From Mariprofundus sp. KV (GTDB taxonomy: Bacteria; Pseudomonadota; Zetaproteobacteria; Mariprofundales; Mariprofundaceae): DNA of 64,000 nucleotides. The DNA lies in assembly GCF_013387475.1 (NCBI RefSeq), contig NZ_VWNB01000003.1, positions 1 to 64,000 of the forward strand, written 5' to 3'. Position 1 is the first letter of the stretch. Each line of letters begins with the position of its first letter. Of the stretch, positions 1-64,000 are shown piece by piece. The position numbers were made by a program, and so were the translations under genes. A model generated the notes under the pieces. It was not told where the DNA came from. It did no database searches and saw only the letters and a program-made list of their open reading frames with translations.

Positions 1-72
1 CAGAAACGCCTCACGGCGCGTCTTGCGACGCTTGTGATCGTATTCCGCTTCCGCAAAACTCAACTGATCCAT
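1..72 (-). CDS. IS5-family transposase, N-terminal 24 codons (cut by window edge)
   Basis: The reverse strand from 72 encodes MDQLSFAEAEYDHKRRKTRR and continues out of the window. The MxQxSFAxAEY...KRxKTRR opening is typical of IS5-family DDE transposases, which cut and paste their own element. A strong ribosome site (AGGAGG) lies about 5 bases before the ATG. Only the start is visible, so intactness cannot be judged. The element end at 127 belongs to the same insertion sequence. Confidence 0.75.
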   Translation of the reverse strand, partial: MDQLSFAEAEYDHKRRKTRREAFL

Positions 73-127
73 AACTCCTCCTGTTCGGAGAAATTATACA
101 GGAATCGACGAGTTATTCAGAGTATCC
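1..127 (-). mobile_element. End of an IS5-type insertion sequence
   Basis: The transposase start lies at 72. Read on the minus strand, the element tip is GGATACTCTGAATAACTCG, beginning at 127. It is followed outward by TTAG (128-131), which fits the 4-bp YTAR target duplication expected of the IS5 group. The other end lies left of the window, so the second target copy cannot be checked. The same tip sequence (GGA-A/T-GC-T/G-CTGAA) is found on the small elements at 14898-15050 and 44494-44573. Confidence 0.7.
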
Positions 128-256
128 TTAGAACAAAGATGGCCGCAGTTTTGCTATACTTTAGATGAAGCTGCTCAGGGCGATATATGTGAACGGTTGC
201 CTGTTGTGGTTTTTGGTCAGTAATGGGTCAGTTTAAGTCAGCAGAGGGAGCGTGCC

Positions 257-1588
257 ATGAAGAAAGTCCTGTTTGCACTACTTTTAACGAGTATCTCCGT
301 TGCTACAACCCCCGTGGTTGCCGCAGATTATAAAGTGGTGAAACCTGAGAGGGTGGGGCTCTCCTCTGAGCGATTGAAAAATATGGATCGCCTGATTGAT
401 CACTATGTTGAGGAGAAGAAGATTGCCGGTGCTGTGGTGATGGTGGCACGCAAGGGAAAGATCGCCTATTTCCATGAATCGGGGCTGGCCGATGTTGGTA
501 AACCGATGCGAAAGGATACGATTTTCCGAATTGTTTCGATGACCAAACCGATCACCAGTACTGCGATCATGATGCTCTATGAAGAGGGTAAACTGCTGCT
601 CTCTGATCCGGTTGGAAAATATATCCCTGAATTTCGTAACCAGAAGGTGCTGGTCGCCAATCCGGAAGGCTCGGCGTTTCCTTATCGGCTGGAGCCGGTG
701 AAGCGGGATGTGCAGATTCGTGATCTGCTGGCTCACACCTCCGGTATCCTCTATCTCTTTCTTAATGATGTGTACCCCAATCCAACCCGCCAGATGGTGG
801 TTGATCTCTATAAAGAGGCTGGCATTACCGACGGCTTCTGTCGGCCGGATGAAGAGATTGGCGATATGGTTAAACGGCTGGCGCGTCTGCCGCTCTATGC
901 CCATCCCGGTGAGGTATGGGATTATGGCCTGAACTCGGATGTGCTCGGTTATCTGGTTGAGGTGGTTTCAGGCCAGAAGTTCGATCAGTTTGTTGAGCAG
1001 CGGATATTTAAGCCACTGAAGATGAGGGATAGCCACTTCTATATCCCAGAAGAGAAGCTGCCGCGTCTGGCAGCGGTCTGGAAGAGTGACTGGCATGGCA
1101 AGCTGGAACGCGCTGATAATAAGCCGATCATAGCTGGTGATCTCTGCCTTTATCCATCCGATGCCGAAGCACTTTCAGGTAAGTATTTGGCTGGTGGAGC
1201 AAATGTGCTCTCCACCGTCTATGACTACTTCCGTTTTGCTCAGATGTTCCTCAACGGGGGGGAGCTGGATGGCGTGCGACTATTGAGTCGTAAAACAGTG
1301 GAGTTGATGGCTGCGACCAACCATATAGGCAAGCATGATGCCGAGTTCCTGCACAGCAAAGGCTGGAAGTTCGGTTTGGGTTTTGCCATTCAGGCTGACC
1401 GCGAACACGCCGTGGATAGTGGTGGTGTTGGCACCTTTGAGTGGGCGGGCATCTACTCCACCCGTTTCAGTATTGATCCGAAAGAGGAGAAGATCACCAT
1501 CTTTATGAGTCAAACCAACCCATTTGGCCACCACTTTGAGTTGTGGGATAAGGTGCTGGTGCAGTCGGCATCGGCCATTGCAGATTAA
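257..1588 (+). CDS. Beta-lactamase-family serine hydrolase (class C/EstB type), secreted
   Basis: A 443-residue protein with a cleavable signal peptide (hydrophobic residues 4-16, AxA-like end near VVAA-D). The penicillin-binding/class C fold is shown by the nucleophile motif SMTK in 'IVSMTKPIT', by HTSG in the middle and by 'WDYGLNSDVLG', which occupies the place of the usual Y-x-N/YS element. The C-terminal 'GVGTFEWAGIYSTRFSIDP' matches the family's conserved G-T-F-x-W segment. Such proteins are mostly esterases or D-amino-peptidases, only rarely true beta-lactamases, so the substrate is unknown. The start has a GAGGGAG ribosome site. The stop is 15 bases before the next gene, so co-transcription with the binding proteins is possible. 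Confidence 0.85.
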   Translation: MKKVLFALLLTSISVATTPVVAADYKVVKPERVGLSSERLKNMDRLIDHYVEEKKIAGAVVMVARKGKIAYFHESGLADVGKPMRKDTIFRIVSMTKPITSTAIMMLYEEGKLLLSDPVGKYIPEFRNQKVLVANPEGSAFPYRLEPVKRDVQIRDLLAHTSGILYLFLNDVYPNPTRQMVVDLYKEAGITDGFCRPDEEIGDMVKRLARLPLYAHPGEVWDYGLNSDVLGYLVEVVSGQKFDQFVEQRIFKPLKMRDSHFYIPEEKLPRLAAVWKSDWHGKLERADNKPIIAGDLCLYPSDAEALSGKYLAGGANVLSTVYDYFRFAQMFLNGGELDGVRLLSRKTVELMAATNHIGKHDAEFLHSKGWKFGLGFAIQADREHAVDSGGVGTFEWAGIYSTRFSIDPKEEKITIFMSQTNPFGHHFELWDKVLVQSASAIAD

Positions 1589-1603
1589 GAGAATAGGAGA
1601 TTG

Positions 1604-2440
1604 ATGATGCAGTTATTTGCCAAGTTTATATTTGCAGCCGTAGCTCTTGGGATGATGGTGCCGAATCAGGCACTGGCAACCGGGCCGCGTGTTACCACCT
1701 CACTCTTCTCGGCGCATCACAATCAGATTCATGCTGTAGATTTCCCACCCTTTGTCTCCTCTGAGGTGGTGGATGGTGGTGTGATCTCTGAAATTATCAC
1801 AGAAGGGATGAAACGCTCTAACGTTGATGCCGTAGTCACCACCCACCCGGTTGAGCGCATGGTTTATTACTACCTGTTGCAGGAGAAGGTGATGGCAGTA
1901 GCTGGCTCGCATTTTGATTTCACCAAAGCGCAGCGTGAGCAGTTGATCTTTGTGCCGGTTGTATCGCTTGAAGAGCGCTATTTCTACTATATGCCAAGTC
2001 ACCCTCAGGGGTTAAATATTGAGAATGGTACAAACCTGAAAGGGCTGCGTTATGGTGCGCATCAAGGTGAAGAGATAGAGCGCTATAGCAAGGCCGGAGC
2101 CGAGGTTGTGTATGGTAGAACCGTTACACTGCTGAAGAAGATGCAGCGTGGTGAGGTTGATTTTATCTGTGCGCCACCCCGTTCGGTGGAGTGGCTGCTT
2201 AATCGTTATATGAAAGATGAGAAAGAGAACGTGATAGCGATGCCAGGAGATGCTGAAGCGCAGACATTTTATATGGTTTTTAATCGTCAGCACCCATTGG
2301 GTGAAGCGGCTGCTGAAAAGTTCAGGGACGCACTGATTGCGATGGAAAAAGATGGCACACTAGCTAGAATCACCAGTAAGCATTTCGGTGATGGGGAGTT
2401 AGGTGGCCTGTTTCTGAAGCGGCTGGAAACGATCAAGTAG
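1604..2440 (+). CDS. Periplasmic solute-binding protein, family 3 (SBP_bac_3)
   Basis: About 278 residues, with a signal peptide (MMQLFAKFIFAAVALGMMVP... cleaved near ALA-TGP). The mature part has the amino-acid-binding-protein pattern: 'VDGGVISEIITEGMKRSNVDAVVTTHPVERM', then 'LKGLRYGAHQGEEIERYSKAGAEVVYG' and 'FYMVFNRQHPLGEAAAEKFRDALIAMEKDGTLARI'. ATG at 1604 or 1607 follows AGGAGA; an in-frame TTG at 1601 is too close to it. No permease or ATPase gene is adjacent. Instead a second binding protein and a hybrid kinase follow, so a sensing role is inferred. The ligand cannot be told from sequence. Confidence 0.8.
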   Translation: MMQLFAKFIFAAVALGMMVPNQALATGPRVTTSLFSAHHNQIHAVDFPPFVSSEVVDGGVISEIITEGMKRSNVDAVVTTHPVERMVYYYLLQEKVMAVAGSHFDFTKAQREQLIFVPVVSLEERYFYYMPSHPQGLNIENGTNLKGLRYGAHQGEEIERYSKAGAEVVYGRTVTLLKKMQRGEVDFICAPPRSVEWLLNRYMKDEKENVIAMPGDAEAQTFYMVFNRQHPLGEAAAEKFRDALIAMEKDGTLARITSKHFGDGELGGLFLKRLETIK

Positions 2441-2487
2441 ATCAGTTGCTGGAGGTTTATATCTTAATTTCATTGATATCCAGAGCG

Positions 2488-3291
2488 ATGGTGCAATCTG
2501 TGATCACTGTGATTGTAGGCAGTTTGCTGTTGTGCAGTAGTGTGGTAGCAGGTGAGGTTGTAAAGCTGGATGCCAATGAGAGCAGACCATTCTTGTCCCC
2601 ATCGCTGGCAAAAGATGGCATGGTGGGTGAGATTATTCATGCTGCATCTGCAGCTGCAGGTATCGAGTCACAGATAATCTATAAACCTTTAAAACGAATG
2701 ATTGAAAATGACAGCAACAATGATCTTGGTAATCCCATGTTTTTTATGAACAATCAGGATTTTTCAGCCGTGGTTCCGCTGGCGGTTTATCATGTCTCGC
2801 TGTTCTACTATCGCCCTAAACATGGCCATGCACATGAGATTGTCTCTGTTGAAAGCCTGAAAGATCACAGGGTTGGTCTGTTAAGTGGAACCCTTGTTAA
2901 CAGGAGTGCCTTTAAGCGCGCAGGCATTGTTTTTGAAGAGAGTTACGCTCATGCCTCGCTGTTCAGGAAGCTGCACAAAGGGCGACTGGATGTGGTGATT
3001 GAGGTCGATCTGGTTGGCCGGGCGTTCATCCAAGATCTTTTTCCCGAAGAGGTCGAGAATTTTGGTGTGACGCGTATGCCCCAGTCAGCATCACCAATCG
3101 CCCTGAATATGGCTGTTAATCAACCAGAGGCAGCAGCTCTGGCTGCACGCTACAGAGAGGGGTTGCGCAAGATCAGAGAGAGTGGTGAATACAGAGCAAT
3201 CCTGCAAAAATACTATGGTGAGCAAATTCCTGCAGATTATGAGCAACAGCTGGACCGTTTCGGATATATCTATCAGGAGGTCTCCCAGTGA
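2488..3291 (+). CDS. Periplasmic solute-binding protein, family 3 (second copy)
   Basis: Distantly similar to its upstream neighbour and likewise SBP_bac_3-like: 'LSPSLAKDGMVGEIIHAASAAAGIESQIIYKPLKRMIEND', 'SLKDHRVGLLSGTLVNRSAFKRAGIVFEES', 'ALAARYREGLRKIRESGEYRAILQKYYGE'. Starting at ATG 2488 gives 267 residues with a clear signal peptide (VITVIVGSLLLCSSVVAG). The start is uncertain: the open frame reaches back to TTG 2446, and the best ribosome site (GGAGG, 2451-2455) does not sit well for any standard start. Its TGA overlaps the GTG of the following kinase gene, which implies translational coupling. Confidence 0.75.
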   Translation: MVQSVITVIVGSLLLCSSVVAGEVVKLDANESRPFLSPSLAKDGMVGEIIHAASAAAGIESQIIYKPLKRMIENDSNNDLGNPMFFMNNQDFSAVVPLAVYHVSLFYYRPKHGHAHEIVSVESLKDHRVGLLSGTLVNRSAFKRAGIVFEESYAHASLFRKLHKGRLDVVIEVDLVGRAFIQDLFPEEVENFGVTRMPQSASPIALNMAVNQPEAAALAARYREGLRKIRESGEYRAILQKYYGEQIPADYEQQLDRFGYIYQEVSQ

Positions 3292-6239
3292 ACCAGCTGA
3301 TCAGCAGCATTAAAAGTAAAATTATTCTGGCTGTAATTCTTATCGTAAGTGCTGGGTTTGTTGCCTATGAGGCTTATGAGTTTACTGAGATGAAGCAGGC
3401 GGCGACAGCTGAACTGCATGAACTGGCTGACCGGACTGCCGTGCGACTGGCCGAGAGTATGGTTCTGCCGGTGTGGGAGATCGATAAACAGTGGGTTGCC
3501 AGTATTATCGAGAGTGAGATGCAGGATAAACAGCTATTCGCCGTGATTGTCTATGCTGATGGTGAACTGTTTGAGGGCAGGGAGCGCGATAATAGATGGC
3601 AGAGCACCCCTTCAGCTAATCAATTTGACAGGGATTATATCACTGCCTCAAGAGAGATTATGAGAGATGGCAGTGCGATAGGCAGTGTGAAAGTCTATAT
3701 CACCACCAGATTTATGAGTGAAGAGATTCAAACGCGCCTGATTGATGAAGCGAAGGTGCTTCTGCTTGTTGCGCTACTAATCGTGATTACCCTGATTACA
3801 TTGATTGATCGCGTGATTGTGCGTGCACTGCAACAACTGTTAAAACAGACACAGGCCATCGCAGAGGGTGATTACTCCCAAAGTATTCAACTGCATCAAA
3901 GGGATGAGATAGGCAGGCTGGCGGCAAGTATTGATCGCATGAAAGGGAGTATCCAGCAGCGTGAAAAGGAGAGGAATCAGGCGATTGATTCAGTGCGTGA
4001 GAGTGAGCGGCGCTATCGGGCATCGGTAGAGAATGCGGCAGATGCCTTTTTCCTGATTTGTCGGGATGGCTGCTTCAAGGATGTGAACTATCTGGCCTGT
4101 GCCAGCCTTGGCTATACACGTGATGCGTTGCTTACCATGAAGCTGCCGGATATTGAAATCGCCTTTTCGCTGGAGAAGCTGGCTGGTCTGTTCAAATTGA
4201 TGCAGTCCGGAGAGATGAAGACGCTGACAGGAAATCATCTGCGCAAAGATGGTTCTACCTTTCCTGTTGAGGTGCGTGTTGCGCTCACTGTGCTTGATGA
4301 TGAACAGTATATTCTTGCCTATGCCCGAGATGTCAGTGAACGCAAGCAGGCAGAAGATATCTTGCGGGAGAGTGAGCTACGCTTCCGTTCGCTGTTTGAG
4401 AATGCGGCAGATGGAATATTTATTGCTGATCTGGATGGGCATTATATTGATGTGAATAGTGCTGGTTGTCAGATGCTTGACATGGAACGGGATGAGATTG
4501 TCGGAAAAACTATTCTCGACTTGATCCCTCCTGCAGATACCGGACGCCTGATTGCTTCCAAAGAGAAGATGCTTGAAGGGGATAGCGATACCTCTGAATG
4601 GATACTACGCCGAAAAGACGGGAAGCATGTTGATGTTGAGGTGAGTGCCACCATTCTGCCGAATGGTATGTGGCTGGGTTTTGTGCGAAATATCAGTGAG
4701 CGCAAACAGGCGGAAGAGAAGATCAGGCGATACTCTGAGGCGATGGAACAGTCCGGTGAGGCGATTATGATCACCGACCTGCAAGGCACTATTGAATATA
4801 TTAATCCATCATTTTCCGAGATGACCGGTTACTCAGAGCAGGAGGCGTTGGGGCAGAAGCCGAATCTACTCAAAAGCGGCAACCAGAGTGAGGCCTACTA
4901 TAAATCGATGTGGGATAGATTGGCTGATGGAAAGGTCTGGCATGGCAAGGTAGTCAACAGGAAGAAGAGCGGTGACTTTTATCCTGCGATGCTGACGATC
5001 TCTCCGATTAAAAATGAGCAGGGTGAGATCACCAACTATATCGCCTTGCAGCAGAGCCTTGAGGAGCTGGAGACGCTGGAGGCGCAATTCCACCAATCCC
5101 AGAAGATGGAGGCGATCGGTACACTGGTGGGAGGTATCGCCCATGATTTTAATAACAATCTGGCTGGTATAACCGGCAACCTCTATCTGGCCAAAAGAGC
5201 AGCCAAAGATATGCCTGAGATTGGTCAGCGCCTTGAAACTGTCGAAAAACTCGCCTTTGGTGCGGCGGCAACCATCCAGCAGCTGCTGACCTTTTCTCGC
5301 AAAGGTATTGTAGAGATGCATCCGCTCTCGATCTCATCATTTCTGAAAGAGACGGTGAAACTCAGCGAGATATCGTTGCCGGAAAATATCACCTTTAAGC
5401 TGGATGTGCATGATACCGAAATGAAGATCAATGGTGATATCGTCCAGTTGCAGCAGGTGTTGATGAATCTGATCAACAATGCCCATGATGCAGTAGAGCA
5501 GAGCGAGAAGCCCGCTATCTCGATTAGCCTGCATCGATTTCATGCCGATGCGCAGTTTATCGCACTGCATGAGGGGGTGAACGAAGGTGATTATGCCTGT
5601 ATTGAGGTGAGTGATAATGGCTGTGGTATGAGTGATGAGAATGTCACACATATCTTTGAGCCATTTTTCACAACCAAGGAGTTGGGTAAAGGCACGGGGC
5701 TGGGTTTGGCCATGGTCTATGGCGCAGTGAAAACACATGGTGGTGTGATTGATGTGGAATCTTCTCAGGGTGAAGCGTCGGGCACGACCATGCGCATCTA
5801 TCTCCCATTAATTGAGTCAGATCTGGTGTCGGACAGTGATATATCAATGGATCAGGTCGTTTCAGGGCAGGGTGAAACCATCCTGCTGGTGGATGATAAC
5901 CTGACTGTACTGGAGACCGGACGTGATGTGCTTGAAGGCTTGGGTTATCAGGTGTTAACGGCGGAAGATGGTGAGTCAGCGATCGAAGTCTATAAATCGC
6001 ACATGAGCGAAGTTGATCTGATTATTTTCGATGTCGTGATGCCAAAGCTCGGTGGTGTGGAAGCGCTGCAGGCGATCAGGGATTTCAATCCGGATGTGAA
6101 GGCGATATTTGCCACTGGCTATGATAAACTCAGTACGCTTGGTGCGATCAATCAGGAGTTCAAAGAGAGGGTGATCAGTAAACCCTTTGCTATGAGTAAG
6201 CTCAGCCAGTTGATTCGTGAGGTACTGGAAGAGCGTTAG
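3288..6239 (+). CDS. Membrane hybrid histidine kinase: HAMP, three PAS, HDFNN-type kinase, receiver
   Basis: 983 residues. Two membrane segments (about 10-30 and 155-172) enclose a periplasmic loop, followed by HAMP (about 173-225) and three PAS domains (about 240-600). The kinase core has phospho-acceptor His619 in '[14 protein letters not shown]', an N-box '[11 protein letters not shown]', 'DNGCGM' and '[11 protein letters not shown]' (ATP lid). A C-terminal receiver has phospho-acceptor Asp915 in '[13 protein letters not shown]' and ends without an HPt or DNA-binding domain. The GTG start overlaps the stop of a binding-protein gene, so the kinase probably reads ligand-loaded binding protein in the periplasm. 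The partner that receives phosphate is not in the window. Close paralogues lie at 8896-11523 and 45545-47290. Confidence 0.9.
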
Positions 6240-6355
6240 GAAACTCTAAAAATTACGTCAGTATAGCTGCTTTTTACAGTGCAAAGGCGAAAGCACGGCT
6301 TCACTTTTTATGTGATTACACATCGATATGGCACGCTAAGCGCTTGAAGAGGGGA
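6239..6355. mobile_element. Decayed copy of the small IS5-related element
   Basis: Just after the kinase stop, the sequence follows the 14898-15050 element with many changes. It has the GGAA...CTCT tip, then ATTACGTC...TATAG...CTTTTTACAG, GTGCAAAGGCGAAAGCACGG, and later ATATGGCACGC...CGCTTG. The 3' end is not clear. It was assigned by eye alignment only; an alignment to the family would settle it. Confidence 0.45.
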
Positions 6356-6403
6356 GATATGAAGGTGTTGCTTGATATGAGCAACTAAGCCTGAAAGGGG
6401 GGC

Positions 6404-7741
6404 TTACCACCAGCTCTCTATCTGGGTGCCGGCATTCCAGCCAGAGGTTCTGTTGGCATAGAGGTTGCCGCCAACCTGACCTGCGAAACTATTCGACCAT
6501 GTCGCATAGGTGCCATAAAACCGTAAGACAGGACGTTGCCAAAAACCTTTGGCCTGTGCCAGTTCAACGGCAAAGGTGGCTTTGGTGAGGCCACCCGCTG
6601 TTCTGTTGCCATGGTTCACAACCCGGTCATGCCCCAATTCAGTGACCAAACGCAAGTTTTCATTGATGAAATAGATTGGCCGCACACCGAGACTGAACCA
6701 GCTCTGATCCGTTGCATCAAAAGCTGCATGTAGTTTTCGCTCATATAGAAAAACACTCATCCATGCCCAGTGATCTTCCTCGATAAGGTGCTGCTCAGAG
6801 AGGCGGATCGTGCTGCTTTTTTTCAGATTCTCGGCACTGGCAGCTGTTGTGAGCCTGCCGATAGAGGTTTTGCCTTCAAACAGAGGCGAGGCGGCTCCTC
6901 TTGAACTGCCCTTGCCATACTGCAGGCTAATTCTGTTTTCACCACCAAGAAAATTCTCTTGTGTATGTACAGCTCCGGCGCCCCAGCCATTGACGCTCTG
7001 CAGTGAAGTTCCAGCTGCAATCAGTGCGCCATGAATCTGTGAGTAACTGCCGTAGAGCAGCAGCTTTCCACCTCTGTTGATGGGTAGCTCAGAGAGACGA
7101 ATTTCGTGCATGCTTTGTTTAATGCTTCTGTTGACTGCGATCCCGGTGATCTCAGGGTGCGTTCTGTTCTGCATGTAGCTGTATGCGAATTTGCCGAAAC
7201 CAATCGGCAGATCCTTGATGCCGAAGCCATCGCCTTTTCGGTTGAACAGGAAGAAATCATTGATATGAATATCCTGGCGGTCATCGTAGCGGCGGCCAAA
7301 CCATATCTTCGCTTCACCGGTCATTGGCGAGAAGTTCCCTGCCTCAAAAAACAGGTTGGAGGTATCAAGCCATTTGATCTGTCGGTCATAGGCACCGCCA
7401 TACTCGATCTGGAACTCGACCTTCAGATAAGGTTTTAACGTATCACCAGCGTCACCATCAAAGTTGTAGCGAAAAAATCCGCCAATATCAAAATAGTTGT
7501 CGCACTCATTGCCCAGTCGATATTTGGCACCCGCTCCGGGTGCCTGAAAACATTGTTGAACCGAACCAGATGAGAGGCCGTGCCCGGCACGGAAATAGCC
7601 CTGCGATCCGAATTCAGCCTCTCCAGAATAGGCATGGCTTGAAAAGAGTAGCAGTGACAGAGAAAGAGATATTACAATCATATGACTGGCAAAATTATGG
7701 GTCTCTGCGCGATCCGGTGTTGATAAAGCAAGTCTCATCAC
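6404..7741 (-). CDS. Maltoporin-like (LamB family) outer-membrane porin
   Basis: 445 residues. A signal peptide with a long n-region (core VISLSLSLLLFSSHAYS) is followed by a beta-barrel rich in alternating aromatic and polar strands, ending in the Trp typical of barrel assembly. LamB features are 'GSQGYFRAGHGLSSG' at the mature N-terminus and 'IWFGRRYDDRQDIHINDFFLF', equivalent to the maltoporin GKRFYQRHDVHMIDFYYW segment. Family members let sugars or similar small solutes through the outer membrane. The start at 7741 has an AAGGAGAG site; an internal ATG at 7681 would give a shorter signal peptide but has no such site. It is divergent from a sugar-binding protein gene, so one shared control region (7742-7874) probably serves both. 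Confidence 0.75.
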   Translation of the reverse strand: MMRLALSTPDRAETHNFASHMIVISLSLSLLLFSSHAYSGEAEFGSQGYFRAGHGLSSGSVQQCFQAPGAGAKYRLGNECDNYFDIGGFFRYNFDGDAGDTLKPYLKVEFQIEYGGAYDRQIKWLDTSNLFFEAGNFSPMTGEAKIWFGRRYDDRQDIHINDFFLFNRKGDGFGIKDLPIGFGKFAYSYMQNRTHPEITGIAVNRSIKQSMHEIRLSELPINRGGKLLLYGSYSQIHGALIAAGTSLQSVNGWGAGAVHTQENFLGGENRISLQYGKGSSRGAASPLFEGKTSIGRLTTAASAENLKKSSTIRLSEQHLIEEDHWAWMSVFLYERKLHAAFDATDQSWFSLGVRPIYFINENLRLVTELGHDRVVNHGNRTAGGLTKATFAVELAQAKGFWQRPVLRFYGTYATWSNSFAGQVGGNLYANRTSGWNAGTQIESWW

Positions 7742-7874
7742 TCTTTTCTCTCCTTATCGGCTTTGGCGCTTCCAATCGGCATTATATTTGCTATGATTTT
7801 ATTGGAATGAATTTAGTGTTTGTTAGCATATTAAGTGCCATCCGTAGCTGCAGTGTTATCTACAGGGAGATGAT

Positions 7875-8858
7875 GTGAAGATAGTGAAAATGGTTTTGCT
7901 GGCAGTTTTTTTTCTCATGCCTGTTGCGACCGCTTTCTGTGCGCCGGTTCAGACCGGCATCGTAGAGAATAAACAGCTGGTCTACCTGGTTTCAGATCAA
8001 AGAATCCCGTTCTGGGATATTATGTGGCGTGGCATCAAATCAAGGGCGGAGGAGCTGGGTTATAAATCCAGCGTATACAGCTCTGATAATGATGCTAAAC
8101 AAGAGATTCAGTTTGCTGTCAAAGCCATTAAGGAGCGTGTGGCAGGCATCGTTGTTTCGCCGACCAACTCTTCTGCCTGCGTAACAATACTGAAGTTGGC
8201 AAAGAGCGCTGGAATTCCTGTCGTGATTGCTGATATTGGTACAGATGGTGGTGAGTATGTCTCCTATATCTCATCGGATAACAGGGAAGGCGCCTATAAA
8301 ATCGGAAAAGTGCTTGCTGAGAAAATGCACGCCTTAAACTGGCAGGATGGCCGGGTTGGTATCATTGCCATCCCCCAAAAAAGGGCAAATGGTCAGGCCA
8401 GAACTGCGGGGTTTATGCTGGCGATGAAAGAAGCAGGCATCAAAGGAGCAGGAATCTGGCAGCAGGAGACCTTTTCCTATCAGGAAACCTATGATTTCTC
8501 GAAAAGACTTATTGAGGAAAACTCGGATCTTCGCGCCATCTGGCTGCAGGGGTCGGACAGGTATCAGGGCGCAATTGATGCGATTACAGATGCAGGCAAA
8601 AATAAGGAGATTCTATTAATCACATTTGATGCGGAACCTGTATTTCTGGAGTTGATTCCAGACGGGATACTGCTTGGTGCCGGCATGCAACAGCCGTTTT
8701 TGATGGGGGAAAAGGCTGTGGATGCTATGCATGCTCATCTTACTGGTCAGATTGTTATAAAGGAACAGAAGCTTCCGGTTCTGGCTGTTTCCGCTATGAA
8801 CATCAAACAGAAGTTACCTCTCATTCATAGAAATGTTCTGGGCATGGATAGCCAATGA
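7875..8858 (+). CDS. Periplasmic sugar-binding protein (Peripla_BP_4/RbsB-like)
   Basis: 327 residues, GTG start behind AGGGAGA. Signal peptide MKIVKMVLLAVFFLMPVATAFCA. The mature protein has the ribose/galactose-binding fold signature: 'IPFWDIMWRGIKSRAEELGY', 'KAIKERVAGIVVSPTNSSACVTILKLAKSAGIPVVIADIG', 'ISSDNREGAYKIGKVLAEKM', 'GAIDAITDAGKNKEILLITFDAEPVFLELI'. No transporter genes are near. It sits between a porin (divergent) and a hybrid kinase 37 bases downstream. By analogy with LuxP/LuxQ-type sensing, it probably reports a sugar-like ligand to that kinase; this role is inference. Confidence 0.82.
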   Translation: MKIVKMVLLAVFFLMPVATAFCAPVQTGIVENKQLVYLVSDQRIPFWDIMWRGIKSRAEELGYKSSVYSSDNDAKQEIQFAVKAIKERVAGIVVSPTNSSACVTILKLAKSAGIPVVIADIGTDGGEYVSYISSDNREGAYKIGKVLAEKMHALNWQDGRVGIIAIPQKRANGQARTAGFMLAMKEAGIKGAGIWQQETFSYQETYDFSKRLIEENSDLRAIWLQGSDRYQGAIDAITDAGKNKEILLITFDAEPVFLELIPDGILLGAGMQQPFLMGEKAVDAMHAHLTGQIVIKEQKLPVLAVSAMNIKQKLPLIHRNVLGMDSQ

Positions 8859-8895
8859 GACATTACCTCTGCTGTAATGTGGAAGTTTAATAAGA

Positions 8896-11523
8896 ATGGC
8901 TAAATACTCTTTAAACGCTTATCTGGCTTCTGTCATTGCATTCGTTGTGATCATTGTGGTTTCGATTTATTCCACTATTTCATATTTTTCGGACAAAGCT
9001 GAGATTGAACGTGATATTAAAAATCATTCAGAAGTTGTGATTCAATCATTGCGTAAAAATATTGCCAACTACATCGAGGCTTATGCGATTAACGAGTATG
9101 AGACGCTGGTTCTGAATCAAATGGATGGTGATATTTCTGCTATCACTGTTGCTGATAAAAATATGGGAGAGATAGTGGGTGAGGGCTCCTATATCAGCGG
9201 AAAAATTAGAGATGATAACTGGAATATTGTCGATTATAACCCTGAAAATATTCAGCATCAAAAGCTGTTAGATGATTGCTTCTATACGCTTTCATCAGCA
9301 ATTGCTGCGGAAGGTGATGGTCGCTCTCTTGGCGCTGTAACTATCTGTAGTTCGGATCGCTCGGTAAGGATGGCATTGCAACAAACCATTATCGAGAACC
9401 TTACTTATGCGGTGACAATCTCCTTGTTGTTGATTCTGCTGCTGTTGATAGCCATTCGACAGAGGGTTTTAAAGCCGATCTCGTTGATGGTTGGCGGACT
9501 GGCTGAAACCGATGAAAATGGCATTCCAAGGAAGAAGCTCAAAGAGGGTGGTCCGAAAGAGATCACTCTTCTCTCGGCAACGATCAACAAGATGATGGAT
9601 GCCGTGCATCTTCGTGAAAAAGAGTTGCAAGAGAGCGAAAGCCGTTTCAGAAGGCTCTCACAGCAGGTGCCGATTCCATTGGCCTATGTAACAGATGGTG
9701 GCGCGATAGCGTTTATTAATGAACGTTTTACCCAAACCTTCGGCTACACCCTGGAGGATATGCCGACGATTGAGCATTGGTGGGGGATTGCCTATCCCGA
9801 TGAGAGTTACCGCAAATGGGTGCAGGAGACCTGGAGCCGGGCATGCCAGGTTGCACTTGAACGGGACAAAGATATTCAGCCTCTCGAGTACAACATAACC
9901 TGCAAGAGTGGTGAGGTTCGTCCTGTAGAGATTTCAGGTGTTTTTCTTGGCAATGATCTGCTGGCGACGCTGGTTGATTTGAGTGAACGTAAACAGGCGG
10001 AGGCAAAGGTGCAGCGATATTCGCAGGCGCTGGAGCAGTCGGGTGAGGCGATCGTGATCACCGATGTCGATGGCACCATTGAGCATATCAATGCCGCCTA
10101 CAGTGAGATTACAGGTTACTCCCCTGATGAGGTGCTCGGCAAAAATCCGCGTATGCTGAAAAGCGGCAGTCAGAATGCCCGCTTTTACGAGAAGATGTGG
10201 CAGACCCTGCTTAAGGGGGAAATCTGGCAGGGTAAAGTGATCAACAGGAAAAAGAGCGGTGAGCACTATCCGGCGATGCTTACCATCTCTCCGATTAAGG
10301 ATGAAACGGGTAAAACAGTCAATTACATCGGAGTACAACAGAATCTTGAGAAGTTTGAGGAGCTGGAGGCGCAGTTCCATCAATCCCAGAAGATGGAGGC
10401 GATCGGTACGCTGGTGGGTGGCATCGCACACGATTTTAATAACACGCTTGCCGGCATTACCGGTAACCTCTATCTGGCGAAAAAGGCTGCTGCAGCTATT
10501 CCCGATGTGGTGAGGCGACTTGAATCTGTAGAGAAACTCTCATTCTCTGCTGCAGCCACGATTCAGCAGCTGTTGACCTTCTCGCGCAAAGGCATTGTGC
10601 AGATGAATCCGATCTCCGTCGCTACATTTTTGAAGGAGACCATCAAGCTTAATCAGGTTTCGCTGCCTGAGAATATCAATCTGCAACTGCAGATTATTGA
10701 TCCTGATCTGCGGGTGAAGGGGGATATCAATCAGCTGCAGCAGGTATTGTTGAATCTGATCAACAACGCCTACGATGCTGTAAGCGAGAGTGAAAATCCC
10801 ATGATTCAGGTTCGGCTGGCTAAATATATAGCTGATGATCATTTTAAGGATGCACATGAGGGTCTTATTGAGGAGGAGTTTGCCTCTCTTTCAGTGATTG
10901 ATAACGGTAGCGGCATTAAGGCTGAAGATATCGATCATATCTTCGAGCCATTCTTCACCACCAAAGAACAGGGGCGAGGCACCGGACTTGGCCTGGCCAT
11001 GGTCTATGGTTCTGTAAAAACCCATGGTGGTGTCGTGGAGGTGAAATCTACCTGCGGCAAAGATTCAGGAACACGGGTAGATATCTACCTGCCGCTGCTG
11101 GAGACCGAGCTGACTGTTGCCCTGCCCGAATTGAATGACGAGGTTGTACAGGGACATGGTGAAACCATACTGCTGGTCGATGATAATAAGACCGTCTTGA
11201 GTATCGGCCGTGATCTGCTTGAAGGCATGGGCTACCGGGTGATGACCGCTAAAGATGGCAGGGAGGCTGTTGAGGTTTATCAGTCGCACGGAGATAAGAT
11301 CGACATGGTTCTTCTCGATGTGGTGATGCCACGCTTAAGCGGGCCGGAGGCCCTTGATGCAATCAAAGCGATCAATCCGAAGGTGAAGGCGATGTTTGCC
11401 ACCGGTTACGATAAACTCAGTACGCTGGGTAGAGATAAGAGTGAACTTGAGGAGAGGATTATCAGTAAACCCTTTACGGTGAGTGTACTGAGTCAGACGG
11501 TCCGTGAGGTGCTGGAGGGTTAA
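8896..11523 (+). CDS. Membrane hybrid histidine kinase: two PAS, HDFNN-type kinase, receiver
   Basis: 875 residues. The first membrane helix (about 8-28) and the second (about 170-190) flank a periplasmic domain of roughly 140 residues. A linker is followed by two PAS domains (about 245-500). Phospho-acceptor His512 lies in '[17 protein letters not shown]', with N-box 'LLNLINNAYDA', 'DNGSGI' and '[19 protein letters not shown]'. A C-terminal receiver has Asp808 in 'MVLLDVVMPRLSG'. From the second PAS onward it is closely similar to the kinase at 3288-6239, while the sensory part differs: duplication followed by input swapping. No HPt or effector domain is present. A strong terminator follows at 11559. 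Confidence 0.9.
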   Translation: MAKYSLNAYLASVIAFVVIIVVSIYSTISYFSDKAEIERDIKNHSEVVIQSLRKNIANYIEAYAINEYETLVLNQMDGDISAITVADKNMGEIVGEGSYISGKIRDDNWNIVDYNPENIQHQKLLDDCFYTLSSAIAAEGDGRSLGAVTICSSDRSVRMALQQTIIENLTYAVTISLLLILLLLIAIRQRVLKPISLMVGGLAETDENGIPRKKLKEGGPKEITLLSATINKMMDAVHLREKELQESESRFRRLSQQVPIPLAYVTDGGAIAFINERFTQTFGYTLEDMPTIEHWWGIAYPDESYRKWVQETWSRACQVALERDKDIQPLEYNITCKSGEVRPVEISGVFLGNDLLATLVDLSERKQAEAKVQRYSQALEQSGEAIVITDVDGTIEHINAAYSEITGYSPDEVLGKNPRMLKSGSQNARFYEKMWQTLLKGEIWQGKVINRKKSGEHYPAMLTISPIKDETGKTVNYIGVQQNLEKFEELEAQFHQSQKMEAIGTLVGGIAHDFNNTLAGITGNLYLAKKAAAAIPDVVRRLESVEKLSFSAAATIQQLLTFSRKGIVQMNPISVATFLKETIKLNQVSLPENINLQLQIIDPDLRVKGDINQLQQVLLNLINNAYDAVSESENPMIQVRLAKYIADDHFKDAHEGLIEEEFASLSVIDNGSGIKAEDIDHIFEPFFTTKEQGRGTGLGLAMVYGSVKTHGGVVEVKSTCGKDSGTRVDIYLPLLETELTVALPELNDEVVQGHGETILLVDDNKTVLSIGRDLLEGMGYRVMTAKDGREAVEVYQSHGDKIDMVLLDVVMPRLSGPEALDAIKAINPKVKAMFATGYDKLSTLGRDKSELEERIISKPFTVSVLSQTVREVLEG

Positions 11524-11558
11524 TCACCTTGGGCTGGATAAAACAGTGGGATGATAAA

Positions 11559-11590
11559 AAACGGGCTATGCAATTTCGCATAGCCCGTTT
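11559..11590. terminator. Bidirectional terminator between hybrid kinase and motB
   Basis: A perfect 13-bp stem (AAACGGGCTATGC / GCATAGCCCGTTT) with loop AATTTC. A-rich flank on one side and T-rich on the other make it usable on either strand. It lies between two convergent genes. Confidence 0.85.
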
Positions 11591-11647
11591 CAGTTTGTCT
11601 GACGCTGAGGGATTGTCTGACTTAAGGAATGGCCTGACTCTGAGAAA

Positions 11648-12409
11648 CTACCTGACTCTCAGGAACTCCGGTCCCATCTCAACCACGAACTCAACGCGGC
11701 GGTTAATGGTTCTGCCTTGCTCGGTGGCATTGGAGACCAGTGGCCGCGTATCGGCATAGCCGGTTGCATGCAGTCGCTCAGGTGGAATACCAAGTGAGAT
11801 CAGCGTCTCAACCACCGATGAAGCGCGTGCGGAGGAGAGCTCCCAGTTGGAAGTGTAGCGGCCACTGCGCATCGGGATATTGTCGGTATGACCTGCTACC
11901 TCAACCTTGCCGGTATAGTTGTGCAGCACCTTGGCGAGATTTTTCAGAGGAACTCTTGCCGCCTCATTAACATGGGCCTGACCTGCAGCAAAGAGCAGGC
12001 TGGCATCCATCTGCAGGCGGATCTGGCCCGGTGACATTTTAAAGTCCATGACACCACCAAGCGAGTTGCTACCAAGGATTTGAGAGAGCTTCTCCTCCTG
12101 ACCCTGGCGTTGGCCCTGCCTCTGAATGGTGGCGCTTTCGGAAACAGGAGCGCCCTCAGTGGCGGTCTTCTGCGGGGAGGAGGGGGCCTGCATCTTCATG
12201 CCTGCCTTGGCGTGACTCATGGAGCCGAGAATGATGAACAGCGCCAGCAGCAGGGTCATCAGATCGAGGTAGGCGACCATCCAGCTGTCATGGGTGATAT
12301 CCGGCCCGCTATCATCAAACTGATCGCCGGGATCGCTGAGAATATGACTGCGAATCGACTCCATTTTAGAGCTGGAAAGTCGTTTCTTATCTGTCGGATT
12401 AGCGTTCAT
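11648..12409 (-). CDS. motB: MotB/PomB-type flagellar stator protein
   Basis: 253 residues. One membrane helix carries the ion-binding Asp49 in '[20 protein letters not shown]', the position equivalent to Asp32 of E. coli MotB. A variable linker leads to the peptidoglycan-binding OmpA domain with '[26 protein letters not shown]', ending '[12 protein letters not shown]'. With MotA it forms the ion-driven stator of the flagellar motor, anchored to the cell wall. The start overlaps the motA stop by one base (ATGA), so the pair is translationally coupled. No other flagellar genes are in the window. H+ versus Na+ coupling cannot be settled from sequence. Confidence 0.9.
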
Positions 12410-13260
12410 CAGAAGTCATCATCCTGAACGCTGCTGCTCTTGGCTCCCCGTTTACTCGGGGCCCTCAGCTCATCATTAAAGGCGCTGCTGTTTCCTTTAA
12501 GCTCATCGCTGTACTGGGCAGAGAAAGATTTCAGGGTCTCACGGATAAACACCGGACTGCGGTTGCCCGCCAGCATGATGGTTCCCTCAACGATCATGCG
12601 CATGATCATCGCCCGCTTCTCTGTACGCCGTTCAAGTTTGATGGCGATCGGTTTGAAAATCAGGTTGGAGAGCACAAGGCCGTAAAGGGTGGTCATCAGG
12701 GCGACAGCCATATTGTGGCCGACATTGAGAAGGTCGGGGCCGTTGACGGTATAGAGCATATTCACCATGCCGACCAGCGTACCGAACATGCCGAAGGCAG
12801 GCGCATAAACACTCATGGTATGGAAGATCTGCGCCTCGGCACGTTCCTGCTCCCGCAGGCGTTTGATACGCCACTGCAGGATATTCACGATCTCATCGGC
12901 AGGGGTATTATCGATCACCAGCTGGATTGAGGTTCTCAGAAACGGATTGGCGATACGTTCAAGCTGATCCTCGATGCGGGCCAGATCACCGTGGCGGCGC
13001 AGACGCGCAGCATGGGCAATTTCAGAGATGTCATCACGAACCGAGTACTGGGTATTGCGGAAGACATGGCCAAGAACCCGCCACACTTTACCAAGCTCCT
13101 GTGCCGGAAAACTGACAAGTGTGGCGGCAAGGGTGCCTCCGATCACGACCAGCAGGCCGGGCAGATTGATGTAAACGTTAGGCTCAACCGCAGAGAGGAA
13201 GATCGAGACCATAATCAGTCCGATGCCGACCAGGATTCCTGCAATAGTAGATAGATCCAT
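12409..13260 (-). CDS. motA: MotA/PomA-type flagellar stator protein
   Basis: 283 residues, four membrane helices (N-terminal '[17 protein letters not shown]', '[21 protein letters not shown]', and the pair '[15 protein letters not shown]' and '[23 protein letters not shown]'). The cytoplasmic loop contains charged residues that contact the rotor ('[17 protein letters not shown]'). The short form without extra N-terminal sequence, together with a PomB-like partner, resembles PomA of sodium motors. First gene of a two-gene operon with motB; an AAGGAGA ribosome site precedes the ATG. Confidence 0.92.
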
Positions 13261-13455
13261 GACGATCTCCTTGGCTAAAGTGTCTGTAGATGTTGAATAG
13301 TAAAATCTACAGGTAAATAAGCAATAATGCGGCCAATGCTGCTTTCAGCTTATCTGTGATAAGGCAGCAGGTTCTGTTTGGCAGATAAAATGCTAGTAAA
13401 AAGGGATTGATAAACCATAGTCTCTCTACACTGTGGATAGGAAAGGGGAAGTTGT

Positions 13456-14862
13456 ATGTCATTGCGTTGGGGTTGGAGTCTGCTGACATTGGTTATGGTT
13501 GCGGTGGTGGCTGTAACCATGATGTTAAGTATTACCGATATCGAGAAGAAGGCGTGGAAGGCCAGTGAACAGGAGCAGGCGGAGCTGTTGATTACGCTGC
13601 TGGCTGATGAGCTGAAGATGCCGATGCTTGCCGGTAGCAAGACCGAGGTTGAGACCCTGATCAGCATGTTTATCCATGAAGTTCCGGGAGCTACAGTATT
13701 CCTGCACTGGGCATCCGGTGAATCAGAGACATTCGGTGACGGTTTTATCCCGGAGCAGATCAATAGCCTGGAGAAACTTGATGCCCAGCCTAAAGCCGTG
13801 CGTGGGCTGGAGAAATGGTATGCGATGGGTGTGAAATACAATACCGCCCAGATGGGCTCTGTGGCGATGTATCTGCCCGGCAAATCATGGGACGCCTACG
13901 ATGCGGAGATCAAGCTTCGGGTAGCCATTGTGGCGGCCGTGATTGCGCTGCTCTCTGCACTGCTGGTCTATATGCGTAGTGGGCGCATTGTGAATTATCT
14001 GCGTCTGTTGGCCAGGGCGAGCAAACGGGTCGGCGGAGGCGATTTCACCGTGCATCTGCCTGTGCAGACGCAGAATGAGTTTGGTAAAACCTTTCATCAC
14101 TTCAATCAGATGGTCTCCAGTCTGGAACGTCGGGAGAAGATCCATGATATGTACGGGGAGTATCAGCGCCCGCAGGCAGTTGCCGATGAGTTTGACAGAA
14201 ATGCCCAGCGCGCTGAAAAGTCACGCGAGGTGACCATTCTCTCTATCGATATGGTCGCTTTTAACCGTTATCTGAAGCGGGTTGATCAGGATGAGGCGCT
14301 CTCCACGCTGAATCGCGCTTTTGCACTCTTCCAGTTTATCGTTCACGAGTTCGGTGGTCATATCGACAGTGTGCAGGGAGATGCCATGATTGCGGTCTTT
14401 AATCACCCGTTTGAGCTGAAGAACCATGAGAATCAGGCGGTGAAAGCTGCTATCGCCATCATTGATGCCAGCCATCGGCTGGAGATCAGCAGGCCTGATG
14501 GTGGCACGGTGGAGTTCAGGGTTGGACTTGCTATTGGTGAGGTGATTATCGGCCATCTTGGTGTCGGGCGTCGTAAATCACTGACCATTCTTGGTGAACC
14601 GATTTCACTGGCTTCAATGATGGCCAAAGCAGGCGATACCACAGCGGTTACTGCACCGTATGGCACGATGCTCTCGCTCGGCCACGGTTTTAAACAGAAA
14701 GAGCTGGGTATGCGCATGCTGGCCAACGGTGAAGAGGCGCGTTGCATTACCATTCTGCCGGGTGAGGCCTACGTTGAGCAGGAGGTGGAAGAGGCGGTGA
14801 ATAAGGCATTCATGCGCATTGAGCCCGGCAACTTCTACGATGATGACGATGAGGGGTGGTAA
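13456..14862 (+). CDS. Membrane class III nucleotide cyclase homologue with HAMP; catalytic set incomplete
   Basis: 468 residues. A helix at 7-25, a periplasmic stretch, a second helix (about 155-172), HAMP ('RLLARASKRVGGGDFTVHLPVQTQNEFGKTFHHFNQM') and a C-terminal class III cyclase domain. Both metal-binding aspartates are kept: Asp265 in 'SIDMVAF' and Asp309 in 'VQGDAMIAVF'. However, the usual Lys of the 'DKxxGD' segment is Ser305, and the Asn and Arg of 'VNLAARL' are Ser384 and Met388 in 'ISLASMM'. The enzyme may therefore be inactive or act as a nucleotide sensor. It lies next to motAB on the opposite strand. No class III partner for heterodimer formation is in the window. Confidence 0.8.
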   Translation: MSLRWGWSLLTLVMVAVVAVTMMLSITDIEKKAWKASEQEQAELLITLLADELKMPMLAGSKTEVETLISMFIHEVPGATVFLHWASGESETFGDGFIPEQINSLEKLDAQPKAVRGLEKWYAMGVKYNTAQMGSVAMYLPGKSWDAYDAEIKLRVAIVAAVIALLSALLVYMRSGRIVNYLRLLARASKRVGGGDFTVHLPVQTQNEFGKTFHHFNQMVSSLERREKIHDMYGEYQRPQAVADEFDRNAQRAEKSREVTILSIDMVAFNRYLKRVDQDEALSTLNRAFALFQFIVHEFGGHIDSVQGDAMIAVFNHPFELKNHENQAVKAAIAIIDASHRLEISRPDGGTVEFRVGLAIGEVIIGHLGVGRRKSLTILGEPISLASMMAKAGDTTAVTAPYGTMLSLGHGFKQKELGMRMLANGEEARCITILPGEAYVEQEVEEAVNKAFMRIEPGNFYDDDDEGW

Positions 14863-14897
14863 GGTTCGTCGTTAACAGAACCTGCACTTATAGTTAA

Positions 14898-15050
14898 GGA
14901 AGCGCTGAATAACTACGTCCATGTAGTTTTTCAGCACGCAAAGGCAAAAGCGTGGTTTTTCCTTTGCGTGCAAAACCAAGCACTTACTGTGCATGATTTT
15001 GGCAAGCCATCCATCGCTTGCACGGATACTCTGACTTGTTCAGAGCATCC
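14898..15050. mobile_element. MITE, full copy (153 bp), with TTAA target duplication
   Basis: The ends form inverted repeats: left GGAAGCGCTGAATAA, right (reversed) GGATGCTCTGAACAA. TTAA directly flanks both sides (14894-14897, 15051-15054). There is no coding capacity. Inside are three hairpins: CTGAATAACTAC/GTAGTTTTTCAG, GCACGCAAAGG/CCTTTGCGTGC (11 bp, perfect) and the end palindrome GGATACTCTGA-loop-TCAGAGCATCC (15024-15050). Tips and target match the IS5-type element at 1-127. Confidence 0.88.
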
Positions 15051-16610
15051 TTAACGCTCACTGCCTGAAGTTCTGGCGCGGACAACTGTGCATCTGCAGT
15101 AGTTAGGGCCACTCTCGACGATCTCTTTGATCTTGAAATGGATGCTTTCATCGCCATTTCTGATGACAAACACCATATTGCGATAGACACGGTTCTCCGG
15201 AAACCAGGCTGTAAGTGACCCCTTGGCCGGCAGGATAAGCAGAGGCCAGCTGCGTTTGGCATTCATCGCGTTGCTGCCACTCTCAATGCTGGCCTGCACC
15301 ATTTTCACCGGCTGCCGGTACAGTTCAATGCCAAGCCGCTGCTCGCCACTGCGGCTCTGTTTCATCCAGCGTACAAAACCGAGTTTCGGCTGCCCTGAAT
15401 CGGGGAACCAGCTGATGCCGACCATAGAACCGACGGCATCGGAGCGCTGCTCATCCCCATTGAGGCGTTCAACGCAGATGCCGACATCTGTACTGTCGAT
15501 AAGGTGCCACTGCTGGTCTGTCTGGTCGGCTTCGGATTGCTGCGCTGCTTTCTGCAGGAAGGATCTCAGGCTGTTCCATTCAAATATCACATGGGTGTTG
15601 GGGCTGCTGATGCGTTGCCGGCGTTGCGGGTGCGTGGTTAGCGCATCAAGTATGGCATGGCCGCCAACCTGTGTTGTCAGCATCGCCTCTTCGGTATGCA
15701 ACTCATTTCGCTGTCTGTCTCGATTCTCATGCAGCGATTCGATATGTGCGACAGCTCTGTGCAGACGCTGAATAAGGACATCGACCGGGATGATAATCGC
15801 ATCAAAGGGGAGGGAACCCTGAATTGCCTGCATCAATGTCGGAGGGTCATTGGGTCGACTCATGTTGGTGAGCAGGCAGGCCTTGCCGGCAGATACTGGC
15901 AGCTGTGATTGCTGGCGGCAGTAGTGCGCCTGCAGCTGATTGATGTGGTACTCCAGCTCCCTTGCAATCATATGCTGCTGGGCAACGGTTTTGCTGAAGA
16001 AATCGATCGCTCGCAGGAGTTCATGTCTGCAGATGGCGGTAATCAACTGTCTGGCTTTGGGTTTAAGCTGTTCATCCAGAGCGGCGGCAACATCCAGCCC
16101 CAATCTGGCCAGTTCAAAGAACTGGCGCGTGGCAATCACCGGTGTTGCCCGGTACTGCTCAAGCGTGAGTTGCAGTATCTTTACAGCCAGTTCAACAGCA
16201 TTGCCGATCATCTCAACCAGTGGCGCATAATAGCGACTCTCTTTGCGAGCCTCGCTCTGTACCAAATCGATGGCGATTTTGTGTGCGTTGAGCACTGCGG
16301 CTGTCATCTCGCCATCAAACAGATTCAGCTCCTGCTCAAAACGATTGAGCACCTTCATGCGGAAAGAGATCGGGATCAGGGGGTTGGCGTTGAGGCGGCC
16401 GAGATAGCTCTTCATGTTGGCGGTGAGCTGCTTGCGTTCAGCCTCTGAGCTGTTGATAGCGTAAGCGTTTAGTTTACCCTCAATATCAGTGAACGGGAGG
16501 GTGATGGCATCGGTCAGCAGCTCGGCTTTACCGAGATTCAGGCGTTGGGGGTGCAGGCGAAGTTCGGTGTCGAGCGAGAGTGGAATAGCGTTTGGATCAG
16601 AAATATTCAT
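15051..16610 (-). CDS. Conserved protein of unknown function, 519 aa
   Basis: No family was recognised with confidence. There is no signal peptide or membrane helix. The N-terminal two thirds look all-helical ('LPFTDIEGKLNAYAINSSEAERKQLTANMKSYLGRLNANPL...'), with several hydrophobic heptads. The C-terminal part ('WHLIDSTDVGICVERLNGD...VGSMVGISWFPDSGQPKLGFVRWMKQSRSGEQRLGIELY') has the strand pattern and W-x-x-x-[ND]-x-S/T-x-x-G shape of PilZ-like beta-barrels, but a c-di-GMP binding RxxxR motif is not evident. The TAA stop lies exactly in the TTAA target of the mobile element. Because that target existed before insertion, the gene end is unlikely to be altered. Confidence 0.6.
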   Translation of the reverse strand: MNISDPNAIPLSLDTELRLHPQRLNLGKAELLTDAITLPFTDIEGKLNAYAINSSEAERKQLTANMKSYLGRLNANPLIPISFRMKVLNRFEQELNLFDGEMTAAVLNAHKIAIDLVQSEARKESRYYAPLVEMIGNAVELAVKILQLTLEQYRATPVIATRQFFELARLGLDVAAALDEQLKPKARQLITAICRHELLRAIDFFSKTVAQQHMIARELEYHINQLQAHYCRQQSQLPVSAGKACLLTNMSRPNDPPTLMQAIQGSLPFDAIIIPVDVLIQRLHRAVAHIESLHENRDRQRNELHTEEAMLTTQVGGHAILDALTTHPQRRQRISSPNTHVIFEWNSLRSFLQKAAQQSEADQTDQQWHLIDSTDVGICVERLNGDEQRSDAVGSMVGISWFPDSGQPKLGFVRWMKQSRSGEQRLGIELYRQPVKMVQASIESGSNAMNAKRSWPLLILPAKGSLTAWFPENRVYRNMVFVIRNGDESIHFKIKEIVESGPNYCRCTVVRARTSGSER

Positions 16611-16665
16611 ATCTCTTTGCAGATACCGACTTCAAAGCTGTTGCAGTCGTAACAGCCGCTCTGCA

Positions 16666-18066
16666 TCAATCGCCGGTGCAGATGCGATCTACCAGCTCTT
16701 TAACCGTAGGGATAAATCCGTTGGCATAGAACGGGTCACTACCAAAACGATAGGCGGCATGGCCTGCGAACATCAGATTATGGTCAGGGTTCTCACCGTG
16801 ACCGATCTGCTGCAGCGTTTTCTGAATGCAGAAGCTGCGCGGATCAGCCTTGTGGCCGGTGGTGCCTTTTTCATTGGCAGCCCAGTTGCTGAACTTGCAT
16901 TGTGAGAGGCAGCCCATGCAGTCGAGCTGATCCTGACGGATCTCTTTGGCTTTTTCAGGTGTGACGAAAACCAGCGTAGAGTCCGGGGTCTGCAGTGCCT
17001 TGGTGAAGCCTTCGGCGATATATCCCTTGGCTCGTTTTAGATCCTGACGGGTCAGGTAGACCTCTTTGTTGCGAACGCCAAAGGTGAAGAGCTCCGAGTG
17101 ATCACCGGCAGGGTGATCTACAAATGCCGTTTCGCGATCGGAGCGATCATAGAGCTCATGCAGGAAGGTGTTGTAGACAGCTGAAGAGTAGAAGCCGGTA
17201 GGAGAGAAGCGGTTGAGGTTGATATCACCCTCACTAAGTGTGAGCAGGCGTTTTTTCCACGCATCAGAGATCGGGCTCTCCTGGGTGAGCAGGGGGCGCG
17301 TACCAAACTGGAATGTGATCGGGCCAATTTCGGGGTTATTCAGCCAGTTGCTCCACTCACGCAGACACCATACACCACCAGCCATCACAATCGGCACATG
17401 ATTCAGATCGAACTCATTCATGGTTTTGCGGATGGCGGCAACACGCGGATAGGGATCTTCCGGTCTGTCAGGACTCTCGGAATTGGAGAGGCCGTTATGA
17501 CCACCAGCCAGCCATGGATCTTCGTAAACCACACCACCCAGAAGATCGGGCAGTTTACGGTAGGAGCGCAGCCAGAGGGCGCGGAAGGCGCGCGCTGAGG
17601 AGATGATCGGGTAGTAGTGAACATTGTATTTGGCAGCCAGTGTAGCCAGCTTGAAAGGCATGCCCGCGCCACAGGTGATGCCATGAACCATCCCCTTGGC
17701 ACCCTCCATAACACCTTCGAGAACGCGCTCGGCACCGCCCATCTCCCAGAGCACATTCATGTGCAGGCGGCCATTGCCGTTGGATACTTCATGGGCGATT
17801 TTCGCCTGCTTGATACCCCCCTCAATACCCTGGGCTACCAGCTCTTCAAAACGCTCCATGCGGCTTCTGCCATGATAAACGGTGCGGATGATCTCACCGT
17901 TTTCATCAACCCTGTCGGCATTGACTGCCGAGAAGGTGCCGACACCGCCTGCTGCTGCCCAGGCTCCGGAGCTTAAACCGGTCGAGACTGCAACGCCTTT
18001 GCCTCCCTCAATAAGTGGCAGGACTTCTTTACCTGAGATCATGATGGGCTGAAGGTCTAAAGACAT
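16666..18066 (-). CDS. Nitronate monooxygenase-like flavin oxidoreductase, long form
   Basis: 466 residues from ATG 18066, which has an AAGGAAG site 8 bases upstream; a longer frame to 18174 has none. The TIM-barrel nitronate monooxygenase/2-nitropropane dioxygenase family is indicated by 'GGKGVAVSTGLSSGAWAAAGGVGTFSAVNAD', 'MVHGITCGAGMPFKLATLAAKYNVHYYPIISSARAF' and 'VPIVMAGGVW' (FMN phosphate site). Typical members have about 330 residues. The extra C-terminal part here carries a cysteine cluster ('LDCMGCLSQCKF' and a later 'SFC') that could hold a metal or Fe-S centre. The substrate is not predictable; some relatives act on enoyl-ACP or quinones. Confidence 0.75.
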   Translation of the reverse strand: MSLDLQPIMISGKEVLPLIEGGKGVAVSTGLSSGAWAAAGGVGTFSAVNADRVDENGEIIRTVYHGRSRMERFEELVAQGIEGGIKQAKIAHEVSNGNGRLHMNVLWEMGGAERVLEGVMEGAKGMVHGITCGAGMPFKLATLAAKYNVHYYPIISSARAFRALWLRSYRKLPDLLGGVVYEDPWLAGGHNGLSNSESPDRPEDPYPRVAAIRKTMNEFDLNHVPIVMAGGVWCLREWSNWLNNPEIGPITFQFGTRPLLTQESPISDAWKKRLLTLSEGDINLNRFSPTGFYSSAVYNTFLHELYDRSDRETAFVDHPAGDHSELFTFGVRNKEVYLTRQDLKRAKGYIAEGFTKALQTPDSTLVFVTPEKAKEIRQDQLDCMGCLSQCKFSNWAANEKGTTGHKADPRSFCIQKTLQQIGHGENPDHNLMFAGHAAYRFGSDPFYANGFIPTVKELVDRICTGD

Positions 18067-18218
18067 GTGGGCTTCCTTAAGTGGGTCTCCTTCATCCGTG
18101 AAGGAAAAACTGTATAAATCAAACGACATGGGTTGATAGGCGGTCAATCTAGCAAAGGCGGTGAAGTGTGGCAAAGTTAAACGATGTCATGGCCCGGTCC
18201 GACTGATAGATTCTGGCC

Positions 18219-19325
18219 ATGGAAAAGTTAAATTGTTTTGCTGTAACACTGCCCGGCCTGGAGAAAATCGTGGCCGAAGAGCTGGGACTACTCTCGGTTG
18301 ATCAGATCAAGGTTGATGATGGCGGGGTCTGTTTTCAAACCACAATGGATGGTCTGTTTCGTGTTAATCTGCGGTTGCGTTGTGCTACGCGCATTCTGAT
18401 CCGGCTGGCTGAGTTTCGAACCCACTCCTTTCCGGAACTCTATAACAAGGCCAAGAAGATCCAGTGGGAGCGTTATATCTCTGCGAACGCGACGCTTGAT
18501 GTGCGCGCCTCCTGTCACGGCACCAAGCTGCTGCATACCGGCCGTGTTGAACTGGCTGTGACCGATGCGATCAGAAACAAGCATGCCTTGCCTGAGTCCA
18601 CCCTGAAAGCTTCCGAGATGCTGCCGCAGGCAGTTCTTGTGCGTATGGATGATGATATCTGTTCAATCAGCATCGACACATCAGGGGAGCGACTGGATCG
18701 GCGCGGTTATCGTCACCACTCCGGCAAAGCACCACTGCGTGAGACGATTGCCGCTGCCATCTTAAACTGGAGTGGCTGGCAGGAGGACGAAGCACTGCTG
18801 CTGCCGATGTGCGGATCAGGCACCTTTGCTGTTGAGGCTGAGTGGATGGCAACGCATAGGGCTCCGGGTCTGGATCACGCCTTCCCGTTCAAACAGTGGC
18901 CCAGCTTTAAAGAGAAACGCTGGTTGCGTGTCTATGCCAAGGCAGAGGCGATGCAGCGTGATGTTACAGTGAACATCCTGGCCAGTGATCTGGACAGGGA
19001 GATTCTCGAGCAGGCCAGAAAAAACGCCAAAGCAGCATCAGCCAGCCGCACTCAATTTGCAGTTCAGGATGTTCTGCAGTTATCGCCTCCGGCAGGGGTG
19101 AAAACGGGCCTGATCATCTGCAATCCACCCTATGGGGATCGAATTAAAGGTGATGTGAAAAGCATCTACCGCCAGCTTGGCGAGCTGTTCAAAACCTCTT
19201 TTGAGGGCTGGAGAATGGTGGTGATTGTGCCGGATCAGGGCTGTGAGAATGAGCTTGGCCTGCCTGTAAAACGACGCCTTAAAGTTAAACATGGCGGCAA
19301 ATGGGTGCATATCCTGCAGCTGTAG
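18219..19325 (+). CDS. THUMP-domain class I rRNA methyltransferase (RlmL N-terminal/YpsC type)
   Basis: 368 residues. An N-terminal THUMP RNA-binding region (about 1-155, 'FAVTLPGLEKIVAEELGLL', 'DVRASCHGTKLLHTGRVELAV') precedes a UPF0020 methyltransferase domain with 'LLLPMCGSGTFAVEAEWMA' (SAM site) and the catalytic 'IICNPPYGDRI' (N-P-P-Y of N2-guanine/adenine methylases). This matches the first half of E. coli RlmL (23S rRNA m2G2445) without the C-terminal second methylase. 23S rRNA is the likely substrate; the exact position is unproven. Confidence 0.85.
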   Translation: MEKLNCFAVTLPGLEKIVAEELGLLSVDQIKVDDGGVCFQTTMDGLFRVNLRLRCATRILIRLAEFRTHSFPELYNKAKKIQWERYISANATLDVRASCHGTKLLHTGRVELAVTDAIRNKHALPESTLKASEMLPQAVLVRMDDDICSISIDTSGERLDRRGYRHHSGKAPLRETIAAAILNWSGWQEDEALLLPMCGSGTFAVEAEWMATHRAPGLDHAFPFKQWPSFKEKRWLRVYAKAEAMQRDVTVNILASDLDREILEQARKNAKAASASRTQFAVQDVLQLSPPAGVKTGLIICNPPYGDRIKGDVKSIYRQLGELFKTSFEGWRMVVIVPDQGCENELGLPVKRRLKVKHGGKWVHILQL

Positions 19326-19418
19326 TCACTCTCCACGCTGTTTTTTTTCGGTTTGAAAACGGGAGCCGCTTATCTATCCTCTGCTTTAAAGAGCATAGCG
19401 ACAAACCGGAGGCCAACG

Positions 19419-19844
19419 ATGTTGAGAAACGATCAAAGTGACAGCACATTATCATGGACGGGGATCATCTCGATACTGGTTCTCTTCTCGCTGTCTGGAT
19501 GTGCGGCGCCATCTTCACCTGCGCTGCAACATGCTCCTCCGCCTGTTCAGGAACCTGTGCAGATGAGTGCACAGCTTATTATCAAATTCACCCATGCCCT
19601 GACTACTGATCAGGCACCAAAGAAGCTCGCTCAGTTAAGCCGCCAATATATGGTGAATTTTCAGCTGGTGCGCGAGATGGTCGGGAATGCTTTCGTGATC
19701 AAGGTTGATAATGTTGCCGGCGAAAGGCATCTGAGTGCTCTGCTGGAATCACTTAAGCAGCGGGGTGATGTCGTCTTTGTTGAGCGGGATAACATGATTC
19801 AGCACCATGTGATGCAGCCCGATGGCAATGGGCCAGCAAGGTAG
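19419..19844 (+). CDS. Lipoprotein resembling a stand-alone subtilase propeptide (I9-like)
   Basis: 141 residues from ATG 19419, which has a CCGGAGG site; the frame is open to 19353 but that start has no site. The lipobox 'LFSLSGCAAP' predicts lipidation at Cys. The rest ('AQLIIKFTHALTTDQAPKKLAQLSRQYMVNFQLVREMVGNAFVIKVDN...LLESLKQRGDVVFVERDNMIQ') follows the pattern of S8 peptidase prodomains, beta-alpha-beta ending in 'V-x-F/Y-V/A-E-x-D'. No catalytic domain follows: the next gene is unrelated. Lone domains of this type can inhibit or chaperone a subtilase encoded elsewhere. Assignment is by pattern only. Confidence 0.6.
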   Translation: MLRNDQSDSTLSWTGIISILVLFSLSGCAAPSSPALQHAPPPVQEPVQMSAQLIIKFTHALTTDQAPKKLAQLSRQYMVNFQLVREMVGNAFVIKVDNVAGERHLSALLESLKQRGDVVFVERDNMIQHHVMQPDGNGPAR

Positions 19845-19905
19845 TTTTCCATGCAATAGCAGACGGGGATTGCAACACTGATTTCGTTGATAGAGCATTA
19901 TTGCG

Positions 19906-21042
19906 GTGAGTGAAATCGAAACCATTCCAGTGGCTGATTTGGGCTGTTTCTCCTCCGACTACGGTCGGGCGCGGCAAGCTTTTCTGGCTGCTGCAGAGCA
20001 GGCGGGTGCAACACTCAGCAGCTATGCGCATCCACTGCCTGGCCCACAGACAGAAGTTTTAGCTACCGATGTGGCATGGCTGGGAGCCAGCGATGCCCCG
20101 ACGGTACTGGTGCTGCTCTCTGCAACACATGGCGTTGAGGGGTTTTGTGGCTCGGCAGTGCAGGTCGATTTTCTCAACCATTTTAAACCCCTGCCTGAGG
20201 GTGTGGCTGTATTGCTTGTGCATGCGATCAACCCCTACGGTTTTGCCTGGCTGCGCAGAGTCACCGAGGATGGGGTGGATCTTAACCGCAACTATCTCGA
20301 TTTCGCACATCTATTGCCGCTCAATGAGGGGTATGACGCGCTGGCCGATGCCATTGTGCCAGCTTCACTGGATGATGAAACGCTTAGAGAGTGTGATGCA
20401 AAGCTTGCCGCTTATCTCGATCAGCATGGTCGTGAGGCCTATGAGCGGGCCCTCTCCGGTGGGCAGTATGATTATCCAGATGGACTCTTTTATGGCGGTA
20501 GCGGACCAACATGGTCGCGGTTGACCAGCGAGAGGATTATCGCTGCGTTTCAACTCAGTCAGCGCCAGCGAGTGGCCTTGATCGACCTGCACACCGGCAT
20601 AGGCCCGTTCGGCTATGGTGAGGCGATTTGTGATCATCCGCCAGGCTCGGCAGGGGTGGCGATAGCGCGCCACTGGTATGGTGATCGTCTGACCGAGCCA
20701 GCGTTGGGCACTTCGGTTTCAGTCGCCAAACACGGGCTCTCCGATTATGGCTGGATGCATCTCATCGGTGAGCCGCTGGTGTTTATTGCGCTGGAGTTCG
20801 GAACCTATCCGTTTGAAAATATGATGAAGGTACTCAGAGCCGACCACTGGCTGCATGCGCAGGGTAACGTGGATTGGCAGGCAGCGCAGAGCAGGGCTAT
20901 CAAAGCGGCTATTCGTAACCACTTCTATCCAGCCACACCGGAGTGGCAGGAGATGGTGTTAATGCGCTCGCGTCACTGTATCCGACAGGCTATTGAGGGG
21001 TTGCAGGAGGCAGATAGGGATGACGGGTTGAGTAGACCTTAA
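19906..21042 (+). CDS. DUF2817 protein, predicted zinc carboxypeptidase-like (M14 clan)
   Basis: 378 residues from GTG 19906. DUF2817 proteins share the M14 carboxypeptidase core: candidate zinc ligands are His and Glu in 'LSATHGVEGFCGS' and the later His in 'VALIDLHTGIGPFGYGE'. Also typical are 'NRNYLDF' in 'DGVDLNRNYLDF' and 'FIALEFGTYP', which would supply the catalytic Glu. There is no signal peptide, so it is cytoplasmic. The substrate is unknown. It stands alone, downstream of the small lipoprotein gene, with the antiporter gene convergent. Confidence 0.75.
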   Translation: MSEIETIPVADLGCFSSDYGRARQAFLAAAEQAGATLSSYAHPLPGPQTEVLATDVAWLGASDAPTVLVLLSATHGVEGFCGSAVQVDFLNHFKPLPEGVAVLLVHAINPYGFAWLRRVTEDGVDLNRNYLDFAHLLPLNEGYDALADAIVPASLDDETLRECDAKLAAYLDQHGREAYERALSGGQYDYPDGLFYGGSGPTWSRLTSERIIAAFQLSQRQRVALIDLHTGIGPFGYGEAICDHPPGSAGVAIARHWYGDRLTEPALGTSVSVAKHGLSDYGWMHLIGEPLVFIALEFGTYPFENMMKVLRADHWLHAQGNVDWQAAQSRAIKAAIRNHFYPATPEWQEMVLMRSRHCIRQAIEGLQEADRDDGLSRP

Positions 21043-21069
21043 GGGTGGGTTGAAAAAGTCGGAGCTTTT
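21043..21069. repeat. Decayed 27-bp end unit of the IS5-related MITE family
   Basis: Directly after TTAA (21039-21042) come 27 bases aligned to the palindromic end of the 44494 element. The centre is GTTGAAAAAGTCGGAGC, compared with CTCTGAAAAAGTCAGAGC. Outer bases have drifted. It lies between convergent genes. Eye alignment only. Confidence 0.3.
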
Positions 21070-21085
21070 CTCGTGTTAACAAGCC

Positions 21086-22069
21086 CTAGAAAAACATTCC
21101 TGTTTCACTCAGCACCAGATAGCTGGTGTATACGATGAAGGAGAGTAGCAACAGAGCTCCCTCGAGGCGGTTGATTCGACCGAAATCTTTTCTAAATCCG
21201 TACGCCATCATCAATAGCACCACTGTCAGTGCCATCATCGTACTCCAGTCTCGCAGTAGCACCTCCGGAGCAATGGCTGGCATCGGGGCAATAACACCGG
21301 AAATGCCCACCACGGCCAGAATATTGAACATATTTGAGCCTACGATATTACCAATGGCTATATCATGCTCACCCTTGCGGGCGGCAATTACGGATGCTGC
21401 AAGCTCAGGTAACGATGTGCCCAGTGCTACGATTGTCAGACCAATAACCAGATCACTGATGCCGATTGCTTCTGCAATGGTTACTGCACCCCATACCAGA
21501 ATCCGTGAGCTGACAATGAGCAGAATAAGTCCGGCAGTAAGCCAGAATATCGACTTGCCAAGGGGCATGCTCTCAACCTTAATCAGCTCCTGAATTTCAT
21601 TGCCCAGATTATCGCCCTGGCCTCTCAGCGCTGAATAAATACTCCAGACGAGCAGGAGAAAGAAACCACCCAGCAGCACTATAGCTTCAAAGGCTGTTAG
21701 TTCGTTGTCCCATAACAGCATGCCAAGCAGGCCGCAGATGAGAAGTAACAGGGGTAACTCCCTGCGGACAATGTCCGAGTTTACCGCAATGGGTGCAATC
21801 AGGGCGGTGATACCAAGGATAAGGGCTGTATTGACGATATTAGAGCCCAGCGCATTGCCCAGTGCCAGGTTGGGGCTACCATCCATTGCTGCCATCGCCG
21901 AGACAACCATTTCAGGTGCCGATGTGCCAAAGCCGACGATGACCATGCCGATCATTAACGGCGGCATGCCGAGGTGGCGAGCTGCTACTGCAGCCCCCTC
22001 GACGAAGCGGTCAGCACTCCACACCAGCAAGGCAAAGCCAACAAGGATTGCTACTATGGATAGTGTCAT
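21086..22069 (-). CDS. Calcium/sodium antiporter (CaCA family, YrbG-like)
   Basis: 327 residues, ten or so membrane helices with the two internal alpha-repeats of the Ca2+:cation antiporter superfamily. The first repeat is 'MVIVGFGTSAPEMVVSAMAAMDGSPNLALGNALGSNIVNTALILG', the second 'LTIVALGTSLPELAASVIAARKGEHDIAIGNIVGSNMFNILAVVG'; both keep the G-[ST]-S-x-P-E and G-N-x-x-G-S-N motifs with ion-binding Glu and Asn. Acts in the inner membrane. Only 20 bases follow the upstream RMD1-like gene, so it is probably the last gene of the four-gene operon starting at 25478. Confidence 0.9.
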   Translation of the reverse strand: MTLSIVAILVGFALLVWSADRFVEGAAVAARHLGMPPLMIGMVIVGFGTSAPEMVVSAMAAMDGSPNLALGNALGSNIVNTALILGITALIAPIAVNSDIVRRELPLLLLICGLLGMLLWDNELTAFEAIVLLGGFFLLLVWSIYSALRGQGDNLGNEIQELIKVESMPLGKSIFWLTAGLILLIVSSRILVWGAVTIAEAIGISDLVIGLTIVALGTSLPELAASVIAARKGEHDIAIGNIVGSNMFNILAVVGISGVIAPMPAIAPEVLLRDWSTMMALTVVLLMMAYGFRKDFGRINRLEGALLLLSFIVYTSYLVLSETGMFF

Positions 22070-22089
22070 GAGAGCGCTCTGAATGTAAT

Positions 22090-22884
22090 TTAGAACAGTT
22101 TTAGCAGGTCGTGGCCGAGAAAGATAAAAATCTCAATGGCGATCAACCAGATAATAATCCACTCCAGTAGTGATGAGTGTTTGTGTTTCTGCTCATCGGC
22201 CAGCATGCCGAACATGTCATGAATGATCTGCAGTTTTTTATTGAGCACCTCGACACGTGGTGTGACGTCCAGATAGGTGGCCACGCGGCGGTAGTGCTCC
22301 TCCAGTTCAGGGTACTCCCAGAAGAACTCAGGTGTATCAAGCAGGGCGTGATGCAGTAGAATATCGCTCTCTACAAGAAACAGGCGACCGCGCATGCGGG
22401 CAATCTCCTTGCGACTGCGATGGGAGGAGCCCGATTTTGCCATGTTGCGTGGAATATGTGCTGTACTGTCAATGGTCTTTTCTGCGTAGCTCTCCAGTTC
22501 AGCCAGTTTGACCGACTGGGCGATAGCATGGGAGATGGCCAGCTTGATCATCACATCCTCACTATCGAGGCTGATGTGATCAGCACGGATACGTGCTGCA
22601 GCGTCGGAATCAATCTGCCATGTGAAATCATCGGAGATCGTTTCAGTAAGCGGATCAGTTAACCATGGCTGCAGCGTGTCGAGCATACGCTTCTCTGCTT
22701 CATGGTCGGTGCCCCAGAATAGTGCTACACCGTAATCAAAGAGGAAGATGTCGCCGCCATTGTTGTCGACGTGCGCAGCATTGCGGTGACGTGTGACCCT
22801 GCTGTTGTCGGAGAGGTGTTCGCACATCGACTCAAAATTGAACTGGCGGGCCAGTGCATAAGCGGTACAGCGTTGTTGCATCAT
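22090..22884 (-). CDS. RMD1/YagE family (DUF155) membrane-anchored protein
   Basis: 264 residues from ATG 22884 (AAGGAG site); a longer frame would overlap the upstream gene. Family features are 'GDIFLFDYGVALFWG' in the N-terminal part, 'SKLAISHAIAQSVKLAELE'-type helices, 'RGRLFLVESDILLHHALLDTPEFFWEYPELEEHYRR' and a single C-terminal membrane helix ('WIIIWLIAIEIFIFLG') with a short tail. Eukaryotic relatives are mitochondrial; bacterial function is unknown. It starts 7 bases after the RimK-like ligase gene. Confidence 0.8.
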   Translation of the reverse strand: MMQQRCTAYALARQFNFESMCEHLSDNSRVTRHRNAAHVDNNGGDIFLFDYGVALFWGTDHEAEKRMLDTLQPWLTDPLTETISDDFTWQIDSDAAARIRADHISLDSEDVMIKLAISHAIAQSVKLAELESYAEKTIDSTAHIPRNMAKSGSSHRSRKEIARMRGRLFLVESDILLHHALLDTPEFFWEYPELEEHYRRVATYLDVTPRVEVLNKKLQIIHDMFGMLADEQKHKHSSLLEWIIIWLIAIEIFIFLGHDLLKLF

Positions 22885-22891
22885 CACTCCT

Positions 22892-24379
22892 TCAACTACT
22901 GCGCATCGATTCGATGCGCCGGATAAATTCTTCGATGACCGTGGCATAGAGTTCGCGTTTGAGAACTTTATCTTCAACGCCATGGTCGATGTTCGGATTA
23001 TCATTAATCTCGATGACGAAGATACCGTCATCATTCTGTTTCAGATCGACACCGTAGAGACCGTTACCGATCAATGCGGCGGCAGCCATTGCAGTATCGA
23101 CCACATCTTTCGGTGCATCTTCGACCGGCATGGTGGCAAAGCCGCCGGGAATGGTTGAACCATCGGCTTTATGGTTGACGATCTGCCAGTGCCCACGCGC
23201 CTGTTTGTACTGACATGCATAGAGCGGCTTGCCGGCGAGGATGCCGATACGCCAGTCATAGGCGGTGTACATAAACTCCTGGGCGAGAATGATACGCGAA
23301 CGGGCAAACAGTGTTTTGGCCGCTTCAGCCAGTGCCTGGCGGTTCTCAACCTTGAACATGCCACGCGAGAAGGAGCCATCTGGTATCTTCAGAATCATCG
23401 GGTAACCCAGTGCTGCCTCCAGATGCAACATGGAGGTATCATCAAAACGATAGCGGTTCAGCGGTATGGTTTTGGGGGTTGGCAGTTTCTGGGCAATTAA
23501 TCGCTCCCACATATAGACCTTGTTGGTGCAGCGGATGATCGATTTCGGATCATCCATCACCGGCATCCCCTCAGCTTCAGCCTTGCGGGCGAAACGGAAA
23601 GTATGATTGTCGATGGCTGTTGTCTCACGAATGAACAGTGCATCAAACTCGGAGAGTCTGTTGTAATCCTTCTTCTGGATCAGCTCCACATCGACGCGCA
23701 TCTTCTGCCCGGCACGAATAAAACGCTCAAGTGCCGCCAGGTTGGATGGCGGAAGCTTCTCGTTCGGATCATAAAGAATGGCCAGGTCATAAAGCGCCGG
23801 TTTGCGTCCCTCATGGCGCTTGCGTGGCATTCGCGTATAGCTGCGCAGCGCTGATTCGAAGAAATCGGAAAGAACGGTGGTCACCTGATGCAGTCCTATC
23901 GGTTGAATCGACCTGATTTTCCATGTTTTTCCATATTCGATGCGCAGGCGCAGAAGTGGATAACGGAAGATATCAAAGACCTCTGCTGCGAGACGGTGGA
24001 AACGGTGGTCATCGCTGCTGCCAAAAAAGATATAGAGGTCAAAAGACTCTTCAGGTGGTGAGGCGAGACGATTGAGGGTATTGGCAAGCATCCGCTCCAG
24101 GTCGGGGATGGAGAAGGCGTAGAGGCTCCGGCGGGAGAGGTCGACGATATCGGCAACTGTCGGCATTGGTGTGTCATTTCGGGCCTCTGCCAGCAGAGAA
24201 CAGTAATAGCCACCACTTAGGTAGGTGTAGTGTCTGCACAGATTGATGATTCGGATAGGCCGCTTCTGGGCACCCGCCTGTCTGGTCAGGTAATCGTTGG
24301 CCAGAGTTACCTCCAGCCCTTCAATTTGCCATTTCCAGTCTTTCAGACGATCCACAATAACCGTATGACGTACCGGCAT
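22892..24379 (-). CDS. RimK-like ATP-grasp ligase with N-terminal RLAN domain
   Basis: 495 residues. The N-terminal half ('RIINLCRHYTYLSGGYYCSLLAEARNDTPMPTVADIVDLSRRSLY') is the RimK-like ATP-grasp N-terminal (RLAN) region. Next comes a pre-ATP-grasp part ('DALFIRETTAIDNHTFRFARKAEAEGMPVMDDPKSI'). The ATP-grasp domain has 'YPMILKIPDGSFSRGMFKVEN' (ATP lysine and glycine loop), 'ILAQEFMYTAYDWRIGILAGKPLYACQYKQARGHWQ' and metal ligands in 'GVDLKQNDDGIFVIEINDNPN'. Such enzymes join an amino acid to a carboxylate (RimK adds Glu to ribosomal S6). Its tight linkage with a GNAT/C39-peptidase gene (1-base gap) and RMD1 suggests a peptide-forming pathway; the product is unknown. Confidence 0.85.
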   Translation of the reverse strand: MPVRHTVIVDRLKDWKWQIEGLEVTLANDYLTRQAGAQKRPIRIINLCRHYTYLSGGYYCSLLAEARNDTPMPTVADIVDLSRRSLYAFSIPDLERMLANTLNRLASPPEESFDLYIFFGSSDDHRFHRLAAEVFDIFRYPLLRLRIEYGKTWKIRSIQPIGLHQVTTVLSDFFESALRSYTRMPRKRHEGRKPALYDLAILYDPNEKLPPSNLAALERFIRAGQKMRVDVELIQKKDYNRLSEFDALFIRETTAIDNHTFRFARKAEAEGMPVMDDPKSIIRCTNKVYMWERLIAQKLPTPKTIPLNRYRFDDTSMLHLEAALGYPMILKIPDGSFSRGMFKVENRQALAEAAKTLFARSRIILAQEFMYTAYDWRIGILAGKPLYACQYKQARGHWQIVNHKADGSTIPGGFATMPVEDAPKDVVDTAMAAAALIGNGLYGVDLKQNDDGIFVIEINDNPNIDHGVEDKVLKRELYATVIEEFIRRIESMRSS

Positions 24380-24380
24380 C

Positions 24381-25478
24381 TTAGTTGTCTCCTTTATATA
24401 TTAGCAGTGTAGCATATTGCCGCTTGCTGCCATAGAAACGCATACGCTCGAACTCTTTGCGTGTGACGGGAATACCGAAGCAGGTCGTCTCGCTCTTGCC
24501 CTCTTTTACATCGACGTAGGGCTCGTGGATATAGACGAAGTTTTTATCGAAACCGCTAACGACAACCCAGTGTGGCGACTTATCTCCGGTTAACCTGTAG
24601 GCGCTGATCAATAACACCGGGATGGCACCCTTTTCAAATTTCTCTTCTAGCATATCGAGCGACAGGTGTTTTTCGGTCAATGGAATCTTCAGGCGGCGGA
24701 TCTCCTTAAGGAAATCGTTCTGTACAACCCTGATGACTTCGCGTTTCTCTTCGTTACGTACAGAATCGATGAACATCTCGGCATCGCGGGGAACATAGAG
24801 TTTGACCCGCAGGCCTCTGTGGTATGCGGAAAGAGCCAATCCGAAGGGGCTGCAGCCACCGTGGCCGCTTGTCATATAGATGCTGGTTGCCTCACGCCAA
24901 AGGCGTAACTCCAGTTCACGACTAAGCTCCAGTTTGGGCATCAGTGATTTCATCGCCATCATCAGAGAGGCTGGACCGCAGGTGAACTCAAGGGTCTGGC
25001 CGTAAAAGGGTACCCGGCTCTTCTTCGGAGCCAGATGCGGGGCCAGTGGCTTCTCCATGCGCAATGCGGCGGCATGATCCTCGTAATAGTCCGGGAATAC
25101 AGCGAACTCTTTGTAGCCCAGTTTGCGATAGAGGAAGATGGCTCCGGAGTTATTGACATGCACCTCAAGACGCATTGAAACCACACCATGTTTCAATGCA
25201 TCGGCCTCTGATGCATTGATCAGTTTTGCGGCTACGCCCTTGCCCCGACACTCCGGCAGTACAGCCAGTGAATAGAGGCGGGCCATCGAGGTGTTCTGAT
25301 GAAACAGTACAAGCGAATAACCGAGAAGCCGCATATCTTCTACGAAAACGAAAAAAGAGGCATGGCCTCGGGTGAGCAGATGGCGAAAGCTGCGTTCGGA
25401 GAGGCGATCAATCTCAAAACAGCGGTTCTCCAGGCCGACAAGGGCTGCGATGTCGTCAAGTGTGGCTGGTCGGATCAT
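24381..25478 (-). CDS. Fusion of GNAT acetyltransferase and C39-like papain-fold peptidase
   Basis: 365 residues. Residues 1-145 are a GNAT domain: acetyl-CoA loop 'LAVLPECRGKGVAAKLI', then 'EVHVNNSGAIFLYRKLGYKEFAVFPDYY' as in RimI. Residues 155-365 are a double-glycine-peptidase-like fold (PF11814/C39 type): nucleophile Cys167 in 'TLEFTCGPASLMMAMKSL', His303 in 'SPHWVVVSGFD', and an acidic residue in 'YIHEPYVD'. No ABC transporter parts are attached, unlike bacteriocin exporters. First gene of the operon with the RimK-like ligase, RMD1-like protein and antiporter. Acetylation, ligation and proteolysis in one operon fit synthesis or processing of a peptide or peptide tag. Confidence 0.82.
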   Translation of the reverse strand: MIRPATLDDIAALVGLENRCFEIDRLSERSFRHLLTRGHASFFVFVEDMRLLGYSLVLFHQNTSMARLYSLAVLPECRGKGVAAKLINASEADALKHGVVSMRLEVHVNNSGAIFLYRKLGYKEFAVFPDYYEDHAAALRMEKPLAPHLAPKKSRVPFYGQTLEFTCGPASLMMAMKSLMPKLELSRELELRLWREATSIYMTSGHGGCSPFGLALSAYHRGLRVKLYVPRDAEMFIDSVRNEEKREVIRVVQNDFLKEIRRLKIPLTEKHLSLDMLEEKFEKGAIPVLLISAYRLTGDKSPHWVVVSGFDKNFVYIHEPYVDVKEGKSETTCFGIPVTRKEFERMRFYGSKRQYATLLIYKGDN

Positions 25479-25506
25479 CTGAGTGGGGGAGAAAAAGGTT
25501 CCATCG

Positions 25507-25526
25507 CAGCAGGCTGAGGCCTGCTG
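25507..25526 (-). terminator. Hairpin downstream of ilvA (weak terminator candidate)
   Basis: Perfect 8-bp stem (CAGCAGGC / GCCTGCTG) with a 4-base loop, between the end of ilvA and the start of the GNAT/C39 gene. No T-run follows on the minus strand, so termination is uncertain. Confidence 0.4.
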
Positions 25527-25569
25527 ATTTGGGCGTCAATAGGCCGTAATATTATCGGTTTTTTGCGAC

Positions 25570-27078
25570 TTAAAGAAACAGGTTGTAGACAGGATTGTCA
25601 CTCTCGTCGACGTAGGTGTAACCCAGTTCATTGAGGTAGCTTTCAAAGGCATCGTTCTCATGCGGAGGCACCTCAATGCCGACCAGTACGCGGCCATAGG
25701 CTGCGGCATGGTTGCGGTAGTGAAACAGTGAGATGTTCCAGCGTCCGGCAGCGCGGGTGAGGAACTCCAGCAGGGCTCCGGGGCGTTCCGGAAACTCAAA
25801 ACGGTAGAGCCGCTCATTCTCCACCAGATCGCAGCGCCCGCCAACCAGATGGCGAATATGCAATTTGGCCAGCTCATTATCCTGCAGGTTGAGGGTCGGC
25901 AGACCTGCCGCAAGCATGGCACTCTCCAGTGCTGCCACCTTGTCGCTATCGCTGACACTGATGCCGGCAAAGACATGTGCCTCTTCACGGCTGGAGAGGC
26001 GATAGTTGAATTCGGTGATGTTGTAGTCACCAATGATCTGGCAGAAGTTAAGGAATGAACCCGGTTTTTCAGGGATGGTAACCGCAAACAGCGCCTCACG
26101 TCCTTCACCCATCTCAGTGCGTTCAGCGACATGGCGCATGCGGTCGAAATTCATGTTCGCACCACTGTTGATCGCAGTCAGCAACTGACCCCGTGCGCCT
26201 GTGTTGCGCACATACTTCTTCAGTGCGGCTACACCAAGCGCACCGGCCGGTTCAACGATGGAGCGGTTCTCCTCATAAATATCCTTGATGGCCGCACAGA
26301 TCTCATCGGTATCAACAAGCATAATCTCATCGACATACTGGCGCACCAGATCAAAGGTCAGTTCACCGACCTTCTTGACCGCCACGCCATCGGCAAAGAT
26401 GCCGACCTGTTTGAGGGTGACGCGCTCACCGGCTTTGATCGAATCGTGCATGGCAGCCGAATCAACAGGCTCAACACCGATGATGCGGGTGTTGGGTGAA
26501 TGCGTTTTCAGATAGATCGCCATGCCGGCAGCCAGACCACCACCGCCAATCGGGATAAATACAGCATCCAGATCACCGGGATACTGGCGCATCATCTCCT
26601 CGGCGATGGTGCCCTGACCGGCGATCACCAGGGGATCATCATAGGGGTGAATAAAAACCATGCCGTTCTCTTCGCAGAGTCTGTATGCGTGTTCGCTGGC
26701 ATCGGAGTAGCTGTCGCCAAACAGCACCACTTCGCCACCCATACGGCTGACGGCTTTGACTTTGATATCAGGCGTGGTGCGCGGCATAACAATGATCGCT
26801 TTGATGCCAAGCTTGTGGCTGGAGAGGGCGACACCCTGGGCATGGTTGCCGGCAGAGGCGCAGATCACCCCACGGGCACGCTCGGCCTCGCTTAAGTTGG
26901 CAATTTTGTTGTACGCACCGCGTAACTTGAAAGAGAATACCGGTTGCAGATCTTCACGTTTGAAGAGCACTTCATTGTGCAGACGTGAAGAGAGTTTCGG
27001 TGCAAGCTCCAGCGGAGTTTCAATGGCAACGTCATAGACGCGTGCTTGTTCGATGGCCTCAAGGTATAAATCGCTCAT
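25570..27078 (-). CDS. ilvA: Threonine ammonia-lyase, biosynthetic
   Basis: 502 residues from ATG 27078 (E. coli IlvA has 514). PLP enzyme converting threonine to 2-oxobutanoate for isoleucine synthesis. The PLP lysine lies in 'VFSFKLRGAYNKIANL', the phosphate-binding loop in 'IPIGGGGLAAGMAIYL'. Two C-terminal ACT-like regulatory repeats ('REALFAVTIPEKPGSFLNFCQIIG' and 'ERLYRFEFPERPGALLEFLTRAA') indicate isoleucine/valine control. The frame is open to 27225, but upstream residues are not family-like; no start has a strong ribosome site. It is divergent from pabC with a very short intergenic gap (27079-27117). Confidence 0.92.
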   Translation of the reverse strand: MSDLYLEAIEQARVYDVAIETPLELAPKLSSRLHNEVLFKREDLQPVFSFKLRGAYNKIANLSEAERARGVICASAGNHAQGVALSSHKLGIKAIIVMPRTTPDIKVKAVSRMGGEVVLFGDSYSDASEHAYRLCEENGMVFIHPYDDPLVIAGQGTIAEEMMRQYPGDLDAVFIPIGGGGLAAGMAIYLKTHSPNTRIIGVEPVDSAAMHDSIKAGERVTLKQVGIFADGVAVKKVGELTFDLVRQYVDEIMLVDTDEICAAIKDIYEENRSIVEPAGALGVAALKKYVRNTGARGQLLTAINSGANMNFDRMRHVAERTEMGEGREALFAVTIPEKPGSFLNFCQIIGDYNITEFNYRLSSREEAHVFAGISVSDSDKVAALESAMLAAGLPTLNLQDNELAKLHIRHLVGGRCDLVENERLYRFEFPERPGALLEFLTRAAGRWNISLFHYRNHAAAYGRVLVGIEVPPHENDAFESYLNELGYTYVDESDNPVYNLFL

Positions 27079-27117
27079 AGGGCGGCTTGCTACCATGAAC
27101 GCAATAAGGATTCGAGT

Positions 27118-27900
27118 TTGAAGATAGTCAGAGTAGATCAGATAGAGCGCGGGATGGCATATGCCGAGGCCTGTTTTGAGACCTTTCGGGTGATCGATGG
27201 CTGCTGTTTTGCATGGCCTGCGCATCAGCGGCGTCTGGCAATAGGCCTCTCGGAGTTCGGCATTGAGCTTGCTGATGATGACTGTCGGAGCCTCTATGAG
27301 GCTACAGTTGAGGCTGCTGCTGCGATTGGATCTGATGCTCTGGTTAGGGTTACCGTTACTGGCGGTGAAGCGGGGTGGGGATTGATCAATAAATCAATAT
27401 CTCCTGCGGCCTATATTCAGGCCATGGCGTATGCCGGTTATAGCGGACCTGTCAGCCTGCGTTTGAAACGCTGGCCATTTCCACTGAAACAGAAACGGGC
27501 CAAGTTCTGCTCAGATTATGCTGAAACCCTGCGTGCCTTGAACGGTTCAAAAGATATTGATCTTCTGTTTGAGCGGGATGGTATGCTGATAGCTGCAGCG
27601 ACAGCGAATCTGCTGCTCTATCGAAGAGGGCGATGGTGGACACCTGTCTCAGGAGATGGCGTGCTGCCGGGTGTGATTCGCGGTGCTTTGATTGAAGCCG
27701 GTGTGGTTGTGGAGACGGAGTGTCCGCTTGCCTGGCTTGATGATTGTGAGGCAGTGGCTTTGAGCAATAGCGGTCAGTTTGTTCGCAGGGTGGCCGAAAT
27801 CACTGACATCAAGCGTTTTGATATTGAACATTGCGCATTTGATGAACTGTCGCAGGTATTGGTCGGAGAAGCCGGTCTGCCGAAGGATTGGATTGTATGA
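27118..27900 (+). CDS. pabC: Aminodeoxychorismate lyase-like class IV aminotransferase
   Basis: 260 residues, TTG start with AAGGA 7 bases upstream. Class IV PLP fold: 'YAEACFETFRVIDG' near the N-terminus, the likely PLP lysine in 'KRAKFCSDYAETLRAL', and 'SGDGVLPGVIRGALIEA' (phosphate binding, P-G-x-x-R). In folate synthesis PabC makes p-aminobenzoate. The assignment over D-amino-acid or branched-chain aminotransferase rests on the coupled mltG gene, as in the common pabC-mltG-tmk-holB order. Here tmk-holB are about 8 kb away. The ATG of mltG overlaps its TGA. Confidence 0.75.
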   Translation: MKIVRVDQIERGMAYAEACFETFRVIDGCCFAWPAHQRRLAIGLSEFGIELADDDCRSLYEATVEAAAAIGSDALVRVTVTGGEAGWGLINKSISPAAYIQAMAYAGYSGPVSLRLKRWPFPLKQKRAKFCSDYAETLRALNGSKDIDLLFERDGMLIAAATANLLLYRRGRWWTPVSGDGVLPGVIRGALIEAGVVVETECPLAWLDDCEAVALSNSGQFVRRVAEITDIKRFDIEHCAFDELSQVLVGEAGLPKDWIV

Positions 27901-28889
27901 GAAAACTGATTGGCTTATCTCTGTTTGGCGCTGTGCTGCTGCTGGGGCTCTGCGGCTGGATGTTCTGGCAGATATCGGCACAGCATCAACCGGCTCAAGC
28001 TGTGGAGCTGGAGATTCCCAAAGGGGCATCAACGATCAAAATAGGCAGGCTTCTACAGGAGCAGGGGGTGATCACCTCAAAGCTAGCCTTCCGGATTGCA
28101 GCACGCCTGCATGGGGTCTCGGCTGGTTTGCAGAGTGGCCTCTACCGCTTTGAAGAGCCTGCCAGCATCAAAGTGATCATTGAGCGCCTTGAACGTGGGG
28201 ATGTGATGCGGTTTCAGGTCACAGTGCCGGAAGGGTTGCGTAATGATGAGATCATCGCGCTACTGGCGAGCAAAACCGGTATCAAAGGTGAGGTGTGGCA
28301 GGCGGAGCTGAATAAGCTGCTGCCGGAGAGCCCTGATGGGCGTCTGCTGCCGGAGACCTATCAGTATACCAAACCTCTTAATCCGGCCGAGCTGTTAAGC
28401 TCAATGATCAAAGCGCAGCAGGTGGTTCTCAACGCCTTGAGTTCTGATCCGGCGGTGCAGGAGCGCTTGCGTATTGCTGCATCAATTATCGAGAAGGAGA
28501 CGATGCTTGATCACGAACGGCCACTGGTTTCAGCAGTGATTCGCAATCGTCTGGTCAAACGTATGCCGCTGCAGATGGATCCAACGGTGATCTACGGTAT
28601 CTGGAAAACAACGGGTACATTTTCAGGCGATATCCGCAAACGCGATCTCTCGGCTGATACGCCGTGGAATACCTACACACGCAGGGGTCTGCCACCAACA
28701 CCGATCGGTAACCCCGGAGCAGCATCACTTAAAGCTGCTGCTGCACCGGCGGATGTCGATTACCTCTTCTTTGTTGCTGATGGCACCGGTGGCCACAAGT
28801 TTGCCGCCACCCATGAGGGGCACCTGGCCAATGTGGAGCAGTGGATCAGGATTGAGCGGCAGAAGAACCGCTCAGACAGTAAAAAATGA
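27897..28889 (+). CDS. mltG: Endolytic murein transglycosylase MltG
   Basis: 330 residues. One N-terminal membrane helix ('KLIGLSLFGAVLLLGLCGWMFW'), a LysM-like region ('EIPKGASTIKIGRLLQEQGVI') and the YceG catalytic domain with the conserved Glu in 'IAASIIEKETML', plus 'QMDPTVIYG' and 'NTYTRRGLPPTPIGNPG'. It cuts nascent glycan strands in the periplasm and so helps set chain length. The ATG overlaps the pabC stop by 4 bases and the stop overlaps the next ATG, so three genes form a tight operon. Confidence 0.93.
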   Translation: MRKLIGLSLFGAVLLLGLCGWMFWQISAQHQPAQAVELEIPKGASTIKIGRLLQEQGVITSKLAFRIAARLHGVSAGLQSGLYRFEEPASIKVIIERLERGDVMRFQVTVPEGLRNDEIIALLASKTGIKGEVWQAELNKLLPESPDGRLLPETYQYTKPLNPAELLSSMIKAQQVVLNALSSDPAVQERLRIAASIIEKETMLDHERPLVSAVIRNRLVKRMPLQMDPTVIYGIWKTTGTFSGDIRKRDLSADTPWNTYTRRGLPPTPIGNPGAASLKAAAAPADVDYLFFVADGTGGHKFAATHEGHLANVEQWIRIERQKNRSDSKK

Positions 28890-29152
28890 CGGATGAGCCA
28901 ACCCTGATCATTGAGATCGAACTACCGGTTAAACTCTCCTTTCGCTTTCAGATGCTGCTTGAGGGTGAGGATGGTTTGGCTGTTGTGCGCTGCTACGATC
29001 CTGAGCATAAAAAGCAGCAGCTCTGGACGACACCTTCGCAGCGTGATGAGTTGCTCGGCTGGTTACAATCACTGCCCGCTGTTTTTCAACTGAAGGTATT
29101 GGATCAGTGGCTTTGGGGCAGCAGGCAATCCGATAGCAGGTCGCGCGCTTAA
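28886..29152 (+). CDS. Small conserved protein, 88 aa (possibly DUF4911-like)
   Basis: Starts within the mltG stop (ATGA), so it is translated with mltG. The sequence ('LIIEIELPVKLSFRFQMLLEGEDGLAVVRCYDPEHKKQQLWTTPSQRDELLGWLQSLP') looks like a small alpha/beta domain with no membrane or signal segment. A link to DUF4911 is suspected from its shape and length only. Function unknown. Confidence 0.65.
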   Translation: MTDEPTLIIEIELPVKLSFRFQMLLEGEDGLAVVRCYDPEHKKQQLWTTPSQRDELLGWLQSLPAVFQLKVLDQWLWGSRQSDSRSRA

Positions 29153-29180
29153 ACTGCTTGCCACGCTGTAAGCAGCCCCC

Positions 29181-29594
29181 TTATTCGATCACTTTTTTAC
29201 GCAGGGACTTCTTTTCACCGCGTCTGAGTTTGGACTCCAGACGCCGCTTTTTAGCTGCCAGTGAAACTCTGGTTGGTCGTCGCTTTTTCTGCACAACCAT
29301 AATCGATTGAATCAGCGCCTGTAGCCGTAGCAGGGCATCGGCTCTGTTCTGCTCCTGACTGCGGAACTGCTGGGCTTTGATGATGATAATACCATCAGCC
29401 GTAATACGGCGATCCTTGAGCTGCATGAGACGCTCTTTGTAAGCCTCCGGCAGTGATGAGGCGTTGATATCAAAGCGCAGGTGAATGGCACTGGAGACCT
29501 TATTGACGTTTTGGCCACCGGCACCCTGAGCGCGTATGGCTGTGATCTCGATTTCTGCATCGGGAATGCAGAGAGAGGCGGAGATCTCCAGCAT
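29181..29594 (-). CDS. arfB: Alternative ribosome-rescue factor ArfB (YaeJ)
   Basis: 137 residues, close to E. coli ArfB (140). It has the peptidyl-tRNA hydrolysis GGQ motif in 'IRAQGAGGQNVNKVSSAIHLRF' and a lysine/arginine-rich tail ('KKRRPTRVSLAAKKRRLESKLRRGEKKSLRKK') that enters the empty mRNA channel of stalled ribosomes. The codon-recognition domains of RF1/RF2 are absent. Its ATG overlaps the last base of the upstream exonuclease gene stop. Confidence 0.92.
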   Translation of the reverse strand: MLEISASLCIPDAEIEITAIRAQGAGGQNVNKVSSAIHLRFDINASSLPEAYKERLMQLKDRRITADGIIIIKAQQFRSQEQNRADALLRLQALIQSIMVVQKKRRPTRVSLAAKKRRLESKLRRGEKKSLRKKVIE

Positions 29595-30511
29595 CAGTCT
29601 ACCGTGAACTCCCTGACTGAATAGCGCTCTCTTGCCGTGATATCCTTAAAGATGAAGGCAGGTGTCTTGCCACTGTAGATGGTGTCGGTGAGCCACTGCT
29701 GCTCAGCTTCAATTTCGGCCTCGGCAACGGATTTGCTCCACACTCCTTTCTTCTGTTTACCATGATCGCTGTAGATGAAATCGGCCATCCAGCGGTAACC
29801 ACGGGCTTTGAGATCATCCTTTCTGTCGAAGGGGGCACCCGTGGCGAAAAAGCGGCGGCTCTTCTCGCGAGCATGGGCGAGCAGGGCGCTCATCGCCAGG
29901 GTGCCGGAGCAGGGCAGCGGTTTGGTGAGCAGATGCAGGGTGGCCTGAGCATCATTCACTGCCCTGTGTCCGTCGAAATAGTAGCCCATTTTATAGGCAA
30001 TATAGTCGAGTTTAAGGCTGGCGATATCCTCATCCATCCAGTTGATATCATTGAAGGTGCAGCCCCAGTTGGCTTCAGCAGTGAGTGGCAGACGACGCTC
30101 CAGCATCTGACGGTCAAAGGCTGAATTGTGGGCAATAATCAGATCGGCTTTCTGCAGCCAGAGGTTGATCTGATCATCATCGAGCTCCTCTCCTTTAACC
30201 ATCGCATCGGTAATGCCTGTAATCTGAATAATGATATCCTGCAACGGCTCCAGCGGATCTTCAAAGCCCCCATAGCTGTGCAGAATACGGTATATCAGGC
30301 CTGTATGCGCATCATATTCAAACGCGATAAAACCCAGTTCGATGATGGCATCATTGGCGGTATCCAGCCCGGTTGCTTCAGTATCAATAACAATGCCGAT
30401 GCGCGGGGTGGATGGCTGCCCCTGATTGTAACGCTCGGGGGCATTGAGCCGTTCAATAACCCTGTACTGGCCGGAAGCTTCCAGATGTTTAATTGCTTCA
30501 ATATCATTCAT
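29594..30511 (-). CDS. DnaQ-like 3'-5' exonuclease (DEDDh)
   Basis: 305 residues from ATG 30511, preceded by a GGGGTGG stretch. Exonuclease motifs: ExoI 'IVIDTEATGLDTANDAIIELGFI' (Asp, Glu), ExoII 'LIIAHNSAFDRQML' (Asp), ExoIII 'DGHRAVNDAQATLHLL' (His, Asp). The C-terminal part after residue 220 ('RKDDLKARGYRWMADFIYSDHGKQKKGVWSKSVAEAE...') is an extension rich in aromatic and basic residues found in relatives of this size. Probably acts on single-stranded DNA or RNA ends; not the polymerase III epsilon subunit proper. Overlaps arfB by one base. Confidence 0.85.
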   Translation of the reverse strand: MNDIEAIKHLEASGQYRVIERLNAPERYNQGQPSTPRIGIVIDTEATGLDTANDAIIELGFIAFEYDAHTGLIYRILHSYGGFEDPLEPLQDIIIQITGITDAMVKGEELDDDQINLWLQKADLIIAHNSAFDRQMLERRLPLTAEANWGCTFNDINWMDEDIASLKLDYIAYKMGYYFDGHRAVNDAQATLHLLTKPLPCSGTLAMSALLAHAREKSRRFFATGAPFDRKDDLKARGYRWMADFIYSDHGKQKKGVWSKSVAEAEIEAEQQWLTDTIYSGKTPAFIFKDITARERYSVREFTVD

Positions 30512-30582
30512 TTTGCCACCCCGAATCCCCTGTTTATAGGGGCAACACTGCACGTCGCGACGAGAAAATAAAATCGAACCGC

Positions 30583-30606
30583 GAATGGACGCCAATTAAC
30601 ACGGAT
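30583..30606. repeat. Degenerate 'CGCGAATGGACGC' intergenic repeat
   Basis: The stretch CGCGAATGGACGCCAATT followed by AACACGG resembles a short sequence widely scattered between genes in environmental proteobacteria. Only one copy is seen here, in the gap before phzF, so the call rests on general recall. Confidence 0.3.
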
Positions 30607-30691
30607 CAGAACCTTCTTTAGGCAATGGCTGTTCACTGTTCAGTTAATGATGGCATAGTGACGACATCATTGAGACGTAACGGGGGAAACG

Positions 30692-31471
30692 ATGAAGCTG
30701 CCCATTTATCAAATAGACGCATTCGCCTCAAAACCGTTTGAGGGAAATCCTGCTGCGGTTTGTCCGCTCGATGCATGGCTTCCCGATGCTTTGATGCAGT
30801 TGATCGCGGAGGAGAATAACCTCTCGGAGACCGCCTTTTTTGTGGTAACAGAGGAGGGGGTTCATATCCGCTGGTTTACTCCGACCTGTGAGGTTGATCT
30901 CTGCGGCCATGCTACGCTGGCAGCAGCCTATGTGCTGTTTGAGTGTCTCGGTTTTGATCAGGATACCATTGTATTTGATTCACGATCCGGTTTGTTGCCG
31001 GTAACCCGAGAGGGGGAGCTGCTGCTGCTCGATTTTCCCGCCCAGCCTGCTGAGGCTTGTGAGACACCCATCCAGATTCAACACGCCTTTGGCACCGAAC
31101 CTGTCGCATGCCTCAGAGCTGAGGATTATCTGGTGGTCTTTGAGCTTGAGGAGGACCTGCTGCTGGCTGATCCGAACCTTGAGCTGCTCAGAGAGCTTGA
31201 TGGGCGAGGGGTGATTCTCACGGCGCCATCAGACACCTATGATTTTGTCTGCCGCTTTTTTGCACCCAAATTTGGCATTGATGAAGATCCGGTTACCGGC
31301 TCCTCCTTTACGCAGTTGGCTCCCTACTGGGCCGCCCGTTTGGGCCGCTCAAAGCTTTTTGCCAAACAGCACTCCAGTCGTGGCGGCGAGGTGAGGTGTG
31401 AACTCGATGGTGATCGCGTGTTGATTGCCGGTGGTGCGGTAAAATATATGCAGGGTGAGATCGAAATTTAA
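30692..31471 (+). CDS. PhzF-family isomerase
   Basis: 259 residues. The PhzF/diaminopimelate-epimerase-like fold is clear: 'IYQIDAFASKPFEGNPAAVCPLD' and the catalytic Glu in 'EENNLSETAFFV', then 'IRWFTPTCEVDLCGHATLAAAYVLFE' and 'DEDPVTGSSFTQLAPYWAARLG'. There are no phenazine genes nearby, so it is one of the many housekeeping or unknown-substrate homologues. The stop codon touches the GTG of the DsbA-like gene, so the two are probably co-transcribed. Confidence 0.88.
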   Translation: MKLPIYQIDAFASKPFEGNPAAVCPLDAWLPDALMQLIAEENNLSETAFFVVTEEGVHIRWFTPTCEVDLCGHATLAAAYVLFECLGFDQDTIVFDSRSGLLPVTREGELLLLDFPAQPAEACETPIQIQHAFGTEPVACLRAEDYLVVFELEEDLLLADPNLELLRELDGRGVILTAPSDTYDFVCRFFAPKFGIDEDPVTGSSFTQLAPYWAARLGRSKLFAKQHSSRGGEVRCELDGDRVLIAGGAVKYMQGEIEI

Positions 31472-32095
31472 GTGGTGAAGCTCTACTATGTGCATGATCC
31501 GATGTGCAGCTGGTGCTGGGCATTTCGTCCTCTCTGGCAGCGCTTGAAAGAGCAGTTGCCGCAGCGCGTGCGTGTAACCTCGCTACTGGGTGGTTTAGCT
31601 GCAGACTCTATGCTGCCTATGGAGCCCGAGATGCAGCAGCATATCCGGAAGCACTGGCGTACCATTGAGAAACGTGTTCCCGGCACGCCCTTCAACTTTG
31701 AGTTCTGGCAGTGCTGCACTCCCAGACGCTCAACCTATCCCGCCTGCAGGGCTGTGATTGCGGCCAGATCTCAGAATGACTCTAAAGAGGAGGCGATGAT
31801 TCTGGCTATTCAGCAGGCCTACTATCTTAAGGCTACCAACCCCTCGGATGATGAGGTTCTCATCGATTGTGCCGGGTCGATTGGTCTGGATGAGAAGCAG
31901 TTCGCTGCTGATTTGAACAGCCCTGAAACTAAGCAGCAGTTGCTTCATGAGATTGCATTGAGTCGAAGCATCGGGGCGCAAGGATTTCCCGGCCTTGTTT
32001 TAGACGTTGATGGAAGCTTTCACCCGATAGCGGTGGATTACAGGGATGCGGAGAGAGTGTTGAGCCGGATTGATCAAATACTTTCTCAGTGTTAA
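31472..32095 (+). CDS. DsbA-family thioredoxin-fold protein (FrnE-like), cytoplasmic
   Basis: 207 residues. The redox motif C-S-W-C is in 'VHDPMCSWCWAFRPLWQRLK', followed by the inserted helical domain and the cis-Pro region 'GAQGFPGLVLDVDG'. No signal peptide is present, so it works in the cytoplasm, unlike true DsbA. GTG at 31472 begins immediately after the phzF stop (31469-31471); a second GTG at 31475 is equally possible. Substrate unknown. Confidence 0.85.
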   Translation: MVKLYYVHDPMCSWCWAFRPLWQRLKEQLPQRVRVTSLLGGLAADSMLPMEPEMQQHIRKHWRTIEKRVPGTPFNFEFWQCCTPRRSTYPACRAVIAARSQNDSKEEAMILAIQQAYYLKATNPSDDEVLIDCAGSIGLDEKQFAADLNSPETKQQLLHEIALSRSIGAQGFPGLVLDVDGSFHPIAVDYRDAERVLSRIDQILSQC

Positions 32096-32169
32096 CAATT
32101 TATAAAGGGGTATGCCGGGGCCTAGCCCTGTTATCGTTAGCGTCGTTATGCAATGACAGGGGTGTTCCG

Positions 32170-32568
32170 ATGATCAAAGCTGTGCTGTTAAAGATATTTC
32201 GTGAAGGTGTGGGAGGCTTGATGGCTTTCATCAGCTTTTTAACCCGTCCCCGCAAGATAAAACGCAGTGCCGGGGAGCAGGCTGAGGTGGCTGAAAAAGC
32301 GGCCTCCATGTCGCTGTATCAATACTTTGCCTGTCCGTTCTGCATCAAAACGCGCCGTGCTGTTCATCGTTTGAATATCCCTGTTGAGTATCGTGATGCC
32401 CAGCCTCGCGATGGCGAACATCGCAAGGTTTTAGCGCAGCAGGGTGGTCAGATTAAGGTGCCATGCCTGCGCATCGACAAGGGTGATGAAGTGATCTGGA
32501 TGTATGAGTCCAATGATATTATCGCCTACCTGAATCAGCAGTTTGATCCCGCTTTGGCTGCTGCTTAA
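32170..32568 (+). CDS. Glutaredoxin with hydrophobic N-terminal extension
   Basis: 132 residues from ATG 32170. A leading segment of about 45 residues ('MIKAVLLKIFREGVGGLMAFISFL' and a basic stretch) may associate with the membrane. The glutaredoxin domain follows with the dithiol motif C-P-F-C in 'YFACPFCIKTRRAVHRLNIPVEYRD' and 'IKVPCLRID' (cis-Pro) and a GST-N-like end 'MYESNDIIAYLNQQF'. It reduces disulfides using glutathione. Stands alone. Confidence 0.88.
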   Translation: MIKAVLLKIFREGVGGLMAFISFLTRPRKIKRSAGEQAEVAEKAASMSLYQYFACPFCIKTRRAVHRLNIPVEYRDAQPRDGEHRKVLAQQGGQIKVPCLRIDKGDEVIWMYESNDIIAYLNQQFDPALAAA

Positions 32569-32679
32569 CTACCCTCATTCTCTGAAGTTCTGAGTTGTAA
32601 AAATCTATATCCTTTCCTGATTTAGCTTGCAAAGGTGCAAGCAGTGCTTCACAGTGTGTTTGCTTATTCTGGAGGGGTT

Positions 32680-33579
32680 ATGAATGCAAAAGGTGTGTCA
32701 CTGAATGATGAGTTCGGTATCAAGGGGCAGTTGGCCTTCCGCGATGCCGGTGATGGCTTTATTGTGATCGATATCGATAACAGCCACTGCACGGCAAGCA
32801 TCGCGCTGCAGGGTGCACATCTTATGACATGGACTCCGAGAGGAGAGCAGCCGGTCATCTGGATGTCGCCAGTGGCCAAACTCGCTCACGGCAAATCGAT
32901 TCGTGGCGGCGTGCCGATCTGCTGGCCGTGGTTCGGCGCTCATGCCACAGAGAGCAGCTTTGGCGGTCACGGCTTTGCCCGCACCGTAGACTGGGATGTG
33001 ATCGGCACAGAAGCCCTTGATGATGGCTCCACCCAGATCAGTTTCGCGATTGCCAATATCAACAGGGAGCAGTGGCCGCATCAGGCACCTGCTGAGATAC
33101 ATATGACCATCGGCCTTGTGCTGGAGATGGCACTGGTCACAGAGAATCAGGGTGATGAAACGATCACTGTTGGCGATGCGCTGCACACCTATTTTTGCGT
33201 TGGTGATGTGAGTAAAACCACCATTCGCGGACTGGCCGATTGTGACTATATCGACAAAGTGGGTGAGACAGCTCGCAGAAAACAGGCCGGTGATATCAGT
33301 ATCGCTGCAGAGGTGGATCGAATCTATCTGGATCAGGGGCAGGATGTGGTGATTGAAGATCCGGTTCTGGAGCGTGAAATCCGTATTGAGAAGCAGGGCA
33401 GTCACTCAACCATCGTGTGGAATCCGTGGATTGATAAAACCCTGAAAATGGGTGATTTCGGGTCGGATGACGGGTATCTGGGCATGGTCTGTGTCGAAAG
33501 TGCCAATGCCGATGAGGATGTCGTTGAACTGGCACCCGGTGAGTCACACAGCCTGTGGGTGCGCTACAGTGTCGAATAA
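32680..33579 (+). CDS. D-hexose-6-phosphate mutarotase-like (YeaD)
   Basis: 299 residues from ATG 32680 (GGAGGGG site). The aldose-1-epimerase superfamily is shown by 'ASIALQGAHLMTWTPRGEQPVIWMSP', 'KSIRGGVPICWPWFGAH', 'FGGHGFARTVDWDV' (catalytic-region His) and 'TIVWNPWIDKTLKMGDFGSDDGYLGMVCVESAN' (Glu near the end). YeaD-type members interconvert alpha and beta glucose-6-phosphate. The next gene probably starts inside its last codons. Confidence 0.9.
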   Translation: MNAKGVSLNDEFGIKGQLAFRDAGDGFIVIDIDNSHCTASIALQGAHLMTWTPRGEQPVIWMSPVAKLAHGKSIRGGVPICWPWFGAHATESSFGGHGFARTVDWDVIGTEALDDGSTQISFAIANINREQWPHQAPAEIHMTIGLVLEMALVTENQGDETITVGDALHTYFCVGDVSKTTIRGLADCDYIDKVGETARRKQAGDISIAAEVDRIYLDQGQDVVIEDPVLEREIRIEKQGSHSTIVWNPWIDKTLKMGDFGSDDGYLGMVCVESANADEDVVELAPGESHSLWVRYSVE

Positions 33580-34369
33580 GATCATCAGGCTCCTGCTTCC
33601 AGCCCTGCTTCTGTCGCTGATAAGTCTGACTGCAGATGCTCAGGTGCAGAGCAGAGAGATATCGTATCAGGTAGGTAGCAGGGAATTTACCGGTTATCTG
33701 GCATATGACGATAGCATCAGTGGTAAGCGACCGGGCATACTCGTGGTACATGAGTGGTGGGGGCATAACGCTTATGCGCGCAAACGGGCTGAGATGCTGG
33801 CTGAGTTAGGTTATACAGCCTTTGCACTGGACATGTACGGCACTGGCAAGATTGCCGACCATCCCGATGATGCAAAAGTGTTTATGCGTGCAGTGATGGG
33901 TGATCTTCCCGAGATGAAGAAGCGCTTTGAAGCGGGATTGAATATCCTGATAAGCCATCCGAGTGTGAACTCCGAAAAGACGGCAGCTATCGGTTACTGC
34001 ATGGGTGGCGGTATCGCGTTGAATATGGCCAGGGGCGGTGCCGATCTGGATGGCGTTGTGGTCTTCCACGGCTCTCTTGCAGCCAAAGAGCCGGTAGCGT
34101 CAGGGCAGGTCAAAGCCGAAATCATGGTCTTCACAGGTGCAGCAGACCCCTTTATTCCGCGTGCGCAGGTGCTGGAGTTCGAGAGAGAGATGAACGCTGC
34201 AGGTGTGACCTACACAGTGACAACTTATCCCGATGCCAAGCACAGTTTTACCAACCCTCAAGCCGATAGTTTTGGCGAGCGTTTTGACATGCCGATGGGT
34301 TACGACAGAGCCGCCGATGAAGACTCCTGGCAGCAGATGTTACAGCTCTTCGAGAGAATTTTCAGATAA
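33569..34369 (+). CDS. Dienelactone hydrolase family protein, exported
   Basis: 266 residues from GTG 33569, which overlaps the mutarotase end by 11 bases. The signal peptide 'IIRLLLPALLLSLISLTADA' directs it to the periplasm. Alpha/beta hydrolase with 'GILVVHEWWGHNAYARKRAEMLAELGY', nucleophile Cys in 'AAIGYCMGGGIALNMA', Asp in 'VFTGAADPFIP' and His in 'PDAKHSFTNP', as in dienelactone hydrolases (Cys-Asp-His triad). A signal peptide is unusual for the aromatic-degrading enzymes, and there are no catechol genes nearby, so the substrate is open. Confidence 0.85.
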   Translation: MSNKIIRLLLPALLLSLISLTADAQVQSREISYQVGSREFTGYLAYDDSISGKRPGILVVHEWWGHNAYARKRAEMLAELGYTAFALDMYGTGKIADHPDDAKVFMRAVMGDLPEMKKRFEAGLNILISHPSVNSEKTAAIGYCMGGGIALNMARGGADLDGVVVFHGSLAAKEPVASGQVKAEIMVFTGAADPFIPRAQVLEFEREMNAAGVTYTVTTYPDAKHSFTNPQADSFGERFDMPMGYDRAADEDSWQQMLQLFERIFR

Positions 34370-34429
34370 ACATAAAGCCTTCTGGCATGCTGTATCGCTA
34401 GAGATACTCTCCTTCGGTAAGTAAAAAAA

Positions 34430-34453
34430 TGTCTCCCATAACGATGGGAGACA
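34430..34453 (-). terminator. Terminator of the glycine-zipper gene
   Basis: Perfect 10-bp stem (TGTCTCCCAT / ATGGGAGACA) with loop AACG. On the minus strand it is followed by seven T residues, placing it directly downstream of the 34481-34858 gene. Confidence 0.88.
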
Positions 34454-34480
34454 CCTTATCGAAAAGCTCGCTTGCTGGTT

Positions 34481-34858
34481 TTAGTCTCTCTCACCACGCT
34501 CATGCCTGTAGCTGCGATACCTGTTGCTGTTGCGATCATGGTTACGATTATAAGATGGCCTATGCACACGGTGCTCGGAGTGATGCGTGACCGGCCTGTA
34601 GTGTGCGCGTGGCTGCTGCTGAACAACATAAGCTGGCTGGTGCTGACTTGCGAAGAGTGCTCCGGCAATGGTGCCCAGAACTGCACCGAAAACGGCCCCC
34701 TCAACGACCTGATTGTTACTGGAGCCTACGACGGCACCGGTTGTTGCACCGACGATGGCGCCGGTGGCCATAGAGCGATCCTGATAGGAGGCGGCTTGTG
34801 CCAGGGGAGCGGCAAGCAGAGCAGAGGTCAGTAGGGCTGCGGTAATCATTCGTTTCAT
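34481..34858 (-). CDS. Glycine-zipper (2TM) surface or periplasmic protein
   Basis: 125 residues from ATG 34858 (AGGAGAAG site). Signal peptide 'MKRMITAALLTSALLAAPLAQA'. The next part has the glycine-zipper repeat 'ATGAIVGATTGAVVGSSNNQVVEGAVFGAVLGTIAGALFA', with small residues every fourth position that pack helices in membranes. A His/Arg/Tyr-rich hydrophilic tail ('RAHYRPVTHHSEHRVHRPSYNRNHDRNSN') ends the protein. Related to Rick_17kDa/YMGG-type proteins of envelope integrity; no specific function can be given. Confidence 0.85.
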   Translation of the reverse strand: MKRMITAALLTSALLAAPLAQAASYQDRSMATGAIVGATTGAVVGSSNNQVVEGAVFGAVLGTIAGALFASQHQPAYVVQQQPRAHYRPVTHHSEHRVHRPSYNRNHDRNSNRYRSYRHERGERD

Positions 34859-35007
34859 CTTCTTCTCCTGCGGGATGGTTTCCCTCATGTGGAGAACGCT
34901 AACGACTGAAATGTGCGTGAGTGCATCGGCAGTGTAAAATGAGTGCAAAGAAATTGTAAAATTGCGCAGTGAGGAAACGGCTTAATGAGCCGAAATAATC
35001 AGGGCTA

Positions 35008-35130
35008 CTACTTGATGCGATCCACCTGAACCTTAACACTCAACTGCTGCTCACCATTGCCTCGGAAGATTCCCTTCACCGGCGTAACGTCGAAGTAGTC
35101 CCTTCCAATTACAGTGCAGTCATACACTGG
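35008..35130 (-). pseudogene. 3' remnant of a transglutaminase-family protein gene
   Basis: The minus strand reads 'VYDCTVIGRDYFDVTPVKG...' and ends 'QQLSVKVQVDRIK' before a TAG at 35008. This matches the C-terminal end of bacterial transglutaminase-like proteins (G-R-D-Y-x-D-V-x-P-x-x-G). An in-frame TGA lies directly before the fragment and the upstream catalytic part is absent. Only the last 41 codons are left, from a deletion. Confidence 0.75.
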
Positions 35131-35284
35131 TCAGAGCGATGCGTTGGATTTCATCGCTTCAAGCTTGTTAGTGCTACTGAATCTGTCATGCAAGCTAATG
35201 GCGTATTTTTATGGATATCTTTATCATGTTTTCAACAGGTGTCGCTTTATGGTTGATCGAAGCTGAAGCGGGATAAGGAGTGCA

Positions 35285-36652
35285 ATGATGGCGCAGAGTG
35301 ACGGCAAAGAATCATGGGATATATTAAAAACACTCTCCAGTGCAGAAGATGCTGAGCAACTCAAGGCGTATGTAAAATCTATAGGTGTTAGCGAAACCTT
35401 TCGGGCAGTGCTGCGGCTTAATGCAGATGAGAGGGAGAAGGTGCTGACGACACTGTCTGCTGAAGATGCGGCAGATTTCATTGAGGAGATACCCGGTCAG
35501 CATGCAGCCGAGATGATGCAACAGCTTTCAGCCGGTGATGCCGCCTCGATTCTCAGTGAAATGGACAGTCAGGATCAGGCAGATGTCATCGGCGAGTTGA
35601 ACAGCTTTCATGCCAGTGCGGTTTTGGCGGAGATGCATCCCGATGCGGCGGCCAATGTTCAGAAATTGAGCAGCTATGATTCAGAGTCGGCCGGTGGTCT
35701 GATGCAAAGTGAGTTTGTTGCCTACAGGGAAGATGTGACTGTAGGGGATGTGCTTTCGGCTCTTGGGGGTAGTGCGAAGCAATCATCTGCATTGGGTATG
35801 TACATCTATGTGATATCCAGATCAGGCAAGCTGGCAGGCGTTGTGGAGCTTCGAACGCTTGTTCTCTCCAGTCACGATGCTCCGATTGCTTTTATCTCCG
35901 AGCCCTGTCTTTCAATAGCGGCGGATGCATCATTGAGTGATCTCGATGCATTTTTTGATAGCCATGCTTTTCTGGCTGTTCCGGTAGTAGATATGCATAA
36001 CAAGCTGGTTGGCGTTGTCCATCGCCAGCATGTGGCTGAAGCGATGGCCGACCATGCTTCTGCCAACTACAGGAAATCACAGGGAATTATCGGCGGGGAT
36101 GAGATTCGTTCACAGCCGACACTGCTGCGTTCAGGGCGTCGTGTCTCATGGCTGAGTCTGAATATTGTACTCAATATCATTTCCGCCAGTGTTATTGCTC
36201 TCTATCAGGATACCCTTAGTGCAGTTATTGCGCTGGCTGTATTCCTTCCTATCGTCTCGGATATGAGCGGCTGCTCCGGTAATCAGGCGGTAGCGGTCAG
36301 TATGCGGGAGCTGGCACTAGGAATTATCAAGCCCTACGAATTGATGCGTGTGTGGATGAAAGAGGTCTCTGTGGGTTGTATTAACGGGGTGATACTAGGC
36401 ACGCTGCTGGCAGCAGTGGCCTGGTTGTGGCAGGGCAATCCCTATCTCGGGCTGGTTGTCGGGGTGGCTCTTGCAGCCAATACGATTGTTGCAGTCTCTA
36501 TCGGAGGAACAGTGCCGCTTATGCTTAAGCGTATGGGTAAGGACCCGGCAGTTGCATCGGGGCCAATTTTGACGACGGTCACAGATATGTGCGGCTTTTT
36601 TCTTATTCTCAGCTTGGCGTCACTACTGTTGCCGCAACTGACCACAACCTGA
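35285..36652 (+). CDS. mgtE: Magnesium transporter MgtE
   Basis: 455 residues. The cytoplasmic MgtE_N superhelical domain ('LSAEDAADFIEEIPGQHAAEMMQQLSAGDAASILSEMD...') is followed by two CBS domains (about 135-255) and five C-terminal membrane helices. Pore-region motifs are 'AVFLPIVSDMSGCSGNQAVAVSMRELALG' and 'DMCGFFLILSLASL'. Mg2+ binding between the CBS and N domains closes the channel, so control is by the protein itself. No magnesium riboswitch (M-box) structure was seen in 35131-35284. Confidence 0.93.
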   Translation: MMAQSDGKESWDILKTLSSAEDAEQLKAYVKSIGVSETFRAVLRLNADEREKVLTTLSAEDAADFIEEIPGQHAAEMMQQLSAGDAASILSEMDSQDQADVIGELNSFHASAVLAEMHPDAAANVQKLSSYDSESAGGLMQSEFVAYREDVTVGDVLSALGGSAKQSSALGMYIYVISRSGKLAGVVELRTLVLSSHDAPIAFISEPCLSIAADASLSDLDAFFDSHAFLAVPVVDMHNKLVGVVHRQHVAEAMADHASANYRKSQGIIGGDEIRSQPTLLRSGRRVSWLSLNIVLNIISASVIALYQDTLSAVIALAVFLPIVSDMSGCSGNQAVAVSMRELALGIIKPYELMRVWMKEVSVGCINGVILGTLLAAVAWLWQGNPYLGLVVGVALAANTIVAVSIGGTVPLMLKRMGKDPAVASGPILTTVTDMCGFFLILSLASLLLPQLTTT

Positions 36653-36736
36653 GCTTGCACGCTGCTGAATTCGCGGGTTTACGAAATGACTGCTATTGAG
36701 CAGCGTTAAGCTCTCTAAGGTAGGGGGCAGGGTTCT

Positions 36737-37369
36737 GTGAACAGACTTATTACATTTGAGGGTGTGGATGGTTGCGGCAAGAGCACTCAGCTCAAGCTTG
36801 CTGCTGCCTGGCTGCAGGCGCGTGGTGAAAAGGTAGTGACCACATTTGAACCCGGTGATACAGCACTGGGCAAAGAGATTCGCAGATTGCTGCTGGCCGG
36901 GGAGTTTGTGCCGGTGGCTGAGGCCGAACTACTGCTGTTTCTGGCGGATCGTGCGCAGCATGTACGTGAAGTGATTCAGCCCGCCCTTGATACCGGTGCG
37001 TGGGTGCTCTGTGACCGCTATTCCGACTCTACGCTGGCTTATCAGTTGGCGGCGCGAAAGCTGGGTGAGGGCGCGAGCAATTTGAATGAGATGCTCCGCT
37101 TTGCCGAGTGTGGCGTCAGCCCGGCGCTGACACTCTGGTTTGATCTGCCTGTTGCCATCGCTGCCCGGCGTATGAAAAAACGTGCTGAAGCCGGCGAGAA
37201 GAGCACCCGTCTGGATGATGAGGCGATCTCCTTCCATGAGCGGGTGGCGGCGGCATTCTCCGATCAGTTTGATGCTGATGAGGGGCGCATGGTTCGTATC
37301 GATGCAAGCCGGGATATCAGTGGTGTGCAGGCACAGGTAGAAGCTGTGTTGCAGGCAAGTTATTCATGA
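36737..37369 (+). CDS. tmk: Thymidylate kinase
   Basis: 210 residues, GTG start. P-loop 'FEGVDGCGKSTQLKLAAAWL', substrate motif 'CDRYSDSTLAYQ' and LID region 'KKRAEAGEKSTRLDDEAISFHERVAAAF'. It phosphorylates dTMP to dTDP. The stop overlaps the holB ATG by 4 bases, the order seen in many proteobacteria. Confidence 0.95.
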   Translation: MNRLITFEGVDGCGKSTQLKLAAAWLQARGEKVVTTFEPGDTALGKEIRRLLLAGEFVPVAEAELLLFLADRAQHVREVIQPALDTGAWVLCDRYSDSTLAYQLAARKLGEGASNLNEMLRFAECGVSPALTLWFDLPVAIAARRMKKRAEAGEKSTRLDDEAISFHERVAAAFSDQFDADEGRMVRIDASRDISGVQAQVEAVLQASYS

Positions 37370-38292
37370 CAGCGCTGCTGGGGCATCAGGCTGTTGAGCA
37401 GCGTTTTGCCGATGCAATGCGTCGCAATCACATGCATCACGCATGGCTGCTGCACGGGGTTCGTGGTATCGGCAAATTTGCTCTGGCCGAGAAGCTGGCT
37501 GCGATGCTGATGTGTGAGACCCGTTCGGCATGCGGAACCTGCCATGCCTGTCAGATGTTAAATGCCGGTTCGCATCCCGATCTGATCTCTGTCGGTCTTG
37601 AAGAGAAGAAGCGTGATATCTCCATTGCGCAGGTGCGTGAGATGCTCGGCTTTCTCTCCCTCAGCGGTGCCGAGAGTGAAAACCGGGTGGTGATCCTTGA
37701 TGATGCCGACCGGCTGAATAATCAGGCTGCCAATGCGCTGCTGAAGGGGTTGGAAGAGCCATCACCGGGCAGTGTGCTGCTGATGGTCTGTGCTGATGCC
37801 ATGAAACTTCCGGCTACAGTACGTTCCCGTTGCCTGATGCAGCACTGCTCTCCACTTAACGAGTATGATGTGCGTAGTGTATTACAATCCAGACTCGATG
37901 CAGAGACGATCGATCTGGCCGTTCAACTGGCCGATGGTTGTCCGGGTTCAGTGAGCTGTCTTGAGGATAGCTCGGTGGCCAGGGCGCTGGCTGAGTGGCA
38001 GGGGTTGATAGAAGATCTGAGCCAGGCCGATATCGGCAAGATTGATAACTGGTGCAGATCCAATGTGGCAACGGTGCCCCATGAGTTGATTATCCGGGCG
38101 CTGCTGCTGCCTGTCTATGCGGGGATGCAGGAGCATCAAAGCAGGGGGTTTGAGGCTCTGGAGACGATTCACGAGGCTGTGAAAGGGTGTCTGCGCTGGC
38201 CCGGTGAGGTGATTCGCCAGTCGCTTCGTGCTGCACCGACACTTCTCTCCAGTGTGCTGGTGCTGCGTGCGGCACTGCGATCATCAACATAG
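37366..38292 (+). CDS. holB: DNA polymerase III subunit delta'
   Basis: 308 residues. AAA+ clamp-loader fold with P-loop-like 'LHGVRGIGKFALAEKLAAML', a four-cysteine zinc site ('CETRSACGTCHACQ'), 'VVILDDADRLNNQAANALLKGLEEPSPGS' (Walker B and the S-R-C-like arginine region 'ATVRSRCLMQ'). The C-terminal part is more variable. Part of the clamp loader. Coupled to tmk. Confidence 0.92.
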   Translation: MTALLGHQAVEQRFADAMRRNHMHHAWLLHGVRGIGKFALAEKLAAMLMCETRSACGTCHACQMLNAGSHPDLISVGLEEKKRDISIAQVREMLGFLSLSGAESENRVVILDDADRLNNQAANALLKGLEEPSPGSVLLMVCADAMKLPATVRSRCLMQHCSPLNEYDVRSVLQSRLDAETIDLAVQLADGCPGSVSCLEDSSVARALAEWQGLIEDLSQADIGKIDNWCRSNVATVPHELIIRALLLPVYAGMQEHQSRGFEALETIHEAVKGCLRWPGEVIRQSLRAAPTLLSSVLVLRAALRSST

Positions 38293-38402
38293 GTCACAGA
38301 TAGAGGCTGGGATTCATCGCCAAGCGGGTTAGAGTGCGACCGTACCTGGCGTTATCAACAGGAAGTATATAACAGCGCCGCATCAGGAGAATGGTCCACA
38401 GC

Positions 38403-39941
38403 ATGGGAAATTACTACGTTACCACCCCGATCTATTATGTGAATGATGAGCCGCACCTTGGCCACATCTACACCACCATTGCAGCTGATGTGCTTGCCCG
38501 TTTTAAACGCCTGAGCGGTGAGAATGTGTTTTTTCTGACCGGTGTGGATGAGCACGGGCAGAAGGTGCAGCAGGCAGCTGAAGCGCGGGGTATCGAGCCG
38601 ATTGAGTTGGCCAATCAGGTGGTGGCGCGTTATGAGAGCCTCTGGCCCGAACTCTCCATCAGCAATGATGATTTTATCCGTACCAGTTCCGAACGCCATA
38701 AGAAGGGTGTGCAGGCGATGTGGCGCAGGCTGGAAAATGCCGGTGCGATCTACAAAGATTTCTATGAAGACTGGTACTGTGTGCCGTGTGAAAGTTACTG
38801 GACCGAGACACAGCTCAAAGATGCCGAGTGCTGGGACTCCAAAAGTTGCCCTGACTGTAAACGCGAAGTGGAGAAGATTCAGGAGGAGTCCTACTTCTTC
38901 CGCCTCAGTGCTTTTCAGGATCGACTGGCTGAACATATCAGAGCCAATCCTGATTTCATTATGCCCGCTTCGCGCCGCAATGAGGTGCTCAGCTTTGTTG
39001 AAGGTGGCTTGCGGGATCTCTCTGTCTCCCGCACGACCTTCTCATGGGGTGTGCCGGTACCGGGCGATGAGAAACATGTGATCTATGTCTGGATCGATGC
39101 GCTGACCAACTACATCTCTGCGCTCGGTTTTCCCGATCAGGAGGTGCCGGAGCACTGGCCTGCGGATCTGCATCTGATCGGCAAAGATATTCTCCGCTTC
39201 CATGCCGTCTACTGGTCTGCGATGTTGATGGCTGCCGATCTGCCACTGCCTAAGCGGGTCTATGCACATGGCTGGTGGACTGTTGAGGGCGAGAAGATGA
39301 GCAAATCCAGAGGTAATGCCCTGCGTCCTGCTGATCTTCTGGCTGAATATGATGCCGATGTGCTGCGCTACTTCCTGCTGCGCGAAGTGCCCTTCGGGCA
39401 TGATGGTGACTTCTCATTCTCCGCACTGAAACAGCGTTATAACTCCGAGCTGGCCAATGATGTCGGCAATCTGCTCAACCGCTCTCTGGCGATGCTCAAC
39501 AAATACCGTGACGGTGTGCTGGCTGAGGTGGCTGAACTGAATGAGGCAGACCGGGCTCTGATCGCCGATGTGCAGGCGATGCAGGTTGATGTCGCCGAGG
39601 CGTTGGATCGGCAGGCATTCCACCTGGCCATTGAACGGATCAGTGTCGTGGTGCGTCATGGTAATCGCTATGTTGAGGAGAATGCACCCTGGACACTGGC
39701 CAAGCAGGGTGATGAGGCACGTCTGAACAGCGTACTCTATCATCTGGTGGAGACCCTGCGTCTGGTGGCCATGCAGTTGCTGCCATTTATGCCGACCAAG
39801 ATGGGGCTGATGCTTGCCCAGATCTACAACCGTGAGGTTGAAATCGACAAGCTCTCCTATGCTGAACAGGGCGGCTGGGCTCTTCTTAAAGCCGGGCACC
39901 AGTGCGCCAAACCGAGCCCGATCTTCCCGCGCATGGAGTAG
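38403..39941 (+). CDS. metG: Methionyl-tRNA synthetase, short form
   Basis: 512 residues. Class I motifs: HLGH in 'YYVNDEPHLGHIYTTIAADVLARF' and KMSKS in 'GEKMSKSRGNAL'. A zinc-type cysteine insert is present ('WYCVPCESYWTETQL' ... 'CWDSKSCPDCKREVEKI'). The C-terminal tRNA-binding (EMAP-like) domain found in E. coli MetG is missing, typical of the shorter MetG2-like type. ATG 38403 gives the family-like start 'MGNYYVTTPIYY'; ATG 38391 directly abuts the AGGAGA site, too close to use. Confidence 0.94.
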   Translation: MGNYYVTTPIYYVNDEPHLGHIYTTIAADVLARFKRLSGENVFFLTGVDEHGQKVQQAAEARGIEPIELANQVVARYESLWPELSISNDDFIRTSSERHKKGVQAMWRRLENAGAIYKDFYEDWYCVPCESYWTETQLKDAECWDSKSCPDCKREVEKIQEESYFFRLSAFQDRLAEHIRANPDFIMPASRRNEVLSFVEGGLRDLSVSRTTFSWGVPVPGDEKHVIYVWIDALTNYISALGFPDQEVPEHWPADLHLIGKDILRFHAVYWSAMLMAADLPLPKRVYAHGWWTVEGEKMSKSRGNALRPADLLAEYDADVLRYFLLREVPFGHDGDFSFSALKQRYNSELANDVGNLLNRSLAMLNKYRDGVLAEVAELNEADRALIADVQAMQVDVAEALDRQAFHLAIERISVVVRHGNRYVEENAPWTLAKQGDEARLNSVLYHLVETLRLVAMQLLPFMPTKMGLMLAQIYNREVEIDKLSYAEQGGWALLKAGHQCAKPSPIFPRME

Positions 39942-39954
39942 GCATCGATTTTGT

Positions 39955-39981
39955 GGAAAATCTGATCGCTTCGGAGCATCC
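39955..39981. repeat. Solo 27-bp palindromic end unit of the IS5-related MITE family
   Basis: Two 11-base arms (GGAAAATCTGA / TCGGAGCATCC) with a 5-base spacer, same layout as 15024-15050, followed by TTAA (39982-39985) as at the full element. No second end is found. Probably a deletion remnant. Confidence 0.45.
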
Positions 39982-40012
39982 TTAACCGCCATGAAGGTCA
40001 GGGGAGGCTAGG

Positions 40013-40537
40013 GTGCCAAGAAGGCTGCTGAAAAAGATTATGCCTGATCATAAAACGATCAGAGAGCACAAACATCTGCGCTGCTTCGGCACGCTTCTGC
40101 ATAATCCCGCACTGTGGCATATGAATCGTCACTCTGTCGCTAAAGCCTTCGCTGTCGGTCTCTTCTTTGCCTGGGTGCCTGTACCGTTTCAGATGGTGCT
40201 TGGTGCCGGTGGTGCGATCCTCTTTCATGCCAATCTGCCGCTCTCCATTGTACTGGTCTGGCTGACCAATCCGCTCACCATGCCGCCGATGTTTTATGGT
40301 GCCTATAAGCTGGGCGCGTGGCTGCTCGGTGAAGAGCTGCAACACTTCGATATGGAGCTCTCCTTCGCGTGGCTGCAGCACGAGATGTCACTGATCTGGG
40401 CGCCGTTCCTCTTCGGTTGTCTGGTGCTCGGCGTTGTATCGGCGCTGCTCGGTTACTTCGGGATTCAGGTCGCCTGGCGCAGGATGGTGGTGAAACGTTG
40501 GCGCAAAAGGCATATTCGGCATGGCCGCCTCAGCTGA
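40013..40537 (+). CDS. DUF2062 membrane protein
   Basis: 174 residues from GTG 40013. The DUF2062 pattern is 'NRHSVAKAFAVGLFFAWVPVPFQMVLGAGGAILFHANLPLSIVLVWLTNPLTMPPMFYGAYKLGAWLLG', with two to three membrane helices, then a third long helix 'IWAPFLFGCLVLGVVSALLGYFGIQVAW' and a basic tail. Function unknown; possibly inner-membrane. Its end overlaps the fructosamine kinase start by 17 bases. Confidence 0.85.
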   Translation: MPRRLLKKIMPDHKTIREHKHLRCFGTLLHNPALWHMNRHSVAKAFAVGLFFAWVPVPFQMVLGAGGAILFHANLPLSIVLVWLTNPLTMPPMFYGAYKLGAWLLGEELQHFDMELSFAWLQHEMSLIWAPFLFGCLVLGVVSALLGYFGIQVAWRRMVVKRWRKRHIRHGRLS

Positions 40538-41417
40538 ACTCTGGAGCCTGATCTCCGAGTCACTGCACATTATCACCGGCTGTGGCGCAATCACTGAGTC
40601 GTACGCTCTCTCCGGCGGCAGTATCAATTCGGCATATCGGATCAACACAGAAGAGGGCGTACCCTATTTTGTAAAGCTCAATACAGTTTCCTCACTGCCG
40701 ATGTTTGAGGCTGAGTCTGATGGTCTTGATGAGCTGGTCGCTGCCAATGCCATACGGGTACCATTGGCGGTGACCACAGGCAGTGGAGCAGGGCAGAGCT
40801 GGCTGGTCAGTGAGTATATTCAACTTGGTCGTGGTGAGAGCACTTCCTCGCGACTGCTTGGTCTGCAACTGGCAGCCATGCACAGGACAACCGACAGCAG
40901 CTTTGGCTGGTATCGTGACAACACCATCGGCTCCACCGCGCAGCACAATAGCCAGAGCGAAAACTGGATCGATTTTTATCGCGACCATCGCCTGAAATTT
41001 CAACTCGCTCTGGCTGCCCGCAATGGTTTTACCGGTGCACTGCAGAACAAGGGTGAACGCCTGCTTGCCAGTCTCGACAGCTTTTTCACCGACTATTCAC
41101 CGCAGCCATCGCTGCTGCATGGAGATCTATGGGGCGGAAACGCTGCCTTTGATGCACAGGGCCAACCGGTGATTTTTGATCCTGCTGTCTATTACGGGGA
41201 TCGCGAGGCCGATCTCGCTATGACTGAGCTGTTTGGCGGCTTTAGCCCGGAGTTTTATGCGGCCTACAATGACGTATGGCAACTGGATGCTGGATATCAA
41301 GTGCGTAAAACCCTTTACAACCTCTACCATATCCTCAATCACGCCAATCTCTTCGGCGGCGGTTACGCCGCACAAGCTGAATCCATGATCGACAGTCTTC
41401 TGTCCGAAATCCACTAA
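40521..41417 (+). CDS. Fructosamine kinase family protein
   Basis: 298 residues. Aminoglycoside-kinase-like fold with 'YALSGGSINSAYRINTEEGVPYFVKLN' (ATP lysine), catalytic loop 'PSLLHGDLWGGNAAFDAQGQPVIFDPAVYYGDREADLAMTELFGGF' (Asp of H-G-D-L and the D-P metal ligand). Bacterial members phosphorylate ribulosamines or erythrulosamines, which frees glycated protein amines. Overlaps the DUF2062 gene. Confidence 0.9.
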   Translation: MAASAELWSLISESLHIITGCGAITESYALSGGSINSAYRINTEEGVPYFVKLNTVSSLPMFEAESDGLDELVAANAIRVPLAVTTGSGAGQSWLVSEYIQLGRGESTSSRLLGLQLAAMHRTTDSSFGWYRDNTIGSTAQHNSQSENWIDFYRDHRLKFQLALAARNGFTGALQNKGERLLASLDSFFTDYSPQPSLLHGDLWGGNAAFDAQGQPVIFDPAVYYGDREADLAMTELFGGFSPEFYAAYNDVWQLDAGYQVRKTLYNLYHILNHANLFGGGYAAQAESMIDSLLSEIH

Positions 41418-41637
41418 CCACAAAGAGACCAAGGCACAAAGAAAGGCAAAGAAAATAATTTCTGGTATGAAAAGCTCTGATTTTTCCATCCGCAATATTT
41501 GATATGCCGGGATTGAGATTGTTACCTTGATTATGGTTTTCTTTGTGCCTTCGTCCCCCAGGGGATTCTCTCTTCACCTGTATGGCGAATTCACCTTATG
41601 CCTTTGTGGTTGAAAATATTGTGTCTTAGTGGTGAAT
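41417..41637. repeat. Inverted-repeat region of CACAAAG-type units
   Basis: This gap between convergent genes contains a 14-bp perfect inverted repeat (AAGGCACAAAGAAA at 41431-41444 and its complement at 41538-41551). Looser related words lie at 41417-41430 (ACCACAAAGAGACC) and 41600-41637 (CCTTTGTGGTT, TGTCTTAGTGGTG). Such CACAAAG/CTTTGTG units are common intergenic repeats in environmental bacteria (general recall). No gene was found. Confidence 0.5.
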
Positions 41638-41645
41638 AAGGCCTG

Positions 41646-43031
41646 TTACTGGCCTGCGACGGTCATGCCGGAGATGGCAATACTTGGCACAGCAGAAGAG
41701 CCGAACCAGGTCAGGTCGGAGCCGACCATCTCGATATTGGCGAACATCTCTTTGAGGTTACCGGCAATGGTGATGCCGGAGACTGGCCGAACGATTTTAC
41801 CGTTCTCGATCAGGAATCCAGCAGCTCCTCGTGAGTAGTCACCGGTGACACCATTGACACCAAAACCGATCATCTCGGTGACCAGCAGGCCGTTGCCGAT
41901 TGTAGCCATCATCTCTTCCTGCGTTTGCCTGCCCGGATGCCAGATCAGGTTGGATGAGCCGATGCCGATATCACCGGTCAGGCCACGCATGGCACTGCCA
42001 GTTTCTGGCTGATGAAGTCGTTTGGCGGTATAGCGGTCGGTGAGAAAGCAGTTGAGGCGACCGGCATCGATAATATTGCGGCCGGTACAGCGGGTGCCTT
42101 CGCCATCAAACAGGCGGTTACCCATGCCATCGGGATGATCCGGATTATCCTCAATGTGTACAAAATCGGGGAAAATCGACTGGTTTAGTGCGTCGGCAAG
42201 GAAGGTGCGCTCCTGCAGTACAGCACGCCCGTTAATGGCTCCGATCAGATGACCGAGCATTGAGGTGGCAGTGCGTGGTTCAAAGATCACGGTGGTGCGG
42301 CCACTCTCCATACTGCCGGGATTGAGCATGGCGATAGCACGTTTGGCCGCTTCCTGAGCGATCATTTCCGGGGTTTTCAGATCAGAGGCGTGAAAGGCGC
42401 GGTGCCAGGCGTAATCGCGCTGCATCCCTTCGCCACTACCGGCGATCACTGAAACGCTCAGTGAGGCAGAGGATTTGGCATAATCGGCTGCAAAACCATC
42501 ACTGGAGGCGTAGGCAACATGGCTACTGCCAAAACTTGCATCGGCTCCCTCTGAATTACTGATCTCTGCTGAGTAGTTGCGGGCGATCTCTTCGCACTGC
42601 ATCGCTGCATCACGCGCTTTCTCAATACTCCAGCCGTGATGCTGATCGGGATAGCGGGCACGCCATGCCGCCAGTTCATCTGCATTCGGGTGGTCTGCAC
42701 CAACAGGTGGAACTGCATCGGGATCGGGTTCTGAGATCCTGGCCATGGCCACAACCTGATCAGCAAGTCTTTTCAGGCCTGCCTCAGAGAGGTCGGAGCT
42801 TGAGGCGGTGGCAAAGGCCAGTCCTCTGTCTGTTTCAACAAAGGCGCGCACTCCCATGCCCTGCGCATCTTCACGTTCAACGGATTCAACGGCACCGTTG
42901 CGGATGCTTACAGAGTCTCCGGTATCACAGACCGCCAGTGCGTCGACATAGACAGCTCCGGCTGCTCTGGCGCAGGCAACCAGACGCTCTGCATGGCCAC
43001 TGATCGATTTGATGGTGTCAGAGTGGCTCAT
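41646..43031 (-). CDS. pmbA: Metalloprotease subunit PmbA/TldE
   Basis: 461 residues. The PmbA/TldE fold without zinc motif: 'ERLVACARAAGAVYVDALAVCDTGDSVSIRNGAVESVEREDAQGMGVRAFVE', 'MSLGHLIGAINGRAVLQERTFLAD', 'FDGEGTRCTGRNIIDAGRLNCFLTDRYTAKRL' and 'NGLLVTEMIGFGVNGVTGDYSRGAAGFLIENGKIVRPVSGITIAGNL'. It pairs with TldD to form the TldD/E protease that processes microcin B17 precursors, CcdA and other peptides. Overlaps the tldD stop by 4 bases. Confidence 0.92.
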   Translation of the reverse strand: MSHSDTIKSISGHAERLVACARAAGAVYVDALAVCDTGDSVSIRNGAVESVEREDAQGMGVRAFVETDRGLAFATASSSDLSEAGLKRLADQVVAMARISEPDPDAVPPVGADHPNADELAAWRARYPDQHHGWSIEKARDAAMQCEEIARNYSAEISNSEGADASFGSSHVAYASSDGFAADYAKSSASLSVSVIAGSGEGMQRDYAWHRAFHASDLKTPEMIAQEAAKRAIAMLNPGSMESGRTTVIFEPRTATSMLGHLIGAINGRAVLQERTFLADALNQSIFPDFVHIEDNPDHPDGMGNRLFDGEGTRCTGRNIIDAGRLNCFLTDRYTAKRLHQPETGSAMRGLTGDIGIGSSNLIWHPGRQTQEEMMATIGNGLLVTEMIGFGVNGVTGDYSRGAAGFLIENGKIVRPVSGITIAGNLKEMFANIEMVGSDLTWFGSSAVPSIAISGMTVAGQ

Positions 43032-44467
43032 GCTTCAGTTCCTCCTACGGTTAACTCATCAATGCGCAGGGTAGGCAGTCCCACACCGACAGGCACCGAC
43101 TGCCCGCCTTTGCCGCAGGTGCCGACACCGGGATCAAGTTCCAGATCGTTGCCGATCATCGAGACCTTCTGTAGCACCTCATGGCCTGCACCGATCAGCG
43201 TTGCCCCTTTCACCGGATACTGAATCTTGCCGTTCTCCACGTAGTAGGCTTCCGAGGTGGTAAATACGAACTTGCCCGAGGTGATATCCACCTGACCACC
43301 GCCAAAGTTGACGGCGTAGATCCCCTTATCAAGGGAGCTGAGGATATCATCGGGTGAATCATGGCCGGCTAACATAAATGTATTGGTCATGCGCGGCAGC
43401 ACCGGGTGGGCATAGGATTCACGCCGCCCGTTGCCGGTGGAGGCCTTGCCCATCAGACGGGCATTCTGACGATCCAGCAGGTAACCGGTGAGGATGCCAT
43501 CCTCAATCAGTATATTACGTTGGGTTGCAGTGCCTTCATCATCGACATTGAGTGAGCCGCGGCGCTCGCTAATGGTGCCATCATCAACCACGGTAATACC
43601 TTTGGCGGCAACGCGTTGGCCAAGCTTATCGGAGAAAACCGAGGTTCCTTTGCGGTTGAAATCACCTTCAAGGCCGTGACCGATCGCTTCATGCAGCAGA
43701 ATGCCGGGCCATCCAGGGCCGAGTACAACCGGCATGGTGCCAGCCGGAGCATCGTGAGCATCGAGGTTTAACAGGGCTAAACGTACCGCCTTGCGAACAA
43801 GTTCTTCGGCCTGATTATCGCCGCTGAAACGGTGTAGAGAGAAGCGGCCACCACCACCGGCACTGCCGGTTTCACGTTTACCATTCTGCTCGACAACAAC
43901 CGATACATTCAGGCGCACCAGTGGTCTGGCATCATGCATGAAGGCTCCATCCATGCGCACGATATGAATATCGGAGAATGAGGATGAGACGTTGGCAAAG
44001 ACCTGTTTGACGCGTGGGTCGAGGCTTCTGGCCAGTTGGTCCAGCCGCTCAAGCAGCGCTTTGCGTTGGGTGAAATCGAGTCCTGCCGCCGGGTTGCTGC
44101 CCTCATAGAGCAGGGGGGTGGGGCTGGCTTTGTGAATAGCGACAGGCGGGCGCTGCTGACCACTCTCGGCAATGGTGCGGGCAGAGGCCGCAGCCTGCAT
44201 CAGGGCCCGGCTATCAAGTCTGTCGGTAAAGGCGTGGCCTGCCGCCTCTCCTTTAATGACTCGTGCGCCAAGCCCCTGATGCGTGGATGCGGAGACATGT
44301 TTAACGCGCCCCTCTTCAAGTGCCAGTGATTCTGAAACGCTATGCTCAAGGTAGAGATCACCATCGTCAGCACCGGCGGGAAGCATGTGCGAAAGGACGG
44401 ATTGAAGGGTTTCAATGGAGACGGGAAGGGTATCTAAGTTTTGATCGGGCATATCGGCAATCGTCAT
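43028..44467 (-). CDS. tldD: Metalloprotease subunit TldD
   Basis: 479 residues. The zinc site is the HExxxH motif in 'ILLHEAIGHGLEGDFNRKGTSVFSDK', with the downstream Cys in 'GVGTCGKGGQ'. Other family blocks are 'SLALEEGRVKHVSASTHQGLGARVIKG' and 'KGIYAVNFGGGQVDITSGKFVFTTSEAYYVENGKIQYPVKGATLIG'. The catalytic partner of PmbA; the two genes overlap by 4 bases. A mobile element lies 26 bases upstream of the start. Confidence 0.94.
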   Translation of the reverse strand: MTIADMPDQNLDTLPVSIETLQSVLSHMLPAGADDGDLYLEHSVSESLALEEGRVKHVSASTHQGLGARVIKGEAAGHAFTDRLDSRALMQAAASARTIAESGQQRPPVAIHKASPTPLLYEGSNPAAGLDFTQRKALLERLDQLARSLDPRVKQVFANVSSSFSDIHIVRMDGAFMHDARPLVRLNVSVVVEQNGKRETGSAGGGGRFSLHRFSGDNQAEELVRKAVRLALLNLDAHDAPAGTMPVVLGPGWPGILLHEAIGHGLEGDFNRKGTSVFSDKLGQRVAAKGITVVDDGTISERRGSLNVDDEGTATQRNILIEDGILTGYLLDRQNARLMGKASTGNGRRESYAHPVLPRMTNTFMLAGHDSPDDILSSLDKGIYAVNFGGGQVDITSGKFVFTTSEAYYVENGKIQYPVKGATLIGAGHEVLQKVSMIGNDLELDPGVGTCGKGGQSVPVGVGLPTLRIDELTVGGTEA

Positions 44468-44493
44468 GGCTGACCGGGATCTGTCAAGCCTAA

Positions 44494-44573
44494 GGATGCT
44501 CTGAAAAAGTCAGAGCATCCATTGCAAACCATGGTTCTGAAAAACTACATGGACGTAGTTATTCAGAGCTTCC
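44494..44573. mobile_element. MITE, short copy (80 bp), with CTAA target duplication
   Basis: Ends GGATGCTCTGAA and (reversed) GGAAGCTCTGAA form 12-bp inverted repeats with one mismatch, flanked by direct CTAA on both sides (44490-44493, 44574-44577). The left 27 bases are a perfect 11-bp stem (GGATGCTCTGA/TCAGAGCATCC). The right 37 bases are nearly identical to the left end of the 14898 element (hairpin CTGAATAACTAC), in opposite orientation. It is a shortened variant of that element. It lies between tldD and the DUF2007 gene. Confidence 0.9.
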
Positions 44574-44643
44574 CTAAAAGATAAGTGGGATTGATTGGCT
44601 GCTCTGTTTGGATTTTGTCTGCGCAGGCTCTATGCTCTGCCGC

Positions 44644-44853
44644 ATGGTAGAGTTAATGAGAGTTGCTGATCAGGTTCTGTTGCAGGTGATTTGTGATGCA
44701 CTGGCATCCAGATCGATCTGTTTCCGGGTTGAGAACAGTGGTATGCAGGCCCTGATGCCGCTGCCCGGAGTGATGGATGCACGCATCGTTGTTGATGAAG
44801 ACGATCTGGCTGCAGCCGGGAAGATACTGGATGATCTGGAGTTGAATGGATGA
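44644..44853 (+). CDS. DUF2007 family small protein
   Basis: 69 residues from ATG 44644; the frame extends to 44608. 'MRVADQVLLQVICDALASRSICFRVENSGMQALMPLPGVMDARIVVDEDDLAAAGKILDDL' fits DUF2007, a small alpha/beta domain found in proteins of unknown or proposed signalling function. The start is weakly supported; ATG 44656 is an alternative. The stop overlaps the next gene by 4 bases (ATGA). Confidence 0.7.
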   Translation: MVELMRVADQVLLQVICDALASRSICFRVENSGMQALMPLPGVMDARIVVDEDDLAAAGKILDDLELNG

Positions 44854-45557
44854 TTAAAGGTGCACTGGCTTTTCTGGCAGGATTGAAGCTGCTTTTTGAA
44901 CGCAGTGAGTTGCGGGCGCTGCTCTGGCGCATGCTGGGTCTGCTGTTTCTGTTTATGGCGCTGCTCTCGGTGGCGGCATTCTGGGGTGTCGACTATCTGG
45001 CTGCGCTGTGGATTCCGCAGGGTGATGCCTGGTACTGGCAACTGCTCTCATGGTTTGTCTGGCTGCTGGCCCTGTTATTAGCCTTGATCAGTGGCGCGAT
45101 TGCCTATGTGACACTGGGTTCGGCAGCGGTGGCACCGTGGCTGGATGAGCTGGCCGGCCGTACCGAGATGATATCGGGGCAGTCGGTACGCCCGCAGTCG
45201 CTGCCGTGGATGAAACTGGTGATTCAGAGTCTGAGCAACTCTCTGCGCCCGCTGTTGGGCTTGCTGTTGTGGGGTGGGGCAGCGCTGCTCTTCTTCTGGC
45301 TGCCACCTGTAGCTACGGCAATTTGGAGTTATGGCTGTGTCCGTTTCCTGAGTTTCGAGTTGATTGATACTCCTGCTTCCCGTCGCAACTGGGATTTTGC
45401 CGGGCGTAAACAACGCCTCAATGAGGGGCGCTGGTTCTATCTCGGTTTTGCAGGACTGGCAGCACTGCTGCTGATGGTGCCGCTGCTTAATCTGACCGTG
45501 ATTCCCGCTGCGGTTGTCGGGCTCTCCAGCGTGATTAAGGAGCCTCAGGAGGCCTGA
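44850..45557 (+). CDS. EI24-domain membrane protein (CysZ-like)
   Basis: 235 residues, about four helices ('MLGLLFLFMALLSVAAFW', 'LLSWFVWLLALLLALISGAIAYVTLG', 'LRPLLGLLLWGGAALLFFWLPPVATAIWSYGCV', 'FYLGFAGLAALLLMVPLLNLTVIPAAVVGL'). The EI24/CysZ family includes a sulfate uptake protein, but no sulfate genes are near, so the role is open. Coupled to the DUF2007 gene. Its 3' end overlaps the convergent kinase gene by 13 bases. Confidence 0.8.
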   Translation: MIKGALAFLAGLKLLFERSELRALLWRMLGLLFLFMALLSVAAFWGVDYLAALWIPQGDAWYWQLLSWFVWLLALLLALISGAIAYVTLGSAAVAPWLDELAGRTEMISGQSVRPQSLPWMKLVIQSLSNSLRPLLGLLLWGGAALLFFWLPPVATAIWSYGCVRFLSFELIDTPASRRNWDFAGRKQRLNEGRWFYLGFAGLAALLLMVPLLNLTVIPAAVVGLSSVIKEPQEA

Positions 45558-47290
45558 AGGCGTTCATGGATCAGTCGGCTGAATGTGCCGATTTCAAATG
45601 GTTTGGAGAGCTGAATCTCTTCGCTGTTTGAGTTGCCTGCTGCAGTACGTTCAATGTTGTCATAACCGCTGATAAACAGGGCTTTGACATCAGGGTTGAT
45701 CTTGCGAATCTCAAACAGGGCATCTGAGCCTCCCAGCTTAGGCATGACAGCATCTATAATAATGAGCTCGATGCGCTCTCTGTAGGAGCTGTATAACTCG
45801 ACAGCCATTGCGCCATCGGCAGCAGTGATCACATTGTAATTGAGCTTTTTCAGAATTTCGCGGCCGGTGGTAAGCAGGCCAAGGTCATCATCTACCAGCA
45901 GGATGGTTTCGCCATCACCTTTGATAAGTCGGCTCTCATTTGACACGTTTTTCTGCCCGCTTTCAGAGTCGGTCAGAGGAAGGTAGATGGAGAAAGTCGT
46001 GCCGTTATCATGGTTGGTTGTAATGAAACCGCCGTGACTCTCTACTGCGCCGAGTGCCATGGCCAGCCCCAGCCCTGTACCTTTGCCGATCTCCTTGGTA
46101 GTGAAGAATGGCTCGAATATTTTATCGCGGATTTCACTACTGATGCCACAGCCATTGTCATGGATGCTTATCACGGCATAAGCCAGTGCATCTGCATCAG
46201 GATGCTGTTTCCTGAGCGTATCGGTTACTGCTGTTTTCTCGAGTGTAAGGTGAATCTCAGGTGCACTGACTCCGCTGACTGCGTCACGTGCATTGTTGAT
46301 CAGATTCAGGATCACCTGATGCAATAGATGAATATCAGCGGCAACGGTCATTGGTTCACTGGAGATAGCGATCGTGAAGTTGATGTGTTCAGGTGTGCTG
46401 CTCTGATGAAGTTTTGTGATCTCTTTGAGATAACCGTTTAGACCGATCGGTTGCATGGTGATCGTGCCGCGACGGGAAAATGCGAGCAGTTGCTGGATCA
46501 TCTCGGCTGCAGAGAAGGCAATATTTTCAATGCCTTCAAGCTGCTCCACTATCTCGGGACGATCTTCTATCTCATCCTTGATCAGGAAGATGTTGCCGGT
46601 AATGGCGGCTAGTGAGTTGTTAAAATCGTGGGCGATGCCGCCAACCAGTGAGCCGATAGCCTCCATCTTCTGAGCCTGATAAAACTGCTGTTCCAGTTTC
46701 TCATGGCTCTCCAGGTTCTGCTGCAGCCCGATGAAATGGGTGATCTCACCTCTGCCATTGAAAATGGGGGAGATGCTCATCATGGCCGGATAGAGTGAAC
46801 CATCCCTGCGTTTGTTGATGATTCTCTTCTGCCATGTCTGACCACCTTCAATGGTGGATGCCATCTCTTTGTAAAAAGCGACATCGTGGCTACCGCTCTT
46901 CTGGATATTCGCCGGTTTGCCAAGCGCCTCTGCAAGGGTGAAACCGGAGAGCTTTGTAAACGCAGGATTCACAAACTCGATCACACCATCCCTGTCGGTA
47001 ATGCAGATCGCCTCATCGGTCTGCTTGATAGCACTGGAGAGCTTGTTCAGGAAAGCGTTGGATATATCGAGTCTGCTGGTAGCCATTTGCGCATAGATGC
47101 CGAATAGAAGAAACAGGACAAATAGTAGTGAGCGAATATAAATTTCAAACGTTGAAGGGGAGAAGAGCTGCTCTGAAAACGGCTCATGAGAGAAAAATGC
47201 CGAATCAATGGCTGAATCGAGCAGCCATGCCGCTATGCCGCAGCCGATACCGATAAAGATGAATTTCTGCTTTATAATCAAAGAGCGCAT
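45545..47290 (-). CDS. Membrane hybrid histidine kinase: PAS, HDFNN-type kinase, receiver
   Basis: 581 residues. Two N-terminal helices ('[20 protein letters not shown]', '[20 protein letters not shown]') with only a short periplasmic loop. One PAS domain (about 85-205), phospho-acceptor His221 in '[17 protein letters not shown]', N-box '[11 protein letters not shown]', 'DNGCGI', '[12 protein letters not shown]', and a receiver with Asp513 in '[13 protein letters not shown]'. Third member of the family that includes 3288-6239 and 8896-11523, but without their sensory modules and without a binding-protein neighbour. Divergent from hflK. Confidence 0.9.
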
Positions 47291-47431
47291 ATGACTGAGT
47301 GTAGGTGAAGATTTTCAAACTGCAAAAATAATTACTTTTATACAGCAGGGTTTATTCCCGTAAAACGTAGGGGATGCAATGGCTGAATCACTTGGCTACA
47401 CTCCCGCACTCTACTTCTTTGGAGGTCAGGC

Positions 47432-48547
47432 ATGCCCTGGAGCAACAACGATAATAATCAGAATCAGAATCCGTGGGGTAACCGCGGCAGTGGCGGTGGT
47501 GGTAATCAGACCCCTCCCGACCTTGATGAGGTGATCCGTCGCCTGCAGGAGCGCTTTGGTGGCTTCTTCGGTGGTGGCAGTGGTGGAGGCTCAGCTTCCG
47601 GCGGTGGCGCTCCGAATTTGAGTAAGGGTATGATCTCCGGAGTGTTGGCGGCAGTTGTCCTCTTCTGGGGTTTGACAGGCTTCTATATGGTAGCAGCCGA
47701 TGAGGAGGCCGTGGTACTTCGTTTCGGTAAACATGCGGCGACCAAGGGGCCTGGCCTGAACTGGGCAATTCCCTATCCGGTTGAAACGGTTGAGAAGCTG
47801 CCGGTAACGCGAGTGCAGCGACTGGAGATCGGTTTCCGTCAGTTCTCTGATGGTGCAGTCCGTAAACGCGCCAACGAGTCACTGATGCTGACCAAAGATG
47901 AGAATATCGTTGATATCTCATTCATCATCCAATACAAGATCAAGAGTGTTGAGGATTTCCTCTTTAATATCGACAGTGCCACCAAAACGGTACGTGATGT
48001 GGGTGAGTCGGCTATCCGTGAAGTGATCGGCCGCACCCTGATCGATGATGTGCTGACCGATAAAAAGGCTGAAGTGGAGGCGGAAACCCAGAGTCTTATC
48101 CAGCAGATACTCGATGGCTATCAGGCGGGTATCTCGGTGAGTACCGTGAAGCTGCAGGATGTGCAGCCACCTGAGCGCGTGATCAAAGAGTTTAAGGATG
48201 TGGCAAGTGCGCGAGAGGATCGTGAGCGCGCCAAGAATGAAGCGCAGGCCTATGCCAACGATATTATTCCTAATGCCCGTGGTGAAGGTAAGAAGATGGT
48301 GCTTGATGCCGAAGCCTATGGCAAAGCTGTGGTTGAACGTGCAAAAGGTGAAGCTGATCGCTTTGAAAGTGTTCTGGCTGCCTACAAACTGGCCCCGGAA
48401 GTGACCCGCAAACGTCTGTATATGGATACTATGGAAGATGTGTTGAGCCGTGCAGATAAAATCATTATTGATGGTGCTGTAGCTGGAAAGGTGTTGCCAT
48501 ATCTTCCACTCGACCGAGTGAAGAATAAGGTGGAGGTGAAGAAATGA
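47432..48547 (+). CDS. hflK: FtsH-associated membrane protein HflK
   Basis: 371 residues. Gly-rich N-terminus ('NPWGNRGSGGGGNQTPPDLDEVIRRLQERFGGFFGGGSGGG'), one membrane helix ('VLAAVVLFWGLTGFYMVA') and an SPFH/band 7 domain ('DEEAVVLRFGKHAATKGPGLNWAIPYPVE'). A helical region ('EAQAYANDIIPNARGEGKKMVLDAEAYGKAVVERAKGEADRFESVLAAY') follows. With HflC it forms the cage around FtsH and modulates membrane-protein degradation. Strong GGAGG site; coupled to hflC by ATGA overlap. Confidence 0.95.
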   Translation: MPWSNNDNNQNQNPWGNRGSGGGGNQTPPDLDEVIRRLQERFGGFFGGGSGGGSASGGGAPNLSKGMISGVLAAVVLFWGLTGFYMVAADEEAVVLRFGKHAATKGPGLNWAIPYPVETVEKLPVTRVQRLEIGFRQFSDGAVRKRANESLMLTKDENIVDISFIIQYKIKSVEDFLFNIDSATKTVRDVGESAIREVIGRTLIDDVLTDKKAEVEAETQSLIQQILDGYQAGISVSTVKLQDVQPPERVIKEFKDVASAREDRERAKNEAQAYANDIIPNARGEGKKMVLDAEAYGKAVVERAKGEADRFESVLAAYKLAPEVTRKRLYMDTMEDVLSRADKIIIDGAVAGKVLPYLPLDRVKNKVEVKK

Positions 48548-49416
48548 GCCCTAAACAGACCCTGATGGCAATTGTAGCGGTGGCAGTGGCCACCATTATC
48601 GGCATGAGTGCATTTGTAGTGGATCAGCGTGAACAGGCGCTGGTGCTGCAGTTCGGTAATCCTAAAGATGTGGTGAAGGATGCAGGTCTGCATTTCAAAC
48701 TGCCGTGGCAGAGCGTGGAGACCTTTGACTCCCGACTGCTTGAGAGCGATGTGCCGCCAAACGAAGTCATCACCAAGGATAAGAAATCAATCCTCGTGGA
48801 TAACTATGCCCGCTGGCGTATTACAGATCCTTTGAAGGTGTATCAGGTGGCGCGTACCCAGACCGGTGTGGCTGCCCGTATGGATGACGTGGTGCGTGGT
48901 AAAGTGCGTGAGGTGCTGGGCCAGCACACCCTGCATGAGATCGTATCCGGCGGAGATCAGGCAACCCTGCGTGTTGAACTGATGCAGACGATTCGTGATC
49001 GTGCCGATGATGGTGTGAAGGATTACGGTATCACCATTATTGATGTGCGCATCAAACGCGCAGATCTGCCGCAGGAGAACTCGGAGGCTGTCTTCCAGCG
49101 AATGAAGGCTGAGCGTAACCGTATTGCCAAGGAGTATCGCTCCGAAGGTGAAGAGGCTGCCAAGGAGATTCGCGCCACAGCAGAGAAGACACAGAAGACC
49201 ATTCTGGCTGAAGCCTATAAGCAGTCGGAGATTCTTCGTGGTAAAGCTGACGCTCTGACCACTGCGATCTACGCAAAGGCCTATAACAGAGATCCTCAGT
49301 TCTACGCTTTCACCCGCTCGCTTGAGGGGTACCGCAACTCTATTGATGAGAATACACGTCTGGTGATCTCACCTGACTCTGAATTCTTCAACTTCTTCCA
49401 GCAGTCCAGGAAGTAA
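48544..49416 (+). CDS. hflC: FtsH-associated membrane protein HflC
   Basis: 290 residues. N-terminal signal-anchor ('MAIVAVAVATIIGMSAFVVDQ'), SPFH domain ('REQALVLQFGNPKDVVKDAGLHFKLPWQSVETFDSRLLESD') and a helical tail ('FQRMKAERNRIAKEYRSEGEEAAKEIRATAEKTQKTILAEAYKQSEILRGKADA'). It ends 'VISPDSEFFNFFQ' as in other HflC proteins. Starts within the hflK stop. Confidence 0.95.
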   Translation: MSPKQTLMAIVAVAVATIIGMSAFVVDQREQALVLQFGNPKDVVKDAGLHFKLPWQSVETFDSRLLESDVPPNEVITKDKKSILVDNYARWRITDPLKVYQVARTQTGVAARMDDVVRGKVREVLGQHTLHEIVSGGDQATLRVELMQTIRDRADDGVKDYGITIIDVRIKRADLPQENSEAVFQRMKAERNRIAKEYRSEGEEAAKEIRATAEKTQKTILAEAYKQSEILRGKADALTTAIYAKAYNRDPQFYAFTRSLEGYRNSIDENTRLVISPDSEFFNFFQQSRK

Positions 49417-49444
49417 TTGTATCGCATAACAGGAGCCTGCTTCC

Positions 49445-49630
49445 ATGGATGATCTCTGGGCTGCTTTAGGTCTGGTGCTGGTGATAGAGGGGGCGTTTTA
49501 CGCCCTCTTTCCTCAGGGGATGATCGATATGATGCGCAGGCTTCCTGATATTCCGGCCAGCTCAGTTCGCATCGCAGGCATTGTGGCCGTGGCTATCGGC
49601 TGGGTGGTTGTTCATCTGGTGCGCAACTGA
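49445..49630 (+). CDS. DUF2065 small membrane protein
   Basis: 61 residues. Two helices ('LWAALGLVLVIEGAFYALFP' and 'VRIAGIVAVAIGWVVVHLV') with the DUF2065 spacer 'PQGMIDMMRRLPDIPASS'. This protein commonly follows hflC in proteobacteria, and here starts 28 bases after it behind AGGAG. Function unknown; part of the hfl operon. Confidence 0.88.
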   Translation: MDDLWAALGLVLVIEGAFYALFPQGMIDMMRRLPDIPASSVRIAGIVAVAIGWVVVHLVRN

Positions 49631-49707
49631 GTTTCAATCTAACCGTTTGATGTCGCCTGGCTAAAGCAGTCGCCATGAAATTTTGCTCTCCATTATGAAG
49701 TTAAATC

Positions 49708-49733
49708 CCCTGCACCCGCACAGGTGTAGGGGC
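49708..49733 (+). terminator. Hairpin after the hfl operon
   Basis: Arms CCCCTGCACC and GGTGTAGGGG (one G-U pair) with a short loop, 78 bases after the DUF2065 stop. There is no clear T-run, so the call is weak. Confidence 0.4.
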
Positions 49734-49823
49734 TTCTGCGTGGAGAAGAGGGGGCATCCTCTGCTTGAGGTGAAACAATTGGTCGCCTGTTGATCAAATT
49801 CACCGGCCATCGGCCGGCCTGAT

Positions 49824-50888
49824 TTACTGATCGAACTGCTGGGTCTGCAACTCGTTGAGCCTGCTCATGATCTGCGACTGGTTTCTCTCGATATAGGCGA
49901 AGAGGGCATTGCGCAGCGGAGGATAGGCCTCAACCACATTCTTGAATGCAGCGTAGGGAATATGGGCAATGATGACACTGCTGTTGGCAACCATGTCTGC
50001 AGGACAGCCCTGTGCATGGATGGCTGAGGATTCGCCGACAAATGAGCCTGGCACCAGTGTTTTCAGCTCTTTGATGGTGCCGTTGTTGCGCATCTGAAAA
50101 CAGGCCACCCCTTTGACCACCAGATCAACATGATCAAGTTTGTCTCCCGCCTTATGGATCATGGCGCCGCCGGGGTACTGCTTGAGGTGGGTGGCTTCTG
50201 CCATATGTTTACGCATATCCAGCGGCACATTCTGCAGTAGCGGAGATGCGGAGATCAGTGCAGTGATTCTGCGCGCATCGGCTTTGCGCTGTAGCGCTTT
50301 TTTCAGGCTCGGCAAGGCATCCAGAGCAGCCAGCATTTTCTTGCGTGGCAGCTTGGCAATGACCGAGTCTTTATTGGCCACAATATCCGATTTGTGAGGG
50401 CCGGGGGTAAACAGATAGCTTTCGCCTACCACATTGCCGCTGGCAATCAGATTCAACAGTACCGGTTTACCGTCATCACTGCGGATAAATTCTGCCAGTT
50501 CTCCTTCGCAAACCAGATACACTGTATCCTCATGATCACCGCGATGAATCAGGTGGCGGCCCTCTCTGAGTTTATGCTGATGCAGACGCAGCCATAAGCG
50601 GTTGCGCATGGTTGCCGGAAGCAGTTGATCCATCCGGTCTTCGTGGGGATCACTGGAGTTGCGTATGCGGCCGATCTGAGGGAACTCATCAGCCAGTGCA
50701 TCAGCCTGCTTGTGCTCTCCTCTCTCAATATGCCGGGTGTAGAGCTGGCGCAGAATCTCGGTGGCGGTTGCCTGTTTGTTGGTCTGTAGCAGCAGTTCAG
50801 CATACTTTTTCAGATAACTCTCATTATCCGGGTAGAGGGCTACGAGATCGGCATAGACTTTAAGCTGATTTTTTTGATCTATTGGCAT
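49824..50888 (-). CDS. Protein with two cyclic-nucleotide-binding domains and helical N-terminus
   Basis: 354 residues, no membrane helix. An N-terminal TPR-like helical part ('NQLKVYADLVALYPDNESYLKKYAELLLQTNKQATATEILRQLY') is followed by two CAP_ED/cNMP folds (about 95-210 and 215-345). The first contains 'GRHLIHRGDHEDTVYLVCEGELAEFI...GNVVGESYLF', the second 'GGAMIHKAGDKLDHVDLVVKGVACFQ...GSFVGESSA'. The GE of the phosphate-binding cassette is present in both, but the usual following R-T/S-A pattern is not clear. There is no DNA-binding helix. It could bind cAMP/cGMP or have lost that ability. Confidence 0.8.
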   Translation of the reverse strand: MPIDQKNQLKVYADLVALYPDNESYLKKYAELLLQTNKQATATEILRQLYTRHIERGEHKQADALADEFPQIGRIRNSSDPHEDRMDQLLPATMRNRLWLRLHQHKLREGRHLIHRGDHEDTVYLVCEGELAEFIRSDDGKPVLLNLIASGNVVGESYLFTPGPHKSDIVANKDSVIAKLPRKKMLAALDALPSLKKALQRKADARRITALISASPLLQNVPLDMRKHMAEATHLKQYPGGAMIHKAGDKLDHVDLVVKGVACFQMRNNGTIKELKTLVPGSFVGESSAIHAQGCPADMVANSSVIIAHIPYAAFKNVVEAYPPLRNALFAYIERNQSQIMSRLNELQTQQFDQ

Positions 50889-51049
50889 GCGCTGATTCCC
50901 ACTCCTTTGGCTGCGGCCAGACTATGGTCTATCTCGCCGTTCGGAAATAGGAAAATCGTCTAACCGGCTCTGTTGCAGGTAAAAGACTTCGCTTTTGTCC
51001 GTTCTGCTTATTAGTGTTCACATCTCGTTATCGCCAGTGGAGGATTTGT

Positions 51050-51304
51050 ATGGCTCTGATCATTACTGACGACTGTATCAACTGTGCGGTCTGTGAGCCG
51101 GAGTGCCCCAACCTTGCAATCTACGAAGGAGAGGAGATCTTCGAGATTGATCCCGATCGTTGTACCGAGTGTGTTGGTCATTTCAATGAGCCGCAGTGCC
51201 AGCTTGTCTGCCCTGTTGACTGTATTCCGCAGGATCCGGATCGTGTGGAGAGCGCAGAGGTTTTGCAGTTGAAATATAAGAAGCTGATCGGGGAGGTCGC
51301 ATGA
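51050..51304 (+). CDS. YfhL-type 2[4Fe-4S] ferredoxin
   Basis: 84 residues from ATG 51050 (GGAGG site); a longer frame from 51014 lacks one. Two cluster motifs: 'CINCAVCEPECPN' (C-x2-C-x2... with a longer spacer) and 'CTECVGHFNEPQCQLVCPVDC', the second with the extended insert typical of YfhL/FdxA-like ferredoxins with low potential. The stop overlaps the gmk ATG by 4 bases. Probably an electron donor with unknown partner. Confidence 0.9.
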   Translation: MALIITDDCINCAVCEPECPNLAIYEGEEIFEIDPDRCTECVGHFNEPQCQLVCPVDCIPQDPDRVESAEVLQLKYKKLIGEVA

Positions 51305-51846
51305 GCGGACGACTGTTTATTGTTTCCGGGCCATCAGGGGCTGGCAAGTCGAGCCTTTGTGCCGCGCTGCTGAAGTCGCGTCCAGACCTGCAGCTGACCA
51401 TTTCATGTACCACGCGCAAGCCGCGACCGGGTGAAGTGGATGGCAGGGAGTACCATTTCCTCTCTGAAGAGAGCTTTATCTCCCAGTGTGAAGCCGGTGC
51501 TTTTCTGGAGTGGGCCAATGTGCATGGCAATATGTATGGTACCCGCCAATCGGATGTTGAATCAATAATGCAAAGTGGCAGCGATGTGCTGCTGGAGATT
51601 GACTGGCAGGGAGCTGCTCAGGTGGCTGCAAAAATGCCTGCTGCAATTCGTCTGTTTATTCTGCCGCCATCACTGCAGGAGCTGAGAAATCGACTTACCG
51701 GCAGAGGCCAGGATGATATGGAGGTTGTCGAGCGCCGTGTGGCCGCTGCTGAAGCGGAGATAGCCCATGCCGGTGAAGCGCATTATCAGATTGTGAACGA
51801 TAACTTTGACGATTCATTGCGGCGCTTGCAGGCTTTGATGCAGTAA
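51301..51846 (+). CDS. gmk: Guanylate kinase
   Basis: 181 residues. P-loop 'FIVSGPSGAGKSSLCAALL', GMP-binding region 'ISCTTRKPRPGEVDGREYHFLSEESF', and 'RRVAAAEAEIAHAGEAHYQIVNDNFDDSLRRL' at the C-terminus. It makes GDP from GMP. Precedes rpoZ and spoT, an arrangement also found in E. coli. Translationally coupled to the ferredoxin gene. Confidence 0.95.
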   Translation: MSGRLFIVSGPSGAGKSSLCAALLKSRPDLQLTISCTTRKPRPGEVDGREYHFLSEESFISQCEAGAFLEWANVHGNMYGTRQSDVESIMQSGSDVLLEIDWQGAAQVAAKMPAAIRLFILPPSLQELRNRLTGRGQDDMEVVERRVAAAEAEIAHAGEAHYQIVNDNFDDSLRRLQALMQ

Positions 51847-51949
51847 TTACTGCCTTTGCAATGTTCTATGGTTGCATTTTGTGTAACCTCTCCTAGGTTT
51901 AAGACATTATTGTGGGATGCTATGAGATTCATGGCATCTGATTGATCTG

Positions 51950-51975
51950 AAAAGGCGCCATCATGCGCTTTTTTT
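51950..51975 (+). terminator. Terminator or leader hairpin between gmk and rpoZ
   Basis: Arms GGCGC and GCGC with loop CATCAT, preceded by AAAA and followed by seven T residues. Short stem with one unpaired G. It lies 26 bases before the rpoZ start, so it can end gmk transcripts or partly attenuate rpoZ-spoT expression. Confidence 0.6.
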
Positions 51976-52000
51976 GTGACAGATAGTTGGAGGTAGCCGT

Positions 52001-52255
52001 ATGGCTCGCGTAACAGTAGAAGATTGCATTCGTTATTATCCTAATCGCTTTGAGATGGTTCATCTTGCATCCAGGCGTGCGAGACAGCTGCTCAATGGCA
52101 TGCCTGCCATGCTTGAAACCGAGAATGACAAACCAACCGTCCAGGCACTGCGCGAGATGGGTGATGGTTATATCTCCTGGGATGTTCTCTTTGATCAGGA
52201 TGATCAGGAGCGTCGTCGTCTGGATCAGTTTGCCGATGAAGAGGGCGAAGCCTGA
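52001..52255 (+). CDS. rpoZ: RNA polymerase omega subunit
   Basis: 84 residues, close to the family's 80-90. 'MARVTVEDCIRYYPNRFEMVHLASRRARQLLNGMPAMLE' matches the omega N-terminus (M-A-R-V-T-V-E-D...N-R-F-x-L-v), followed by 'NDKPTVQALREMGDGYISWDVL'. GGAGG site. It helps assemble RNA polymerase and forms part of a ppGpp site. Upstream of spoT. Confidence 0.94.
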   Translation: MARVTVEDCIRYYPNRFEMVHLASRRARQLLNGMPAMLETENDKPTVQALREMGDGYISWDVLFDQDDQERRRLDQFADEEGEA

Positions 52256-52301
52256 GTTATGCCTCGGCTTACTCTTTGCTGATCTCTATTCTCTTTAAGT
52301 T

Positions 52302-54464
52302 TTGAGTCGCATATTTGAAATTACCGAACAGGTAGCATCGTATGCGCCGAAGGCTGATCTTGATCTGATCAACCGTGCCTATGTGTTTGCCGCGCATGCC
52401 CATGCAGGGCAGGCGCGCAATTCGGGTGAACCCTATATTTCACACCCTCTGGCCGTAGCCGATATCCTTGCCAGTCTTGGTATGGATGAGTCGACTGTGG
52501 TGACAGGGCTGCTGCACGATACCGTTGAAGATACCAGTGTCTCGCTGGATGATATCCAGCACTATTTCGGTGAAGATGTAGCCCAGCTTGTCGATGGTGT
52601 GACCAAGATCGGTCAGATCCATTTCAACTCAAAAGAGCACAAGCAGGCTGAAAATTTCCGTAAAATGATCCTGGCTACGGCCAAGGATCTGCGCGTATTG
52701 ATCGTTAAGCTGGCTGATCGCCTGCACAATATGCGAACGCTCGGATTTATGGCTGATCATAAACGGCGCTCGATTGCTGAAGAGACAATCCAGATCTATG
52801 CACCACTGGCACACCGTTTGGGTATTCACTGGATCAAGCAGGAGATGGAAGACCTCGGTTTCTCCTACCTTGAAGGTGATGCCTACAAGTCGTTGCTGGG
52901 GGAGATGGCCGGTCGCCTTGAAGGGCTTAATCACACCCGTGAGCGACTGGAGAGTATTATCCAGGAGGCACTGCAGCGGCATGGTTTGAAGGCGCGTGTG
53001 CAGGGGCGCATGAAGCATCTCTACAGTATTCATGAGAAGATGCAGCGTAAACATGTCGATTTTGATGAGATTTTTGATCTGGTGGCATTCCGTGTCATTG
53101 TTGATGATATGGTCACCTGTTATCAGGCTATGGGCATTGTCCACAGCCTCTATCGACCGGTTCCCGGTCGCTTTAAAGATTATATTGCCTTGCCAAAACC
53201 CAACGGCTACCAGTCACTGCATACCACGGTGATTGGCCCTGAGAATTTCCGTATTGAGGTACAAATTCGTACCGAAGCGATGCACTCCTATGCTGAAGAT
53301 GGTGTTGCTGCGCACTGGGCCTATAAAGAGGGTTCCGATGCCAGCGGCGAAGGTGAGAGCTTTAAGTGGCTGAAACAGCTGACCGAACTCTTGCATGATG
53401 CCGATAATCCGAGTGAATTTCTTGAAAATGTGCGTCTGGATCTGTTTGTGCAGGAGGTTTACGTCTTCAGTCGTGACGGCGATATCTTCGCGTTGCCGCG
53501 TGGTGCCAGGCCTCTCGATTTTGCCTATACCGTGCATACCGATATCGGCCACCACTGCATTGGTGTGCGCATCAACGGTGAGATGGCTGACTTTTCAACC
53601 CGTTTGAGGAATGGCGACTCTATCGAGATCATGACCAGTCCCGATCAGTCGCCCAGCAGGCAGTGGCTGCAGTATGTAAAAACACCGCGAGCCCGCCACT
53701 CCATTCGCCAGTGGTTCCGCAGACAGGAGAAGGATACCTGTATCCGCATGGGTGAGAAGATTCTCAAGGAGTCTGTTGGCCGTAAAGATGTCAGTCAGGA
53801 TGCGCTGAAACAGCTGCAGTGTGCTGATGTGGAATCATTGAAAATTCAGCTTGGTCGTGGCGATATTCCGATTCATGATCTGCTCAATGCTGTTGATCAG
53901 GAGCAGCGCAAGCTGCCATTGAAGCTCAGCGGCTTTAAGCGCTCACTGATGCACCCGGCGGAGTGCTGCCATCCGATCCCCGGAGATCCAGTGTTGGGTC
54001 AGTTCAGCTCCGGTGAAGGTATGATTCTGCACCATCGCAAATGTGTTGAGGTCTCCGACAGAGAGAACAAAGGTTGGCTTGAGGTAGAGTGGGGGATTCA
54101 GCCCGGGCAGTTGTTCCGTACCGGTATCGAGGTACGTGCCCATAATGAACGTGGCATGCTGGCCAGGGTGACCAAAACAATTGCCGATGCATCCTCGGGT
54201 ATTGATGATCTGAAGCTCAAACAGCGGGGTGGTTCAATGACAGAGCTTCTCTTCCTTGTTGAGGTGGAGGATCGCAAACATCTGGCTGTGGTGATGCGTT
54301 CGCTTAAAGCGATTGAAGGTGTGGTGACTGTAAGTCGTCGCAATCAGGTAGGGCTGGGAGAGAATAAACAGAGCTCTTCACGCGCACTTGGTGAAACACT
54401 GCGTGACTTCTTCAGCAGAAAAGGACAATCAAAAGCAGCAGATAAAAAGGAAAAACAGACATGA
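52302..54464 (+). CDS. spoT: Bifunctional (p)ppGpp synthetase/hydrolase (SpoT/Rel)
   Basis: 720 residues; TTG start, weak ribosome site. HD hydrolase domain (about 15-195) with 'HAHAGQARNSGEPYISHPLAVADIL', 'LLHDTVEDT' and 'LADRLHNMRTL'. Synthetase domain (about 230-345) with 'GRMKHLYSIHEKMQRKHVDFDEIFDLVAFRVI' and 'GRFKDYIALPKPNGYQSLHTTVIGP'. Then TGS ('VYVFSRDGDIFALPRGARPLDFAYTVHTDIG'), a zinc-like region with 'MHPAECCHPIPGDPV', and C-terminal ACT ('VRAHNERGMLARVTKTIADASSGI'). Both active centres look intact. Downstream ridA overlaps by 4 bases. Confidence 0.94.
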   Translation: MSRIFEITEQVASYAPKADLDLINRAYVFAAHAHAGQARNSGEPYISHPLAVADILASLGMDESTVVTGLLHDTVEDTSVSLDDIQHYFGEDVAQLVDGVTKIGQIHFNSKEHKQAENFRKMILATAKDLRVLIVKLADRLHNMRTLGFMADHKRRSIAEETIQIYAPLAHRLGIHWIKQEMEDLGFSYLEGDAYKSLLGEMAGRLEGLNHTRERLESIIQEALQRHGLKARVQGRMKHLYSIHEKMQRKHVDFDEIFDLVAFRVIVDDMVTCYQAMGIVHSLYRPVPGRFKDYIALPKPNGYQSLHTTVIGPENFRIEVQIRTEAMHSYAEDGVAAHWAYKEGSDASGEGESFKWLKQLTELLHDADNPSEFLENVRLDLFVQEVYVFSRDGDIFALPRGARPLDFAYTVHTDIGHHCIGVRINGEMADFSTRLRNGDSIEIMTSPDQSPSRQWLQYVKTPRARHSIRQWFRRQEKDTCIRMGEKILKESVGRKDVSQDALKQLQCADVESLKIQLGRGDIPIHDLLNAVDQEQRKLPLKLSGFKRSLMHPAECCHPIPGDPVLGQFSSGEGMILHHRKCVEVSDRENKGWLEVEWGIQPGQLFRTGIEVRAHNERGMLARVTKTIADASSGIDDLKLKQRGGSMTELLFLVEVEDRKHLAVVMRSLKAIEGVVTVSRRNQVGLGENKQSSSRALGETLRDFFSRKGQSKAADKKEKQT

Positions 54465-54847
54465 GTTCAAACAGAATTATCCATTCAGATGATGCGCCCA
54501 AGGCAGTAGGGCCCTATTCGCAAGCTGTGCTATCCGGTGGTGTGCTCTATGCATCGGGGCAGATCGGTCTGGACCCGCAGGCTGGCAAACTGGTCGCTGG
54601 TGATGTTGAGTCACAGGCTCTGCAGGTTACGAAAAATCTCTCTGCTGTATTGGCGGCGGCGGGCGCATCACTGAGCGACATTGTGAAGGTGAATATCTTT
54701 CTTACCGATATGGCTGACTTTCCACTGGTTAATGCGATCTATGCCTCATGGCTGGGTGAGCATCGCCCGGCCCGGGCTACGGTAGCAGTGGCAGCGCTTC
54801 CGTTGGGTGCAGTGGTGGAGATGGATCTGATCGCTTCTATTGATTGA
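54461..54847 (+). CDS. ridA: Reactive intermediate/imine deaminase RidA
   Basis: 128 residues. YjgF/RidA family: 'DAPKAVGPYSQAVLSGGVLYASGQIGLDPQAGKLV', 'QVTKNLSAVLAAAGASLSDIVKVNIFLTDMADFPLVNAIYASWLGEHRPARATVAVAALPLGAVVEMDLIA', with the catalytic Arg in 'RPARATV' and Glu in 'VEMDLIA'. It hydrolyses reactive enamines/imines made by PLP enzymes such as IlvA, which is also encoded in this window. ATG lies in the spoT stop region. Confidence 0.95.
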   Translation: MSSNRIIHSDDAPKAVGPYSQAVLSGGVLYASGQIGLDPQAGKLVAGDVESQALQVTKNLSAVLAAAGASLSDIVKVNIFLTDMADFPLVNAIYASWLGEHRPARATVAVAALPLGAVVEMDLIASID

Positions 54848-54849
54848 GT

Positions 54850-54996
54850 AGAAGCTGATTTGTTGGCTCCTGCCAGAAATCAGCATGCAAAAGAAAAAGT
54901 GTCGTTTTTCTTCTGCTCACAAACCATCCACTTGCGTGGCTGGTTTGGTACTATGTCCATAGGCTGCACGGAAGCACAGAATTGACTGTCCCTTCC
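54850..54996. mobile_element. Decayed full-length copy of the IS5-related MITE
   Basis: Similar in order and length (147 vs 153 bp) to 14898-15050. TAGAAGCTGATTTG stands for the tip, TCAGCATGCAAAAG...GTTTTTCTTCTGC for the central hairpin, ACAAACCATCC for the spacer and GCACGGAAGCACAGA-ATTGA for the 27-bp end. No target duplication survives. It also makes a hairpin (arms AGAAAAA/TTTTTCT) that may end ridA transcription. Eye alignment only. Confidence 0.45.
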
Positions 54997-55057
54997 GCAG
55001 GTGGCTGCTAATAAAATCCTGATGTTTTATCACTGTAATACAATTTCAAAGCACAAC

Positions 55058-55087
55058 AAAAAGGGCGCCGATGAAGGCGCCCTTTTT
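55058..55087. terminator. Bidirectional terminator of rpmB
   Basis: Perfect 12-bp stem (AAAAAGGGCGCC / GGCGCCCTTTTT) with a 6-base loop, T-tract on both strands. It is 20 bases past the rpmB stop. Confidence 0.92.
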
Positions 55088-55107
55088 ATAATTGAGTGTG
55101 TGTTAAA

Positions 55108-55299
55108 TCAGGCGGCTTTTTCGATCTTGCCGGAGCGCAGGCAGCTTGCGCATACCTTAACCCTGCGGGGCTGACCTTCAACAACAGCACGTACCTGCAT
55201 CAGGTTGGGCAGAAAACGACGACGAGTCGTATTATGCGCATGACTGACATTATTGCCGGCCATTGGGCCTTTACCACATACTTCACAACGCTTTGCCAT
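55108..55299 (-). CDS. rpmB: 50S ribosomal protein L28
   Basis: 63 residues, in the short L28 size range. Begins '[42 protein letters not shown]' and ends '[15 protein letters not shown]', with two CxxC pairs (C-E-V-C, C-A-S-C) typical of the zinc-binding form of L28. No rpmG (L33) gene follows as in E. coli. Confidence 0.94.
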
Positions 55300-55532
55300 T
55301 TGACTATACCTCCGAAAACGGGGCGCACTTTAGGTGAATGCTTCCCGGCATACAAGTAAAAAATGGCGCTTTTTTCAACGAATTGAAATATATCGCGATT
55401 TTCCTTTCAGAAGCTGGAGGTTATAGCAGTTGAAGCGGTTATGCGAGGTTACAGATCCAATGCTGGTCATAACTTTGACGTGATAGCTGTTTGCAGGTTG
55501 AGCCGTGCGCTTTGATCGTTCAAGATAAGGCG

Positions 55533-57551
55533 ATGTACGACATTCTGGCTCAACCGATGACCCGCATTGCGGGAGTAGGTGCCGCTCTTGAGAAGCGGTT
55601 ATTGGCGCGTGGCATCGGCTGCATGGGTGATCTGCTGCTGCATCTGCCCAAGGATTATGTCGATGATCGTCATGTCTCTGCGATTGCCCGCCTTCAGGAT
55701 GGCGTAAACGCCCGCATTGTCGGTCGTATTATCAGTAAACAGGCACGCGGTTTTGGCCGTAACCGGCAGGTGTCGATTCGGCTTGCCGATGATTCCGGCC
55801 AGATTTCACTCAACTTCTTCCACTCCGGCTACATGATGAGTGATGCCCGACTCAGCGAGGGGCGTGAGATCGCAGTTCGCGGTGTTGCAGAGCACTGGAA
55901 GGGGTATCTGCAGATGAGTCATCCCGAATGGTGTGTCAGCGAATCATTTAATCCCGGCTTTCAACCTGTTTATGCCAGTCTCGCCGGTCTGGGTGGCAAG
56001 AGAATTGGCAGCATGATCCGACATATTCTCTCGCTCATACCTGCCAACAGCCGTAGCCCGCTCGATATTCTGTTGCAAGAGCAGTTCCATTTCCCCAATC
56101 TTATCGAAGCACTGAAGCTGATTCACCATCCCGACGAACTGGGCCGTGATGAACTGGCCAGGGCTGTAGCACGGCTGAAGAGCGAAGAGATTATTATCTA
56201 TCTGCACCTGATGCGGCAGAAGAAGCAGGCCGCAGTCTGTTCTGCAGTTGCCCTGAGCGATGAAAAACAGAGTTCGGCGCTGCATGACTCATTTCCATTC
56301 CCGCTTACCGATGCGCAGAGGTCTGCCTGGGCTGATATCGCAGCTGATCTGCAATCAGGCAGTCGCATGCACCGCCTGCTGCAGGGTGATGTAGGTGCAG
56401 GCAAAACATGGATTGCAGCCCTGGCTATGGCCAGAGCGGCAGGCAGTGGGGCGCAGGCGGCACTGCTGGCACCCACTGAGGTGTTGGCCAGCCAGCATGC
56501 TGAGACACTGCATGCGCTGTTTGCGCCGCTTGGTATCGAGGTTGCCCTGCTCACCGGAAGTACCCGTGCAAAAGCGCGCCGCGAGATGCTGGCACGACTG
56601 CAGAGTGGGGCGTTGCAACTGATTGTCGGTACTCATGCGCTGCTCACTGATGATGTGCTGTTTAAGCATCTGGCGCTGGCGCTGGTGGATGAGCAGCACC
56701 GTTTTGGTGTTAAACAGCGATGGGCCCTGGCCGAAAAACAGAATGAAGACAGGGGGGCGGTACACCTGCTAGGTATGACCGCCACCCCGATTCCGCGCTC
56801 GCTTGCTCTTGCCCTCTACGGCGATATGGATCTCTCGATTATGCGAGGTATGCCACCGGGCAGGAAACCGGTTGAGACGCGCGTGATCGCTGCTGAGAAG
56901 ATGAAACCTATGGCTGATGGCATGCAGCGCATCCTCAATGCTCAGGGGCGCATCTACTGGATCGTGCCGCGTATTGATGAAGATGAGGATGGGCTGTCGG
57001 TTGATCAGCGTGTTGAGCTACTCAAAGGTTATTTCCCCGATGCCAATGTGATCGGTCTGCATGGGCGTATGAAAGCAAAAGATAAAAACGGTGCCCTGAA
57101 TGCCTTCTCCACTGGTGCGTGCAAAATCCTTGTCTCTACGACGGTGGTGGAGGTGGGTGTGAATGTGCCCGAGGCGCGTCTGATTGTGATTGAACAGGCC
57201 GAGGCTTACGGCCTTGCTCAGCTGCATCAGCTGCGTGGTCGGGTGGGGCGCTCATCGGAGCAGGGCTATTGCATGCTGGTGGCTGGTTCTGAGGCTTCAG
57301 AAGGCTCCATGGCGCGATTGAAGACGATGGTGAATACCCATGATGGTCTGGAGCTGGCAGAAGCTGATCTGGCTATTCGTGGCGGTGGTGACGCTGTTGG
57401 AACACGTCAGCATGGCGAGGCAGGTTTCCGGCTTCTGGATATGTCTGAGGATGCAGCCCTGATTCGCCAGTGGCACGAAAACCTGCCCGATTTCACGCCG
57501 ACCGATGCAATGCAGCGCTTCTGGCGCCCATTCGCAGAGTCGACCGATTAA
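55533..57551 (+). CDS. recG: ATP-dependent DNA helicase RecG
   Basis: 672 residues from ATG 55533; the frame extends to TTG 55491. Wedge/OB domain in the N-terminal part ('YVDDRHVSAIARLQDGVNARIVGRIISKQ'). Helicase core: Walker A 'LLQGDVGAGKTWIAALAMARAA', DEQH box 'ALVDEQHRFGVKQR', 'GMTATPIPRSLAL', and C-terminal 'LHGRMKAKDKNGALNAFSTGACKILVSTTVVEVGVNVPEARLIVIEQAEAYGLAQLHQLRGRVGRSSEQGYCML'. It remodels stalled forks and Holliday junctions. E. coli also has recG near spoT. Confidence 0.95.
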   Translation: MYDILAQPMTRIAGVGAALEKRLLARGIGCMGDLLLHLPKDYVDDRHVSAIARLQDGVNARIVGRIISKQARGFGRNRQVSIRLADDSGQISLNFFHSGYMMSDARLSEGREIAVRGVAEHWKGYLQMSHPEWCVSESFNPGFQPVYASLAGLGGKRIGSMIRHILSLIPANSRSPLDILLQEQFHFPNLIEALKLIHHPDELGRDELARAVARLKSEEIIIYLHLMRQKKQAAVCSAVALSDEKQSSALHDSFPFPLTDAQRSAWADIAADLQSGSRMHRLLQGDVGAGKTWIAALAMARAAGSGAQAALLAPTEVLASQHAETLHALFAPLGIEVALLTGSTRAKARREMLARLQSGALQLIVGTHALLTDDVLFKHLALALVDEQHRFGVKQRWALAEKQNEDRGAVHLLGMTATPIPRSLALALYGDMDLSIMRGMPPGRKPVETRVIAAEKMKPMADGMQRILNAQGRIYWIVPRIDEDEDGLSVDQRVELLKGYFPDANVIGLHGRMKAKDKNGALNAFSTGACKILVSTTVVEVGVNVPEARLIVIEQAEAYGLAQLHQLRGRVGRSSEQGYCMLVAGSEASEGSMARLKTMVNTHDGLELAEADLAIRGGGDAVGTRQHGEAGFRLLDMSEDAALIRQWHENLPDFTPTDAMQRFWRPFAESTD

Positions 57552-57605
57552 TCACACAGATTGGCTTATTCACTGAACCCATTGCAGTGGAAGGGCTTGC
57601 ATTAG

Positions 57606-57815
57606 CTATCCACAGAAACTGTGGATAACTTGGTGGATAACATGGTGTATGGCATTGCTTTTCAATAACGGTACCTTCTTCCTGGATTTTGCCTAAAATT
57701 TATGCATAATATTAATATCTTTAATTTCAATGCTTTACATCTATAAAGAAAAGAAAAATATCTAATGGATGGATTGTTTGCGGAAATGTGCCTGGATTAT
57801 TTCAGCGGTGGATAA
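57606..57815. other. DnaA-box cluster with AT-rich stretch (possible replication origin)
   Basis: Between recG and arsS there are 489 bases (57552-58040) with no gene. Within them, 57606-57614 (CTATCCACA), 57620-57628 (TGTGGATAA, perfect box), 57632-57640 (GGTGGATAA) and 57807-57815 (GGTGGATAA) match the DnaA box TTATCCACA in 8-9 positions. The first two form a palindrome (TATCCACA-GAAAC-TGTGGATA). AT-rich sequence (about 57695-57770) lies between the third and fourth. The rest of the gap (57816-58040) shows no structure I could name. Neighbouring genes are not the usual origin neighbours, so it could be a titration site instead. Confidence 0.4.
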
Positions 57816-58040
57816 TTCACTGTAAAAGCACAGTTTTTCCTGTGATCAGGACCTATTCCATGCCTTAATATGTTTGATTGAACGACTTGCTTGCGATTTC
57901 GCCGGGGTGACTAAAAGAGGTGATCAGGTGGCATGTGGTACAACGGTAGACCTGACCCCTCTCTCTTCTTTCTTTGTAATGAAATTGCAGGTGGATCGAC
58001 CTATGGTTCGATTGTGAGATTGAAGCGAGGGTAAAATCGA

Positions 58041-59006
58041 ATGCATGCAACGCTACCACTGTTGAAAGAGAGCGATTTTCCGGCGATTAGTCGGGATAGA
58101 GTGGAGACCCTGCAGGTGAATCTTGGTTACCTCTGTAATCAGACCTGTCTGCACTGTCATGTGAATGCCGGGCCGAAGCGCAGAGAGTTGATGGATGAAG
58201 CCACGGTTGAGGCCGTGCTCACATATCTCAAAACACATCACATCAAAACACTCGATCTCACCGGTGGTGCACCTGAGATGAATCCCCATTTTCGCTATCT
58301 GGTGAAAGAGGCGAGGGGGCAAGGCGTGCGCGTGATTGATCGTTGTAATCTGACGATCATCGAAGAGCCAGGCTATGAGTGGATTACACCGTTTCTGGCT
58401 GAGAACGGGGTTGAGGTGGTGGCATCACTGCCCTGTTATCTGAGTGACAATGTTGATCATCAGCGCGGCAAAGGAGTGTTTGAAAAAAGCATCCGGGCGC
58501 TCAAGCAACTCAATGAACTCGGTTATGGTGCCGAGGGCTCAGGGTTGACGCTGACACTTGTCTATAATCCGCAGGGGCCAAGCCTGCCACCCTCACAGGG
58601 TGAGCTTGAAGCGGCCTATAAGCGGGAGCTGTATCTGCGATATGGCATCATCTTTAACCATCTGTTTACCATTACCAATATGCCTATTCAGCGCTTTGGA
58701 AGCACGCTGATTTCTCAAGGTGAATTCGCCAGTTACATGCGGTTACTTAAAGAGGCATATAGTGAGAAAAACCTGCCTGGTGTGATGTGCAGAAGCCTGA
58801 TAAGTATCGACTGGCAGGGTTATGTTTTCGATTGCGATTTTAATCAGATGCTGGATCTTCCAATGTTTGAGGCCAGTGGTGGCAAAACCCATATCTCTGC
58901 TCTGATGCGCAGGGATATCAGCGGTTCTCCCATTGTTGTGATGGATCACTGTTACGGCTGTACTGCCGGTCAGGGCTCCAGTTGCGGTGGTAGTTTGATT
59001 GACTGA
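58041..59006 (+). CDS. arsS: Arsenosugar biosynthesis radical SAM protein ArsS
   Basis: 321 residues. The radical SAM motif CxxxCxxC (Cys32, 36, 39) is in 'VNLGYLCNQTCLHCHVNAGPKRRE'. 'LDLTGGAPEMNPHFRYLVKEARGQGVRVIDRCNLTII' and the C-terminal cysteine-rich DUF3641 part ('DCDFNQMLDLPM', 'MDHCYGCTAGQGSSCGGSLID') match ArsS. It transfers the 5'-deoxyadenosyl group to dimethylarsenite in arsenosugar synthesis. arsM follows 67 bases downstream, supporting the assignment. Confidence 0.88.
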   Translation: MHATLPLLKESDFPAISRDRVETLQVNLGYLCNQTCLHCHVNAGPKRRELMDEATVEAVLTYLKTHHIKTLDLTGGAPEMNPHFRYLVKEARGQGVRVIDRCNLTIIEEPGYEWITPFLAENGVEVVASLPCYLSDNVDHQRGKGVFEKSIRALKQLNELGYGAEGSGLTLTLVYNPQGPSLPPSQGELEAAYKRELYLRYGIIFNHLFTITNMPIQRFGSTLISQGEFASYMRLLKEAYSEKNLPGVMCRSLISIDWQGYVFDCDFNQMLDLPMFEASGGKTHISALMRRDISGSPIVVMDHCYGCTAGQGSSCGGSLID

Positions 59007-59076
59007 AGCAGTAGATATTGGCGGTGCTTCCTCTGCTGTATAGCTTCAGAGTAAGCAGATAGAAAGGAGTGAATTG

Positions 59077-59910
59077 ATGAGTGTAAAAGCCGACAACGTG
59101 CGTCAACACGTGCGTAAATCCTATGCGGAGGTGGCCGAAGCCAGCAACGATGGCGGTTGCTGCGGTGTTGAATCCAGCTGTTGCGGTGTCTCCGATGATG
59201 CGGCAATCAACAGGCTGATCTCCACACGGCTTGGTTACTCTGAGGATGATCTGGCTAACGTGCCTGATGGTGCTGATATGGGGCTTGGTTGTGGCAACCC
59301 GCGTGCCATTGCCAGCCTGAAAGCGGGCGAGGTGGTGGTTGATCTCGGTAGTGGAGGTGGATTTGATGCCTTTCTGGCTGCCCGTGAGGTCGGTGAGAGT
59401 GGTCATGTGATCGGTATCGATATGACCCCTACAATGCTATCCAAAGCGCGTCATAATGCCGAGAAAGGCAAGTTCAGTAATGTTGAGTTTCGTCTCGCTG
59501 AGATTGAACATCTGCCGATTGCTGACAACACGGCTGATATCATCATCTCCAACTGTGTGATCAATCTCTCGCCGCATAAGGAGCTGGTCTTTGCCGATGC
59601 GTTTCGTGTGCTCAAACCCGGTGGCCGACTGGCAATATCTGATGTGGTGGCTACAGCCGAGATGCCGGAGGAGATGAAGAGTGATCCGATGCTGCATGCT
59701 GGCTGTATGGCCGGTGCATCGATGGTCGATGAGCTGGAGGCGATGATGGCTGCTGCAGGTTTTGAGCAGATTCGCATTAAGCCTAAGGATGAGTCGCGCG
59801 AATTCATTCGTGACTGGGCACCGGGTCGCGGTGTGGAGGCCTATGTGGTCTCAGCCTATATCGAGGCGGTAAAACCGGGCGGCCTCTGTGCTGGTTCAGG
59901 CTGCTGTTAG
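59077..59910 (+). CDS. arsM: Arsenite S-adenosylmethionine methyltransferase ArsM
   Basis: 277 residues from ATG 59077 (AAAGGAG site). SAM-binding '[21 protein letters not shown]'. Arsenic ligands: N-terminal Cys pairs ('[15 protein letters not shown]'), Cys in '[30 protein letters not shown]' and in '[20 protein letters not shown]', plus a C-terminal 'CAGSGCC'. It methylates As(III) to mono- and dimethyl forms, the substrate for ArsS. No arsR or arsB lies in the window. Confidence 0.92.
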
Positions 59911-60013
59911 TCTGCTTTGAACAGTCGATTCCCATAAATAATCAACTGAATTGAAACTTGCTCTTGCCAGTGCGTAGCCCATAATCGGCTCAGACGTGGT
60001 GAGGGAGATAGCT

Positions 60014-60892
60014 ATGATCAGAGCAGTTGCCATTTTTTCGATGTTGATGCTGGGGTGCTCTGCTGCTTCTGCTGCCGAAACGGAGATGGCAGATCCGCTT
60101 ACCGGCATGGCATTTGTTCGTGTCTCTGCTGGTTGCTTCAGCCTGGTTGATGACGCAAAGGCCGTAAAAGCCTCCTCAGCCAGCAACCAGCGTTCGAAAC
60201 AGGCGCTGATTATTCATAATGGTCCCGGTTCTGAGTTTGTGCATGAAAACAGTGCCATTGATGAAGTAGGAGCGTTGTCCGACTTGCTGCCAGCGCAGGC
60301 TGTAACCACGCAAAGTGGCAAAGTGTGCCACGAGAAAGATTTCTGGATGGGGAAATTCGAGGTGACACAGGGGCAGTACCGGAAGGTGACGGGGCGCAAT
60401 CCCTCGGCGTTCAAAAAAGGCGATGACTACCCGGTTGAGCGGGTGAGCTGGCTGGATGCCCGTCAGTTTGTGCGGATACTCAATGAGAAAAGTGGCAAGC
60501 AGTACAGGCTGCCCAGCGAGTCAGAGTGGCAATATGCGGCCAGTAGCGGTGGTCAGGAGGTAAAATACGGCGCTGCCGGCAAAGCTGTGGATGTCGCCTG
60601 GTACATGAAGAACAGTAGCAGTACACATGCGGTGGGTGGAAAAAAACCGAACGCTTTCGGTCTCTACGATATGAGTGGCAATGTCTGGGAGTGGATGGCT
60701 GACTGTTGGAGCGAGCATCGCAGCAGTGCACCGGCAGATGGCTCAGCTGTGAGCAGCGGCACATGCACAGCCAGAGTGCTCAAAGGGGGCTCATGGTATG
60801 ATGCCGAGCACTATATCCGGATTTCCGCACGACTCTGGAACGATACCGACAGGTCAGATAATAATAGCGGCTTCCGCCTCGTTCTCGACTAG
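60014..60892 (+). CDS. Formylglycine-generating-enzyme (SUMF1) family protein, exported
   Basis: 292 residues from ATG 60014 (AGGGAG site). The N-terminal 'MIRAVAIFSMLMLGCSAASAAE' is a signal peptide or lipobox (MLGC). SUMF1 fold: 'KDFWMGKFEVTQGQYRKVTGRNPSAFKKGDDYPVERVSWLDARQF', 'YRLPSESEWQYAASSGGQ', 'NAFGLYDMSGNVWEWMADCW', 'RVLKGGSWYDAEHYIRISARLWNDTDRSDNNSGFRLVLD'. No sulfatase is near. The family includes ergothioneine and other non-sulfatase enzymes, and many members are scaffolds. A functional connection to arsS-arsM is only suggested by position. Confidence 0.75.
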   Translation: MIRAVAIFSMLMLGCSAASAAETEMADPLTGMAFVRVSAGCFSLVDDAKAVKASSASNQRSKQALIIHNGPGSEFVHENSAIDEVGALSDLLPAQAVTTQSGKVCHEKDFWMGKFEVTQGQYRKVTGRNPSAFKKGDDYPVERVSWLDARQFVRILNEKSGKQYRLPSESEWQYAASSGGQEVKYGAAGKAVDVAWYMKNSSSTHAVGGKKPNAFGLYDMSGNVWEWMADCWSEHRSSAPADGSAVSSGTCTARVLKGGSWYDAEHYIRISARLWNDTDRSDNNSGFRLVLD

Positions 60893-60968
60893 TTGTCGAC
60901 CAAAGGGAATACCATTGGTATACACTCCAAATGAGCCCATTTCACGTTGATTCTCTATAACTATCGCA

Positions 60969-61000
60969 CCCATTCAATCAACACCCATTGATTGAATGGG
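60969..61000. terminator. Terminator after the SUMF1-like gene
   Basis: Perfect 13-bp stem (CCCATTCAATCAA / TTGATTGAATGGG) with loop CACCCA, followed by a T triplet. It is 77 bases past the stop and 45 bases before the rsmB ATG. Confidence 0.75.
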
Positions 61001-61045
61001 TTTGCTCAGCTAGTAAATCCGGCGGCTGGATGTAGCTTGCCGATC

Positions 61046-62260
61046 ATGTCTGTACGCCAAGCTGCTATTGAAATCCTGAATAAAGTTTTTACCGAATCGG
61101 TAAAGGCGGGTGAGGCGCTGGAAGCCGCCGCATCCTCTTTCACTGATCGTGATCGCCGACTGCTGCATGAGCTGGTCTATGGCGTGTTGCGTCGATTCTA
61201 CTCGCTGGAAGCTGATTTCTCCCGTTTCTGCAAAATAAAACCCGATCCGGTTGCCCATACCGCACTATTGGTTGCCACCTACCAGATACGGCATATGCGT
61301 GTACCAAGCCACGCTGCGGTATCTGAAACAGTGACTGCAGTCTATAAAATGAGCCCGAAAGCTGTCGGTTTTGTCAATGCGGTACTGCGCAAGGTGGCAG
61401 AGCGAGCGCCACCGAAAAAATTGAAACCGCATCAGCGGGCTGAACTACCAAAGTGGATCTATGCCGCATGGCGTGATGCATTTGGTGCGGATGTTGTACA
61501 CCAGTTCAGCCAGACACTGAAGAGCCCTCCCAAGCTAGCGCTGGCTCTGTTTGTTGATCGCGATGGCTGGATTGAACAAGCCAGAACCATGGGTTTTGAA
61601 GTTACAGCGGGTGAACTGTCACCCTGCGCCGTACTGCTCGATTCAGGCAGTGATGTTACGTTGCTACCCGGTTATGAAGCGGGTCAGTTTACTGTTATGG
61701 ATCAGGCAGCACAGGCTGCTGTGATGGCGCTTGAACCGGTAAAAAGCGATGGGCTGATTCTCGATGTTTGCGCAGCACCGGGTGGCAAGACAGCCCTGTT
61801 GTCGCACCGTTTTCCCGGTGCAACCATTATTGCGGTGGAGCTTAATGCGCGCCGCATTCCGCGCCTGCAAGAAAACCTGCAGCGGCTGCAGTGTGAGAAT
61901 GTCACCATTATGCAATCTGATGGCCTTAAGCTGCCGGTTTCAGATAATAGTGTGGACGCCATTGTGCTGGATGCCCCGTGTTCTGCTTCGGGTATTTTGC
62001 GCAGGCATCCCGATGCCAAATTCCTGCATGATGATCAGGAGGTTACTAAACTGGCTGCTCTGCAGAAGGTGCTGTTGAGTGAATCACTCAGGGTACTCAA
62101 AGCCGATGGAGAGATGGTCTATGCTGTCTGCTCTATTCATCCGCAGGAGAATGAGCAGGTGGTTGAATCGGTTGCCGGAGTGAAGGATCAAAGGCGTCTG
62201 TTCCCTGCAGAAGAGAATGACGGCTTCTTTTTTGCCCGCATCGGCGGTTCTGCATCATGA
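61046..62260 (+). CDS. rsmB: 16S rRNA (cytosine-967-C5)-methyltransferase
   Basis: 404 residues from ATG 61046; an earlier frame from 60992 starts within the terminator. N-terminal NusB-like domain ('AAIEILNKVFTESVKAGEALEAAASSFTDRDRRLLHELVYGVLRRF'), SAM motif 'LDVCAAPGGKTALLSH', catalytic Cys in 'LDAPCSASGILRRHPDAKF' and the second Cys in 'MVYAVCSIHPQENEQV'. It methylates C967 of 16S rRNA. The stop overlaps thiL by 4 bases. Confidence 0.93.
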   Translation: MSVRQAAIEILNKVFTESVKAGEALEAAASSFTDRDRRLLHELVYGVLRRFYSLEADFSRFCKIKPDPVAHTALLVATYQIRHMRVPSHAAVSETVTAVYKMSPKAVGFVNAVLRKVAERAPPKKLKPHQRAELPKWIYAAWRDAFGADVVHQFSQTLKSPPKLALALFVDRDGWIEQARTMGFEVTAGELSPCAVLLDSGSDVTLLPGYEAGQFTVMDQAAQAAVMALEPVKSDGLILDVCAAPGGKTALLSHRFPGATIIAVELNARRIPRLQENLQRLQCENVTIMQSDGLKLPVSDNSVDAIVLDAPCSASGILRRHPDAKFLHDDQEVTKLAALQKVLLSESLRVLKADGEMVYAVCSIHPQENEQVVESVAGVKDQRRLFPAEENDGFFFARIGGSAS

Positions 62261-63186
62261 GTGAGAATGAATTCTCGCTGATCGACAAACATTTTAAGGG
62301 CAAAGGGGGGGCTGCACATCCATTCACCGCTCTCGCCATTGGCGATGATGCATCAATCCATCGACCGGGCAGTGGCATGGAGCTGGTGATCAGCACCGAT
62401 ACCTCGGTTGAAGCGGTGCACTGGCCGGATGACTACTCACGCGTAAAAGCAGCGGATCGCGCCGTCTGCTCGGCCCTTTCTGATCTGGCCGCGATGGGTG
62501 CAAGTCCGGTTGCTGTCTGGGTCAATGTGATGGCTCGGGATAAGAGGTCGGTGAAGAAGATGGCCAAAGGTGTAAGTCGTGCCCTGAAACGCTACAACGT
62601 CGAGCTTGTGGGTGGTGATACCTGTAGCTCAAAGGTGAACGCATTGGCTGTCACCGTTGCCGGTGAGCTTGCTAAGGGCTCTGCTATGCGTCGTGATGCT
62701 GCAAAGGCTACAGATGAGCTCTGGCTGGCTGGAAGGGTTGGTTTTCATGCGCTGGGTCTGCAGCAGTGGTTAAGTCATCAGCCTCATGGCGAATATGTCC
62801 ACTATATGGATGAGATCAGGCCGCTGCTCTCTGCCGGTATGCAGCTGCGTCAGATGGGCGTGGCTTGTTGCATCGATGTCAGTGATGGGCTGTTGCAGGA
62901 TGCAGGACATCTGGCGGCAGCTTCCGGAGTTGCTATCAATCTCGAGGTGACACAGGTGCCGCAGTGGCAGCAGATGTGTGAGGGTGTTGGTGAAGAGAGA
63001 TTCATGGATTCTGTGCTGTTTGGTGGTGAGGATTATGCACTACTCTTTACGGCTCCTGCAGGTATCCACTTTGATCGTGATCTGGCGATAAAGATCGGCA
63101 GCTGTCACGAAGGTGAGGGGGTGCACCTTTACCGGGATGGTCAACGCTGTGATGTGAAAAAGAGAGGTTTTCTGCATTTTGGCTGA
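62257..63186 (+). CDS. thiL: Thiamine-monophosphate kinase
   Basis: 309 residues. PurM-like fold with 'AIGDDASIHRPGSGMELVISTDTSVEAVHW' (acidic metal ligands), 'RAVCSALSDLAAMGASPVAVWVNVMARD', 'VELVGGDTCSSKVNALAVTVAGELAKG', 'CIDVSDGLLQDAGHLAAASGVAINLEV' and 'FGGEDYALLFTA'. It phosphorylates thiamine monophosphate to the diphosphate. No thiamine riboswitch was recognised upstream. Overlaps both rsmB and pgpA. Confidence 0.93.
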   Translation: MSENEFSLIDKHFKGKGGAAHPFTALAIGDDASIHRPGSGMELVISTDTSVEAVHWPDDYSRVKAADRAVCSALSDLAAMGASPVAVWVNVMARDKRSVKKMAKGVSRALKRYNVELVGGDTCSSKVNALAVTVAGELAKGSAMRRDAAKATDELWLAGRVGFHALGLQQWLSHQPHGEYVHYMDEIRPLLSAGMQLRQMGVACCIDVSDGLLQDAGHLAAASGVAINLEVTQVPQWQQMCEGVGEERFMDSVLFGGEDYALLFTAPAGIHFDRDLAIKIGSCHEGEGVHLYRDGQRCDVKKRGFLHFG

Positions 63187-63658
63187 GTTACGCTCCATAC
63201 ACCACTGGCTGGCTGCGGGTCTGGGTAGCGGCTGGTTGCCGAAAGCACCCGGCACCTGGGGCTCTCTGGCCTCACTACTGCCTGCATGGTTGATCCTGCA
63301 GCAGGGTGGCGCTGTAGGCCTGTTGGTCGCTTCACTGCTGATTCTGCTGCTTGGCTGCTGGAACTGTTATGTGGTGCTGCCCACACTCAAGGATAAAGAT
63401 CCCGGCTGGATCGTGATTGATGAGTGGGCAGGCCAGTGGTTATGTCTGGGTTTGATGTTGCTGGTTTTTGAGCTGACGCCACTCACAGTTCTGCTTGCAT
63501 TTATCGGTTTCAGAGGTTTTGATATTCTCAAGCCGTGGCCGGTATCGCGTATTGAAACAGTGGGGCCACCGTGGTGGTCAATTATGGCCGATGATATTGC
63601 CGCAGGTCTGATGGGGGCGACAGTTATGATTACAATCGGTTTGATGGCAGGTCTGTAA
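63179..63658 (+). CDS. pgpA: Phosphatidylglycerophosphatase A
   Basis: 159 residues from TTG 63179, overlapping thiL by 8 bases. Family blocks 'AAGLGSGWLPKAPGTWGSLASLLPAWLI' and 'KDPGWIVIDEWAGQWLCLG' (acidic metal site) and 'GFRGFDILKPWPVSRIE', with several membrane helices. It removes phosphate from phosphatidylglycerol phosphate in the inner membrane. thiL-pgpA pairing is common in proteobacteria. Confidence 0.93.
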   Translation: MAELRSIHHWLAAGLGSGWLPKAPGTWGSLASLLPAWLILQQGGAVGLLVASLLILLLGCWNCYVVLPTLKDKDPGWIVIDEWAGQWLCLGLMLLVFELTPLTVLLAFIGFRGFDILKPWPVSRIETVGPPWWSIMADDIAAGLMGATVMITIGLMAGL

Positions 63659-64000
63659 ATGGGAATCCGGGCGCAGTGGATTATCAGCGAAGCCGGCCTT
63701 CACAATCTGAATTGTGCAGGCATTACAACCGGCTGGCTAAAAGCCTGGCTTGGCTCGGCCGGCGCAGAAGATGTATCGATCTATCCTCTGGAGTCATCCG
63801 GCTGGCAGCGTGAGGATGCCCAGTGGCGCATCTTTTTTGCCGATGAGATGGAGCTGATTCACTCAGCTCAAACGCTCGGTTTGCCACTGGATGGTGATCA
63901 TCCTGACCATCCCGAGGCCTTTGATACCTCACCGCTGCTACTGGATAATCCGCAACGCATCTGCTGGAGTTATCGCAAAGGCAATGGCTCAATTCTCTTT
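63659..64000 (+). CDS. Unrecognised protein, 5' part (cut by window edge)
   Basis: ATG 63659 directly follows the pgpA stop and gives 114 codons without a stop to the window end. It begins 'MGIRAQWIISEAGLHNLNCA', with 'TTGWLKAWLGSAGAEDVSIYP' and 'HPDHPEAFDTSPLLLDNPQR'. There is no signal peptide or membrane segment, and it is rich in Trp and acidic residues. I do not recognise the family. Tandem placement after thiL-pgpA suggests operon membership. Confidence 0.6.
   Translation, partial: MGIRAQWIISEAGLHNLNCAGITTGWLKAWLGSAGAEDVSIYPLESSGWQREDAQWRIFFADEMELIHSAQTLGLPLDGDHPDHPEAFDTSPLLLDNPQRICWSYRKGNGSILF

Follow-up and report, generated by a model that had tools for sequence, protein, structure and literature searches.

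The 153-bp MITE at 14898-15050 of the window (the whole 64,000-nucleotide stretch of DNA analysed) is probably an element moved by IS5-type transposases that carries a cargo of RNA folded into five hairpins, two of whose loops would bind CsrA. The minus strand of the element consists of five hairpins in a row, numbered H0 to H4 in plus-strand order from the left, and the apical loops of H0 and H3 have the form A(N)GGA(Y), mostly with C-G closing, either as hexaloops or as 5-nt loops without N. The first-pass annotation had read the element as an IS5-derived MITE, which stands, and had missed the main point, its conserved, RNA-like interior. The features are given here by position in the window, with the strand and the evidence for each.

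14894-14897, unstranded: left target duplication TTAA; read from the sequence.
14898-15050, minus (the strand of the predicted RNA with the A(N)GGA loops): MITE, 153 bp; copies, borders, excess of G.U over A.C.
14905-14934, minus: hairpin H0, 12 pairs, hexaloop AUGGAC (14917-14922) with C-G closing, CsrA-type site; fold, covariation, loop counts.
14938-14967, minus: hairpin H1, up to 12 pairs, conserved loop ACCACGCU; fold, covariation, loop survey.
14971-15001, minus: hairpin H2; fold, covariation.
15002-15021, minus: hairpin H3, loop with AUGGAU (15009-15014), CsrA-type site, closing C-G mutated to G.G in this copy; sequence, fold, loop counts.
15024-15050, minus: hairpin H4, a 27-bp palindrome in which the right tip is joined to an inward-facing copy of itself; sequence, fold, covariation.
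15051-15054, unstranded: right target duplication TTAA, with the TAA that ends the minus-strand ORF 15051-16610; sequence, ORF list.
44491-44577, minus (strand of the BLAST match): second MITE copy in the window, with H1-H3 deleted; BLAST, comparison with a relative.
1-127, minus: left end of an IS5-type insertion sequence, namely tip GGATACTCTGAATAAC and the first 24 transposase codons (MDQLSFAEAEYDHKRRKTRREAFL); sequence, copies, protein match.

The borders of the element are clear. Its tips (left, GGAAGCGCTGAATAACTAC; right, as reverse complement, GGATGCTCTGAACAAGTCA) match, the right-hand tip is a 27-bp palindrome that forms a hairpin of its own, and the TTAA flanks and inverted tips described in the first-pass annotation lie where it had placed them. 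The same annotation called the element non-coding and mobile, and both properties were borne out: no ORF of 100 aa lies inside, and the window's genome holds about 20 copies. BLAST returns 29 matches to the MITE in that genome (13 of them near full length, the remainder fragments or internally deleted), a number that shows it is no chance arrangement, and identical 4-bp flanks, all of them TTAA, TTAG or CTAA, surround 9 of the 13 full-length copies whose site could be scored; further copies with perfect YTAR duplications, which had been proposed as a check, do therefore exist. At the site that matches the shortened second copy of the window, the copy in a relative (G001, locus L105) is full length. 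Elsewhere in the window's genome a solo 27-bp palindrome (GGATACTCTGACTTTTTCAGAGTATCC, at G000:C26:161537-161567) adjoins TTAA and corresponds to H4 of the MITE only; it may have been left by a deletion or be an element in minimal form. At five loci (L128, L178, L213, L284, L289), spread over several genomes, two or three elements lie in tandem; Mariprofundus erugo and a Desulfarculaceae MAG are among the hosts. An empty site, sought among the loci compared by way of joined flanks, was not found, the matches being only orthologous occupied sites or tandem copies; the sole non-tandem match across the junction, L163 against L276, turned out to be an orthologous occupied site.

The tips also tie the MITE to the insertion sequence at the edge of the window. 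The left end of the latter, on the minus strand, reads GGATACTCTGAATAACTCG and adjoins TTAG at 128-131, as the first-pass annotation had it. In this genome the insertion sequence is known from its ends at contig breaks and is never assembled in one piece: the left end occurs in seven copies, every one at a contig end, as expected of a collapsed repeat, and the right end, read from the outside in at the ends of other contigs, is GGATGCTCTGAATAACCCC and adjoins CTAG, CTAA or TTAG. Both ends agree with the MITE tips, whereas a difference between them would have spoken against the first-pass annotation; the tips of the insertion sequence are GGATRCTCTGAATAAC, and many MITE copies match them over 16-17 bases on the left and over about 12 on the right. 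Over 24 aa, the N-terminus of the transposase has 83% identity to a relative's 317-aa protein, which scores 336.6 bits for NCBIfam transpos_IS5_4 (cut-off 140), and a complete relative of the insertion sequence, 1144 bp long with tips GGATACTCTGAAAAACTC / GGAAGCTCTGAATAACTC and CTAG on both sides, is present in another genome of the Mariprofundus group (L059). Mobilisation of the MITE in trans by the IS5-type transposase, as the first-pass annotation had suggested, would account for the shared tips, the YTAR sites and the copy number, and is well supported by them, as far as sequence comparison can carry it. One other gene was considered as the source of the tips and rejected: the DDE_Tnp_1 gene at G000:C5:15511-16191 encodes 482 aa, has a different N-terminus and is IS1182-like by length; it is the only DDE_Tnp_1 match reported in the window's genome. 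At window positions 72-88, minus strand, the start of the IS5 transposase is preceded by ACAGGAGGAGTT, a Shine-Dalgarno; it is pure speculation that this could be a weak CsrA site, in which case decoy RNA might raise transposase output.

What sets the element apart is its interior. On both strands the fold of the MITE has a z-score of -7.8 to -7.9 relative to shuffled sequences, and in a plain MAFFT alignment of 39 non-redundant copies of the Mariprofundaceae type 33 of the 53 pairs have changes on both sides; 90.6% of cells are paired in this alignment, a figure that falls to 79.8% on shuffling and to 33-45% with the partner slid. In the alignment of the distant groups (A2), which was fitted to the covariance model and hence leans towards it, both partners have changed in 52 of 53 pairs, and covariation scores 0.732 (0.163 when shuffled). 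In one orthologous insertion in two Magnetococcales genomes (L163, L276) the arms of H1 differ and complementarity is kept, which can be read either as compensatory change at a fixed site or as conversion between copies. The loop of H1 (window about 14949-14956) is conserved as well, reading ACCRCGYU on the minus strand and varying in distant groups; the CsrA reading leaves it unexplained.

The loops of H0 and H3 are fixed in a way that those of the other hairpins are not. A(N)GGA is present in 83 of 96 H3 loops and 76 of 96 H0 loops versus 0 of 96 for H4, 0 of 96 for H2 and 1 of 96 for H1, in a count that leaves out all loci found through the H3-loop DNA pattern and that includes some loci from a model search slightly favouring the same letters. 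Within the two loops variation is at N and X; A and GGA are nearly constant. The high-affinity CsrA/RsmE site is an ANGGAX hexaloop seated directly on a stem with C-G closing, and RsmZ has 5-nt loops without N (Duss et al. 2014, PMC4005645); a review of CsrA gives the same hexaloop and notes that most selected CsrA ligands have stems shorter than 12 pairs (PMC7652899). The MITE has this form, its stems topped by A(N)GGAX and closed by C-G in both the hexaloop and the 5-nt versions, and the ACGGAU loop of the hcnA ligand (PMC4005645) is the H0 loop of several copies. In the window copy H0 is intact (AUGGAC) and H3 is without its closing pair.

The strand that carries these loops is marked by its mismatches. 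Among 157 distinct elements the A(N)GGA strand has 210 G.U pairs versus 83 A.C pairs, as counted by a hairpin finder to which G.T and A.C are equivalent, and over related copies, so that the p value overstates their independence. Since RNA tolerates G.U, and the other strand would have A.C in its place, this excess points to an RNA of the minus strand and supports selection acting on that RNA.

Element presence follows the presence of CsrA. The window's genome has two csrA genes. Among 398 Pseudomonadota genomes, 219 of which have CsrA, the covariance model, built mostly on Mariprofundaceae copies from the MAFFT alignment, finds the element in 49 (one, G259, unconfirmed on closer search); CsrA is found in 47 of these 49 versus 172 of the 349 others, and the two without it are 69% and 74% complete. 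The association holds within the family, where the element occurs in 36 of 59 genomes with CsrA versus 2 of 15 without (Fisher p 0.001), and outside the order (8 of 156 versus 0 of 164, p 0.003), though shared ancestry weakens these tests and, the copies being related, their small p values overstate independence. Six of seven genomes reached by way of other loci have CsrA, the seventh being a fragmentary MAG. In all, CsrA was not found in three element-bearing genomes (G398, G227 and G275), two of which are 69-74% complete and one of which, G398, has coverage near 1.4x by its contig names; CsrA may truly be absent from these three. One genome (G140) has nine CsrA-family matches and 13 elements.

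Relatives that carry the MITE belong to Mariprofundus and other Mariprofundaceae, strains erugo P3 and micogutta ET2 among them, and with E values of 1e-10 to 1e-23 the covariance model picks up elements of full length in MAGs of Desulfarculales and Magnetococcales. Counts can be high (87 in G038, 52 in G142, 80 in the Desulfarculus MAG G399). The distant groups keep the five-hairpin design with stems of largely other letters and with tips of other types. A second set of MITE tips, GGAGATGCTGATTAA / GGAAGCGCTGATT, is found in a genome that also holds an IS5-type element with tips GGAGATGCTGATTAA / GAAAGCGCTGATCAA (L160, 172 to about 1329), whose transposase likewise matches transpos_IS5_4 well above the cut-off. 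As each of the two MITE tip sets matches an IS5-type element in the same or a related genome, the interior is associated with at least two IS5-type tip sets; beyond these, yet other tips occur on the element elsewhere. A match in Kiritimatiellae (L147) has the letters of H3 only and was taken as chance, and a search of viral contigs with the H3 pattern gave no match.

Insertions of the MITE lie at stop codons at 11 of 20 sites, versus 319 of 1504 other YTAR sites. Since TAA or TAG is part of YTAR, copies often fall right on a stop codon, where an insertion leaves the gene intact; in the window the target duplication holds the stop of the ORF at 15051-16610. With this placement, read-through from the gene would transcribe MITE copies. 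Neither a promoter-like nor a terminator-like site was found at the MITE when its own promoter and an intrinsic terminator were sought. With respect to adjacent genes the RNA strand is sense 38 times and antisense 37 times at stop codons, and 37 versus 35 upstream, and this even division argues against a fixed cis role; cis-regulation through a fixed orientation was rejected on these counts.

The following mechanism can be proposed. IS5-type transposases would move the non-autonomous element by its tips, as the tips, target duplications and copy number suggest, and the minus strand of the cargo would be transcribed, usually by read-through from a neighbouring gene. The cargo RNA is predicted to fold into five consecutive hairpins, a folding backed by covariation, and the A(N)GGA loops of H0 and H3 may bind the two faces of a CsrA dimer, to judge from their match to solved CsrA/RsmE sites and from co-occurrence with CsrA. 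Speculatively, a transcribed copy could then act as a small CsrA decoy or place its host transcript under CsrA control. In several bacterial groups the same cargo appears to travel with IS tips of different kinds. The broader proposal, that a mobile RNA cargo is passed between IS5-type tips and bacterial groups and taps CsrA regulation as a selfish or domesticated genome-wide CsrA decoy, is offered tentatively and is somewhat less probable than its converse. Several points speak against a CsrA cargo: the negative search for a promoter or terminator at the element, the lack of orientation bias, the loss of the H3 closing pair in the window copy, the 12-pair stems and the element-bearing genomes without CsrA. 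CsrA binding by the MITE RNA is put forward here as a prediction from sequence.

An unlikely account, although the best placed of the alternatives, is that of a plain IS5-derived MITE with no RNA function, in which one hairpin arm is copied onto the other at the DNA level (template switching, conversion between copies) and pairing thereby stays perfect. Tips, target duplications and copy number need nothing further than such an element, arm copying would likewise give changes on both sides of a pair, conversion between copies could explain the differing yet complementary H1 arms of the two Magnetococcales genomes, and gene orientation shows no bias. DNA-level repair has no reason, however, to produce a 2.5-fold excess of G.U over A.C on one strand, nor does arm copying sit well with loop letters that stay fixed while stems turn over, or with the order and number of hairpins being kept across distant groups. 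Only slightly less probable is a real structured RNA whose GGA loops serve another partner (an RNA-binding protein, an RNase or RNA pairing), or an element that stabilises or processes mRNA 3' ends like ERIC and Correia: the frequent insertion at stop codons puts many copies in 3' untranslated regions and the conserved H1 loop asks for some explanation other than CsrA, but the loop consensus, the 5-nt variant and the closing pair match the CsrA/RsmE site in detail, and the element follows CsrA from genome to genome. That the hairpins act as DNA, in single-stranded or cruciform structures for transposition or protein binding, is highly improbable, for while they fold equally well on both strands and H4 holds the transposase tip in both orientations, the G.U asymmetry favours RNA and IS5-type DDE transposition is not known to need internal hairpins.

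If the preferred reading of a CsrA-binding RNA cargo is true, its implications go beyond this element. Bacterial MITEs are mostly seen as neutral debris; here a mobile element would directly spread binding sites for a global post-transcriptional regulator, its loops kept while stems and tips turn over, and up to about 80 copies per genome could set the level of free CsrA or rewire the transcripts that CsrA touches. Bacteria may, in that event, be littered with mobile CsrA docking sites.

Among known systems, the name of the TwoAYGGAY RNA motif points to a pair of AYGGAY loops, like those of H0 and H3. That motif was reported from the human gut, Gammaproteobacteria and Clostridiales (Weinberg et al. 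2010, PMC2864571); the MITE differs from it in having five hairpins and mobile tips, and the motif is absent from its Rfam matches up to E 10. ERIC, Correia and QMITE are, like the element described here, small palindromic mobile elements whose folding transcripts can alter mRNA fate (PMC10969869), but they have other tips and another structure; neither that review nor the Coxiella QMITE paper mentions CsrA. With the CsrA-sequestering sRNAs of the CsrB/RsmZ type the MITE shares several hairpins, apical A(N)GGA loops and C-G closing, but it has two GGA loops rather than many, is mobile and multicopy, and shows no Rfam match and no promoter or terminator of its own. Membership in that sRNA family was rejected on the latter grounds, the Rfam search of the MITE and 20 relatives at E up to 10 having given chance matches only. 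MITEs and CsrA-binding RNAs are both known kinds, and the literature searched, the coverage of which was incomplete, gave no description of the two combined, with CsrA-type loops conserved across a MITE family. The element resembles IS5-derived MITEs in being non-coding, about 150 bp long, bounded by IS5-type tips, flanked by a 4-bp YTAR duplication and multicopy; unlike them, it has in place of an IS remnant or random filler an interior of five covarying hairpins, a design common to distant groups with different tips.
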